Under the pieces are notes generated by a model. That model worked only from the letters and a program-made list of their open reading frames with translations, did no database searches and was not told the origin of the DNA. A DNA stretch of 48,546 bases, taken from Desulfobulbaceae bacterium (lineage in GTDB: Bacteria; Desulfobacterota; Desulfobulbia; Desulfobulbales; VMSU01). Each line of letters starts with the position of its first letter. Positions within the stretch are counted from its first letter, which is position 1. The stretch lies in the NCBI GenBank assembly GCA_013792005.1, contig VMSU01000137.1, positions 1 through 48,546 of the forward strand. The letters run 5' to 3'. Below are positions 1 through 48,546 of this stretch, piece by piece. Both the position numbers and the translations under genes were made by a program.

Positions 1-1770
1 GCAACCTGTATAATTCCTGACGATAAATTTAACATAGCTAAAATCAGACGAGCATACGTACTCAGCGTAATAGAATGCCAGAACACAGAATCTGAAATGA
101 CGCCAATTATAAAGAGCACATGGGACCGTTTAAAAGAGCCCCAAAAACCTCCTCACTGGACAACAGTTTTCAGGTGGAAAAAAAACTACCTAGAAGCTGG
201 TAAAGATATTACCGCCTTAACTGGCGAGGAATACAACAAAGGGAACAGGAAACCTCGCTATCCCGACGAGGTGATTAATATTGTAGAGCAGTCCATTGAA
301 ACAATCTATCTCACGCGCGAACGCAAAACTATTCAGGACACTCTAGACAATGCTAAAGCAGCGGTGATAAAGGAAAATCACCTTCGACCTTCGTCCATAT
401 ACCTTCCTTTTCCGACACGCACATTGGTAAAGGGTATGATATCACAATTACCGGCCTTTGATAAATATGCTGCTCGACACGGCCGCACGGCAGCAATAAA
501 AAAATTTCGGTCTGTACAATCCCATCGCACCACAAATGCTCCCTTGGAACGTGCAGAGATTGACCACACCATCTTAGATCTATTCGTTATTGATGATAGA
601 AACGGATTACCACTTGGCAGACCATATGTCACTGCATGTATTGATGACTATACTCGTTGTCTTCTTGGAATCAATATTGGCTTTGAACCACCGAGTCATC
701 TTAGCGTATCTCGCTGCTTAAAGCATGCATTTCTGCCCAAAATTGAACTTAATCAAGTATATCCATCAATTAATAAAAAATGGAATGCACATGGAGTTAT
801 GAGAGAACTTGTTGTTGACAATGGCCTTGAATTCCATAGCCAAAGCCTAGAAAAAGCATGCTTTATGCTGGGTATTGAAATTCACTACGCCCCCCGCAAG
901 GTCCCATGGTTTAAAGGCAAAATCGAAAGATTTTTCAACACCTTTAACAAAGGAATTGCCCATGGAAATCCCGGGACAACTTTTCGAAATATTTTTGAAA
1001 AAGATGACTATAACCCAGAAAAGCATGCTGTTGTCAGACTAAGTATACTCCGGGAAATAATCTACATATGGGTTGTCGATTACTATCATCAAAAAAATCA
1101 TCGTGCTCTAGGATTGTCTCCAGCATCTATGTGGGACTCAAGCATTCATTCGGAAGACATCCCGCTACCAGATAATCCTGCAATCATCGATGCCATCATG
1201 GGACGTAAAGAACTCAGAAAACTGACCCACAAGGGAATAGAATTGTCCGGCCTACTATACAACTCCCCGGAACTAACTGAGTTACGTAGAAAACACGGTG
1301 ACAGTATTGATGTTGAGATTAGCGTTGATGATGGAGACATTGGTTCAATATATGTTTTCGCACCAGACAAACAGACTACATACATGGTTCGGGCTATATC
1401 TTGGGATTACGCAGAGGGACTAACCAATTGGCAACACCGTGTTTTCAAAAACTACTCAAAAAAGAATATGGAAAAACAAGATATAAATTCCTGGATTATG
1501 GCCAAAGATACCATATTTAATATAATCAGAAATGAGTCATTACTGAAAAAAAATAAATCGAACAAAAAAGTTGCTAGATTCACAGATACTGAAAGACTAA
1601 TCGATCGACCACTCACCAAAAGTAAAGAAATTAATTCTGATATAATATCATCACCAGCTCCTGAGTTTACAACTTACACATTGGATCAATTAAGCGGAAA
1701 ATTTAAAACTTTTACCCCAATCCAAAGACAACGTATTTCCTCCTATATACAGGAGGACTCGGATGATTAA
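1..1770 (+). CDS. tniA: TniA/TnsB-type DDE transposase, 5' end outside window
   Basis: Catalyses strand transfer of the transposon ends. The reading frame is open from base 1, so the first in-frame ATG at 97 is probably not the true start and the N-terminal end-binding region continues upstream. Counting from that ATG (557 residues) there is an integrase-core (rve) fold with the acidic triad D156 (E-I-D-H-T), D241 (V-V-D-N-G) and E277 (G-K-I-E-R-F), with the spacing normal for DDE enzymes. A Mu-type beta-barrel region follows, then a basic C-terminal tail that in this family contacts the ATPase partner. The stop overlaps the start of tniB by 8 nt, so the two are co-translated. No frameshift is visible, so the enzyme is probably functional. 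Confidence 0.9.
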   Translation, partial: ATCIIPDDKFNIAKIRRAYVLSVIECQNTESEMTPIIKSTWDRLKEPQKPPHWTTVFRWKKNYLEAGKDITALTGEEYNKGNRKPRYPDEVINIVEQSIETIYLTRERKTIQDTLDNAKAAVIKENHLRPSSIYLPFPTRTLVKGMISQLPAFDKYAARHGRTAAIKKFRSVQSHRTTNAPLERAEIDHTILDLFVIDDRNGLPLGRPYVTACIDDYTRCLLGINIGFEPPSHLSVSRCLKHAFLPKIELNQVYPSINKKWNAHGVMRELVVDNGLEFHSQSLEKACFMLGIEIHYAPRKVPWFKGKIERFFNTFNKGIAHGNPGTTFRNIFEKDDYNPEKHAVVRLSILREIIYIWVVDYYHQKNHRALGLSPASMWDSSIHSEDIPLPDNPAIIDAIMGRKELRKLTHKGIELSGLLYNSPELTELRRKHGDSIDVEISVDDGDIGSIYVFAPDKQTTYMVRAISWDYAEGLTNWQHRVFKNYSKKNMEKQDINSWIMAKDTIFNIIRNESLLKKNKSNKKVARFTDTERLIDRPLTKSKEINSDIISSPAPEFTTYTLDQLSGKFKTFTPIQRQRISSYIQEDSDD

Positions 1771-2794
1771 TATAGAATCTCAAATCTCTACAAAATATCT
1801 TATTGAAACAACGATAGTTCCCCATACCGCTTTTGATAATGCTACTCAAAGAATAGCACAATGCCTAAATTACAGCGATGAAGCATCAGAACCGATAGGC
1901 ATCGCATTAATTGGAGAATCAAGAACAGGCAAAAGTCGCTTATTGGAAGATTTCGAGTGCCAACACAACCCAACACGGGATGAAAATGGTATTAATAAAA
2001 AAATTATCAGAGTAAAAACTCCATCAAAGCCTACTGTTAAAAGTTTAGTAGAATTAATGCTTCGCGAGATTAAAGATCCAATATTTACAAATGGTACAGA
2101 AAATTCTAAAACAATTCGACTAAAATGCTTAATGAATAAAACTGGAATAAAAATGGTTATGATTGATGAGTTTCAGCACTTTTATGACAAAGGATCTCAT
2201 AAAGTCATGCATCATGTTGCTGACTGGCTTAAAATACTGGTAGATGACAGCAAAGTATCCCTTGTTGTTGCTGGACTACCAACATGCAAAACAGTAATTG
2301 ACCAGAATGAACAATTAGCAGGTCGTTTTATGGCACCAATAATATTGCCACGATTTGACTGGTCAAAAGATACCCAACGGGAAGAATTTATTGGAATATT
2401 GGACGCATTTCAACAAATAATGGAAAAATATTTTAATACCCCTAAATTTTCCAATCAAGAAATGTCTTTTAGGTTTTATTGTGCCACAGGTGGCCTAATT
2501 GGATATCTGACAAAATTACTTAGACAAACAGTTTGGGACGCGCTTGATTCTGGCGACAATATCATCAAATTGAAAAATCTTAGTCAAGCTTATGCCAAAT
2601 CCATTTGGACTCATGAGCATCCCAATCCATTCGACGATGCATTTTCAGACCAACCAACCGAATTCATACTTTCACAAATACAGAAAATTGGAGCACATGA
2701 GCCCGAGGAACCAGGATCAGAATCTGCCACAATAAAATCGGGAAGGAAAAGAAGAAATAAAATGACTCCATCACAGATTCTTTCAGCTCAGTAA
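1763..2794 (+). CDS. tniB: TniB/TnsC-type AAA+ transposition regulator
   Basis: ATP-dependent regulator that links the target selector (TniQ) to the transposase. The 343-residue protein has a Walker A motif G-E-S-R-T-G-K-S at residues 51-58 and a Walker B motif M-V-M-I-D-E-F with D135/E136. A sensor-type segment V-V-A-G-L-P-T-C follows. The C-terminal tail is basic (K-S-G-R-K-R-R-N-K). An excellent ribosome binding site AGGAGG lies at 1751-1756, inside the end of tniA, and fixes the ATG at 1763. The length matches the TniB branch rather than the larger TnsC of Tn7 itself. It stops 7 nt before tniQ. Confidence 0.9.
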   Translation: MINIESQISTKYLIETTIVPHTAFDNATQRIAQCLNYSDEASEPIGIALIGESRTGKSRLLEDFECQHNPTRDENGINKKIIRVKTPSKPTVKSLVELMLREIKDPIFTNGTENSKTIRLKCLMNKTGIKMVMIDEFQHFYDKGSHKVMHHVADWLKILVDDSKVSLVVAGLPTCKTVIDQNEQLAGRFMAPIILPRFDWSKDTQREEFIGILDAFQQIMEKYFNTPKFSNQEMSFRFYCATGGLIGYLTKLLRQTVWDALDSGDNIIKLKNLSQAYAKSIWTHEHPNPFDDAFSDQPTEFILSQIQKIGAHEPEEPGSESATIKSGRKRRNKMTPSQILSAQ

Positions 2795-2801
2795 CAGCGC
2801 C

Positions 2802-4709
2802 ATGGACCTTACATTACTAGTTAGAACCCCTTCACCGTTTGCCACTGAAAGCCTTTGGGGATTTGCCTTACGCGTTTCTGAAGAAAACGGATACGACAAT
2901 CCACGACATATTTTAAAGTTAGCTGGATTCAATCAATACGAAAGGAAAACAGCAAGTTTTCCCTTTAACAAACTTGCAACTATTCTCGGGAAAGATCAAT
3001 CAGATCTAGAACCGATTGCGTACTCGAAAAACTCAGGAAACAATTCACGAGAATTTTTTATTTTAGGTAAGTCGCTGGGAAATTCGCTTAAACACTATCC
3101 TTTGCGATTAACAAAACCATCGTTTTGCCCCCATTGTGTTGCCGAAACAGGACATCTCGACGCATGTTGGGATATCAATCTATCTGTTGCCTGCCCTAAA
3201 CATAAATGTCAAGTGATCAACAAATGTCATATCTGCGGCAAAGATCTTCGGTGGTTTCGACCCGGTCTCTTGAGATGTAATTGTGGCGCCTTGCTATCAG
3301 ATTCGCCAAGGATAGAAGTCAATAGCCCCGTCACCGAATTAATGGCAATATTATTCGCGAAAATCCATGGCAAGTCAGTCAGTAACATCAACAATCCGAA
3401 CAATTTTCCTATTAGAGAGATGGAAGAAATTTCATTACGATCTTTCCTTCTGGTGATACCAGCTCTAGGACGATTTAATCTTGTTGGCCATTTATCAACA
3501 GCAGAAATCACTCCAATCAATCTCGTGGCCAGCGCAGCTGAAGTCTTTACGAATTGGCCATTTGGCTATCACGATTTTCTAAGAAAACTTGGAGCACATG
3601 CAAATTATGACAAACATCCAACTATCGGATTAAGAAAATATTTTGAGAATTATTACTCATCAATGTTTAAACAACGAACTAGCCATAAATACATCGAATT
3701 TCTTCGCGATGAATTTGTGAATTTTGGGCTAAATGAATGGGGGGAGAGCGTCGTGGACAAGAAAATGATGCGTGGAATGCCAATCTCCAAAGAACGCTTC
3801 GTTTCCTCAGCTGAATTGTCCCGACAATTGGGTGTTAGCATAAGAACCGTTAAAAAATGGGCTCAAAAAGGTAAAATTGAAATCAAGGAGGTCATGGCTA
3901 ACACCCAAAAGCGCTATCTTGTCGACTTAGAGAATCTATTCATACCTCCTAAGGTCAAAGGAAGGGTGATTAGGATGCGTGAAGCAGCAGCCTTTATTGG
4001 TATCCCTGTTAGCGTTCTTAAAGGGTTAAGAGAGTCAGGCCATTACGATATCCAACACATGCCGAGACAAAAACCAGGCTTTCACGAGGCTGACTTAAAT
4101 GTCTTCCGGTTCAATTTACTTAACCTCAGCCCTCTTATACGTGAATCCATAACCGGAAATAATGATTTTATTACTTTTGCTCATATTATGGAGCAACTTC
4201 AATTCTGGTCAAAATCAGGAAAAGCCGATTTCGTTCGTGACTATCTCATTGGGGAAATACATTCGGCAGGCAGGATTGGAGACTCTGTGGAACAAATCAT
4301 TTTTAAAAAAAATGATGTTCTCAAATACATTCAATCATGTAGAGTTGCATATTCGGCTTGTACCATTTCGCGCAAAAACGCAGCCGATCGTATAAAATGT
4401 GACATCCAGGCTATTCCTGGATTAATCGAAAAGGGCTATCTATTTGGACAACAGCAGAAACCATCTAGGCTGAGGGTTGACGGGAAATCTGTAGATCATT
4501 TTTCGAAGAATTATATTTCCTTAGGACACCTAGCAACTCAAGTCAATTCCACCTCATCCAAATTGTTACAAATCTGCACGCAGTTAAACGTCACCGTAGT
4601 CCCAATACCGCGAAGCTATAAAGGGGGAACTGCGGCATTTATTAAACGCAGTGACCTAACAACGCTCACAACACAAATTAAAGTCACAAATCGACGCTCA
4701 TCTCGATAA
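2802..4709 (+). CDS. tniQ: TniQ/TnsD-type target-selection protein with extra helix-turn-helix domains
   Basis: Expected to recognise the insertion target and recruit TniB. The N-terminal TniQ domain is clear: it opens with a P-x-P-x-x-x-E-S-L-W-G-F motif (about residues 10-21) and carries zinc-ligand pairs C109/C112, C131/H134, C142/C145 and C159/C161. At 635 residues it is much longer than a minimal TniQ. The second half contains a MerR/excisionase-like helix-turn-helix at about residues 333-360 (S-A-E-L-S-R-Q-L-G-V-S), and at least two more segments that look like repeated HTH modules (R-E-A-A-A-F-I-G-I; N-A-A-D-R-I-K-C). That suggests sequence-specific DNA targeting rather than guidance by another complex. 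The target site cannot be deduced from the window. Confidence 0.85.
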   Translation: MDLTLLVRTPSPFATESLWGFALRVSEENGYDNPRHILKLAGFNQYERKTASFPFNKLATILGKDQSDLEPIAYSKNSGNNSREFFILGKSLGNSLKHYPLRLTKPSFCPHCVAETGHLDACWDINLSVACPKHKCQVINKCHICGKDLRWFRPGLLRCNCGALLSDSPRIEVNSPVTELMAILFAKIHGKSVSNINNPNNFPIREMEEISLRSFLLVIPALGRFNLVGHLSTAEITPINLVASAAEVFTNWPFGYHDFLRKLGAHANYDKHPTIGLRKYFENYYSSMFKQRTSHKYIEFLRDEFVNFGLNEWGESVVDKKMMRGMPISKERFVSSAELSRQLGVSIRTVKKWAQKGKIEIKEVMANTQKRYLVDLENLFIPPKVKGRVIRMREAAAFIGIPVSVLKGLRESGHYDIQHMPRQKPGFHEADLNVFRFNLLNLSPLIRESITGNNDFITFAHIMEQLQFWSKSGKADFVRDYLIGEIHSAGRIGDSVEQIIFKKNDVLKYIQSCRVAYSACTISRKNAADRIKCDIQAIPGLIEKGYLFGQQQKPSRLRVDGKSVDHFSKNYISLGHLATQVNSTSSKLLQICTQLNVTVVPIPRSYKGGTAAFIKRSDLTTLTTQIKVTNRRSSR

Positions 4710-4882
4710 GCCCACCGATGGCAGGTAGAGACACAGAAACAATAAAATTTCTTAAATCCTCGGCAAATCGCCTTGGGCCGCTCAGATATCAAGCTAAAAC
4801 ACTTCGACCTGCCTCATAATCCGTAGCAGACCATCACTACACCACAAACCAAGTCACAAAGAACTGCTGAGCCGTGATACTT

Positions 4883-4927
4883 ATTGTCATAGGGACAATG
4901 TCAGACACGGCAACGACGAAGTCTGAC
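4883..4927. repeat. Short inverted repeats, candidate transposon right end
   Basis: Two small palindromes are packed together: ATTGTC/GACAAT (4883-4888 with 4894-4899) and GTCAGAC/GTCTGAC (4900-4906 with 4921-4927). Repeated TGTC/GACA motifs of this kind are typical of TnsB/TniA binding sites at the ends of Tn7-like elements. The duplicated target cannot be checked because the left end is outside the window. Confidence 0.3.
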
Positions 4928-4991
4928 TCGTCATCCCTCCACAAATGAATCCTTCATCCAACCACTTCTTCACTCCCAGATGTGTTAACGC

Positions 4992-5030
4992 AAAACGGGG
5001 GGTGAAGAAAATCTCTTCATCCCCCGTTTT
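4992..5030. terminator. Strong bidirectional hairpin terminator
   Basis: A 17-bp stem pairs AAAACGGGGGGTGAAGA (4992-5008) with TCTTCATCCCCCGTTTT (5014-5030), with one G-U pair and a 5-nt loop. The stem is A-rich on its left and T-rich on its right, so it can end transcription both of tniQ (plus) and of nrdJ with its downstream sequence (minus). The rest of the 4710-5261 gap holds the presumed transposon end, a 21-nt tandem repeat and one doubtful small ORF. Confidence 0.75.
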
Positions 5031-5074
5031 GGTGTAACGCCAAACAATCAGTGATCGCAATCATTTAGTGAAAA

Positions 5075-5230
5075 TCAATCCCTAGCTTCATCCAATACAA
5101 AGTAATTAGAATCATAACTGGACTTCAAATCTGCCAATTCAGGTTCACTCCTGAACCAATCTGCTTGCAGGTTATGCTCTACCAAATTGCAGCTTATGCC
5201 CTCCAATTTGCACCTTATGGCCTCCCGCAC
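5075..5230 (-). CDS. Doubtful 51-residue ORF downstream of nrdJ
   Basis: An open frame downstream of nrdJ on the same strand. A GTG at 5230 would give 51 residues, starting 31 nt after the nrdJ stop; the same frame also stays open back into the end of nrdJ. The first part encodes imperfect seven-residue repeats (E-A-I-R-C-K-L, E-G-I-S-C-N-L, V-E-H-N-L-Q-A), produced by a 21-nt DNA tandem repeat. No good ribosome binding site is visible and I recognise no family. It may simply be the 3' untranslated tail of nrdJ. Confidence 0.2.
   Translation of the reverse strand: MREAIRCKLEGISCNLVEHNLQADWFRSEPELADLKSSYDSNYFVLDEARD
5163..5225 (-). repeat. Three imperfect 21-nt tandem repeats
   Basis: Units 5205-5225, 5184-5204 and 5163-5183. 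On the minus strand each reads approximately GGAGGCCATAAGGTGCAAATT, with conserved CATAA and TGCAA cores. The period is seven codons. The repeat lies between the nrdJ stop and the bidirectional terminator. Confidence 0.75.
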
Positions 5231-5261
5231 ACTCCTGGGTTTCAAATCCTGGCCCTTTGGA

Positions 5262-7538
5262 TTAAGCACACTCGGAGTACCCGCAGGAGTGGCAGACACA
5301 GCAGCCGCTCTCGTGCTCCACCGCCCCTCCACATTCCGGGCAGGCGCCAAAGCTCATGGCATTCTCGGACATGCCATTGTCCGGTTTGCCACTGACACCC
5401 TCGATATGCTGACGAACGGCTTGAGCAATGGCGTCGGCACAGGAGAGGACTTTTTGCGCCCCGAACCCTGCGGGTTTATGGCAACTGATGCCAATCAACT
5501 GTTTGACGATCGGATCTGCGGACATGCCGCTTCGCCAAGCGAGAGAAACCAACCGACCAATGGCCTCACACTGACTGGCGGCGCAACCACCGGCCTTGCC
5601 GACGAAGTTAAACAACTCGAACTGACGATTCTGCTCATCCTCGTTTATTGTCACATACATCTGGCCGCAACCGGTGGCCATCTGATAGGTCCGGCCCACC
5701 AAGCTGCGCGGGCGATCGCGCTTCACCGGCGCCGACGACTCGGCTGAGTCCTGTTTCTTGTCAGTCTTAGTCGTACTCAACACCTGGTTGGCGCGACAAC
5801 CGTCACGGTAGATGGTAATCCCCTTGCACCCCAGTTCAAAGGCCAGGAGATAGGCCTCCTTGACATCATCAACCGTGGCGCCATGACCAAAATTGATTGT
5901 CTTGCTGACCGCATTGTTGGTGTGCTTCTGGAAGGCTGCCTGAATATCAATATGGTTGCGCGGCGTGATATCATGAGCAGTCTCAAACACCTGGCGGAAT
6001 TTGGTGGGAATTTCCTCAAAGCCCTGAATCGTTCCGGCTTTGGAAATCTTGCGCAGCAGATCTTCGGAATAAAAGCCATTCTCCTTGGCAACCCGCTCAA
6101 ACACTGGGTTGACTTCAATCATCTCGGTGTTGTCCATCACCCGACGGATAAAGGAGATGGCAAAAATCGGCTCGACACCGCTGGAGCACCCGGCCAGGAT
6201 GCTGAGAGTACCCGTAGGGGCAATGGTGGTCCGAGTCGCGTTACGGACCGGAGCCGAGGGGTTCTGGCGACCGTAGATGCTCTCCGGAAAATTAGGGAAG
6301 GCACCCCGCTGCTCACCCAAGGCGATGGAACAATCATGGGCCTTGGTATCGATAAAGTGCATCACCTCTTCGGCAAGCTCCGTGGCCTTCGCTGAAGAAT
6401 AAGGAACATTAAGCATCGCCAGCATGTCGGCAAAACCCATCACACCAAGACCGATCTTACGATTGCGCTTGGTGACCCGATCGATCTCCGGCAAGGGATA
6501 GCGATTGATGTCGATAACGTTATCGAGGAAATGAACCGCCTTCTCCACGGTCCGGCCCAGCTTCTGATAATTCACCTTGTCGCCGACCACCATATTGGCC
6601 AGATTGATGGAACCCAGGTTACAGGACTCATACGGCAGCAGCGGCTGCTCGCCGCAGGGGTTGGTGCTCTCGATCATCCCCGCCTGAGGTGTCGGATTTT
6701 TGGCATTGATCCGGTCGATAAAAACAATACCCGGTTCGCCGGTCAACCAGGCCTGTTTGACTATCTGGCGAAAGATCTTGTTCGCGCTCTGCTTCTTGAC
6801 GATCTCCCCGTCACGAGGATTGACCAGGGCGTACTCACCGTCAACCTTGACCGCCTCCATGAACTCATCAGTAATAGCCACCGAGAGATTAAAGTTGTTG
6901 AGCTTGGTCAGATCGGCCTTGGCCTTGATAAAGTCCATGATATCTGGATGATCAACACGCATAATGGCCATATTAGCCCCGCGACGGGTGCCACCCTGCT
7001 TAATGGTCTCAGTAGCGCAGTCAAAAACCGACATAAAGGACAAGGGTCCACTGGAAACGCCCTTGGTCGAATGAACGACATCGTTATGGGGCCTGATCCG
7101 GGAAAAGGAGAATCCGGTGCCGCCGCCGCTCTTGTGGATCAAGGCTGTCTGCTTGACCGCCTCAAAGATGCTCTCCATGGAATCTTCCACCGGCAGCACA
7201 AAACAGGCGGACAGCTGACCCAACTCACGACCGGCATTCATCAGGGTCGGCGAGTTAGGAAGGAAGTCAAAAGAGGCCATCATCTCATAGAAATCTACTG
7301 CCAATTGAGCGATGGGGGCATTGGTATTAAAGACCAGGTCTCCGGCGGCGATGGTTTTCGCCACCCGCCAGAGCATGTCTTGCGGGTCTTCAGTGACGTT
7401 GCCCTGCTGGTCCCGGATAAGGTAACGTTTCTTGAGAACGGTCAAGGCATTGTCTTTGAATTGCGGCTTGATGGCGTCAGGGGGCAAGGTGATATTTGTG
7501 GTGCTGATTCGTTTGGTCATGGCATTTACCGTCGGCAT
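5262..7538 (-). CDS. nrdJ: Adenosylcobalamin-dependent (class II) ribonucleotide reductase
   Basis: Reduces ribonucleotides to deoxyribonucleotides using a B12-derived radical, so it works with or without oxygen. The 758-residue protein shows the family marks: N-S-P-T-L-M-N-A-G (about 95-103), redox Cys112 (L-S-A-C-F-V-L-P), the active-site N293-P-C295-G-E297 followed by Cys306, and the S-G-G-G-T-G-F-S-F loop near 137-145. The C-terminus carries the TSCPD-type region and a zinc-ribbon-like Cys cluster (C-P-E-C ... C-C-V-C-H-S-C) that carries the dithiol needed for re-reduction. It is monocistronic, with a 440-nt upstream gap holding a possible NrdR box. The chosen ATG is followed by another at codon 7; the start is not certain. 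Confidence 0.95.
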
Positions 7539-7738
7539 AAGATTTTTCTGTTAATCAGTTAAGAGATTGCTTTCTGTGGTGAGCAAGAGATTACTGCTGC
7601 GACGTGGTACCGATCCGTCGGCGGAGTGAGCAAAAGCGAGGGGAAAAGAGACCCCTCATCACCCTGCTCACCAAGCCAACTGGGGACCTTCCCCGCTAAA
7701 AACAAGGCAGAACTCCGGAATCCACCGGCGCACACAGC

Positions 7739-7754
7739 ATACGCTATATTGTGT
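7739..7754. promoter_or_regulatory. Possible NrdR box upstream of nrdJ
   Basis: ATACGCTATATTGTGT resembles the NrdR operator (ACACWATATWTWGTGT-like), about 200 nt before the nrdJ start, and NrdR commonly controls nrd genes. A second well-spaced box is not convincing. The rest of the 7539-7980 gap contains a GC-rich potential hairpin on the minus strand (GTGAGCA/TGCTCAC enclosing GAGGGG/CCCCTC, about 7627-7676) and an A-rich stretch before the LysR gene. No cobalamin-riboswitch core was found. Confidence 0.3.
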
Positions 7755-7980
7755 ACTGGCGAGCACAATCGCACAACATAATGTATTTGTAAACAGAAAA
7801 ATCGGTTGGCTCATAAAAAAAATTATCAACAAAAAAAATCATCCCCGACTCAAAAAAATTATTGTCGGGAGGTTTTTGTTTTTTCTTGCAAAATACCTTC
7901 TATCGTATTTCTCTATCCTTTAGATTGAGGGATAATAACTCAATTCCGGTCAATAAATTGCATAGCCCACAGGAGTCATC

Positions 7981-8865
7981 ATGGATTTTCATCAGCCCAA
8001 GGTATTCGCCTCAGTATTCCGGCACAAAAGTTTCACCAAGGCCTCGGATGAGATGTGCGTCAGCCAGCCCACCATCAGTGAACACATCAAAAATCTTGAA
8101 CACGAATTCTCCTGCAAGCTGTTTGACCGGCTTGGGCGCACAATCGCCCCAACCCAACGGGCAGAGAGGCTCTACCCCAAGGTGCTGCGTCTCCTGGACA
8201 ACGCGATTCGCCTCCAAGAGGAATTCAAGGCCGAAGAGGGTCAGGTGCAGGGCGAACTGATCATTGGGGCCAGCACAATCCCTGGAACCTATATCCTGCC
8301 GCGTCAAGCCTGTTTGTTCCGCCAGCAGTATCCCGACACCTCCTTCGAGATCTCAATCCATGACAGCCGCGAGATCATCGATATGGTCCTTAATCACTCC
8401 TTGCTCTGCGGGGTGGTTGGTGCAAAAATGGAGAACCAGCTCCACTATGTGCCACTCACAGAAGACGAACTCGTCCTGGTCGCTGCTCAGGGGCTGATCA
8501 CTACTCCCCTTCTTACCGCCGCCGACCTCGCACAGATCCCGCTACTGATGCGGGAGGAAGGGTCAGGGACCAGAGACAGCATGATCCATCTACTGGAAGA
8601 GGCTGGCATCTCTCTAGATACCATGACTGTGGTAGCGACATTGGGATCGTCAGCCGCAGTAAAAGAAGCTGTAAAAGAAGGGCTGGGGGCTGCCTGGATC
8701 TCCCGGATTGCGGTCCAGGATTCTCTAAGCCTTGGTGAACTGGTCGAAATACCGTACCCAGGTCTTTTCCAAAGTCGGCGTTTTTATCTCGTTACCCACA
8801 AGAAGCGGACGCTGCCCCACCATTATCAGGTGTTTTACGAGTACCTGCGGGCTTCGCAGCGATGA
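7981..8865 (+). CDS. LysR-family transcriptional regulator
   Basis: A 294-residue regulator with a standard N-terminal winged helix-turn-helix (about residues 1-60: F-T-K-A-S-D-E-M-C-V-S-Q-P-T-I-S) and a two-lobed effector domain (about 90-290: G-E-L-I-I-G-A-S-T-I-P-G-T-Y-I-L-P). The S-T-I-P-G-x-Y-x-L-P signature and overall layout resemble the LysR group found beside selenium-metabolism genes in Deltaproteobacteria and Firmicutes. That subfamily assignment is from memory and has not been tested. It stands alone between nrdJ and an unrelated convergent gene, so its target cannot be read from neighbours. A selenium role would fit the presence of selA and a Sec codon in the same window. Confidence 0.85.
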   Translation: MDFHQPKVFASVFRHKSFTKASDEMCVSQPTISEHIKNLEHEFSCKLFDRLGRTIAPTQRAERLYPKVLRLLDNAIRLQEEFKAEEGQVQGELIIGASTIPGTYILPRQACLFRQQYPDTSFEISIHDSREIIDMVLNHSLLCGVVGAKMENQLHYVPLTEDELVLVAAQGLITTPLLTAADLAQIPLLMREEGSGTRDSMIHLLEEAGISLDTMTVVATLGSSAAVKEAVKEGLGAAWISRIAVQDSLSLGELVEIPYPGLFQSRRFYLVTHKKRTLPHHYQVFYEYLRASQR

Positions 8866-8886
8866 CAAAAAGGGATAGCCAAAGAA

Positions 8887-8907
8887 CGCGCCTCTGAACA
8901 AGGCGCG
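8887..8907. terminator. GC-rich hairpin between convergent genes
   Basis: CGCGCCT (8887-8893) pairs with AGGCGCG (8901-8907) around a 7-nt loop, between the stop of the LysR gene and the stop of the convergent unknown gene. There is no clear T-run, so termination strength is uncertain. Confidence 0.45.
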
Positions 8908-8910
8908 CTG

Positions 8911-9660
8911 CTACCAGGAGTAGCGGGCAAAAAAGGTCTTATCGGATAAATAATCGTGAATGTCTTGGCCTTGAAGGCTATAGGACTGAGAGATAATCGC
9001 GTTCATCTCTCGCCTAATGACAGAGAGAGGTGGCAATGGGGAAAGAACCGGCAGAATGTGATCAATGGGCACAGGTGGGCTGATGCGCAGCTTGCGATCA
9101 AGATCCATGGCCAGATCCTGCTCCAAGCCACCCTTCATTACGCTACTGGACGCCGGGTCACCAAGCCCGCGCAAAAACCCGAGAATTGAACCAAGATCAT
9201 TTTTCCGGTAAAAAAGATCAATCTCATCACTGATCATCTGCTGACTCGCTACCAGTTCCGCAAATTGCTCCCGATACCGCTCCACATGATCAATGAGACG
9301 CTCATAACAATCAATGATTGCATTGCTGAAGCAACCCTTCTTAGTCAGGCCACGAAAGCGCACCCCCTCGAACACCCTTTTCCTGATCGTCTGCGACTGG
9401 ATAAGGTAGGGATCATAAAAACTCTCCTCCGGAATATCGGCAAGGGCCATAAACTTCTCAATCAAGGTCTCATCCTTGATCAGGATAAAAACGCGGATCA
9501 AGTCAAAAACAATCCTCTTCTCAAGGATAACGGCATAGTGGCGGATTTTATCTGCCAGGGCCATCGTGTCTTCCTCAATCAGCTTGCGGAAGCCGAAATA
9601 GCGGTTGGCGATCTCCTGCTTCACTTCGTAGGTGAGGACATCATTAACGCTTGAGTGCAT
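8911..9660 (-). CDS. Conserved hypothetical protein, alpha-helical
   Basis: A 249-residue soluble protein that I cannot assign to a named family. It has no signal peptide or membrane segment. The sequence is rich in charged helical stretches (D-K-I-R-H-Y-A-V-I-L-E-K-R-I-V-F-D-L-I-R-V-F near 37-58, and L-I-D-H-V-E-R-Y-R-E-Q-F near 126-137). One cysteine pair is scattered (K-K-G-C-F-S-N-A-I-I-D-C-Y). The coding character is good: the frame is long, codon use is like its neighbours and the terminator is shared with the convergent LysR gene. It is transcribed alone. Upstream, the MITE at 9689-9842 separates it from the divergent thpR gene. Confidence 0.6.
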   Translation of the reverse strand: MHSSVNDVLTYEVKQEIANRYFGFRKLIEEDTMALADKIRHYAVILEKRIVFDLIRVFILIKDETLIEKFMALADIPEESFYDPYLIQSQTIRKRVFEGVRFRGLTKKGCFSNAIIDCYERLIDHVERYREQFAELVASQQMISDEIDLFYRKNDLGSILGFLRGLGDPASSSVMKGGLEQDLAMDLDRKLRISPPVPIDHILPVLSPLPPLSVIRREMNAIISQSYSLQGQDIHDYLSDKTFFARYSW

Positions 9661-9680
9661 AACAGATAAGCCCCCGTGCA

Positions 9681-9850
9681 GTTGTGGTGTAAACGTTCAC
9701 CGGGCACCCCATCTGCTTTGTTAGCGGCCTGCTCATGTGCAACTAGCACACTTCGCAGACCGCTTTCGTGCATCTGGGGCACCCGGTAAACGTTTACAGT
9801 CCGGTGAAATCAGCACGTTCAACGCTTCTGGTGAACGATTACGTTGTGGT
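9681..9850. mobile_element. MITE, family 2 (154 bp) with 8-bp target duplication
   Basis: The element spans 9689-9842 and is bounded by the perfect direct repeat GTTGTGGT at 9681-9688 and 9843-9850. Its ends are inverted: GTAAACGTTCACC on the left and the complement of GTAATCGTTCACC on the right. The left two thirds form a long imperfect hairpin: GTAAACGTTCACCGGGCACC pairs with GGCACCCGGTAAACGTTTAC, with inner stems AGCGGCCTGC/GCAGACCGCT and TGTGC/GCACA. It has no coding capacity. It sits between the unknown gene at 8911 and thpR, ending 42 nt before the thpR start, and so could carry that gene's promoter. Confidence 0.85.
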
Positions 9851-9884
9851 AAAAAAAATCAAGAACTCAAAGGAGGACACCACC

Positions 9885-10436
9885 ATGCCCCGCCTCTTTG
9901 TCGCCATCGACCTGCCGGAATCACTCAAAACCACCCTGACAGGTATCTGTCACGGCATCCCCGGCACCCACTGGCTTCCACCAAATCAGTTGCACCTGAC
10001 CCTCCGCTTTATCGGCGACGTCGACAACGGCCTGTTCCGCGCGATCATGGATGGCCTCAGTGGCAACGATCTGCCCCCGGCCAAATGCCACCTGCGGAGC
10101 ATAGGTTGTTTTCCTGCCAAAGGGCGTCCTCGGGTGATCTGGGCAGGGGTAAGCGAGGAGGCAACCGGTCTCTTCACCCTCCAGCGGCACCTCGAGAAAG
10201 AGATCAGAAGATTTGGCATCACTCCCGAAGAACGACCATTCACTCCCCACATCACCTTAGCCCGCCTCAAAGATCCCCCGAAAGAGGCAGTCTTCGCGTT
10301 CTTATCAAAAAATGCAGAGTTTCAAGGCGGCGCATTTACCGTGACCGCGTTCCATCTTTACTCTAGCTCCCTGACCCCAAAAGGCGCTATCCACACCCTG
10401 GAGCGATCATATCAACTGCATCAGGCGAGAGAATGA
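9885..10436 (+). CDS. thpR: RNA 2',3'-cyclic phosphodiesterase (2H family)
   Basis: Opens 2',3'-cyclic phosphates on RNA ends; also called LigT. The start is the ATG at 9885 behind the strong site AAAGGAGG (9869-9876), giving 183 residues; a longer frame reaching back to 9768 runs through the MITE and is not credible. Both H-x-T-x catalytic motifs are present: H37-L-T-L and H122-I-T-L. The opening M-P-R-L-F-V-A-I-D-L-P is typical of the family. The gene is probably expressed alone. Downstream, 10437-10500 contains only a degenerate copy of a common GC-rich palindromic repeat. Confidence 0.93.
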   Translation: MPRLFVAIDLPESLKTTLTGICHGIPGTHWLPPNQLHLTLRFIGDVDNGLFRAIMDGLSGNDLPPAKCHLRSIGCFPAKGRPRVIWAGVSEEATGLFTLQRHLEKEIRRFGITPEERPFTPHITLARLKDPPKEAVFAFLSKNAEFQGGAFTVTAFHLYSSSLTPKGAIHTLERSYQLHQARE

Positions 10437-10500
10437 GGGAGTTTACGCTGATGCCCTGAGTGGAGCGGAAAGGCCTCCGCCCCTACACCTAGCCAAGAAA

Positions 10501-11190
10501 TCACACAACAACCGTCCGCCGGATGGTATTCACCACCTCATCCGGATCGTCGATGACATTAAAAAACAGCATATCTTCTGAATTGATATGGCCGGATTCG
10601 AGCATCCTCTCCTTAATCCAATCAACCATGCCGGACCAATAATCCTTGCCGACCAAGATAATCGGAAAACTTTTAATCCTGCGGGTCTGGATCAGAGTCA
10701 CGGCCTCAAACAGCTCGTCCAGGGTCCCGAAACCGCCAGGCATCCCCACAAACGCCATGGCGTATTTGATAAACATAACCTTACGGATAAAGAAATACTT
10801 GAAGCTGAGCGGCATATTGGAGAAGGGGTTGGGCTCCTGCTCAAAAGGCAAGTTAATATTGAGGCCAACTGAGATGCCGCCAGCCTCCGAAGCTCCTTTA
10901 TTGGCGGCCTCCATAATCCCCGGTCCGCCACCGGTAATCACCGCGTAACCGGCCCGAGCCAGCCCACCGGCAATGGCTTCGGCCAATTGATACGATTTCT
11001 CGTCAGGCTTGACCCGGGCCGAACCAAAAATAGAAACCGCAGGCCGCTTAATCTCCGACAAGGTATCAAAACCATCCACAAACTCCGACATGATCTTAAA
11101 CAAACGCCACGAATCACCGACATTAAAGTTATCAAGCGAGTATTGCTGTTTGTCGGTGGAATTCAAATTATGACTTAGGTGCGCCTTCAC
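10501..11190 (-). CDS. LOG-family (TIGR00730) nucleotide phosphoribohydrolase-like protein
   Basis: A Rossmann-fold protein of the lysine-decarboxylase-like/LOG family, whose characterised members cleave nucleoside 5'-monophosphates such as cytokinin precursors; the true substrate in anaerobes is unknown. The 229 residues include G-G-G-P-G-I-M-E-A-A (87-96) and the defining P-G-G-F-G-T-L-D-E (151-159), with the catalytic Arg/Glu set apparently intact. Translation starts at a GTG that overlaps the stop of the upstream TPR gene by 4 nt (GTGA), with AGGAG just before it, so the two are translationally coupled. Confidence 0.9.
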   Translation of the reverse strand: MKAHLSHNLNSTDKQQYSLDNFNVGDSWRLFKIMSEFVDGFDTLSEIKRPAVSIFGSARVKPDEKSYQLAEAIAGGLARAGYAVITGGGPGIMEAANKGASEAGGISVGLNINLPFEQEPNPFSNMPLSFKYFFIRKVMFIKYAMAFVGMPGGFGTLDELFEAVTLIQTRRIKSFPIILVGKDYWSGMVDWIKERMLESGHINSEDMLFFNVIDDPDEVVNTIRRTVVV

Positions 11191-13454
11191 ACTTTTCTCC
11201 TGGTCTGATTAATCTTCTTAAGCGCTTTAACGGCACGGGAGTGAGTTCCGTCAAGCCGCAGCACCTTCTCATACGCGCCCCTGGCAAGTTGGGGCTGATG
11301 TAATTTTTCATAAAGAGAGGCTTTCAACATCAAGGCATCGACATATCCCGGGTCCAGGGACAAGCAGCGCAGCACAGCCTCCAGCGCCTCATTCCACTCT
11401 TCGCGGCAATCCAGAACAACCGCCATTCGGTGCCAGTACGATGCTCTGCTCCCCTCAATCTCCACCGCCTGTCGGCAAAAAGCAAGGGCAATGTCAAGGC
11501 CCTGCTTTTCGGCGGCATAGAGTTCCCCCAACTGACTCAACGACTCGCTGTCCCTGCTATTATAGCGGGCAGCCCGCTGGAGATAGGTCATGGCCTCCCG
11601 ATTGTGTCCGATCCCCTTATACGCCTCACCAAGATAACGATAGACCAAACCATGACCCAAGAGGCCCTGCCTCTCTTCGCTCCCGGAATCACCACGATCC
11701 AAAGACACTCTTTTCCCTGTTCGACCTTGACTACTGACAACCTTTTCAGCCTTGGTCAACACCCGGACAGCCACCTTATACTTACCACGCTGACAGTACA
11801 GTTGTCCCAGTTGCAGCAGGAGATCAAAGTGGGTATCATCAATCTTCTCGGCTCGTTCAAAAGATTCAAGAGCCTTATCCTGGTCGCCATGACAAAGGTG
11901 GGCAAAGCCAAGATTAAACAAGGCCATAAAATCGTTTACATTCAGCGCTATCGCCCGCTCAAACAGCGGAATGGCCTTGGCGTAATCATCAAGCTGGGCG
12001 TAAATAACTCCTAAGCTATTCAAAAGATTGACGTTATCAGGAGTAAGGTTCAACCCCAGCCGATACTCGCGGATAGCGCTGACCAGATCGCCCTCATTAT
12101 AATAGATATCGCCACTGATATTTAAGCTCACCCCACTGAAGGAAGTAATGGTCCCGGCCCCAAAGAATTGGGTATGAACCAAGGCCTTCTTGGCATTAGC
12201 CGGCATATCGAGCTTATGAAATCCGGGGCACGGGTAACTGGCAACCCCCATGGAAAAGGTGCCAATACCCAACAAATTGATTCTATTGACAAAACCACAC
12301 GCCCATTCAGCGGCAGGCTCTTCCTCCGCACCGGGCAGATAGATGATAGCCCGACTACTATCGAGCACGACCACTTTCACCTCTTCCCCAGCCAAGACGA
12401 TTACCCGGCTGGGGAATTCGTCTTGATCGGCGATATCTTTTTGGATGGCGACTAAGGAAAACTCGTTTTCTCCCTTCCACACCCGTTTCAATCGCGCCAT
12501 CACCTCAGGGGCAAGCGGGGCAAGCAGATGTTGCTGAACCATCGTTTCATCCGCAGCAACCGAGGTAGAGAAACTCCCTCGCTTTCTGGCCGTCTCCAAA
12601 GTCTGCCACGCCAGGTCAAGGAGATGATCGACTGCCGACTCATCATCTGAACTCTCGAAATGCCCATGGGTTACAGCGCTCAACGGCGTAATGGCGACAT
12701 GAACCTTCCTCAGCCTGACGGGATCGCCCTCCTGAGTCCCCTGACGCTTCATTTTACGCAACAACACCGAACCGAACCGCTGGGCTTCATCCATGTTCGA
12801 GCCGTTCCGGATCAAGGCGAAGACCCCGGCGCCCACATGGTGCAGCGACGCCTGAATGCCGATCAAAGAGTCGAGATACGCAGCAATCAGACTGATATTC
12901 TGCAATAACTGACCAGCGCCCTGAGCCCGCATCGCCACCTCGATCAGGATAAGCTGGCCATCCGGAGGGGCAGAATGAGTCTCGGCAAGAGCCAGCAGAA
13001 TCTGCAACTCCTCTCGCAGATGAATGGCGTTCAAAACTCCGGATACCGGGTCCATTGCCCAGCGCTTAATCAACGAGAACTCCCTGACGACCAGCTTCCC
13101 CCTTTCAAGAAGCCAATCCTCTGAATACCGGCGATACTGGTTCTCTCCCTCCCCGGTCAAAACCGCGACAGCCACCAGCTCTCCGTTTTGCCGGATCGGC
13201 AGAAAGAGGGTCTGACCTTCAGGACCGACAACCGGCTTGTTCCCTTGCCGCACCAGGGTCACCCCTGCCCGAACCGCCTCTGACAGCTCGGCTGAGTGAC
13301 CGTAACTCTCGACCCACTCATCTCCCTCGCCAATAATGAAGCGAACCGATTGGCAAGAGAAAAATTCAAGCAACGATTTAACAAATTGCAGCTCAAAGCG
13401 GATAAAGTCGTGCCGAGACAAAGTCGCGACAGGGGCAACATATGGAAAACCCAT
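11187..13454 (-). CDS. Large protein with sensor-like N-terminus, degenerate GGDEF-like region and TPR repeats
   Basis: Start taken as the ATG at 13454 (M-G-F-P-Y-V-A-P), preceded by TTTGAGGATTT; the frame is open a little further but without a better start. The 755 residues show three parts. A GAF-like N-terminal sensor covers about 1-150. A middle region has two stretches that keep the layout of GGDEF domains without the catalytic motif (ending F-S-M-G-V-A-S-Y-P and A-K-K-A-L-V-H-T-Q). From roughly 440 to the end there are consecutive TPR units (N-L-L-N-S-L-G-V-I-Y-A-Q-L-D-D-Y-A-K-A-I). It is probably a signalling scaffold rather than a cyclase. It is coupled to the LOG gene downstream. Confidence 0.8.
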   Translation of the reverse strand: MGFPYVAPVATLSRHDFIRFELQFVKSLLEFFSCQSVRFIIGEGDEWVESYGHSAELSEAVRAGVTLVRQGNKPVVGPEGQTLFLPIRQNGELVAVAVLTGEGENQYRRYSEDWLLERGKLVVREFSLIKRWAMDPVSGVLNAIHLREELQILLALAETHSAPPDGQLILIEVAMRAQGAGQLLQNISLIAAYLDSLIGIQASLHHVGAGVFALIRNGSNMDEAQRFGSVLLRKMKRQGTQEGDPVRLRKVHVAITPLSAVTHGHFESSDDESAVDHLLDLAWQTLETARKRGSFSTSVAADETMVQQHLLAPLAPEVMARLKRVWKGENEFSLVAIQKDIADQDEFPSRVIVLAGEEVKVVVLDSSRAIIYLPGAEEEPAAEWACGFVNRINLLGIGTFSMGVASYPCPGFHKLDMPANAKKALVHTQFFGAGTITSFSGVSLNISGDIYYNEGDLVSAIREYRLGLNLTPDNVNLLNSLGVIYAQLDDYAKAIPLFERAIALNVNDFMALFNLGFAHLCHGDQDKALESFERAEKIDDTHFDLLLQLGQLYCQRGKYKVAVRVLTKAEKVVSSQGRTGKRVSLDRGDSGSEERQGLLGHGLVYRYLGEAYKGIGHNREAMTYLQRAARYNSRDSESLSQLGELYAAEKQGLDIALAFCRQAVEIEGSRASYWHRMAVVLDCREEWNEALEAVLRCLSLDPGYVDALMLKASLYEKLHQPQLARGAYEKVLRLDGTHSRAVKALKKINQTRRKV

Positions 13455-13519
13455 AAAAATCCTCAAAGTGGAGGGTGTGCAGCTCGTGCGCCACAGCACC
13501 CGCTGATGATCTCTACCTG

Positions 13520-13563
13520 ATAACTATCCAGCAACACCACATCTGCTTGAGCTGGATAGTTAC
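13520..13563. repeat. Short palindromic element (44 bp) related to MITE family 2
   Basis: ATAACTATCCAGC (13520-13532) pairs with GCTGGATAGTTAC (13551-13563). The loop CACCACATCTGCTTGA shares CATCTGCTT with the larger family-2 copies. It ends one base before the selA stop codon. Flanks TCTACCTG (13512-13519) and GCTACCAG (13564-13571) match at 6 of 8 positions, like a decayed 8-bp target duplication. It may serve as the selA terminator. Confidence 0.6.
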
Positions 13564-13564
13564 G

Positions 13565-15004
13565 CTACCAGCGCCGAAAAAATCCCAGCACAGCCTGGGC
13601 CAATGGTTTCACTTGCTGATCGGATACCGTGCGCAGGTCAAGAAGCAAGGCATCACGTTCAATCCTGCCAATAATCGGCAGATCAAGCTGCCGGAATTCC
13701 TGCTCCAAGGCGTTGACCGACATGGCAAGAGGCCTGAGCGCCAAGGCCTTGGAGGGCAATCCCTGTTCAGGCATCGCTCCGCCGCCGACCCGTGATTCGG
13801 TATTCACAAGCTCAACCTGGCACACCTGGTCAAGACCGCTTCCAAGCAGACGCTTAAGACGCACTGCCCTTTTGGTAATATCTTGACGGGTGGCGGACAG
13901 CATCACAAGCGTCGGGATAGTGCGCATGGCCGCACGCTCGTCGCGATACAGCCTCAGAACCCCTTCTAGTCCAGCCAGGGTAAACTTATCGATCCGCAAG
14001 GCCCGATTCAAGGGATTTCTCTTGACCCTGTCAATGATCGCCTTGCGGCCGACAATCAACCCAGCTTGCGGCCCGCCCAAAAGCTTGTCGCCGCTGAAGG
14101 TGACCACATCGACTCCGCTCATCACCACTTCGCCCACGGTCGGTTCCTTGACCAAACCGCAACGGGTCAAATCAACCAGCGATCCGCTGCCCAGGTCCTC
14201 CATCACCGGGATACCGTGCCGAGCGCCCAATGAGACCATCTCACCAAGCGGCACTTCCGAAGTAAAACCGATCATTCGATAGTTGCTGGTATGCACCTTG
14301 AGCAGCAGCGCCGTTTCTGAGGAGATCGCCTGCTCGTAATCCCGAAGGTGAGTACGATTGGTGGCGCCAACCTCAACCAGCCGGGCGCCGCTTCGCTCCA
14401 TCACCTCAGGGATACGGAACGAACCGCCAATCTCCACCAGCTGTCCCCGAGAGACCACGACCTCACGGCCTGCGGCCAGAGTGCCAAGGACCAGCAAGAC
14501 GGCCGCGGCATTGTTGTTGACCACCAAAGCGGCCTCAGCCCCGGTCAGTTCGCAAAGGAGATCCTCTACCAGAGCATACCGACTGCCCCGCTTGCCGGTC
14601 GCTAAATCAAATTCCAGATTGGAATAATGACGCCCCACCCGCATGATCGAGTCCATGGCGCAATCTGGCAGGAGGGAACGGCCCAAGTTGGTGTGAATCA
14701 CCACCCCGGTGGCGTTGATCACTGTCGTGAATTTGGGCCGCAGCATCAGCGCAAGCCGCTGCCGAACTTCACTCGCAAGGGCCTCACAATTCAGCCACTC
14801 CCCATCAATCAGCGAACCGTCAAGGATGGCTGCCCTGGCAATGTCAAGGGTCTCCCGCACCGCCCGCTTGATCAGCGGCAGCGTTGCCTCGCCAAGATCC
14901 CCGCCCAACCGGGACTCATCGTCACCGCCTGCAAGCCAGCCAAGAAACTCATCGACTTTTGGTATCGCCCTCAGCAGACCCTGTTTTTTCTCTGTTGTAT
15001 CCAT
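13565..15004 (-). CDS. selA: L-seryl-tRNA(Sec) selenium transferase
   Basis: Converts seryl-tRNA(Sec) to selenocysteinyl-tRNA(Sec) with selenophosphate; its presence shows that the organism decodes UGA as selenocysteine. The ATG at 15004 gives 479 residues; a TTG four codons upstream is an alternative. The fold-type I PLP enzyme features are clear: V-N-N-N-A-A-A-V, the long S-R-G-Q-L-V-E-I-G-G-S-F-R-I-P segment that is diagnostic of SelA, and PLP-binding Lys307 in F-S-G-D-K-L-L-G-G-P-Q-A-G. A weak promoter-like pair (TTGACA at 15046-15051 and TACATC at 15023-15028 on the minus strand, 17-nt spacer) lies just upstream. selB, selC and selD are not in the window. The Sec codon of hybC lies 29 kb away. 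Confidence 0.96.
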   Translation of the reverse strand: MDTTEKKQGLLRAIPKVDEFLGWLAGGDDESRLGGDLGEATLPLIKRAVRETLDIARAAILDGSLIDGEWLNCEALASEVRQRLALMLRPKFTTVINATGVVIHTNLGRSLLPDCAMDSIMRVGRHYSNLEFDLATGKRGSRYALVEDLLCELTGAEAALVVNNNAAAVLLVLGTLAAGREVVVSRGQLVEIGGSFRIPEVMERSGARLVEVGATNRTHLRDYEQAISSETALLLKVHTSNYRMIGFTSEVPLGEMVSLGARHGIPVMEDLGSGSLVDLTRCGLVKEPTVGEVVMSGVDVVTFSGDKLLGGPQAGLIVGRKAIIDRVKRNPLNRALRIDKFTLAGLEGVLRLYRDERAAMRTIPTLVMLSATRQDITKRAVRLKRLLGSGLDQVCQVELVNTESRVGGGAMPEQGLPSKALALRPLAMSVNALEQEFRQLDLPIIGRIERDALLLDLRTVSDQQVKPLAQAVLGFFRRW

Positions 15005-15107
15005 TCGTTTTCCCAAGTGCTCGATGTACCGTTTTCATCTACTGCTGTCAAGGCATGGGTACCAGTCGCTCAGCAATGATTGTTGAGAGACAAGAGCCAT
15101 AACCAAA

Positions 15108-15992
15108 CTACTTCCCCCAGACCTGCAACGCCTCCTCATAGACCTTAGCCCTGGGCAGGCCGAGATCAACGGCAATCTTGGCCACCGAGTCCTTGAGCGA
15201 CAGCCCCGATTGTTGGTGATACCAGGCCAGAAGCCCTTGCAAATCCTGGCCTTCAACCGGAGCCTCCTGAACAATCGCCCCCTCGACCAGGACCACGAAC
15301 TCTCCCCGGGCAGCATCCCCCTCCAGAGAGGCCAGCATCTGGGACAATGACCCGCACAGACACTGTTCATAGATCTTGGTCAACTCCTTGCAAACCACCG
15401 CCTGTCTATCGCCCAGCACTGCCAAACAATCGGCAAGACTTGCCCGCAAACGATGCGGAGACTCATAAAATACCAGCAACGCCGGCTGGATGGCCAACGA
15501 GTGCAGCACCTTCCTACGTTCGCTCCCCTTGGCAGGTAAAAAACCACAAAACAGAAATTGATCCGCCTTGAGCCCTGCCATACTGATAGCTGTAGTCAAG
15601 GCACAGGGGCCAGGGATAGGGACTACGCAAATCCCCTCAGCCAACGCCTCATTGACCAACACAAATCCCGGATCGGAGATGCAGGGCACCCCGGCATCGG
15701 AGACTAACGCCACATCACGACCATCGAGGAGAACCCTGATTATCTTGCCGGTCTTTTGCGCCTCTTTCTCCCGGTAATAGCTGGTCTGGGGAGTGTTAAT
15801 CTGAAAATGTGTGAGCAGTTTACGGGTGTGCCGAGTGTCCTCACAGGCGATCAGCGTCACTTCACTCAAGACCCTGAGCGCACGCACCGTAATGTCCTCA
15901 AGATTGCCGATCGGGGTAGCCACCACATAGAGTTTCCCGGCGCCAGGACGGGGTGAGCGGGTGTCAGTCAACACGCGAGACACGCCATCCAT
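15108..15992 (-). CDS. rsmI: 16S rRNA (cytidine 1402-2'-O)-methyltransferase
   Basis: Methylates C1402 of 16S rRNA in the ribosomal P site. The 294-residue protein opens, after a short leader, with L-Y-V-V-A-T-P-I-G-N-L-E-D-I-T and contains A-C-E-D-T-R-H-T-R-K-L-L, the S-D-A-G-V-P-C-I-S-D-P-G loop and P-G-P-C-A-L-T-T-A: all tetrapyrrole-methylase-superfamily marks of RsmI. The ATG overlaps the stop of the upstream histidine kinase gene (TAATG), so the two are coupled. The length is typical. Confidence 0.95.
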   Translation of the reverse strand: MDGVSRVLTDTRSPRPGAGKLYVVATPIGNLEDITVRALRVLSEVTLIACEDTRHTRKLLTHFQINTPQTSYYREKEAQKTGKIIRVLLDGRDVALVSDAGVPCISDPGFVLVNEALAEGICVVPIPGPCALTTAISMAGLKADQFLFCGFLPAKGSERRKVLHSLAIQPALLVFYESPHRLRASLADCLAVLGDRQAVVCKELTKIYEQCLCGSLSQMLASLEGDAARGEFVVLVEGAIVQEAPVEGQDLQGLLAWYHQQSGLSLKDSVAKIAVDLGLPRAKVYEEALQVWGK

Positions 15993-16771
15993 TAAATAAG
16001 CTCCTTAAACGGCACAGTCACGGTGAAGGTGGTCTTGCCATCTTCCGCCGAATACTCGATACGCCCCCCCATAATGCCGACACACTTCTTAGCCAAAAAA
16101 AGTCCGACCCCTAAAGCGCCGTCTCTGGTCGAATAAAAGGGCTCGAAGATCCACGTGGCCACGTCCGCATCGACCCCGGAACCTGAATCACTGACCGCCA
16201 GAACCAGCGATTCTCCGGAGCATTTAGCCGAAAGTAGCATCCATGGGTTTAACGCCTCTCGCAGAGCATAGGCCGCATTGTCCAAGAGGACATGGATGAG
16301 GGTGTGCAACTCGACACAATGCTTTTTGATGCGAGGGAGGTCAAGGGCCAGATCAAAATGCTTGTCAATATTGTGTTTAAAGAAATTGTCCGCAGACATG
16401 ATCTCAAGCTCCAGTTCGGCGATATCGACAATTGACACCGCCTCACCGTGCGTATCCCAATACAGTTGCGCCAGAGGGAGAATCCGATTAACAATCCGCT
16501 TACTGGTCGCCACCTTCTCCTCCATCTGCCCAACCATCATCGCCCGCTTGGTCAGCAGCTCGCGAAGCGGAGCTACTCCGCAGTCTGAATTGGGGCACGA
16601 AGACATGGCCTCGCCGAGCAGTTTTTCAGCCTGAGCAAACATACTGCTAAACAACGCGGCCTGCAGAGAAAATGCCTGATTTGCTCCGTTAATATTGTGA
16701 ATGATGCCGCGCAACAGTCTGCCGACACAGGCATCCTGATACTGCTGAAAAAAAGCCGCTTCCCAATCCAT
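15992..16771 (-). CDS. Soluble histidine-kinase-like ATPase
   Basis: A 259-residue cytoplasmic protein with no membrane segment or sensor domain. It has an H-box-like segment near residue 25 (I-I-H-N-I-N-G), an N box (L-L-D-N-A-A-Y-A-L), G1 (D-S-G-S-G-V) and G2 (L-G-V-G-L-F-L-A-K) of the HATPase_c fold, and an F box (F-E-P-F-Y-S-T). It could autophosphorylate, or act as a partner for a separate regulator; none is adjacent. A strong AAAGGAGG precedes the ATG at 16771. It is the first gene of a coupled pair with rsmI. Transmission to rRNA methylation is not implied. Confidence 0.85.
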   Translation of the reverse strand: MDWEAAFFQQYQDACVGRLLRGIIHNINGANQAFSLQAALFSSMFAQAEKLLGEAMSSCPNSDCGVAPLRELLTKRAMMVGQMEEKVATSKRIVNRILPLAQLYWDTHGEAVSIVDIAELELEIMSADNFFKHNIDKHFDLALDLPRIKKHCVELHTLIHVLLDNAAYALREALNPWMLLSAKCSGESLVLAVSDSGSGVDADVATWIFEPFYSTRDGALGVGLFLAKKCVGIMGGRIEYSAEDGKTTFTVTVPFKELI

Positions 16772-17036
16772 TATCTCGGACCTCCTTTATTCATTTGCCT
16801 CTCACCCCTGACACACAGCACACATTTACAACGCAAGGGATACAGAATTGGCATATTCTACCACACTTTATACATAATTACATTGACGAGACGGCACATC
16901 CTGCAATTCATCCTTTGGACGAATCAACCCCGAGAGTAAAGACAAAAAAACATCCTCAGACAACCAGATGTGAGACCTAATTCCGCTACTAATTTTCCTC
17001 GACAAAAATTGTGCTCCCGGTAAATATAAAACCACC

Positions 17037-17131
17037 GTAACTGCTCAGGTTATCGGTTTACGGTTTACGGTTGACAGTTGACGGTGATTAGGTCCTGCCA
17101 ATGACTGATTACCGTGACCCTGTGTAATTAG
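17037..17131. repeat. Repeat family 1, copy A (internally deleted, 95 bp)
   Basis: Begins GTAACTGCTCAGGTT and ends near CCCTGTGTAATTAG, matching the ends of the larger copies at 36729 and 48151 but lacking the middle. It includes the CGGTTTACGG segment and CCTGCCAATG. It lies in the 16772-17177 gap between the divergent histidine kinase and SNF2 genes; apart from A+T-rich sequence, nothing else is recognised there. Confidence 0.7.
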
Positions 17132-17177
17132 ATGCTACCTTTTCATCATTAATAAACACCGTATTCACCGAGGCCCA

Positions 17178-20100
17178 ATGTCTGATCTCACCGCTCTCTA
17201 CAACCAACTCCCTGCCCCTTCGCAGGCCCTCCTCCAGCTGCTGGCCACCGCCATAGAGCCCTTAGACAACAACACCATCATCGATTGCCTGTACCAAATC
17301 GGCATCAAAGACGCAAATAACAGCATCGGTGACCGTAAATCTCTGCCGGTCACCATCGACTCCTTGAACAGACAAGGGCTGGTGAAGATAGTCAACAAGA
17401 ACAGAACCTCATGCTCACCAGCACTCATGACCTTTGCTGTCAAACACGCCATGAAGAGCGGCGCCTTTGTGCCCATGGCAGAAGAACTGCTCCGTATCAC
17501 CCCGCTAAAAAATTCCTGGGCCCCGTTCGGAAGCTACCCACGTTTTCTCAGGCACCTCCGTTACTGTATGTTCAAGGGCAATAGCTGGCCTGCCATTAAT
17601 CAAATATTGGAACGAGGTGATTATGAATTCCGAGAAAAGTGCCAACAGGAGCACCCGTTTTTCACCCTCTTCACTCTTCCTTTCGAGGGCGAATACATCT
17701 CCCTCTTTCCCCAACCGATCCAGGTATCAGTTGTCGGATATCTGATCCACTCGGCCACCATTCACTTTCACCCAGCGCAAGAGATCTTCGACTTCCTGCG
17801 TTCCGCTCCCTGGCAGGGAGAATTCTCAGTCAACGCAGACAACCTCCTCGCCTATTATCTGACCCACTGGGGGCTGTGGCAGGAGGGGAGAAAACACTTC
17901 GATGCCATCCCCGAGTCCGACCAGGATATACGCCTGGGCCTGCTTGGCTGGCATCAGACCTTGACCGGCCATGACCAGGAAGCCATCACCCTGTTCAGTA
18001 AAGACCTGAAAGCGTTCCAGAAACTTACCGGCAAGAGAAAAACCTTCTTCGATGACGCCTCAGGCATTTTTTTCATTCTGTCACTGATCAGGTCTGGCAA
18101 CTCAGACAACCTCGCCCTGGCAGAAAAACAGATCGGCATCATCGAATCCCTCAAGCACCACCCGCTCCATCACTACAGCCTTGCCTTGAGAGAGATTATC
18201 AGCATAGTCAGAGGATCCACGTTCACTTCCCCGCCCAAAACCATGATCCAGAGCGCCATCAACACCATTGAAGGCTTAAGTCCGCTCAGCACCCTGATCA
18301 AAGCCCTGACCAATTTCTGGCAGGATCAAAATTACTGCCGCACCCGCTGGCAAGATATGCTGATCTCCTTGCGGGATCGGGCGAAACAAGCCGGTCACAT
18401 CTGGATGACCATGGAGACCGCCGAACTCTTAGCCAGACTCGATGTCGATCCGGACACCAACCACCAATTGGCCGAATCCCTCCGCAAGCAATACGGCCTG
18501 GTCTCCATCATCGACACCATCCGTCAAGTAGACCCGTGGGAACGGCGGCTTCAAGCCCTGATCAATCTGCCGACAGGTGGTAAGGGTCAGAAATCAGACC
18601 TCACTACCAACACAACCGAGCGTCTGATCTGGCTTTTCAGTCATGATACCAAACACGGCTACTGCGACATCTCTCCGCGACTGCAACGTCTGAACAAGAA
18701 TGGCAAGTGGTCGGGAGGGAGGGCGGTGGCTATAAAAAAACTGGCCGAGACCGCCTCGACCATGGAAGGCCTCACCAGCCAGGACAGAAACATCTGCGCC
18801 ACTATCAAAAGTGGGTACGAAAGGGACTACTATACCTATTACACCCGAGAATATCACCGGTTTAACATGGAGACCGCGCTTACTGCGCTGGTGGGCCATC
18901 CACTGATCTTCCTGGATCATTCAGATGTCCAAATTGACCTGGTCCAGGGAGAACCCGAGCTAGTGGTCACCCGCGGTAAAAAAGGGATCGAGGTGCGAAT
19001 GGTTCCCTTCCCGGACAAGGACAGCGCCAACTACCAAATGATCAAGGAAACCCCCACCCGCTTCAAACTGGTGCGTTTTTCGGCCCACCATCTGACCATC
19101 GCCACAATCCTGCAAAAAGGACTCAAAGTGCCGACTCAGGCAGAACAGCTTACCAATCAAGCGATTGCCGCCCTGTCATCGATGATCACCGTTCACTCCG
19201 ACCTTGAAGGCGGGACTGCCGGGTCCCGTGAGGTCGAGGCCGACCCGAGACCTCATATCCACCTTCTGCCCTTCCAAGACGGGTTGAAGGCCGAGTTCCT
19301 GATCAAGCCCCTGGCCGAGGCCGACATGTGGTACAAACCAGGAGTCGGCGGGCAGAAGGTCTTTGCCGAGGTGGCAGGTGAAAAACTGTACGCGGCTCGA
19401 GATCTGACCCAGGAGAAGGCCTTGGCCACTCAACTTATCGCTGCCTGCCCGAGCTTAAGCCGCCAGGAGGAGGAAAACGGCGAGTACCTGATACCCGCCC
19501 CGGAAGACAGCCTGGATCTCCTGCTCGAACTCCGTGACGCAGGCGAGATGGCGGTGGTAGAATGGCCCCAAGGCGAAAGCCTTAAGATCAGAGGCCGCGC
19601 CAGCGCCTCATCGCTCTCCCTGTCGATCAAGCAGGACCGGGACTGGTTCAAGGCCAGTGGCTCACTTACCTTTGATGATGCCGGGGTCGTCTCCCTACAG
19701 CAGCTTTTAGGCCTTCTCGATCAGACCAAGGGCCGATTCGTCAAACTGGATGACGGCAGTTTTCTGGCCCTGACCAAGGAGTTCAAAGCCCGGCTGGAGG
19801 CACTCCGCGACTACAGCGAAAAGCATGGCGACGGAGTTCGGTTTTCGCCTCTTGCCGCCCTGGCCATGGAGGATCTGGATCAGGACTTAGGCGAGATCAA
19901 GACTGACCGTCACTGGAAAAAACATCTGGAACGTTTCAATAAAAGCATCACCCCTGCCGTACCCTCCACCCTCCAGGCTGAACTGCGCGATTACCAAGTC
20001 ACCGGGTTCACCTGGCTCTCCCAATTGGCCCATTGGGGAGTTGGCGCCTGTCTCGCAGACGACATGGGCTTAGGCAAAACCATCCAAGCCCTGGCCGCCA

Positions 20101-21377
20101 TCCTCCGCCTGGCGACGGAAGGACCAACTCTGGTAATAGCGCCGCTATCGGTGCTGATGAACTGGCAGGACGAGGCCCAACGTTTTGCCCCCACCTTGAA
20201 CGTCATCCCCTTCGGGCAAGGAGACCGCCAACAGGCCCTGGACAGCCTCCAACCCTTTGACCTGATGGTCTGCTCTTACGGGCTATTGCAAAGCGAGGCG
20301 GAAAAACTCAGTCAAGTCCAGTGGCAGACCATTGTGCTTGATGAGGCCCAGGCGATCAAGAACATGAACACTAAACGCTCCAAGGCCGCTATGAGCTTGC
20401 AAGGCCGCTTTAAATTCATCACCACCGGCACCCCGGTGGAAAATCACTTAGGCGAACTCTGGACCCTGTTCGAGTTCATCAACCCCGGACTACTGGGTTC
20501 GCTCAAACACTTCAGCCGCACCTTCATGGGCTCAAGCTCGCCGGAAAACGATAAGAAGACCCGAGGCCGGCTCAAGAAACTGGTTCAGCCATTTATTCTG
20601 CGGCGCCTCAAGAGTCAGGTGCTGCAAGAACTTCCCTCCCGCACCGAGATTACCCTCCGAGTGGAGATGAGTCCCGAAGAGGCAGCTCTATACGAAGCTC
20701 AACGTCGCCTGGCCGTGGAAAAACTCACTTCCGGGCATACTGAACCTCAAGGGCAACAGCACATCCGGATCTTGGCCGAGATCATGCGGCTCAGACGGTT
20801 ATGCTGCAATCCGGCCCTGGTCCTGCCCCAGAGCACAATCGAGAGTTCCAAACTCAGGGTCTTTGGCGATCTGCTTAACGACATCCGCGACAACCGCCAC
20901 AAGGCCCTGGTCTTCAGCCAGTTCGTCGACCACCTCGCCATCCTCTCCGCCTTTCTTGACCAACGCGGGATATCCTATCAATATCTGGACGGATCGACTC
21001 CAGTGGCAACCCGCAGAAAGCGGATTAACGCCTTCCAGTCCGGCGAAGGCGATGTCTTCCTGATCAGCTTGAAAGCCGGCGGCAGCGGCCTCAACCTGAC
21101 TGCCGCCGATTACGTGATCCACATGGATCCCTGGTGGAATCCTGCCGTAGAGGATCAGGCCTCGGATCGTGCCCACCGCATCGGCCAGCTCCGGCCAGTG
21201 ACCATCTATCGCCTGGTCATGGGTGACAGTATTGAAGAAGAGATCATCAAACTCCACCGGCAAAAACGCGATATTGCCGACAGCCTGCTTGCCGGTGGCG
21301 ATATCAGCGGCACCTTGGGCGCAGACGAACTGCTGGCCCTGCTGAAAAAAAGCGCTTCCATAACCCAGGCCCCGTAG
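17178..21377 (+). CDS. SNF2-family DEAD-like helicase/ATPase
   Basis: A 1399-residue bacterial SWI2/SNF2 protein, a DNA translocase thought to remodel protein-DNA or RNA-polymerase complexes. The N-terminal about 900 residues are a family-specific region of unknown function. The motor follows: L-R-D-Y-Q-V-T-G-F-T-W-L, Walker A D-D-M-G-L-G-K-T with Lys967, Walker B D1055-E-A-Q with A-I-K-N, motif III T-T-G-T-P-V-E-N, then the helicase-C lobe with L-V-F-S-Q-F, K-A-G-G-S-G-L-N-L-T and D-R-A-H-R-I-G-Q. All motor motifs are intact. It is not next to defence genes, so a housekeeping role is more likely than a phage-resistance one. The start follows GAGG at a suitable distance. Confidence 0.92.
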   Translation: MSDLTALYNQLPAPSQALLQLLATAIEPLDNNTIIDCLYQIGIKDANNSIGDRKSLPVTIDSLNRQGLVKIVNKNRTSCSPALMTFAVKHAMKSGAFVPMAEELLRITPLKNSWAPFGSYPRFLRHLRYCMFKGNSWPAINQILERGDYEFREKCQQEHPFFTLFTLPFEGEYISLFPQPIQVSVVGYLIHSATIHFHPAQEIFDFLRSAPWQGEFSVNADNLLAYYLTHWGLWQEGRKHFDAIPESDQDIRLGLLGWHQTLTGHDQEAITLFSKDLKAFQKLTGKRKTFFDDASGIFFILSLIRSGNSDNLALAEKQIGIIESLKHHPLHHYSLALREIISIVRGSTFTSPPKTMIQSAINTIEGLSPLSTLIKALTNFWQDQNYCRTRWQDMLISLRDRAKQAGHIWMTMETAELLARLDVDPDTNHQLAESLRKQYGLVSIIDTIRQVDPWERRLQALINLPTGGKGQKSDLTTNTTERLIWLFSHDTKHGYCDISPRLQRLNKNGKWSGGRAVAIKKLAETASTMEGLTSQDRNICATIKSGYERDYYTYYTREYHRFNMETALTALVGHPLIFLDHSDVQIDLVQGEPELVVTRGKKGIEVRMVPFPDKDSANYQMIKETPTRFKLVRFSAHHLTIATILQKGLKVPTQAEQLTNQAIAALSSMITVHSDLEGGTAGSREVEADPRPHIHLLPFQDGLKAEFLIKPLAEADMWYKPGVGGQKVFAEVAGEKLYAARDLTQEKALATQLIAACPSLSRQEEENGEYLIPAPEDSLDLLLELRDAGEMAVVEWPQGESLKIRGRASASSLSLSIKQDRDWFKASGSLTFDDAGVVSLQQLLGLLDQTKGRFVKLDDGSFLALTKEFKARLEALRDYSEKHGDGVRFSPLAALAMEDLDQDLGEIKTDRHWKKHLERFNKSITPAVPSTLQAELRDYQVTGFTWLSQLAHWGVGACLADDMGLGKTIQALAAILRLATEGPTLVIAPLSVLMNWQDEAQRFAPTLNVIPFGQGDRQQALDSLQPFDLMVCSYGLLQSEAEKLSQVQWQTIVLDEAQAIKNMNTKRSKAAMSLQGRFKFITTGTPVENHLGELWTLFEFINPGLLGSLKHFSRTFMGSSSPENDKKTRGRLKKLVQPFILRRLKSQVLQELPSRTEITLRVEMSPEEAALYEAQRRLAVEKLTSGHTEPQGQQHIRILAEIMRLRRLCCNPALVLPQSTIESSKLRVFGDLLNDIRDNRHKALVFSQFVDHLAILSAFLDQRGISYQYLDGSTPVATRRKRINAFQSGEGDVFLISLKAGGSGLNLTAADYVIHMDPWWNPAVEDQASDRAHRIGQLRPVTIYRLVMGDSIEEEIIKLHRQKRDIADSLLAGGDISGTLGADELLALLKKSASITQAP

Positions 21378-21410
21378 AGTACGGGATCAAAACCCCCCAG
21401 ACAAACCGCC

Positions 21411-22385
21411 ATGTATTTTCCTACAGCCAACATCACCGTTGACCCCTGGTTGCCACCGCTAGTGGCCTTTGCCATCTCTTTGTTCACCTCCATGGGCGGG
21501 GTGTCAGGGGCCTTTCTGCTCTTACCCTTCCAAGTCAGCATCTTAGGCTTTACCAGCCCGGCGGTGAGCGCGACCAATCAACTATTCAACATCGTTGCCA
21601 TCCCCAGCGGGGTGTACCGTTATCTCCGCGAAGGACGAATGGTCTGGCCCCTGACCTGGGTGGTGATCATCGGCACCCTGCCAGGAGTGCTGCTCGGAGC
21701 CGTCATCAGGGTGCGTTACCTGCCAAACCCCAAGAACTTCACCCTGTTCGCCGGGCTGGTACTGCTCTATATCGGCGGACGATTAGTCAAGAGCCTCCTC
21801 TTCCCGTCTCGTCCCCTGAGCGGAGCCGAAGGCCGTTCCCTGAGCGGAGCCGAAGGGCAGAGTCACACCACACCGGAAGATGAGTTCCAGGCTATGGTCC
21901 GACGCTTTCAAAAAGATGATGCCAACCTACCCAGGGTGGTGGTCAGAGAGTACTCCCTCACTCGTATCCGTTACGACTTTTATGGGCAAAGCTATTCCAT
22001 CCCCACCATCGGGGTTTCTACACTCAGCTTTGTAGTGGGCATAGTCGGCGGGGTTTACGGAATAGGCGGCGGGGCCATTATCGCCCCTTTCTTCGTTACC
22101 GTCTTCGGCCTGCCAGTATACACCGTCGCCGGGGCAGCGCTGATGGGTACCTTCGTCACCTCGGTTGCGGGAGTCGCCTTCTATCAACTCATCGCTCCCT
22201 GGTATCCAGGAATGGCAGTTGCCCCGGACTGGCTGCTCGGTTTGCTGTTTGGCCTCGGTGGCTGTGCCGGAATGTACTGCGGGGCGCGACTGCAAAAATT
22301 CATGCCGGCACGCGGTATCAAATGGCTGCTCGCATTTTCGATCCTTGTTCCTGCCCTGAAATACCTGACTGACTTTTTCCGTTGA
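21411..22385 (+). CDS. TauE/SafE-family membrane transporter with inserted repeat
   Basis: A 324-residue multi-pass permease of the TauE/SafE (DUF81) family, which moves sulfite, sulfoacetate or other small anions across the inner membrane. It contains two homologous halves, each with glycine-rich helices (S-M-G-G-V-S-G-A-F and G-G-V-Y-G-I-G-G-G-A). Between them is a hydrophilic cytoplasmic loop of about 70 residues. Inside that loop the sequence L-S-G-A-E-G is repeated twice, eight residues apart, because the DNA carries two copies of a 19-bp repeat unit. The gene starts 33 nt after the SNF2 stop, so it may be co-transcribed with it. Confidence 0.88.
   Translation: MYFPTANITVDPWLPPLVAFAISLFTSMGGVSGAFLLLPFQVSILGFTSPAVSATNQLFNIVAIPSGVYRYLREGRMVWPLTWVVIIGTLPGVLLGAVIRVRYLPNPKNFTLFAGLVLLYIGGRLVKSLLFPSRPLSGAEGRSLSGAEGQSHTTPEDEFQAMVRRFQKDDANLPRVVVREYSLTRIRYDFYGQSYSIPTIGVSTLSFVVGIVGGVYGIGGGAIIAPFFVTVFGLPVYTVAGAALMGTFVTSVAGVAFYQLIAPWYPGMAVAPDWLLGLLFGLGGCAGMYCGARLQKFMPARGIKWLLAFSILVPALKYLTDFFR
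21814..21856. repeat. Tandem 19-bp palindromic-type repeat within coding sequence
   Basis: CCCTGAGCGGAGCCGAAGG occurs at 21814-21832 and again at 21838-21856, period 24 nt, so the frame is kept. Sequences of this type (CCCTGAGCGNAGNCGAAGG) are scattered in many bacterial genomes, usually between genes; here they are translated in the loop of a permease. Confidence 0.8.
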
Positions 22386-22692
22386 CCATAGCGCCGACAC
22401 CTGCCCCCATCAACCGCTCGCTGACTAGTATTTACCAAATATATTATTTCGTTATTTGTGATTATTTTAGCCAATCGACAGTTCAAGCCCTCTCTTAAAT
22501 AGACACAATATAGTACTTGCAATCCCTTCTCATTTGACGTAGGATTTTATTAATCCTCAGTGCAATCAATACTCAACAAACTCCCGCTTTATGGTATGGT
22601 ATGAATGATACCCAACAGAGCCTCTCACTAGACAACCAGAGTGACTGGCATTTAATCTATTCATCCTATTTCTTATCCTCACCGGTTACCCC
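22386..22692. other. Gene-free stretch before the PhnD-like gene
   Basis: No gene or member of the repeat families is seen. It is more A+T-rich than its surroundings and has one small hairpin (AGGATT at 22541-22546 with AATCCT at 22552-22557). It probably holds the promoter of the binding-protein/kinase pair, but no convincing promoter motif can be singled out. Confidence 0.5.
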
Positions 22693-23586
22693 ATGAATAA
22701 GATTATTCAATTTACCTGCCTAGCCCTCTGTCTCCTCATCTTCGCAAGAGGATCACTCTCCGCGGCTGAACCACACCCTGATCCGCCTCCGCAAACATCC
22801 GACTCCCAATACACGATTACCGTCATCCCCTTTTATAGCCCGGAAAAAATCTGGACTCTATACACCCCCTTCATTGATTTTCTCAAGCACTCCACCGGCA
22901 AACCATGGACCCTCAAACTCTTTTCCTCCCATAAGGCGCTTATCGATGGTTTGTGCAACGGCCAGGTCACCTTGGCGCTGCTCGGCCCTGTCCCGCTGGG
23001 CAGGGTCATGGAGCAATGCAATGCAGAACCTGTTCTCGTTGCCCTGAGCAAGAACGACACCCCCTTCTATCGTTCTATTATCGTCACCACCGACCCTTCC
23101 ATTACCTCCTTGAGCGAACTAAAAGGCAAAAAACTTGGGTTCTTCAAAGGCTCTACCGCTGCCCACATCATGCCCCGCACGATACTGCGTCAGGCCGGGT
23201 TGGACAAAAACTCCTTTGTCCCGGTTTTTTTTGAAGGCCAAGACCATATCGTCAATGCTTTATTGACACGGCAAGTGACAGCCGCAGGGCTAAAAGAAAC
23301 CCTCTTTGCAAAATTCAAGGATGATAACTTTCGAGCCCTCCACACTTCCGGGCAACTGCCAAATTTTACCTTTGCCGCCTCCCCTGTCGCCAAACCGGAG
23401 ATCAAGACCCTCTTCGTTGACACCCTGCTCCAATTGGCCCCAAACTCCAACGAATCAGACCGACAGCAGATGATAACCTGGGACGACGAAATCAAATACG
23501 GATTCACCCCGCCCACCGAACCCTTCCTCAACTCTGTCAAGGACCTGCTCGGCCTTACCAACGTGATTATGCGTGAAGATCGATAG
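22693..23586 (+). CDS. PhnD-like periplasmic phosphate/phosphonate-type binding protein
   Basis: A 297-residue exported binding protein with an N-terminal signal peptide (hydrophobic core about residues 5-20, cut near A-A-E-P). The PhnD family pattern follows: F-Y-S-P-E-K-I-W-T-L-Y-T-P, L-L-G-P-V-P and L-K-G-K-K-L-G-F-F-K-G-S-T-A-A. No ABC permease or ATPase is next to it. Instead its last codons overlap the start of a membrane-bound hybrid histidine kinase. I infer that it serves as the ligand-binding module of a sensory system rather than of a transporter. The ligand may be phosphonate, phosphite or another oxyanion and cannot be told from sequence. Confidence 0.88.
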   Translation: MNKIIQFTCLALCLLIFARGSLSAAEPHPDPPPQTSDSQYTITVIPFYSPEKIWTLYTPFIDFLKHSTGKPWTLKLFSSHKALIDGLCNGQVTLALLGPVPLGRVMEQCNAEPVLVALSKNDTPFYRSIIVTTDPSITSLSELKGKKLGFFKGSTAAHIMPRTILRQAGLDKNSFVPVFFEGQDHIVNALLTRQVTAAGLKETLFAKFKDDNFRALHTSGQLPNFTFAASPVAKPEIKTLFVDTLLQLAPNSNESDRQQMITWDDEIKYGFTPPTEPFLNSVKDLLGLTNVIMREDR

Positions 23587-26266
23587 ACATTGCCTGACAT
23601 ACCGACTGGTGGTCGGAACCTGTGTGACCTTCGCCCTGGTGACATTCTCCGTTTTTATGGCCGGCGAACAAATCATCAAAGATATTGTCGAAGATTACCA
23701 CCAGCTGATCGCCGACTATCAGGCCTCTGAGACCAGACAACTCTTTGAGTCGCACATTGCCGAACTAACCTCAGCCCGCCTACTCGGCAACAAGGAGGTT
23801 TTGACTGCCCATCAACGATCACTGGTCGAAGGTGTTCGTCTGAACTGGAAGCAGCGGGAAGTTGGCGGTATTATCATCGATTCCGACGGCTCCACCTTGC
23901 TCACCACCTTCCCCCCCGATCTTACCCATCATCTGATCTCCCACCTCAGCCAGAATTTTATTGAAGTCATGGACCAAGAGAAAGAGCTGTTCGGGCGTGT
24001 TGAACAGGTCCATCCCTGGGAATGGCAGGTGGCGACAATCGTGACCGACCAAGGATACAGAGTGTCAGGCCGGATGTTGCCACTCGTCCTCCCCTTACTA
24101 ATCCTCGGCCCCTTAGTCATGCTGGTGAGTCTGTTCTTTATTCTCCGCCGCCAGGTGCAACAGCCAGTCAACATTTTAGTGCGCTCCATGACCAAAGAGG
24201 AGCCGGTAGCACATATCGGGGTAACCGAGTTTGACCGAATCGGTGAGGCCTTCAATCAAAGCTTAAGCCGTCTCGTCGAGCGATCCGTTTCTCTGACCCA
24301 GGAACTGGTGGAGCGCAAGCGAGCCGAGCAAGTGATCAGGACACAGGAAGAGCGGATCAGACTGCTCTTAAACTCCACTGCCGAAGGGATCTACGGGATT
24401 GACGAATCAGGCCTCTGCACCTTCTCCAACACCGCCTGCTGCCAGTTACTCGGCTACTCCGAGGCCGAACTTCTCGGAAAAAATCTTCACGAATTGATCC
24501 ACCACTCCCATGCCGATGGGACCTCTTACCTCCAAGAACACTGCCCGATCCTGCACACCTTCCGCACCGGCCAAACGACTCGAAATGACAGCGAGATCTT
24601 CTGGCGGGCCGACGGCGCTCCCTTCGCGGTGGAGTACTGGTCCCATCCGATCATGGAAAACAATACAGTCCGGGGAGTAATGGTGACCTTCTTCGACATC
24701 ACCCAGCGCAAACAAGCCCAAGAAGCGCTGAAAGCTGAAAAAAACAAATTTGAAGCCATCATTGCCGGTATGGGTGACGGAGTCAGTATTCAGGACAAAA
24801 ACTATACCATTATTTACCAGAACGAGGTCCACAAAGGCTTTGTCGGTGATCATCTCGAGGCCACCTGCTACAAGGCTTATGAGCATAGAGACAACATCTG
24901 CCAAGGCTGTCCTGTGGCTTTGGCCATGGCCGACGGCAAGGTCCACAGCTCAGAGCGTTGTGTTGAATCACCAACAGGTGAACGCCGGTACTTCGAAATC
25001 AACGCCTCCCCCCTGCGGGATGGCACCGGGGCTATTATTGGCGGTATTGAGGTGGTACGCGACAGCACCGAGCGAAGGAGGGCAGAGGAACAGCTGATTC
25101 AGGCCCAAAAGATGGAGGGCATCGGACATCTGGCAGGAGGTGTCGCCCATGACTTCAACAATGTGCTCAATGTAGTGCAAGGATACGGCGAACTCCTGCA
25201 GCTTGCCAAGCCAAATGAAACCACGATAAAGGAATATACCGGGCATATCCTGGAGGCTGTCCGACGGGGAGCGAATATCACCCGACAGATCCTCTCCTTC
25301 AGCCGCAAAGAGGCGATGACCGTCAAGACCATTAATCTGAACGAGTTGGTTGCCGCTCTGCAAAAAATGCTGCGCCGCCTGGTCCGGGAGGACATCGACA
25401 TCCAGATCACCACCTCAGACACCCCCTTGATGGTGTCAGCCGATGCCGGCCAGATCGACCAGGTGATCATCAATTTAACTACCAACGCCTGCCATGCCAT
25501 GCCAAACGGCGGGACCCTGCGCATTGAAACCAAATGCGCAACCCTTGACGACACCTTTGTCAAGGCCAACGGATTTGGGGTAACCGGGCCATGCGCCGTA
25601 GTTACCGTCACCGATACCGGTATCGGCATGGACGAGTCCGTGTGCAAGCGAATGTTCGAACCATTCTTCACCACCAAAGAGGTCGGTAAAGGGACAGGAC
25701 TCGGGCTCTCCATGGTCTACGGCATCATCAAAAAACATCACGGAGTTATCACTGTCTCCAGTCAACCGGGCCAGGGAACAACCTGCACTGTCTATCTGCC
25801 GCTGATCAGCGATGCGGACCTTCGGCAAAACGAGACTAAAACGATATCGAAGGAAGAGACCCAACAGGGCACTGAGACCATTCTCGTAGCCGAAGACGAT
25901 CCAGCCCTGCGCGGATGGCTCCAGACCTGGCTCAGCATGAAGGGCTATACCGTCATCACCGCCGAAGATGGCGAAGACGCCGTGCAAAAGTTTGACCTCT
26001 CAAGCGACAACATCCACATGGTGCTGCTCGATGGCATCATGCCGCGCAAAAACGGCAAAGAAACCTTGCTTGGAATGAGGGCGCGCCGCCCCGACCTCAA
26101 AGCCATCATCCTGAGCGGCTATGCCGAAGACGTCTTCACCCAAAAAGAGCTTCAGGATCTCAATTTGACCTTTATCGAGAAGCCGGTTGAGCCAGACCTG
26201 CTCATGCGCACAATCCGCCAGGTCCTCGATGAGGGTGACGGTACAGCAAGACTCAACTTTACCTAA
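23573..26266 (+). CDS. Membrane hybrid sensor histidine kinase (HAMP-PAS-PAS-HisKA-HATPase-REC)
   Basis: An 897-residue inner-membrane sensor. The GTG start at 23573 overlaps the previous gene by 14 nt. TM1 (about 10-32) and TM2 (about 170-192) enclose a periplasmic domain. A HAMP region, PAS1 (about 262-385), PAS2 (about 394-510), HisKA with phospho-accepting His526 (G-G-V-A-H-D-F-N-N), HATPase_c and a C-terminal receiver domain with Asp820 (L-L-D-G-I-M-P) follow. PAS2 contains a cysteine cluster C-Y-K ... N-I-C-Q-G-C-P-V, seen in many deltaproteobacterial kinases and possibly metal or redox linked. The periplasmic domain probably contacts the PhnD-like protein encoded upstream. No separate output regulator is adjacent. 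Confidence 0.93.
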   Translation: MKIDRHCLTYRLVVGTCVTFALVTFSVFMAGEQIIKDIVEDYHQLIADYQASETRQLFESHIAELTSARLLGNKEVLTAHQRSLVEGVRLNWKQREVGGIIIDSDGSTLLTTFPPDLTHHLISHLSQNFIEVMDQEKELFGRVEQVHPWEWQVATIVTDQGYRVSGRMLPLVLPLLILGPLVMLVSLFFILRRQVQQPVNILVRSMTKEEPVAHIGVTEFDRIGEAFNQSLSRLVERSVSLTQELVERKRAEQVIRTQEERIRLLLNSTAEGIYGIDESGLCTFSNTACCQLLGYSEAELLGKNLHELIHHSHADGTSYLQEHCPILHTFRTGQTTRNDSEIFWRADGAPFAVEYWSHPIMENNTVRGVMVTFFDITQRKQAQEALKAEKNKFEAIIAGMGDGVSIQDKNYTIIYQNEVHKGFVGDHLEATCYKAYEHRDNICQGCPVALAMADGKVHSSERCVESPTGERRYFEINASPLRDGTGAIIGGIEVVRDSTERRRAEEQLIQAQKMEGIGHLAGGVAHDFNNVLNVVQGYGELLQLAKPNETTIKEYTGHILEAVRRGANITRQILSFSRKEAMTVKTINLNELVAALQKMLRRLVREDIDIQITTSDTPLMVSADAGQIDQVIINLTTNACHAMPNGGTLRIETKCATLDDTFVKANGFGVTGPCAVVTVTDTGIGMDESVCKRMFEPFFTTKEVGKGTGLGLSMVYGIIKKHHGVITVSSQPGQGTTCTVYLPLISDADLRQNETKTISKEETQQGTETILVAEDDPALRGWLQTWLSMKGYTVITAEDGEDAVQKFDLSSDNIHMVLLDGIMPRKNGKETLLGMRARRPDLKAIILSGYAEDVFTQKELQDLNLTFIEKPVEPDLLMRTIRQVLDEGDGTARLNFT

Positions 26267-26373
26267 ATGGTTAAGCTCAAGACTCGACACTCCCCCTTCA
26301 TCTCAACTCCCCGGCACATTCATTGTCTTTATCCCTACATTCTGCTAGAAAAAAGGCAAGGGGAGCAGACGCA

Positions 26374-27534
26374 ATGACAAAAAATCACTCCACATCGCCT
26401 CGCCATGACCAAACCTCATGGGACCTCACTATCCATCGCGACACGAACAACGACCTGGAGATCGCCATCTCCGGCTGCTGGCGGCTCGACCAACACCTCC
26501 CATCCCTTGCCATCCTCAAGGATGAGATGGATACCGGATGTAGCCACCTCCACTTCAACACCCAAGGATTAACCGACTGGGACTCCGGCCTCCTGACTTT
26601 TCTCGCCGGTCTTGCCAAGGAAGCCAAACGTCAGGGCATGGCAGTTGACAACAACGGACTACCGCCGGGGGTCCAGAAACTTCTCGCCCTCGCCTTGGCT
26701 GTGCCCGAACATAAGGCAACCGGTCGGGACGCTGGCAAACCTGGCCTCTTGGCCCAACTAGGCGACGCCACCCTCAACTTCGCCCAGAGCGTCCCGACAA
26801 TGCTCCACTTCCTGGGCGAGATTGTCATCGCCTTCATCCGGCTCTGCCTCGGCCGTTCCCGCTTTCGACTCAGCGATCTCTGGCTGGAGGTGGAAGAGGT
26901 CGGACCACGGGCTTTGCCCATCGTCTCGGTCATCAGCGGACTGGTCGGCCTCATCCTCGCCTACCTGGGGGCAGACCAGCTGCGCATGGTAGGCGCCCAG
27001 ATCTTCATCGCCGATCTTGTGGCCATCGGCATGGTGCGAGAGGTCGGGGCCCTGATGACCGGGATCATCATCGCCGGCCGTACCGGCGCGGCCTTTGCCG
27101 CTCAACTCGGCACCATGCAGGTCAACGAAGAGATTGACGCCTTCAAGACCATGGGCATCTCTCCCATCGACTTTCTGGTCCTACCCCGAATGATCGCCCT
27201 GATGCTGATGGTGCCACTCCTCACCCTCTACGCCGCCTTTGTCGGCATGCTGGCCGGACTTATGGTCTCGATCACTATTTTCGACATCGGCTTCTTCGAG
27301 TATTATACCGAAACCCTTCGCGCACTTGAACTTAAGCACTTTTTTGTCGGTCTTTCCAAGGGCAGCGTCTATGGGGCCATGGTCGCCTATGCCGGATGCT
27401 TAAGAGGTATCCATTGCGGTCGCAGCGCCGAGGCAGTCGGCTCTGCCGCCACCTCGGCGGTGGTGACCGGGATCTTGCTGATCACCATCATGGCAACCAT
27501 CATGACTATTGTCTACTACCAGCTTGGCATTTAA
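26374..27534 (+). CDS. mlaE: MlaE-type lipid ABC permease with N-terminal STAS-like domain
   Basis: Inner-membrane permease of a phospholipid/toluene-resistance ABC system. The ATG at 26374 is chosen because AAGGGGAG precedes it; the frame extends to 26323 only through a TTG start. Of 386 residues, about 1-110 form a STAS-like domain (a role played by the separate MlaB protein in E. coli), and about 130-386 form the MlaE permease with E-V-G-P-R-A-L-P, G-R-T-G-A-A-F-A-A-Q-L-G-T-M and E-E-I-D-A-F-K-T-M-G-I. It is first in a three-gene operon with mlaF and mlaD; the ATPase start follows its stop by 1 nt. Confidence 0.93.
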   Translation: MTKNHSTSPRHDQTSWDLTIHRDTNNDLEIAISGCWRLDQHLPSLAILKDEMDTGCSHLHFNTQGLTDWDSGLLTFLAGLAKEAKRQGMAVDNNGLPPGVQKLLALALAVPEHKATGRDAGKPGLLAQLGDATLNFAQSVPTMLHFLGEIVIAFIRLCLGRSRFRLSDLWLEVEEVGPRALPIVSVISGLVGLILAYLGADQLRMVGAQIFIADLVAIGMVREVGALMTGIIIAGRTGAAFAAQLGTMQVNEEIDAFKTMGISPIDFLVLPRMIALMLMVPLLTLYAAFVGMLAGLMVSITIFDIGFFEYYTETLRALELKHFFVGLSKGSVYGAMVAYAGCLRGIHCGRSAEAVGSAATSAVVTGILLITIMATIMTIVYYQLGI

Positions 27535-27535
27535 C

Positions 27536-28285
27536 ATGAACGGAACTCCACATATCGAAATCCGCAACCTGACCATGACTTACGGGGACTTCCTGGTCCA
27601 GCACGACTTGAATTTCACCATAAACCAAGGGGATATTTTTGTGATTATGGGCGGGAACGGCTGCGGCAAATCAACCCTGATGCGAGCGCTGATCGGACTC
27701 CAGCGCCCGGCAACAGGGATGGTGCTTTACAGTGGCGAGGACTTCTGGGCGGCAGAGACTGAAGACCAGGAACGACTCAAGCGACGTCTGGGCATCATGT
27801 TCCAGGGGGGCGCCCTGTGGACCTCGCTGACGCTTGCAGAAAACGTGGCCCTGCCGATCGGCGAATACACCACCTTAAGCCCCCAACAGATTGAAGAGAT
27901 CGTAGATTTCAAACTAGCCCTGGTCGGGCTTGCAGGCTTCGGAGATTTCTACCCAATGGAGCTTTCAGGCGGCATGCGCAAACGGGCAAGCCTGGCGCGA
28001 GCCATGGCCCTGGACCCGGAGATTCTCGTTTTTGATGAGCCGTCATCCGGACTCGATCCTCTCACCGCCGCCCGTCTCGACGACCTGATCCTGACCCTAC
28101 GCGACAGCCTTGGCTCCACCATCATCCTCGTTACCCACGAGCTGGCAAGCATCCTCACCATCGGCAACAACTCGGTCTTTCTCGACACCGAGACCCGCAC
28201 CATGATCGCAACAGGCAATCCAAAGGAAGCCCTGCACGCAGGCGACCCCAAGGTGCGTCATTTTCTCTCACGGGGGGCAGCATGA
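27536..28285 (+). CDS. mlaF: MlaF-type ABC transporter ATPase
   Basis: ATPase of the Mla-like lipid transporter. The ATG at 27536 is 1 nt after the mlaE stop; a longer frame overlapping mlaE exists but is less likely. The 249 residues carry Walker A G-G-N-G-C-G-K-S-T (39-47), the signature L-S-G-G-M-R-K-R, Walker B I-L-V-F-D-E-P and the switch His in V-T-H-E-L. The signature variant S-G-G-M-R-K-R is the one found in MlaF and Mkl proteins. It ends with an ATGA overlap with mlaD. Confidence 0.94.
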   Translation: MNGTPHIEIRNLTMTYGDFLVQHDLNFTINQGDIFVIMGGNGCGKSTLMRALIGLQRPATGMVLYSGEDFWAAETEDQERLKRRLGIMFQGGALWTSLTLAENVALPIGEYTTLSPQQIEEIVDFKLALVGLAGFGDFYPMELSGGMRKRASLARAMALDPEILVFDEPSSGLDPLTAARLDDLILTLRDSLGSTIILVTHELASILTIGNNSVFLDTETRTMIATGNPKEALHAGDPKVRHFLSRGAA

Positions 28286-29319
28286 GCAAACACGCCAATC
28301 CGGTGCTGATCGGCGCCTTTGTCATCGGGGCGATGGCCCTGGGAATAATCACCGTCCTGCTCCTGGCTGGCGGACAATGGTTTATAGAGCCGCGCCAACA
28401 CATCATGTACTTCGACGGAGGTGGCCAAGGCCTACAAGAAGGGGCACCGGTGGTGTTTCTCGGGGTAAAGGTAGGGACTGTGAAACGGATTCACTTAGGG
28501 CTCGACCATGAGAGTAGCACCTTCATGGTGGCGGTGACCATAGAGATTCAACCGTCCATGGTCGAGAGCAATACCCAGGAACAAGTGGACCTCCGAGATC
28601 CAGTCACTATTCGTGCACTGGTTGAACGAGGCCTGCGCGCCCGTCTTCGGATGCAGAGCCTGCTGACCGGGCAGCTCTATGTTGATCTTGACTTCTACCC
28701 CGAAAAACCAGCCCGGTTTATCAGCAAACAACCAGAAATCAGTGAAATCCCGACCATTCCCACCACGGTGGATGAACTAGCCAGCAAGCTGGAAGGATTC
28801 CCGGCAGATAAATTCTTTGCCGATGTTTCGATCATCAGCGAATCAGTCAAAAAAATCCTGGCGACACCCGAAGTTCAAGCTCTCCCCAGCCGTCTGGAAG
28901 CAACCCTTGTCCACCTGACTTCACTGACCCAGAAACTTGACTCCATGGCCCCGCCGCTCTTAGCAGAAGTACAAACCGACCTCGCCGAGATGCGTAAGGC
29001 CCTGACCAGCGCTCAAACAGCGGCGAAAAAGATTGGGGCAGCGGCTGACAAGACCGGCATCGCGGCCATGAACATCAGCGCCCTTACCGACCCGAAGGCG
29101 CCGGTTATCGAAAATTTTGCCGACGCAGGCAAGGAGCTGGCGGAAACGGCCAAAACGGTACGCGACCTCACCGATAACCAATCCCCCACCATCTCCACTC
29201 TCCAGGCAGCCCTTAAAGAGATGGCCCGCGCCGCCCAAGCCATGAGGATTCTTGCAGAAACCCTTGAACAGCAACCAGAAGCGATCCTCCGAGGCAAAAA
29301 AAACAACAACGAAAAGTGA
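28282..29319 (+). CDS. mlaD: MlaD-type MCE-domain lipid-binding protein
   Basis: Periplasmic substrate-binding ring protein anchored by one N-terminal membrane helix (about residues 7-31). The MCE domain follows at about 40-117 (Y-F-D-G-G-G-Q-G-L-Q-E-G-A-P-V-V-F-L-G). The long C-terminal part (about 150-340) is helical and rich in Ala, Lys and Thr, as in PqiB/YebT-like extensions. The 345-residue length is greater than E. coli MlaD (about 180). No mlaC or outer-membrane lipoprotein gene follows; the operon ends here. The stop codon TGA is itself the first three bases of a repeat-family-3 element, so that insertion may have shaped the gene's end. Confidence 0.92.
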   Translation: MSKHANPVLIGAFVIGAMALGIITVLLLAGGQWFIEPRQHIMYFDGGGQGLQEGAPVVFLGVKVGTVKRIHLGLDHESSTFMVAVTIEIQPSMVESNTQEQVDLRDPVTIRALVERGLRARLRMQSLLTGQLYVDLDFYPEKPARFISKQPEISEIPTIPTTVDELASKLEGFPADKFFADVSIISESVKKILATPEVQALPSRLEATLVHLTSLTQKLDSMAPPLLAEVQTDLAEMRKALTSAQTAAKKIGAAADKTGIAAMNISALTDPKAPVIENFADAGKELAETAKTVRDLTDNQSPTISTLQAALKEMARAAQAMRILAETLEQQPEAILRGKKNNNEK

Positions 29320-29396
29320 TGGCGTCGCAAAAGCACACTGCGCCTTGTATATCGGCCTTTTTGCTTAGCCATCCCGTGACTTTTTGCGAGATTATC
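29317..29396. repeat. Repeat family 3, copy 1 (80 bp, inverted ends)
   Basis: Ends TGATGGCGTCGCAAAA and TTTTTGCGAGATTATCA are inverted relative to each other, enclosing GGCTAAGCAAAAAGGCC-type sequence (minus strand). A longer relative lies at 37610-37786. The flanks may share AAAG on both sides. The first three bases provide the mlaD stop codon. Confidence 0.75.
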
Positions 29397-29400
29397 AAAA

Positions 29401-29483
29401 GTAGGATGGGTGAAGCGCAGCGCAACCCATCTTTGCCCAGCAGAACCTGATGGGTTGCGGCCTTCGGCCTTCACCCATCCTAC
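29401..29483. repeat. Palindromic GTAGGATGGGTGAAG repeat (family 4)
   Basis: GTAGGATGGGTGAAG at 29401-29415 is inverted at 29469-29483, and inner GCAACCCATC/GATGGGTTGC arms pair as well, so the whole forms one hairpin between convergent genes. This sequence type is widespread in proteobacteria. It probably acts as a bidirectional terminator between mlaD and the efflux operon. Confidence 0.8.
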
Positions 29484-29486
29484 GGC

Positions 29487-30686
29487 CTACTCCGCTCGCA
29501 AGGCCTCAACCGGAGGAAGTCGCGATGCCTGACGGGCAGGCAGCACCCCGGCAAGCACACCGATCAGAGCCGCACAGCCCTCGGCCAACACCACAAAAAA
29601 CCACGAGGTGTGGCTTGGCAGAGCAGGAATCAACTTCCCTAACAGCCAGGCACCTCCCGCTCCGAGGAAAAGACCTGCCACCCCACCAATCATTGCCAAC
29701 GTCAACGCCTCGCCTAGAAAAAGGCCAAGGATCAGCAAACGGCTTGCGCCCAAGGCAGAGAGCAAACCAATCTCGGATCGGCGTTCGTTGACGGCAATAG
29801 TCATAATAGTAAAAATCCCCACCCCACCGACAACCAGAGAAATGCCACCCAACGCCCCGACCGCAATGGTCAGAATATCGAGCACAGAGCTTAGACTCTC
29901 AAGCATCTGCTCCTGGGTGGTAATGGTAAAATCTTCCCGCCCATGACGTTTGATTAACAGATTTCTAGCCGCAACAGCAATCGTATCAGCGCTGAATCCT
30001 GAGGCATAGAGCAGATCAACCTCCATCAGACTCTCCCGGTTGAACAAGGCCATGGCCTTGGTTATCGGAATATAGACCGCATCGTCCAGATCAAAGCCCA
30101 ACATCTGACCTTTTTCCTCCATCCCTCCGATCACCCGGTACAACTCCCCGCCCACCCTGAGCCTCGCTCCCAAATAAGGTGAGTCGCCAAAAAGTTCCGA
30201 ACGTAGGCGACTGCCAATCACCACATAGGGGCGAGCCGTGCGTGGAGGGTCATCAGGGAGAAACCGCCCGGCGGCAACCGGGAGCTGCCAGACATCAGGG
30301 ACCGCTGGCCCCACGCCGAAGACTGCTGCTCGACGCTGACGCCCACCGCCTTCAATGGCGGCATTGCCCTGAACCACCGGGACTACCTTACGCACCCCGG
30401 TGATGGTGGCCAGGGCCTGGGCATCATCCAAGCTTAACGGGCGGACATTACTGATCACAGCCCCGGACACACCAAAGGTCGACGTCTTCCCGGGATTGAT
30501 GGCAATCAAGTTAGTGCCGAACTGAGTAAACTCGGCAAGGACAAAACGGTGGATCCCCTCGCCTAAAGAGGTAAGGAGCACCACCGCACCGATCCCCACC
30601 GCAATCCCCAAGGCTGTTAGAGCGCTGCGCATCCGCTGATCACGGACAGAGGTAAAGGTAACGAGCAGAAAGTCAGCAGCACGCAT
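29487..30686 (-). CDS. MacB/FtsX-type ABC permease, second of two
   Basis: Inner-membrane permease of a MacAB-like export system. The ATG at 30686 lies 4 nt after the stop of the first permease and is preceded by GGAG, giving 399 residues (an upstream in-frame start would overlap the other gene). It shows the MacB topology: one N-terminal helix (R-M-R-S-A-L-T-A-L-G-I-A-V-G-I), a large periplasmic domain of about 220 residues, then three C-terminal helices in an FtsX domain (N-E-R-R-S-E-I-G-L-L-S-A-L-G-A). The ATPase is separate, unlike E. coli MacB. It is related in layout to the neighbouring permease, suggesting a heterodimer. Confidence 0.9.
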   Translation of the reverse strand: MRAADFLLVTFTSVRDQRMRSALTALGIAVGIGAVVLLTSLGEGIHRFVLAEFTQFGTNLIAINPGKTSTFGVSGAVISNVRPLSLDDAQALATITGVRKVVPVVQGNAAIEGGGRQRRAAVFGVGPAVPDVWQLPVAAGRFLPDDPPRTARPYVVIGSRLRSELFGDSPYLGARLRVGGELYRVIGGMEEKGQMLGFDLDDAVYIPITKAMALFNRESLMEVDLLYASGFSADTIAVAARNLLIKRHGREDFTITTQEQMLESLSSVLDILTIAVGALGGISLVVGGVGIFTIMTIAVNERRSEIGLLSALGASRLLILGLFLGEALTLAMIGGVAGLFLGAGGAWLLGKLIPALPSHTSWFFVVLAEGCAALIGVLAGVLPARQASRLPPVEALRAE

Positions 30687-30690
30687 CGGC

Positions 30691-31893
30691 TTATCTCCGG
30701 GCCAAGGCATCGGCCGCAACTAATGCCGCGGCACGGCGGGCAGGCAAGAAACCAAACAACAGTCCGCAGATCACCGCTACACTAAATCCGAGCACAGGCG
30801 CCCAAGGCGCAAGAACGATGGGAAATTGCGGCAAAAACCAGGCCAACAACCGGATACCGACAAGCCCCACTCCCAACCCGGCCAAGGCTCCAAACCCGGA
30901 AATCATCGCCGCCTCGGCCAGAAAAACCGTCAGGATAAGCCGCCGTGACGAACCAAGAGCTTTAAGAAGACCGATTTCGGCACGGCGGCTGGATACGGCG
31001 ACCAGCATCACATTCATGATAATAATCCCGGACACCACCAGGCTGATAGCAGCGATCCCGGCCACACTCAAGGTCAAGGTCTTGAAAATTCTATTAAAGG
31101 TAGCAAGGATGGCGTCCTGAGTGATCACGGTGATATCATCTTCCCCGTCATGACGGTCGCGAATGGCGGCAATCACCGCCTCCTTGACCCGAGGAATCGC
31201 CACCTCACTCTCCGCTTCAACCACAATCCGAAAGAGCGAGGAGGTATTAAACAGCGCCTGAGCAGAACCGACCGGGACAAACACGGCATCTTCCAACTCA
31301 TCACCCAAAGAAGTGGCCTTCCGCTTAAGAACGCCAGTAATCTGAAAACGGTAATCACCTATCCTGATCTTCTCCCCCAAGGCGTTATCGTTGCCAAAGA
31401 GTTCCTGCTTGGCCTTGGAACCCAGCACACAGAGCGGCAAAAAACGATCTCCGCTCTCAGGAAAAACCGCCCCTTGGCTGAACTCAAGCCTCCGCATGGC
31501 AAAAAGTTCTCTGGACGAGCCCAAAACCGTAACCTCGCGCTCCTTCTGCTCTCGCGATATCGGGGCTGCGCCAACGATAATCGGAGATACGCGCCGAATG
31601 GCGCTGATGCGGGCCAGAGAGGCGGCATCAGCCAAAGTCAGATCACGGGGAGTAATGCCAAGCAACGGAGGAGGGCCGCCCACGGTCTCTGAACGGCCAG
31701 GCAGGATCACCAGCAGATTACTGCCCATGGAGGAGAACTGATCGCTGATATACATCCTAGCGCTCTCACCCAGCGATACTAAGAGTATCACCGAGGTCAC
31801 TCCAATACCTACAGCCAGGAGCATCAGGGCGCTTCGTCCACGATTGCCGAGCGCGGCACGGATGGCGAAAGGGAAGATGTCAGCGATAAGCAC
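30691..31893 (-). CDS. MacB/FtsX-type ABC permease, first of two
   Basis: A 400-residue paralogue of the next gene, with the same plan: N-terminal helix (G-R-S-A-L-M-L-L-A-V-G-I-G), periplasmic domain, and C-terminal FtsX helices with S-S-R-R-A-E-I-G-L-L-K-A-L-G. The start is GTG at 31893 behind TTAGGATC. With its partner it should form the membrane part of an exporter driven by the ATPase at 32096. It is separated from that ATPase by a 202-nt gap that contains a family-1 repeat. Confidence 0.9.
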   Translation of the reverse strand: MLIADIFPFAIRAALGNRGRSALMLLAVGIGVTSVILLVSLGESARMYISDQFSSMGSNLLVILPGRSETVGGPPPLLGITPRDLTLADAASLARISAIRRVSPIIVGAAPISREQKEREVTVLGSSRELFAMRRLEFSQGAVFPESGDRFLPLCVLGSKAKQELFGNDNALGEKIRIGDYRFQITGVLKRKATSLGDELEDAVFVPVGSAQALFNTSSLFRIVVEAESEVAIPRVKEAVIAAIRDRHDGEDDITVITQDAILATFNRIFKTLTLSVAGIAAISLVVSGIIIMNVMLVAVSSRRAEIGLLKALGSSRRLILTVFLAEAAMISGFGALAGLGVGLVGIRLLAWFLPQFPIVLAPWAPVLGFSVAVICGLLFGFLPARRAAALVAADALARR

Positions 31894-31927
31894 AAAGATC
31901 CTAAGAGATAATTACGAATACATAATT

Positions 31928-32089
31928 GCAACTACTCTGGTTAACGGTAATCAGTTAGCGGTTTACAGTTAATAAAATCATCGCCAATCATGATTCATCG
32001 TATGACGCATGATATCAGTGTGTGCTCAGCTATTAGAAGGATAACTCACCGTCAACTGTCACCTGTAAACCGACAACCCGAGCAGTTAC
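31928..32089 (-). repeat. Repeat family 1, copy B (162 bp), inside an operon
   Basis: On the minus strand it starts GTAACTGCTCGGGTTGTC, contains TCGGTTTACAGG and its inverted counterpart CTGTAAACCG, and ends ACCAGAGTAGTTGC. It lies between the ATPase and permease genes of one efflux operon and occupies most of the 31894-32095 gap. No clean 8-bp duplication is seen at its edges. Confidence 0.8.
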
Positions 32090-32095
32090 AGTAAT

Positions 32096-32755
32096 TCAAA
32101 CAATCTTGCCATCGACCATGTTAAGACGTCGGCCAGCCCTGGCGCCAATGGCCTGGTCGTGAGTAACCATAATCAAGGTGATCCCTTGGCGATTGAGACC
32201 TTCGAGGATATCAATCACCTCCCTGCCAGAAACCCGATCCAGATTACCAGTAGGTTCATCAGCGAGGATCAGCCGGGGATCCATAATAGTGGCTCGGGCA
32301 ATGGCGACTCGTTGCCGCTGTCCGCCGGAGAGTTGGGCGGGAAGATGCCGAGCCCGGTCACTTAAGCCAAAGGCAGCCAGGGCCAATGCCACCTTTTCTC
32401 GTCGTATTGCCGGATCGATCCCAGCCAGGATCATGGGCAATTCGATATTACCTGCAGCACTCAATCGGGGCACCAGATGGAAGAACTGAAAAACGAAGCC
32501 GACATGCTGACTCCGCACCCTAGCCTGACTATCCTCATCAAGGTCGGAGACGTTTTGACCTGCTAGTCGGTAGATGCCCTTGTCTGGCCGATCAAGCAAT
32601 CCCAGGATATTAAGCAGGGTCGACTTACCCGACCCGGAAGGCCCCATGATAGCAATGTACTCACCAGCTTCGACAGAGGTGGTCACCTCACGCAGGGCAT
32701 GGACATCCTCCTCGCCCACCTGAAAAATCCGCTCCACCCCTTCAAGAGAGATCAC
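32096..32755 (-). CDS. MacB/LolD-type ABC ATPase
   Basis: A 219-residue ATPase of the MacB/LolD/FtsE class. Walker A is G-P-S-G-S-G-K-S-T (about 39-47), the Q loop is F-V-F-Q-F-F, the signature is L-S-G-G-Q-R-Q-R and Walker B is L-I-L-A-D-E-P, with D-Q-A in the His-loop region (V-T-H-D-Q). The GTG start overlaps the adaptor stop by 4 nt (GTGA). It powers the two FtsX-type permeases downstream. Confidence 0.94.
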
Positions 32756-33909
32756 GGTGAGGCCTCGATCTCCGCTCGAACATTGTCCTTAAGCCCTGGT
32801 CTGTCGGTTGAGAGCACAACCTTCTCCCCCTCGCTCAGGCCGCTTACCACCTCGGTCACCTGCCAGTTGCCAAGACCTACGGCAATCGCCCGGTCATGCA
32901 CTCGGGCTGACTGTGCATCGAAAACCAAAACCCGTCGCCCCCCATCCAACACAGCCTGTGTTGGTATGGACAGCACCTTATCCCGACTATCGACAACAAT
33001 TTCGACATCAGCGCTATACCCGGAAAGCAGATTAACCGTGTCGCTTAAAGTAACGAAGGAGACCTCGACCTCCACGGTGCGAGCCTGTTTTTCGCGATCC
33101 AGGACATAGGGATCAATCCGCCGGACCTGACCGGCAAAATGACGAGCGGCAAAGGCATCAAGGGTGATGGTCGTCGGCATACCTACGGTGATCGCTGCAG
33201 CATCGACCTCATCAATGGGGGCACTGACATAAAAACAGCTGGTATCCAACAGAATAACGGTGGGCGGGGTGGGGATGCCGGGCGGCGAAGGGGTGACGTA
33301 CTCACTCAACTCGCCATTTACCTCAGCGACAATCCCGGCAAAGGGAGCAAGAAGCCGGGTTCGTTCCATTTCAACTGCCAGAAGGTTCAACCGATCACGA
33401 ATGACCTGTTCTTCGGCAAGGGCAGCGGCATACTGGGCCTGATCAATAACAGCGCGAGTGTTGGCCTGATCCAGAGTTTCAACAGAGATTGCCGCAGTCG
33501 CTCGCAACTTTTTCATTCGTCCCGCCTCACGCAGGGAAAGCTCGGACTGCCGGAGAAGGGCGCGGGCACGGGCCGCAGCCGCCCTCCCTTCACTGGTGGC
33601 AAGAGTCAACTGAGAAGAGAGGTCCTTATTCCAAACTTCAATCAAGAGGTCCCCTTCCTTCACCTGATCGCCCTTCTTCACCGGCAGGGTAGCAATCTGG
33701 CCGCCAACACCGGGAGATAGATCGGCCTGGCGGCAGGCCTTAACCGTCCCGGCACGGGTATTGGCCACCAATTGCAGAACATTACCCCGTTCAACCTTGG
33801 CCACCATCACCTGTAACGGTTTCGGCTTCATCCGTTGCCACACCACCCACCCCACTCCAGCAGCAAGAGCCGCAACAAGCAACCAACCAACGATCCGGGC
33901 AGGTGTCAT
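32752..33909 (-). CDS. MacA/HlyD-type periplasmic adaptor
   Basis: Membrane-fusion protein linking the ABC exporter to an outer-membrane channel. The ATG at 33909 (preceded by AGAGGAAGAA) gives 385 residues, starting M-T-P-A-R-I-V-G-W with one N-terminal membrane helix (about 5-25). The lipoyl half-motifs flank a coiled-coil hairpin (about 80-190: V-K-K-G-D-Q-V-K-E-G-D ... L-L-A-P-F-A-G-I-V), then beta-barrel and membrane-proximal domains. It is the first gene of the four-gene efflux operon. No TolC homologue is in the window. Confidence 0.92.
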   Translation of the reverse strand: MTPARIVGWLLVAALAAGVGWVVWQRMKPKPLQVMVAKVERGNVLQLVANTRAGTVKACRQADLSPGVGGQIATLPVKKGDQVKEGDLLIEVWNKDLSSQLTLATSEGRAAAARARALLRQSELSLREAGRMKKLRATAAISVETLDQANTRAVIDQAQYAAALAEEQVIRDRLNLLAVEMERTRLLAPFAGIVAEVNGELSEYVTPSPPGIPTPPTVILLDTSCFYVSAPIDEVDAAAITVGMPTTITLDAFAARHFAGQVRRIDPYVLDREKQARTVEVEVSFVTLSDTVNLLSGYSADVEIVVDSRDKVLSIPTQAVLDGGRRVLVFDAQSARVHDRAIAVGLGNWQVTEVVSGLSEGEKVVLSTDRPGLKDNVRAEIEASP

Positions 33910-33926
33910 GATTTCTTCCTCTGTGG

Positions 33927-34706
33927 TTAACGCCTGCGCTGCTTCAGGGTAGGCCGGTTGACCAGCATCATCTGCAGCCATTTGAAACCAAACTTGAGCA
34001 AGGCCTCGTCATCGTTCTCACAGGCCGCAACCTCGGACCGACTGAGTTTAAACTGGGAGAGCAAATCCTGTTCCCGAACCAGACTCCGAAATCCATCAAT
34101 ATTATAGCAGACCATGAAAGCCATCTGCTGGCGAGGCCCGGCGGCCCCCTCGCCCTGCCAGGGGTTAGAGGCAAACAGGGTGTCCATCTCAGCCCAGAGG
34201 TCATCCATCAAATTGTAATCGAGGAGGCGCTGATCGCGCAGCCAGTCAGTGACCGTCTGAGTCTGGGTCTCCTCATGACCGTGGCAGTAATCATGATTGG
34301 TCATAAAATAATACTCGTCAGGCCGCCCGGAACGGGAAGAACGATCCACCGCCCGTTCCAAAGGGTAGGTGCGGCAGGCAGAAGGCCGGTCTGGATATAC
34401 CGTGCAGCCAACCCCACCCTCACCAAGAAACGGACAGGTATGCTCCTCGTTATCGCGCATCCTCAAGATGATCGAGGGGAAATAGAGGTTGCTCCCCGCT
34501 ACCACTCCGGCATAGGTGTTAAGAAAGGTCTCAGAATCAATACCCAAATTATTCTTGAGCCGGATAATGTCATACGGATAGAGGAAGAGTTCGAGCTTGC
34601 GACAGCACTGGGTGAAACAGGAGACCCCAGGGTGGCAACGAAAGGCAAAATGGGTCTTGCCCAGAGGGGTCATACCTTCTGGAAATGATTTTGTAATCTG
34701 ATTCAT
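33927..34706 (-). CDS. YkgJ-family cysteine cluster protein
   Basis: A 259-residue protein with the CxxxCC-type zinc/iron-chelating domain: C-F-T-Q-C-C near residues 31-36 (with H-P-G-V-S before it), then C-P-F near 91, C-T-V-Y near 101 and R-P-S-A-C-R-T-Y-P-L-E near 107-117. The biochemical role of the family is unknown; metal binding is likely. It ends 17 nt before the adaptor start and could be co-transcribed with the efflux operon. Confidence 0.88.
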   Translation of the reverse strand: MNQITKSFPEGMTPLGKTHFAFRCHPGVSCFTQCCRKLELFLYPYDIIRLKNNLGIDSETFLNTYAGVVAGSNLYFPSIILRMRDNEEHTCPFLGEGGVGCTVYPDRPSACRTYPLERAVDRSSRSGRPDEYYFMTNHDYCHGHEETQTQTVTDWLRDQRLLDYNLMDDLWAEMDTLFASNPWQGEGAAGPRQQMAFMVCYNIDGFRSLVREQDLLSQFKLSRSEVAACENDDEALLKFGFKWLQMMLVNRPTLKQRRR

Positions 34707-34745
34707 GGTCTATTCTCGTTCTTAAGTGGAAATGGGCTGACATTA

Positions 34746-36692
34746 TCAATATTTCTCTTGTCCCCACATGTCTGCGGTAAATCTGATGACCTTGTTTCGA
34801 CCTTCCTCTTTTGCCCGGTAGAGGGCCACATCGGCAAATTTAATCGCCTCCCAGAAACCATCCGTGTCCTGCGGAAATTCACTAACGCCGATGCTTATAG
34901 TCTTCTTCAAGGTCCCGGTAGGGACATTAATCACGGTATCTTCCATAGTTGCGCGTATTTTCTCAGCCAGCGCCATGGTGTCTTGGGTACTCTTCACGTC
35001 AATGAGCAAAACTATAAACTCCTCCCCCCCGTAACGGATCACCATATCCGAGGCCCTGACGCAGCTCTTCAACACCTCTGCCGTCTTAATCAGAACAACG
35101 TCACCAGTTTCATGACCATAGGTGTCATTGACCACCTTGAAAAAGTCCATATCACACATCAAGATACCAACTCTGGCGCCGCGCCGAACGGTACTGGCCA
35201 CCAAGGTGTTGGAATACGTTTCAAGGAAACGCCTGTTGTAGAGGTCGGTCATGGGATCACGCATGGTGGTCTCATGCAGGGCTGAGGCAAAACGTTTTGC
35301 CTCGATTACCGGTGTTGCCTCCTGAATATAACGAGTGGCCCTTTTCACCAGAAGCTCGAAATTTTCTCGGCTTTGCGGAGCGCTTGCAATCTCATGAAGG
35401 AACTGGACCACACCAACGACCTTGCCGTTGGCGATCATGGGGATACAATGATGCTCAAAAAGATCTTTATGAGGGAACTGTTTGCAGATTTCAGGGAATT
35501 CAAGGGATGAAATGGCATGGCCGGTGCGTTTGGCCCGACAAAAATTTGATTCTTCAAAAATTTCGGCACTGCAGACGTAATCAAAATTAGAGGCATAAGC
35601 CACAGACATGTTATTTTTTGATCCGGTAATCTCGTAAATATACAGTTTATCCAGATGGTATCGGTCCTGTAAGAGCCGAGCCAAACGAAGATTAACTTCA
35701 GTAGTGGATTCTTCCTCCTCAATAATCGCCTTAAATGTATTGAGGCTGAAGATATTATCAACCATGATGTTCAACTGATGAGCAAGCCGACCAACTTCAT
35801 CATTGCTTTTGACCTCAATTCTCTGGGAACGATCCCCCTCCCCCCTGGCGATGAAAGTAATCTTTTCCAGAATACTCCGTAAGGGAGTCGCAATAATAAA
35901 AATATACAGCAAGGTAGCAATCGCTAGAATTACAGCAATACATATTCCGATAATAATCGAACGAGATTTGGAGACATTGATAATATGTTCCAGTTCTTTA
36001 AATTGATCATTTTGGTCTTTATTACTCTCAACTGCCATGTCAATCAGCAGTCCATACACATCACCAAGAGATTCATTCAACTCAGAGACAAGTTCATCTT
36101 TTTCATCAACATCGCATTGACCCAAAAGACACTGATTCAGCGCCTGATTGGATTGTTCCAAGACAAGTGCTTTTTCTTTAATAGAGTCAAAAATAGCATT
36201 GATGCGAGGATCGTCTGACACCTCAACTACAAAGACATCGAGAGTTCTCTTTGCGACCTTGGCAACATCCTGGACTGCTCCTCCATTTTGCAACGCGTTG
36301 ACCATGAGATTCAAATCGGCAAGTCGTTGTTCATTGGCAAGGATATCGTAGTCGTTCTCAGAAAGTTGCGGTTTTGCGAGGATGTGAATAAGAGAAATCT
36401 TAAACCCATTGATTGATCGCAAGATATATTGGCTTATTTTATATTGGGGAATAAAAACATCTTTAATGACATGATTTCTGACTGCAATTCTTTCAAGTGT
36501 GATGGTGTTAAAGGAAATCAGCAAGGAAAACCCAAGAAGAGATACCACCAGTATGCCAATTAATTTTCCGGTAATACTGGTATCAAGGCATTTTTGAAAA
36601 AAACACCCCAAAAATGTTCCGGAAGGACAGTCGATCAGACCAAAGAGCGAAAATGTTTTTTTCTTAGCTTGAGTGGGTTCTGTGGAAGTCAT
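34746..36692 (-). CDS. Membrane-bound diguanylate cyclase (4HB-HAMP-GAF-GGDEF)
   Basis: Makes cyclic di-GMP. The 648 residues include TM1 (about 43-60), a helical periplasmic sensor (about 70-240), TM2 (about 243-270), HAMP (R-S-I-L-E-K-I-T-F-I-A-R-G-E-G-D), a GAF-like domain (about 325-455) and a C-terminal GGDEF domain with the active motif G-G-E-E-F at 555-559. R-A-S-D lies exactly five residues before that motif, forming an inhibitory I-site, so product feedback is likely. It stands alone; a family-1/family-2 repeat cluster lies just upstream and may contain or disturb its promoter. Confidence 0.94.
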   Translation of the reverse strand: MTSTEPTQAKKKTFSLFGLIDCPSGTFLGCFFQKCLDTSITGKLIGILVVSLLGFSLLISFNTITLERIAVRNHVIKDVFIPQYKISQYILRSINGFKISLIHILAKPQLSENDYDILANEQRLADLNLMVNALQNGGAVQDVAKVAKRTLDVFVVEVSDDPRINAIFDSIKEKALVLEQSNQALNQCLLGQCDVDEKDELVSELNESLGDVYGLLIDMAVESNKDQNDQFKELEHIINVSKSRSIIIGICIAVILAIATLLYIFIIATPLRSILEKITFIARGEGDRSQRIEVKSNDEVGRLAHQLNIMVDNIFSLNTFKAIIEEEESTTEVNLRLARLLQDRYHLDKLYIYEITGSKNNMSVAYASNFDYVCSAEIFEESNFCRAKRTGHAISSLEFPEICKQFPHKDLFEHHCIPMIANGKVVGVVQFLHEIASAPQSRENFELLVKRATRYIQEATPVIEAKRFASALHETTMRDPMTDLYNRRFLETYSNTLVASTVRRGARVGILMCDMDFFKVVNDTYGHETGDVVLIKTAEVLKSCVRASDMVIRYGGEEFIVLLIDVKSTQDTMALAEKIRATMEDTVINVPTGTLKKTISIGVSEFPQDTDGFWEAIKFADVALYRAKEEGRNKVIRFTADMWGQEKY

Positions 36693-36728
36693 TGGTAAAC
36701 CATATCAAAGTTTTTATGAGGAAAGCTC

Positions 36729-37045
36729 GTAACTGCTCAGGTTGTCGGTTTACGGTTTACGGTGATTGGGTCCTGCCAATGGCTGAGGGCACACTGACAT
36801 TGAGTATCATGCGATGATTTAGTAAACGTTCAGCAGCACCGCATCTGCTTTGTCATCGGCCTGGTTCGCATACCATATGTATAGCTCACGGGCCTCTTTC
36901 GCGCATCTGCAGCACTGTGAACGTTTACAGTTCCGGGGTTACCTGTAGTTTCGGTACCCCTGGTGAACTGTCACATGATTTATGCCTAACCATGATTCTT
37001 TTAACCGTAAACCGATAACTGATTACCGTTAACCTGTGTCGTTAC
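36729..37045 (+). repeat. Repeat family 1, copy C, carrying a nested family-2 MITE
   Basis: Outer ends are GTAACTGCTCAGGTT (36729-36743) and AACCTGTGTCGTTAC (37031-37045), inverted relative to each other. Inner arms CGGTTTACGG and CCGTAAACCG also pair. Without the insertion at 36822-36974 and its duplicated octamer, the element would be 156 bp, like copy F. It fills most of the 36693-37075 gap. Confidence 0.85.
36814..36982. mobile_element. MITE family 2 (153 bp) inserted in a family-1 repeat, with 8-bp target duplication
   Basis: Element 36822-36974, flanked by ATGATTTA at 36814-36821 and 36975-36982. Copy F of the host repeat has a single ATGATTTA at the matching place (48243-48250), so this is a dated insertion. 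It starts GTAAACGTTCAGCAG and shares CATCTGCTTTGT and TTTCGCGCATCTG with the other family-2 copies. Confidence 0.88.
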
Positions 37046-37075
37046 AAAAAGCGATAAGTCCTTCAGCGTAAGTCC

Positions 37076-37480
37076 CTACTTAATGACGTCTTTTTTTCGA
37101 ATACCACTAAGCTCAATATCTAACGCATTGACTGAAAGTAAAATTTCACGAAAAGACAACCCTAAGGAAATCATCATCAAAATTAAGCTTAAACTAAATA
37201 TTATTTTCCCAACAAAAATTTCTCCGGCAAAAAGCACAAACAGGCACAAAACACACAAGAAAAGACTGGCAACACCAAACGCCTGCATATTTCTAATCAG
37301 ATACAATCTTTTCCTCAAACTATCTATCTGACCAACTAATATATCATCCTGATTAAGTTTGTATTGAGAATGGAGCATACGAACACGTCCACCAATTGTA
37401 TTGAATCGATTGGTATATGCCACCAACAACAGTGAAATCGCAGGAAAGAGTAGAGCTGGTGTAGTTAAGGTAATGTCCAT
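37076..37480 (-). CDS. DUF2721-like small membrane protein
   Basis: A 134-residue inner-membrane protein with three predicted helices: residues about 7-24, 70-90 and 92-112. The motif N-R-F-N-T-I-G-G-R-V-R near 24-34, and a charged helix with R-K-R-L-Y-L-I-R-N after it, match the DUF2721 family of unknown function. It is flanked by repeats on both sides and has A+T-richer composition than its neighbours. Confidence 0.75.
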   Translation of the reverse strand: MDITLTTPALLFPAISLLLVAYTNRFNTIGGRVRMLHSQYKLNQDDILVGQIDSLRKRLYLIRNMQAFGVASLFLCVLCLFVLFAGEIFVGKIIFSLSLILMMISLGLSFREILLSVNALDIELSGIRKKDVIK

Positions 37481-37609
37481 AATGGCTGTTTAGCTAAAAG
37501 GCTATGGAATTTTGACTAAACGGCAGGACAGCGCTTGCTGTCTCCATCTCCCTCCAATCTACATTCTCACCCCTTAATATACCTAGTAAATAAAGTTCCT
37601 GACCATCAT

Positions 37610-37786
37610 TGATGGTCTCGCAAAAAGTCACGGGATGGCTAAGCAAAAGGGCCGACATACAGGTAAGCGATCGAAGAGAGACTCCGAGGCGCAGTGTGCT
37701 TTTGCGAATGAGGCCACACATATGGTGTGCCGAATGAGCAAAAGTGCGCTGCAACGCAGTAGATCGGGCTTTTTGCAACGCCATCA
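37610..37786. repeat. Repeat family 3, copy 2 (177 bp)
   Basis: Ends TGATGGTCTCGCAAAAAG and CTTTTTGCAACGCCATCA are inverted. The first about 60 bp match the family-3 copy at 29317-29396 on its other strand (AGTCACGGGATGGCTAAGCA, GGCGCAGTGTGCTTTTGCG); the rest is extra. It occupies most of the 37481-37789 gap; an ORF across it (37494-37790, minus) is repeat-derived and not counted as a gene. Confidence 0.8.
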
Positions 37787-37789
37787 TCA

Positions 37790-38794
37790 TTACTTGCTCG
37801 CAATAATCGCTTCCAGACTCTGATCTGGTCCGATCCGCCCGTGAGCCAAGTCCAAACTATGAATCCCCCCTTGCCGCCAGCGGGATACTCGATACAGCTC
37901 GCCGAAGAGGAATCCTGGTCGCCCCTCCAAGCCGTCCCCCTCGACTAACTCCGCTCCACGGCGAACAGTATCCATCATCCGCGGGGGCTGAGTCAGATGA
38001 TAAGGATTTCGTTCAATCTCACCCCGGTGACAGGACAGCGCCGCCACCAGCCAGGCCACGCCACTAACATCAAGGCCAATAAGGAGGTTGGGCGCAGCCA
38101 TAGGACGCCAGAATTCTGTCTCGACTGCCAAGACAGAATTCGCCCCCAAAGTAAATATCGCCAGAGCGGCGCTCACCAGACGGTGGGTCGCGATATGGGT
38201 CGGGTGATGATCCTCTTCGTGAGGCAATAAAACAATATCAGGGACTAGCTCGCTAAAAACTACGGCAAGGGCCTCGACCACAATATCCCAGTCTGGACAA
38301 TCTTCACCCGCCTTGAGATCAAACTCCACCGGCATCGACAACTGTCGGCACTCAAACCCGACCACGGCACAGGCAGCGTGCAGTTCCTGCCAACGGGCCT
38401 CCTGACGAGAAGAATCGCTGCCCAAGGTTATCGCAAGGTTGACAACTCTGGCACCCTGCTCATGGCGCAATCTAAGGGGTAAAGCGCCAGTCAGCATCTC
38501 ATCATCCGGGTGGGGCGAGCAGAGCACCACCACTGGAGACTTGCCGACACGTAGTAAGCGATCACAGGACACCCCATTTCGCGCATCTGGGGTGCCCTGC
38601 AATCGCTTACAGTTCTGAGTTAGAGCGCAGTTTCTAGTCGTTACCCCGTGATCACTTACCCCGGCACAGCCTGTGCTAAGCGCCGCATGACCGGACAAAC
38701 CACTCAATCGCACTCCCTGCTCGTAGGCCTTAGCATAGGCCTGCACATAAGGCAGCCACCGGCTCACCCCCTGCCGACCACTTAATTCATCCAT
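37790..38794 (-). CDS. PIG-L/LmbE-family deacetylase with MITE-derived linker
   Basis: Zinc-dependent N-deacetylase of the PIG-L family, acting on N-acetylglucosaminyl-type substrates. In 334 residues the catalytic motif is P-H95-P-D-D98-E and the third ligand is in H-E-E-D-H-H-P-T-H. A short N-terminal segment (residues 1-45: W-L-P-Y-V-Q-A-Y-A-K-A-Y) precedes it. Residues about 46-81 are encoded by a family-2 palindromic element that has been read through in frame. The catalytic domain looks complete, so the enzyme is probably active despite the insertion. It starts 22 nt after the DUF362 gene and is probably co-transcribed with it and DUF493. Confidence 0.88.
   Translation of the reverse strand: MDELSGRQGVSRWLPYVQAYAKAYEQGVRLSGLSGHAALSTGCAGVSDHGVTTRNCALTQNCKRLQGTPDARNGVSCDRLLRVGKSPVVVLCSPHPDDEMLTGALPLRLRHEQGARVVNLAITLGSDSSRQEARWQELHAACAVVGFECRQLSMPVEFDLKAGEDCPDWDIVVEALAVVFSELVPDIVLLPHEEDHHPTHIATHRLVSAALAIFTLGANSVLAVETEFWRPMAAPNLLIGLDVSGVAWLVAALSCHRGEIERNPYHLTQPPRMMDTVRRGAELVEGDGLEGRPGFLFGELYRVSRWRQGGIHSLDLAHGRIGPDQSLEAIIASK
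38554..38659. repeat. MITE family 2 copy (106 bp) inside the PIG-L coding sequence
   Basis: Ends GTAAGCGATCAC (38554) and GTGATCACTTAC (ending 38659) are inverted. The inner hairpin GTAAGCGATCACAGGACACC pairs with GGTGCCCTGCAATCGCTTAC around ATTTCGCGCATCT, a motif shared with the other family-2 copies. No clean target duplication remains. It is translated as residues about 46-81 of the deacetylase. Confidence 0.8.
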
Positions 38795-38816
38795 TGAGGA
38801 AACCTGACTAAAGATA

Positions 38817-39626
38817 TCATTTCACCTCGCAAACCGTCAACGGTTCAGCCTCGCCCAAAACACCGTGGGCCATATAGATATGACCGATCTGTCGCCAATC
38901 GACCCCAAGGAGTTCCGCACCATAGGCATCAATCGCGACCGGATCGGCGCTTACGGCCAACCGATTCTTGGGCGGATCACAAACAGGCCCCCACAGATGG
39001 GCCTCAGGCATCCCCACCGTGGCATCGAGCACCGTAAAGTCAGGGGTGCGATAACGATTCAAGTCAAACACAGCATTCTGGATATCCTCATGAAATGAGG
39101 CCTTCTTCCAGTGGCCATCCTGCTGATAATAGGCGGGCGGCGCAGCCCCCACCATATTTTTCATAGTGAGAGTCAGTCCGGCCATGGAGTGAGCCTTCAG
39201 CACCGGAACCGAGATCAGAAAGGAATCGAGCACCACCTCGGGCAGATACATCACCGGCCAGCGCCGGCACTGGGAGTTTGCCAACCGCCTGAGCGGCGCC
39301 TCGTTTAAATCGATAAGGGTAACCCCGGCGGCCTCGGCCATGGCAGTATACCCCTGACTGCGAAAGACCTGCCAGGTATCATATTTCAATGACCCGCACC
39401 CATCGGCAACAACACAATCACAGTCAGGACGAAAAGCTCGCAGATAGCTGACAATCTCAACAATCAATCCCACAGGTGTGGTCATCGGCGGCGGCTGATC
39501 TGCAACCAGGTTTGGCTTGATCAACACTCTCCCTGAACGTGGCAGAATATCGACAAGTCCAGCCGCGTCCAAGAGAGCCCCAAGCTGGCGCCAGCCAATA
39601 AATTCACTTGTATAAACCGCAGCCAA
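38817..39626 (-). CDS. DUF362-domain protein
   Basis: A 269-residue protein of the DUF362 family, common in anaerobes and often fused to ferredoxin domains; the fusion is absent here. Marks: L-I-K-P-N-L-V (about 36-42), V-V-A-D-G-C-G-S, P-V-L-K-A-H-S-M-A-G-L-T-L-T-M-K-N-M-V-G near 140-159 and A-V-S-A-D-P-V-A-I-D-A near 226-236. The function is not established. The only plausible start is TTG at 39626, 3 nt after the DUF493 stop; no ATG or GTG exists upstream before an in-frame stop. It forms an operon with DUF493 and the deacetylase. Confidence 0.85.
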   Translation of the reverse strand: MAAVYTSEFIGWRQLGALLDAAGLVDILPRSGRVLIKPNLVADQPPPMTTPVGLIVEIVSYLRAFRPDCDCVVADGCGSLKYDTWQVFRSQGYTAMAEAAGVTLIDLNEAPLRRLANSQCRRWPVMYLPEVVLDSFLISVPVLKAHSMAGLTLTMKNMVGAAPPAYYQQDGHWKKASFHEDIQNAVFDLNRYRTPDFTVLDATVGMPEAHLWGPVCDPPKNRLAVSADPVAIDAYGAELLGVDWRQIGHIYMAHGVLGEAEPLTVCEVK

Positions 39627-39628
39627 AG

Positions 39629-39889
39629 TCAGATCACCATGACAACGGCAGGATGGCTCTTAAACAGGGCAAACAGTTCATTGCGCTCAACCTCATCACG
39701 AACAACGAGATCGATGTTCCAGCTATGATACTTACCACCAGTGCTCCCCTTGGAATAAAACAAAAGAAACTCACGACCAGAAAGGATGGCCTCCACAGCC
39801 TCCCGCACCCCGTCCCGGTCCTGTCCAATTACCCGGTAGGACCACTGACAGGGATAGACTATCACACCATTCTCTCGGTCAATCTCCAT
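39629..39889 (-). CDS. DUF493 (YbeD-like) small protein
   Basis: An 86-residue regulatory-type ferredoxin-fold protein. The start is the ATG at 39889, preceded by TGAGG, rather than 35 codons upstream. The DUF493 pattern is visible: Y-P-C-Q-W-S-Y-R-V-I-G, then S-K-G-S-T-G-G-K-Y-H-S-W-N-I-D-L-V-V and a final V-V-M-V-I. E. coli YbeD sits beside lipoate genes, but no such gene is here. It is first in the DUF493-DUF362-PIG-L operon. Confidence 0.8.
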   Translation of the reverse strand: MEIDRENGVIVYPCQWSYRVIGQDRDGVREAVEAILSGREFLLFYSKGSTGGKYHSWNIDLVVRDEVERNELFALFKSHPAVVMVI

Positions 39890-40017
39890 GACACACCTCA
39901 TCAGGGGATATTCACGGCTCGCGCCGATCACACGCAGGCGCCAGTGGATAAACGACCGGAGCCCTGCATATTTTCTTAAAAACACAGGGATCAATTCAAA
40001 AAAACCCCTTCTAAGTT

Positions 40018-40070
40018 ACAAATCATTTATCGATATCTAAATGAAATCGATAAATTTTCTGACGATTTGT
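40018..40070. promoter_or_regulatory. AT-rich palindrome, operator or terminator
   Basis: Inner arms TTTATCGAT (40026-40034) and ATCGATAAA (40046-40054) are perfect inverted repeats. Outer arms ACAAATC (40018-40024) and GATTTGT (40064-40070) also pair. It lies between divergent operons, so it fits an operator as well as a terminator. Confidence 0.5.
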
Positions 40071-40224
40071 ATCTTTCATAATAAATACCGGCGGCATCCC
40101 GGTTGGGAAGCTGAACAGTTACGGTTCTGGGCTTCGGCACCTTTCTGGGTCAGAAGGTGGATAGTTACACAAAAGTTAGGCTTAATTTGAAACCCTCACT
40201 TAACATCCCGGCAACAATACAGAG

Positions 40225-40241
40225 CTGGCAAAGGAAAGGCA
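40225..40241 (+). promoter_or_regulatory. Weak sigma-54-like promoter upstream of hydrogenase operon
   Basis: CTGGCAAAGGAAAGGCA keeps the -24 GG and -12 GC at the right spacing (TGGCA ... GC), but not the T-T before the GC. It is about 260 nt before hybO. Confidence 0.25.
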
Positions 40242-40501
40242 AGTCCAGAAATCATCAGCAGCATCTCCAGAGCCAGATTCCAGGACCAAAAAGACAAGCG
40301 CATCATTAAATACTTTACTCCTATTATTCACCACATTATTGATCATTATAAAGAAAAAAAGGAATTGCCATATTAAAATTACGTGGTATATCGTGATAGG
40401 TAATAGTACTTACGTGGCAGTACATAAAGAAGCGCCGCCACTAACACGATTCGATTCACCGAACGTACTTACCACGCCTGCCAATACCACAGGGAGGGAA
40501 C

Positions 40502-41632
40502 ATGAAGACAGACAATTTCAAAAGCATCAAGGCTCAACTCAACGGCATTTCCCGCCGAGACTTCATGAAATACTGTTCGATCATGGCAAGCTCCATGGGC
40601 CTGTCCACTGGTATGGCGCCCAAAATCGCTGAAGCCATCGCCAATCCAGCCCGACGTCCGCCAGTTATCTGGCTGCACGGCCAAGAATGCACCGGCTGCA
40701 CCGAGACCCTGCTCCGCCCGTCCCACCCCACCCTGGAAAATCTGATCCTGGACATCATCTCCCTCGATTACCACGAAACCTTGAACGTCGGCTCCGGCCA
40801 TCAGGCAGAGGCCGCGCTCAAACAGTCCATGCAGGAAAACGCCGGTAAATACATCCTGGTCATTGAAGGCGCTATTCCCATTAAAGAAAACGGCATCTAC
40901 TGTATGATCGGCGGCAAGACCTTCATGAGCATGGTGGAAGAGACCGCCGCCCGTGCCGGGGCCATCATCGCCATCGGCTCATGCGCCGCTTGGGGCGGAA
41001 TCCCCTCGGCCGCCCCCAATCCCACCGGCGCCATTGGCGCGACAGAACTGCTCCAGGGAAAAACCGTCGTGTGCATCCCCGGTTGCCCTCCCAATCCGTA
41101 CAATTTCCTCTCCACAGTGGTCCACTTTTTGACCTTCGGCTCTCTTCCTTCCCTTGACGACCAAGGCCGTCCCAAATTCGCCTATGGCCGCCTGATCCAC
41201 GAAAACTGCGAGCGCAGGCCCCACTTCGATGCTGGCCGCTTTGCCGAACAATTTGGCGACGAAGGGCACCGCTTAGGCTATTGCCTTTACAAACTAGGAT
41301 GCAAGGGTCCTGTTACCCATGCCAACTGCCCCGAGATCCTGTTTAACGATGTTGGTGGCGGCACCTGGCCGGTGGGCACCGGCCACCCCTGTTTCGGCTG
41401 CGTCGAGAAAGGCATCGGCTTTAATATGCCCCTATTTACCCAGGCTGAGATCCAACATCCCACACCGTCCGCCATCCAAGCGCCGATTACTCCAGACCAC
41501 CCGAGCGGGGCAACAATTCAAGGCGCCGCCCTGGCAGGTGCGGCAGTGGGGGCCGTCATCGGGGCTAGCGCCATCGCCATGAAGAATCTCGGCAACGCAA
41601 AAAGAGATGGTCAATCTTCCAAGGAGGATTAG
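40502..41632 (+). CDS. hybO: Periplasmic [NiFe] hydrogenase small subunit (Hyb type)
   Basis: Electron-transfer subunit carrying three Fe-S clusters. The 376 residues open with a Tat signal (S-R-R-D-F-M-K at 17-23), so the folded heterodimer is exported. Proximal-cluster ligands begin at C63-T-G-C66; later ligands include A-I-G-S-C-A-A-W-G-G, C-I-P-G-C-P-P-N-P and the medial/distal group C-P-E-I-L-F ... G-H-P-C-F-G-C. The extra cysteines of oxygen-tolerant group 1d enzymes are absent, so this looks like a standard oxygen-sensitive subunit. A C-terminal membrane helix (about 343-362, Ala/Gly rich) anchors it. The start follows GGGAGGGA. Confidence 0.95.
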   Translation: MKTDNFKSIKAQLNGISRRDFMKYCSIMASSMGLSTGMAPKIAEAIANPARRPPVIWLHGQECTGCTETLLRPSHPTLENLILDIISLDYHETLNVGSGHQAEAALKQSMQENAGKYILVIEGAIPIKENGIYCMIGGKTFMSMVEETAARAGAIIAIGSCAAWGGIPSAAPNPTGAIGATELLQGKTVVCIPGCPPNPYNFLSTVVHFLTFGSLPSLDDQGRPKFAYGRLIHENCERRPHFDAGRFAEQFGDEGHRLGYCLYKLGCKGPVTHANCPEILFNDVGGGTWPVGTGHPCFGCVEKGIGFNMPLFTQAEIQHPTPSAIQAPITPDHPSGATIQGAALAGAAVGAVIGASAIAMKNLGNAKRDGQSSKED

Positions 41633-41634
41633 GC

Positions 41635-42606
41635 ATGAAACTCAAACGGAGAGACTTTCTCAAGGCCACCGGAAGCGGGCTCCTGATGGCAGCGGCCGGA
41701 CCTGTCACAGCTCTGGCTCGCACTGAAAAAAAGGCCCTTGCCCCCGAGGCGGTGGGCATTCTCTATGACTCGACACTGTGCATTGGTTGTCAAGCCTGTA
41801 TGGTAGAGTGCAAAACCGCTAACAAGATGCCCCAAGAGACTGATGACCCTTTCCGTCGCTGGGACAACCCTCAAGACCTGTCCGCCACCACCTTAAATAT
41901 TATCAAACGGTACACAAACGGCTCAGCGGCGGCTAAAGACCAAGAGCAAGACGGCTATGCCTTTATCAAACGCCAATGCATGCACTGCATCGACCCCTCC
42001 TGTGTCTCTGCCTGCCCGGTGACAGCCCTGCACAAAGACCCTACCAGCGGGATTGTCTCCTACGATAAAAACGCCTGTATCGGTTGCCGCTACTGCCAGA
42101 TCGCCTGCCCCTTCAATATTCCCAAATTCCAATGGAGTTCGACTACACCGGAAATCATCAAGTGCCAACTCTGCTCGCACCTGCTGAAAGAAAACAAAAT
42201 CCCGGGCTGCTGCTCCTCCTGCCCCACTGGGGCTTCGTTGTTTGGTCCGGTGTCTGCCCTGATCGCAGAAGCCAAACGACGACTGCGGCTTGAGCCTGGC
42301 GCCTATAGCGACTTCCCCCTCAATGCCATTGCCCCCGGCGATTCAGTCCGGTCCAGCTCCCGTCAGGCAGGGCGCTATATCGACCATCTTTACGGAGAGA
42401 ACGAGATAGGAGGAACCCAGGTGTTGCTGCTCGCAGGGGTCCCGTTCACTAGACTCGGCCTCCCCGAACTACCGGACGAAGGGTATGTCCGGTTGGCCGA
42501 TGGCATCCAGTATGCCATCTACAAGGGCATGGCTTATCCGCTGGTGCTCCTTGGCGCCCTGGTCTACATGATCCGTAAGGGCGATAACAGCGACAAAAAG
42601 GAATAA
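41635..42606 (+). CDS. hybA: HybA-type four-cluster ferredoxin subunit
   Basis: Carries electrons between the small subunit and the membrane subunit HybB. In 323 residues there is a Tat signal (K-R-R-D-F-L-K at 4-10). Four cysteine sets follow: C-I-G-C-Q-A-C-M-V-E-C, C-M-H-C-I-D-P-S-C-V-S-A-C-P, C-I-G-C-R-Y-C-Q-I-A-C-P and C-Q-L-C ... C-C-S-S-C-P. A C-terminal membrane helix (about 297-315) precedes a basic tail. A strong AAGGAGGA lies at the end of hybO, which stops 2 nt before this ATG. Confidence 0.95.
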   Translation: MKLKRRDFLKATGSGLLMAAAGPVTALARTEKKALAPEAVGILYDSTLCIGCQACMVECKTANKMPQETDDPFRRWDNPQDLSATTLNIIKRYTNGSAAAKDQEQDGYAFIKRQCMHCIDPSCVSACPVTALHKDPTSGIVSYDKNACIGCRYCQIACPFNIPKFQWSSTTPEIIKCQLCSHLLKENKIPGCCSSCPTGASLFGPVSALIAEAKRRLRLEPGAYSDFPLNAIAPGDSVRSSSRQAGRYIDHLYGENEIGGTQVLLLAGVPFTRLGLPELPDEGYVRLADGIQYAIYKGMAYPLVLLGALVYMIRKGDNSDKKE

Positions 42607-42610
42607 TGCC

Positions 42611-43762
42611 ATGGAAATTAAACACCCTGTAGGCGGACGAATCCTAACCGGCCCCTTTCTCTTTTTCCTGACCCTGTTTCTGATCGGCGCCTACTTTACA
42701 ACCAAACGCTTCATGTTTGGCATCGGCGCGGTCAGCAACATGAACGACGGCTACCCCTGGGGAATCTGGATCGCCCTGGATGTGGTGGTCGGCACAGCTC
42801 TTGCCTGTGGCGGGTACACCATGGCCCTCCTCACTTATGCCTGCAACCGGATGGAGTATCATCCCTTGGTGCGGCCGGCCCTGCTCACCAGCCTCTTCGG
42901 GTACACCCTGGCCGGCGCCTCGGTGATGATCGACATCGGCCGTTACTGGCAAGCCTATAACATTATTTTACCGTGGCACGCCAATCTTCACTCGGTCATG
43001 TTCGAAGTGGCGCTATGCATCGGGTGCTACTGCATGGTGCTATGGATCGAATTTGTCCCCACCGTCCTGGAAAAGGTCAAAGCAGATCAACTACTCAAAA
43101 AATTAAACAGATATCTTTTTGTCTTTATCGCCCTGGGAATCCTACTACCCACCATGCATCAGTCATCACTGGGCACCATGATGCTGATGGCAGGACACAA
43201 GCTCTCCCCCCTGTGGCGGACCGGATTTCTCCCGCTGCTCTTCCTGCTCACCGCCCTGATCATCGGCTTTGCTGTCGTAATTTACGAATCTCTTTACAGT
43301 TCAGTGGCTTTTAAACTCCCCCCGGAGACCCCGATACTCTCCAAACTGGCGACGATAACATTCTGGTGCCTGCTGCTCTTTATGGTAATCCGCATCGAGG
43401 ATGTCAACCTCCGAGGCTATATGCCGCTGGCCTTTAACGGCAGCTTCGTCAGCAACATGTTCCTGCTGGAAAACACCCTCCTGCTGGGCGCGCTCCTGCT
43501 GCTCATGTACCCCGGCAACCGCAAATCCCCCAGATTATTGTTTCTCGCGGCCACCCTCCTGCTTCTGGGTGCCGGTCTCTATCGCTTCAACACCTACATA
43601 ACCGGTTTTGACCCTGGAACTGGGTGGCAATATTTTCCATCAGCGGCCGAAATCTTCATTACCCTCGGCATCGTTTCATTGGAGATTTTAGGATACATGT
43701 GGTGCGTCAAAAAGCTTCCGATCCTTTCCGCCCATCATGCACCGAGCGTATCAAACTCATAA
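42611..43762 (+). CDS. hybB: HybB/NrfD-type integral membrane subunit
   Basis: A 383-residue polytopic membrane protein of the NrfD/PsrC family, with about ten helices, which exchanges electrons with menaquinone. Typical segments are Y-P-W-G-I-W-I-A-L-D near 49-58, G-A-S-V-M-I-D-I-G-R-Y-W near 98-109 and P-T-M-H-Q-S-S-L-G near 178-186. In E. coli HybB a proton-coupled quinone reaction links hydrogen oxidation to the membrane potential; the same is likely here. It starts 4 nt after the hybA stop behind AAGGAA. Confidence 0.94.
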   Translation: MEIKHPVGGRILTGPFLFFLTLFLIGAYFTTKRFMFGIGAVSNMNDGYPWGIWIALDVVVGTALACGGYTMALLTYACNRMEYHPLVRPALLTSLFGYTLAGASVMIDIGRYWQAYNIILPWHANLHSVMFEVALCIGCYCMVLWIEFVPTVLEKVKADQLLKKLNRYLFVFIALGILLPTMHQSSLGTMMLMAGHKLSPLWRTGFLPLLFLLTALIIGFAVVIYESLYSSVAFKLPPETPILSKLATITFWCLLLFMVIRIEDVNLRGYMPLAFNGSFVSNMFLLENTLLLGALLLLMYPGNRKSPRLLFLAATLLLLGAGLYRFNTYITGFDPGTGWQYFPSAAEIFITLGIVSLEILGYMWCVKKLPILSAHHAPSVSNS

Positions 43763-43786
43763 GTAACGTATAAAAGGAGATCCAAT

Positions 43787-45487
43787 ATGACAAAGCGAAT
43801 CACGATCGACCCGATTACCAGGATCGAGGGACACCTGCGCATCGACTGCGAAATTGAAGGCGGCAAAGTCACCAATGCCTGGTCGTCCGGACAGATGTGG
43901 CGAGGGATTGAGCTGATCCTCCAGGGGCGTGACCCCAGAGAGGCATGGATCTACGCGCAGCGCATCTGCGGTGTCTGAACGACAGTCCACGCACTGGCTT
44001 CGGTGCGTTCGGTCGAAAATGCCTTAGGTCTTGAAGTCCCTTTAAACGCCCAATATATTAGAAACATGATGATGGGCGCGCACCTGATTCAAGATCATAT
44101 CGTTCACTTTTATCACCTGTCGGCCCTAGACTGGGTTGACCTGGTATCTGCCCTTAAAGCCGACCCCAAGGCCGCCTCTGACCTGGCCCAGAAACTCTCG
44201 CCCTGGAAGCGGAATAGCATCACTGAATTCAAGGCCGCTCAAGATAGACTCAAGGCCCTGGTCAACTCCGGCCAACTCGGTGTCTACAGCAGCGGCTATT
44301 GGGGCCATTCGGCCATGAAGCTGGCGCCGGAAGTCAACCTTATCGCCGCTGTCCATTACCTGCAGGCCCTGGAATATCAGCGAGAGATCAACAAGGTCGT
44401 CGCTATCCTGGGCAGCAAGACCCCGCACATCCAGAATCTGGCCGTAGGAGGAGTCAGTAACCCGATTAACCCAAATAGTCAATCAACCCTGTCCATCGAG
44501 AAACTGCTCCATATCAAGAAGCTGATCGATGATGTCGGAGACTTCGTGGAGAACGTTTACCTCATTGATGTCGCAGCGGTAGGCGCATTCTATGCCGACT
44601 GGACCCAGATCGGCGCCGGCGTCACCAATTACCTCTCTGTGCCGGATATGCCGATGGACACCAAAGGCCAAATCTTCGACCTGCCCGGCGGTTATATCCC
44701 CGGCGGCGATATCAGTAAATTCGTGCCGATCAAGAGTTTCCAGGATGAGATGTTCAAGACCTCCATCAAGGAGAGCATCAAGCACGCCTGGTACAATGGC
44801 GATTGGGACCGTCATCCCTGGGAGGAGGAGACCGCACCCAACCATACCGAATTCCAGGACAATGGCAAATACTCCTGGGTCAAGGCCCCGACGTTCAAGG
44901 GCGAACCGGCTCAAGTCGGCCCTTTGGCCAACGTCCTCTGCATGTACGCATCCGGCCACCAACCCACCATCAAGTACACCACCAAGGTCCTCGACCTGGT
45001 CAGTTCTCTTGCTGGCGCTAAAGTCGGTATCGAGGCCCTGCATTCGACTATCGGCCGCCATGCTGCCCGCGTCGTCCGATGCGCCGCCCTCTATGAGAGC
45101 CTTAAACATCAATGGCAGTTACTGATCGACAATATCGGCAGAGGAGACTACACCACCTTTAATAAACCGGAGTTTCCCAAGGGCATCCAACAGGGAGTTG
45201 GCTTCCATGAGGCCCCGCGCGGCACGCTGTCGCATTGGATTGTGATTGAGGACGGTAAGATCAAGAACTATCAGGCCATTGTCCCCTCGACCTGGAACGC
45301 CGCGCCCCGGAACGACAAAGATGCCATGGGTCCTTACGAATCGGCTTTAATTGGCACTCCGGTGGCCGATCCGGACAAGCCACTTGAAATCTTGCGGACA
45401 GTCCACTCCTTTGATCCTTGCCTCGCCTGCGCTGTCCACCTGGTGGACAAAAAGCGGAATGAGATCAAACGGATCAAGGTTCTCTGA
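43787..45487 (+). CDS. hybC: [NiFe] hydrogenase large subunit with in-frame UGA (predicted Sec64)
   Basis: Catalytic subunit holding the Ni-Fe centre. The frame runs from ATG 43787 (behind AAAGGAGAT) to UGA 45485-45487, 566 residues when the UGA at 43976-43978 is read as an amino acid; E. coli HybC has about the same length and is colinear throughout. The N-terminal ligand motif reads R-I-C61-G-V-Sec64-T-T-V-H, where homologues have Cys at 64. The C-terminal motif is D-P-C545-L-A-C548-A-V-H551, followed by a 15-residue tail that the maturation protease should remove after His551. A SECIS-like stem-loop follows the UGA. The only other explanation is a TGC/TGT-to-TGA nonsense mutation or base-call error; the hairpin and selA argue against it. 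An automatic caller would split the gene in two at 43978. Confidence 0.92.
43976..43978 (+). other. UGA selenocysteine codon
   Basis: In-frame UGA at codon 64 of hybC, at the second cysteine position of the N-terminal Ni-ligand motif. The same gene also ends with UGA, and so do many neighbours, so UGA is not generally reassigned. The terminal UGA at 45485 has no comparable hairpin. Confidence 0.82.
43989..44008 (+). promoter_or_regulatory. Bacterial SECIS-like stem-loop
   Basis: ACGCACU (43989-43995) pairs with GGUGCGU (44002-44008), seven pairs with the last a U-G, closing a six-base loop GGCUUC (43996-44001). SelB-binding bacterial SECIS elements need a stem and a small apical loop with G in the first two positions, about 16-37 nt after the UGA; here the loop starts 17 nt after it. 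The hairpin overlaps the codons for V-H-A-L-A-S-V-R, which are conserved for protein reasons, so it is a dual-coding stretch. Confidence 0.8.
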
Positions 45488-45490
45488 GCA

Positions 45491-46003
45491 ATGATGAACG
45501 CTCTCATCCTCGGAGTTGGCAATATCCTTTTAGGCGACGAAGGTGTCGGCATCAGAGTCGTAGAGGAACTGGAAAACCGCTACGCTTTCCCCGAGGAGAT
45601 AATGGTTCTGGACGGAGGCACAGCCGGCATCGAACTGCTCCGATACATTGAAGGCCGTGACCTCCTGATTGTTATTGACGCCATGCGAGCGGACCTTACG
45701 CCGGGCACGGTGTTCCGGGTCGAGGATGAAGATGTGCCCAAACGCTTCATGTCGCGAATCTCGCCCCATCAGATCGGCCTCTCCGACCTGCTGGCAGCAG
45801 GCATCCTCACCGATCAGATCCCCAAGCGGATGATCCTGTTCGGAATAGAGCCGGAATCTATGACAACCGGCATCGTCCTCTCGGACTCGGTTAATGGCAG
45901 CGTTGACAAAATTATTACTGCCATTTTGGCGGAATTGGACGAGGCCGGGTACGCCTCGCCCATTCCCCACCCTTCTCCACGGCCATCACGATTCTGGTCT
46001 TAA
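45491..46003 (+). CDS. hybD: Hydrogenase maturation endopeptidase
   Basis: Removes the C-terminal tail of the large subunit after nickel is inserted. The 170-residue protein resembles E. coli HybD: V-G-N-I-L-L-G-D-E17-G-V-G, V-I-D62-A-M and S-P-H93-Q-I-G supply the nickel-sensing ligands. It starts 3 nt after hybC and is the last gene of the operon. The substrate tail L-V-D-K-K-R-N-E-I is present in hybC, consistent with a functioning pair. The last 15 residues (P-H-P-S-P-R-P-S-R) are a non-conserved extension. hyp genes and other accessory factors are outside the window. Confidence 0.95.
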   Translation: MMNALILGVGNILLGDEGVGIRVVEELENRYAFPEEIMVLDGGTAGIELLRYIEGRDLLIVIDAMRADLTPGTVFRVEDEDVPKRFMSRISPHQIGLSDLLAAGILTDQIPKRMILFGIEPESMTTGIVLSDSVNGSVDKIITAILAELDEAGYASPIPHPSPRPSRFWS

Positions 46004-46162
46004 AAGGGGCATTGCCCCAATTCCCTTAGATCATTACTCTTGCCTGTTTCGACAGATGGCTGTAGATTCCCGCGGAAAATCACATTTTTTAAAAGTTCAA
46101 AATTTCCAAGTCGTGGCTTTGTGCCAATATGTTGGACGTCAGAAAGTCTGAGCAAACAATAC

Positions 46163-46230
46163 CAGTTGACGGCTCAATGAGCATGATCCTTTCAACCGCA
46201 AACCGATAACTGATCATCGCCATCCGAAGT
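46163..46230. repeat. Repeat family 1, degenerate copy D
   Basis: Contains CAGTTGACGG, GCATGATCCTTTCAACCG and AAACCGATAACTGATCATCG, matching the right half of copies C and F. The left part is missing. It lies between hybD and the TauE/SafE gene; no other feature is recognised there. Confidence 0.55.
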
Positions 46231-46236
46231 CACGCC

Positions 46237-47037
46237 ATGACCATAATCATTCTAACCTACCTGGCGGTAGGCGCAGTAGCCGGAGTCCTCGCCGGTCTGC
46301 TCGGCATCGGCGGAGGGTTGGTCATCGTCCCGATGCTGATTTTTTGTTTCAGCAGCCAGCGCCTCCCCCATGAAGTAATCATGCATCTGGCATTAGGCAC
46401 TTCCATGGCCAGCATCATCTTCACTTCGATATCGAGCTTCCTGGCGCATCACAAACGAGGGGCGGTCCATTGGACTGCAGTCAGGCGCATCGTGCCAGGT
46501 ATCCTCACCGGAACCTTTCTCGGTTCATGCGTAGCCGCCCGCCTGTCGACTAACTTCCTGAAGGGGTTTCTGGTGATTTTTCTCTATTACGTCGTCACCC
46601 AAATGTTGATGGGCAGCAAACCAAAGGCAGGGCGGGAGTTACCGGGAATAGTGGGAATATCGGCAGTTGGGGGAGGGATAGGGATACTGTCCAGCCTTGT
46701 GGGAATCGGCGGAGGAACCATGTCAGTACCATTTCTGCTCTGGAGCAATCTTGGACTGCATCAGGCAATAGGAACCTCGGCGGCAATAGGATTTCCCATC
46801 GCCGTCTCCGGGACACTGGGCTATCTGGTCAATGGCATCTCGGCAACGGAGCTGCCACCTTTTTCAATCGGATACATCTACCTGCCCGCCTTGGCAGGAA
46901 TCGTCCTAGCCAGTGTTATCACCGCCCCTGTAGGTGTCCGTCTGGCCCACAGCCTGCCAGTAAAAAAACTCAAGCGGATTTTTGCCATCCTTCTCTTAGT
47001 GGTTGCCACGAAGATGTTACTCGACCTTGTAACTTGA
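46237..47037 (+). CDS. TauE/SafE-family membrane transporter
   Basis: A 266-residue permease with about eight helices and the two-fold repeat typical of TauE/SafE proteins: G-L-L-G-I-G-G-G-L-V-I-V-P near residues 20-32 and S-L-V-G-I-G-G-G-T-M-S-V-P near 151-163. It is of normal family length, unlike the longer paralogue at 21411. The substrate (sulfite, sulfoacetate, other anions) cannot be read from the sequence. It is separated from the hydrogenase operon by repeat copy D and is probably transcribed independently. Confidence 0.92.
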   Translation: MTIIILTYLAVGAVAGVLAGLLGIGGGLVIVPMLIFCFSSQRLPHEVIMHLALGTSMASIIFTSISSFLAHHKRGAVHWTAVRRIVPGILTGTFLGSCVAARLSTNFLKGFLVIFLYYVVTQMLMGSKPKAGRELPGIVGISAVGGGIGILSSLVGIGGGTMSVPFLLWSNLGLHQAIGTSAAIGFPIAVSGTLGYLVNGISATELPPFSIGYIYLPALAGIVLASVITAPVGVRLAHSLPVKKLKRIFAILLLVVATKMLLDLVT

Positions 47038-47055
47038 TACTCTGGTCTGACTTTT

Positions 47056-47213
47056 GTTGCCCTTAGTGGTAATTCGGTTTTGCGGTTGCCAGTTGATGGT
47101 TAGCACCCCTGCTAATAGCTGATCACTCACTGATATCATGTATCAAGCGATGATTCATGACTAACGTTAATTCTGTTACCCGTAAACCGATCACCGTCAT
47201 CTTGAGTAGTTCC
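47056..47213. repeat. Repeat family 1, copy E (diverged, about 158 bp)
   Basis: Recognised by CGGTTTTGCGGTTGCCAGTT near the left end, TGATATCATGTATCAAGCGA in the middle, CCCGTAAACCGATCACCG at the right and CTTGAGTAGTT at its end. It is placed between the convergent TauE/SafE and secreted-protein genes and may serve as their terminator. Confidence 0.6.
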
Positions 47214-47228
47214 CCTTGGTGAATATTC

Positions 47229-48056
47229 TTACTGCCAGGGCGTGAGCGGCTCGGTATCATAGCCCGCCGGAACTTGAATTATATCTGGCAATACTGCGGT
47301 AGTAGAAATACTGCGAAGCGTCACCGAACCACCATCATCCCGAGACAGGTCCCGCAACTCGATAGGCACCCCTGTTACTTCCCGTACTGAAATCATGGGG
47401 ATAATTACGCCAAACTGACGAGCCACCCGCTGGCTCCTCCTCGCAAGCCGTTCATAAAAAGTCAACAAGACCCGAATGGTTGCAAAATCACTGTCCGGAA
47501 TCTGAATGGCGGCATGATCGGCCAGACAGAGATCAGCCATGCCCGTCGTCCCCTGCATGATCCGCATCGGCTTGCATCGGATTCCAGCCACCTCCTTATC
47601 TTGACCTGCCGACATCAGGGTAGTTGCTGGGGGTGGCTGAGCCGCCTGAGCAATCTTATCCAAGGAGACACTCCCCCCCAAAAGATCTTGCCACTTCTGA
47701 CGTTCCTCAGGAGAGAGCTTGGCAACCTGATCCGCCAATCCCTGGACCAATGGCTGCACAGTACTGGCCTGCTGGTTCAGACGATCAACCTGTTCCTCAT
47801 CCACCATCTTAATCGTGCGCTTTCGGTGGTCAATCACCATTAAATTCTGAGCCCATCGATCAAACAGATAATCAAGATGCTTGCTGCTCCCCGACCCTCT
47901 GACCAAAATCCTGCCATCCTTGACGGACATAGTTTGGATGACACCCTCGCCCTTGACCTCTCCCTGGGCAGAAAACTCAAGGACAGCATCAGCCCTGACC
48001 AGGGCAGGTATCACTAAAATAGCCACGATGGCCAGTGACGCGATCATACGACACAT
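47229..48056 (-). CDS. Secreted protein of unknown function
   Basis: The ATG at 48056 follows GGAG by 8 nt, giving 275 residues (a GTG three codons upstream is an alternative). A signal peptide is clear (hydrophobic core about 6-20, cut near V-R-A-D-A). The mature part resembles DUF4412-type periplasmic proteins in plan: a strand-rich opening (V-L-E-F-S-A-Q-G-E-V-K-G), a region that reads V-I-D-H-R-K-R-T-I-K-M-V-D-E, and a paired-cysteine segment (I-R-C-K-P-M-R and A-D-L-C-L-A-D). I cannot assign a function. It lies downstream of truA on the same strand, across repeat copy F. Confidence 0.7.
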   Translation of the reverse strand: MCRMIASLAIVAILVIPALVRADAVLEFSAQGEVKGEGVIQTMSVKDGRILVRGSGSSKHLDYLFDRWAQNLMVIDHRKRTIKMVDEEQVDRLNQQASTVQPLVQGLADQVAKLSPEERQKWQDLLGGSVSLDKIAQAAQPPPATTLMSAGQDKEVAGIRCKPMRIMQGTTGMADLCLADHAAIQIPDSDFATIRVLLTFYERLARRSQRVARQFGVIIPMISVREVTGVPIELRDLSRDDGGSVTLRSISTTAVLPDIIQVPAGYDTEPLTPWQ

Positions 48057-48150
48057 AGTCAACACTCCAGGACACTGTTCAGATTTTTGAAAGTTAAACT
48101 ATAACCGGATCGGCTGTAGTCTGTTCAGTAAAAGAGGATAAAGAATTATT

Positions 48151-48313
48151 ATAACTGCCCAGGTTGTCGGTTTACGATTGGCAGTTGACGGTGATTGGGC
48201 CCTGCCAATGGCCATGGACACACTGACATTGAGTATCATGCGATGATTTACAACTAACCATGATTCTTTTAACCGTAAACCGATAACTGATTACCGCTAA
48301 CCTGTGTAGTTAC
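48151..48313 (+). repeat. Repeat family 1, copy F (163 bp, complete)
   Basis: The most complete uninterrupted copy: starts ATAACTGCCCAGGTTG, ends AACCTGTGTAGTTAC, inner arms CGGTTTACG and CCGTAAACCG. Flanking octamers GAATTATT (48143-48150) and GAATCATC (48314-48321) agree at 6 of 8 positions, as in a decayed duplication. The 48057-48346 gap holds little else. Confidence 0.8.
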
Positions 48314-48346
48314 GAATCATCTTTCTACAAGTAAACTGCCACTCCC

Positions 48347-48546
48347 TCATCCTGAGAGATGACAAACTATCTCACTGGTTCTGGGTGCAGGGATCAATGG
48401 TACGTTCGCAACAAAGGAGTCAAGCACACCTCGATCATAGAATGCCTTCTCAAAAAACAGCCCCTGAGCCGGGGCCATCCAGGGAATAGAGGAAGACGGG
48501 GCGCCAGTCGAGAGCATCGTTTTGACCTCGTCGATAGGTAACTTGC
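48347..48546 (-). CDS. truA: tRNA pseudouridine synthase A, C-terminal fragment (cut by window edge)
   Basis: Translating the minus strand from the window edge gives an open frame ending at TGA (48349-48347). It contains L-P-I-D-E-V-K, then W-M-A-P-A-Q-G-L-F-F-E-K-A-F-Y-D, which matches the conserved C-terminal T-A-P-A-x-G-L-x-L-x-x-V-x-Y strand of TruA. The enzyme makes pseudouridine at positions 38-40 of tRNA anticodon arms. Only about 66 residues are visible, with a C-terminal extension after the motif. Confidence 0.75.
   Translation of the reverse strand, partial: KLPIDEVKTMLSTGAPSSSIPWMAPAQGLFFEKAFYDRGVLDSFVANVPLIPAPRTSEIVCHLSG

Follow-up and report, generated by a model that had tools for sequence, protein, structure and literature searches.

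Insertion of one MITE family into another in a Desulfobulbaceae genome, with element ends resembling those of IS66 transposons

In the 48,546-nt stretch of Desulfobulbaceae bacterium DNA analysed here (contig VMSU01000137.1, hereafter the window), positions 36729-37045 are an ordinary nested MITE insertion, in which a copy of a 163-bp inverted-repeat element class (F1) is interrupted, exactly to the base, by a 153-bp element of a second family (F2). The account that we consider highly probable is that F1 inserted first, that F2 followed with an 8-bp target duplication, and that both are MITEs whose movement depends on IS66-type transposases acting in trans. The locus and its related features in the window are the following.

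36729-36821, plus strand: left part of F1 including the first ATGATTTA, with a GTAA end; 91% to F1 consensus 1-100
36814-36821, plus strand: left copy of the F2 target site duplication, ATGATTTA, single in uninterrupted F1 copies
36822-36974, plus strand: inserted F2, 153 bp; 41 genome matches; other copies show the ends and the 8-bp duplications too
36822-36928, plus strand: 107-bp hairpin unit of F2, from the left end GTAAACGTTCA to the internal inverted copy TGAACGTTTAC; supported by solo 107-bp copies and covariation
36929-36974, plus strand: 46-bp F2 tail, which carries the right end (reverse GTGACAGTTCACC, mutated GTAACCGTTCACC)
36975-36982, plus strand: right copy of the F2 target site duplication, ATGATTTA
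36975-37045, plus strand: right part of F1; 97% to F1 consensus 93-163
48151-48313, plus strand: uninterrupted F1, the empty-site paralogue; flanks GAATTATT / GAATCATC, 6/8 alike
31930-32089, minus strand: diverged F1 copy, 81%
9689-9842, plus strand: F2-superfamily variant copy with a perfect 8-bp duplication, GTTGTGGT
34746-36692, minus strand: GGDEF gene
37076-37480, minus strand: DUF2721 gene

The interrupted F1 copy has the ends GTAACTGCTCAGG...CCTGTGTCGTTAC and is entered by F2 at F1 consensus position 93-100. When F2 and one ATGATTTA are removed, the rejoined F1 is 156 nt long and differs from the consensus by four substitutions and one 7-nt deletion, which falls outside the F2 insertion site. 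The target duplication of this F1 copy itself is not clear (GAAAGCTC / AAAAAGCG), and the copy at 48151 starts with ATAAC, i.e. with a mutated end.

Both elements belong to multi-copy families in the genome, which is a 4.0 Mb draft of 252 contigs and 97.6% completeness. The F1 left end, part of the terminal inverted repeats GTAACTGCTCAGGTT / GTAACTACACAGGTTA, has 109 matches. Perfect 8-bp duplications flank 18 of 42 distinct complete F1 copies (22 of 42 when up to one mismatch is allowed), and flanks alike over 9 or 10 bp were found in none of the 42. Since flanks taken from different F1 copies matched perfectly over 8 bp in just 0.1% of pairs, the observed matches are not due to chance. F1 is short (163 bp), lacks transposase coding capacity, and is present in many copies with a duplication of fixed 8-bp length, the features of a MITE; its single-stranded DNA free energy lies below that of shuffled sequences (z -3.5). 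The whole element was found in its own genome only and is absent from the 57 relatives searched, where the F1 interior yielded nothing beyond short stretches, with matches of 28-40 nt to parts of F1 in four relatives.

F2, with terminal inverted repeats GTAAACGTTCA / GTAACCGTTCA, has the same MITE features (153 bp, no transposase coding capacity, many copies and a fixed 8-bp duplication) and is spread much more widely, being present in 35 of the 58 searched genomes of the order (own genome included). Among the 22 copies for which both ends were located, 13 have perfect 8-bp duplications and 21 match at 6 or more of the 8 positions. The copies fall into length classes of ~153, ~107 and ~77 bp, with 8-bp duplications in each. 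The terminus of the 107-bp class corresponds to the internal third end copy of the 153-bp class, and 107-bp copies also occur solo with 8-bp duplications of their own (e.g. locus L014). Across the Desulfobulbales, this F2 superfamily includes several end classes with related cores inside a single genome. A further F2-like sequence in the window, at 38554-38659 (GTAAGCGATCACAGG...CCGTGATCACTTAC, with the middle apparently deleted), lies within the 5' part of an ORF (37790-38794, minus strand) that encodes a PIG-L-family protein. This suggests that the start codon was wrongly assigned or, alternatively, that the coding sequence has captured an element.

The ends of F1 and F2, GTAA...TTAC, are like those of IS66-family transposons of related Desulfobulbales, whose transposases match PF03050 and many of which have perfect 8-bp duplications next to their GTAA ends. 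The F2 right-end consensus, GTAACCGTTCACCAGG, is identical to an end of IS66 element L382 at all 10 scored bases that follow GTAA (chance 2e-5) and has its first 13 bases in common with element L381, although these two best matches have no clear target duplication of their own. The F1 left end agrees with element L237 (GTAACTGTTCAGGT) at 9 of 10 bases (chance 5e-4), and F2 variants with GTAACTATCCAGCT ends match element L221/L368. Agreement with IS66 ends is moderate for the F2 left end (8/10, chance 0.007) and for the F1 right end (7/10, chance 0.05). The ends of the IS66 elements form distinct classes, so position-weight scoring of the pooled ends was not discriminating. These features correspond to published descriptions of the IS66 family, namely 20-30 bp inverted repeats starting with GTAAGCG and 8-bp repeats (PMC11946415), with 8-bp repeats also reported for two Paracoccus IS66 elements (PMC3281130).

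The IS66 elements and their ends were also met in other settings. In both L237 (G006) and L381 (G073), a second ORF lies upstream of the IS66 transposase and encodes a DruA domain (PF14236). Within the window, a 44-bp miniature element at 13520-13563 (ATAACTATCCAGCAACACCACATCTGC..AGCTGGATAGTTAC), directly past the end of a selA-like gene, has ends as in L221, and several GTAAC end-like sequences occur in the intergenic stretch 40019-40168, possibly a decayed IS66-type MITE.

Searches of the draft genome with PF03050, NF033517 and the L237 protein returned no IS66 transposase. Multi-copy elements are often missing from draft genomes of this kind, so the missing partner lowers the IS66 assignment without excluding it; the partner may have been lost, left unassembled or present only temporarily. 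As no partner was found in the draft genome, we infer the IS66 assignment from the ends and the duplication length. It is improbable that F1 and F2 are instead moved by a DDE transposase of another family that makes 8-bp duplications, with the GTAA likeness partly a coincidence. The empty search of the draft genome and the moderate scores of two of the four end matches speak for such an enzyme, and 8-bp duplications do occur in other families, as for an IS6 element tabulated in PMC3281130; against it, several separate IS66 elements of this order have ends that match almost exactly, and ends and duplication length fit the published IS66 features (PMC3281130, PMC11946415). Judged on their sequences, F1 and F2 are best read as MITEs mobilised in trans by IS66-type transposases. 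The nested locus arose when an F1 of ~163 bp entered the space that separates the DUF2721 gene from the GGDEF gene and an F2 of 153 bp later transposed into position 93-100 of that copy, where a staggered cut of the target, presumably made by an IS66 (DDE) family transposase supplied in trans, and gap repair would have duplicated the 8-bp ATGATTTA.

The original prediction had held that F2 is mobile and that it entered an F1 already in place, with the F1 copy at 48151 displaying the empty site; the positions and lengths that it gave hold exactly, and the genome-wide counts bear this reading out. The perfect 8-bp repeat ATGATTTA lies on both sides of F2 (36814-36821 and 36975-36982) and occurs once, at the equivalent position, in the insert-free copy at 48151-48313, which is a valid empty-site paralogue; F1 is the older element and F2 the later. 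Had most F1 copies carried the inner segment, it would have to be counted as part of F1, but a pattern for the uninterrupted site (36 nt, up to 3 mismatches) matched the genome 60 times, against none for the reversed control, and among the F1 copies fetched only the one at 36729 has F2 at this position. The reverse history, in which the inner 153 bp is original to F1 and was lost from the 48151 copy by recombination between the two ATGATTTA repeats, is extremely unlikely: deletion between short direct repeats would likewise leave a single ATGATTTA, but 60 F1 copies are without F2 at the site, F2 stands alone, flanked by separate 8-bp duplications, in dozens of other places, and it occurs across the order without F1. 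F2 as an original segment of F1 is refuted by these copy counts. The evidence for the empty site is paralogous rather than orthologous, because F1 is absent as a whole from the 57 relatives searched, and in congeners we found neither a conserved adjacency of the GGDEF and DUF2721 genes nor an orthologous empty site. A chimeric join at repeats can be dismissed as scarcely credible even for a 252-contig draft in which mis-joins occur at repeats, since a mis-join gives no exact 8-bp duplication with F1 resuming in register.

The nesting itself is not special. By our estimate, F1 copies add up to ~10 kb, which may be 1-2% of the intergenic DNA. If the ~40 F2 insertions are intergenic, about one of them should then fall within an F1; the single F2-in-F1 event is close to this random-insertion estimate. 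A second nesting was found in another F1 copy (G000:C174, L294), which holds an element of a third family, F3, of ~178 bp with TGATGG... ends (TGATGGTCTCGCAAAAAGTC) and 4-5 bp duplications. F3 is abundant in the same genome and in congeners, and copies lie in the window at 37609-37785 and 29325-29398. Together, F1 and F2 occupy most of the space from the DUF2721 gene to the GGDEF gene and stop 36 bp short of the GGDEF start codon. The region showed no promoter- or terminator-like sites above those in shuffled sequences, so an effect of F1 and F2 on expression is possible at most. The comparison with plasmids and phages gave no match.

The F2 core is folded and conserved well beyond this genome. 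In an alignment of 44 diverse elements of the F2 superfamily, drawn from many genomes, a 28-pair hairpin is paired in 88% of cells, and 161 cells are changed on both sides, counts that are inflated by related sequences, as compared with 25-39% paired and 9-20 double-changed cells when the partner is shifted by 1-3 columns. Pair 5-114 illustrates this, with CG in 18 elements, GC in 17, AU in 5 and UA in 1, and the inner stem also shows compensatory changes (pairs 38-81, 45-75 and 52-66). The unpaired stretches CATCTGCTTTGTCA and TTTCGCGCATCTG flanking the inner stem are strongly conserved. Because the core pattern used to collect the elements spans CATCTGCTTTGT and one arm of the inner stem, the conservation of this part is to some extent a product of the sampling, and inner-stem variation is under-counted. 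The single-stranded DNA free energy of F2 is below that of shuffled sequences (z -3.0). The three copies of the F2 end sequence change together: the left end is closer to the internal copy (6.0 of 7 bases alike, shuffled 4.1) than to the true right end (5.1 of 7, shuffled 4.0), the latter value being too high, if anything, because left-right matching helped to choose the elements. This pattern of ends and fold could come from a mobile 107-bp unit that needs matched ends, from selection on the fold, or from template-switch mutation in palindromes. A broader reading, which we regard as possible but doubtful, is that F2 is an order-wide selfish structured element and not a simple IS deletion remnant, with a 107-bp hairpin selected for its fold (as RNA or single-stranded DNA), conserved unpaired CATCTGCTTTGTCA and TTTCGCGCATCTG, and ends that were repeatedly adjusted to match different IS66-type transposases around an unchanged core. 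A search of Rfam gave no match in four loci with F2 variants and, elsewhere, one sub-threshold match outside the element.

Several known systems share part of these features. Hairpin repeats such as REPINs, NEMIS and RUP are short and palindromic with many intergenic copies, and the same is true of F2; F2 differs from them in having IS66-like end types and 8-bp duplications, and the stretches searched had no Rfam match. Like IS66 elements, F1 and F2 have GTAA ends and 8-bp target duplications, but neither holds a gene; L237, L381, L382 and L221 are partner candidates in the same order. Bacterial MITEs such as MITEPsy1 (PMC3189936) are likewise short and non-coding, with inverted ends, many copies and no transposase of their own. 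For MITEPsy1 of Pseudomonas syringae, the insertion sequence ISPsy2 in the same genome is a probable partner (PMC3189936), whereas no partner was found in the genome with F1 and F2, and F2 is further distinguished by its three end copies and order-wide conserved hairpin. No paper on IS66-type MITEs of Desulfobulbales was found in the literature searched, which lay outside subscription journals. In that literature both F1 and F2, the latter a folded, order-wide family, look undescribed.

The nested locus cleanly records a single insertion of a routine kind, and it defines two MITE families that are tied to IS66-type ends in Desulfobulbales. The order-wide structured core of F2 is the less ordinary part and may matter more than the nesting. 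Given that this core is conserved across the order while the ends change together, F2 could be used to test how non-autonomous elements track changing transposases, and likewise whether the hairpins of MITEs have a role.
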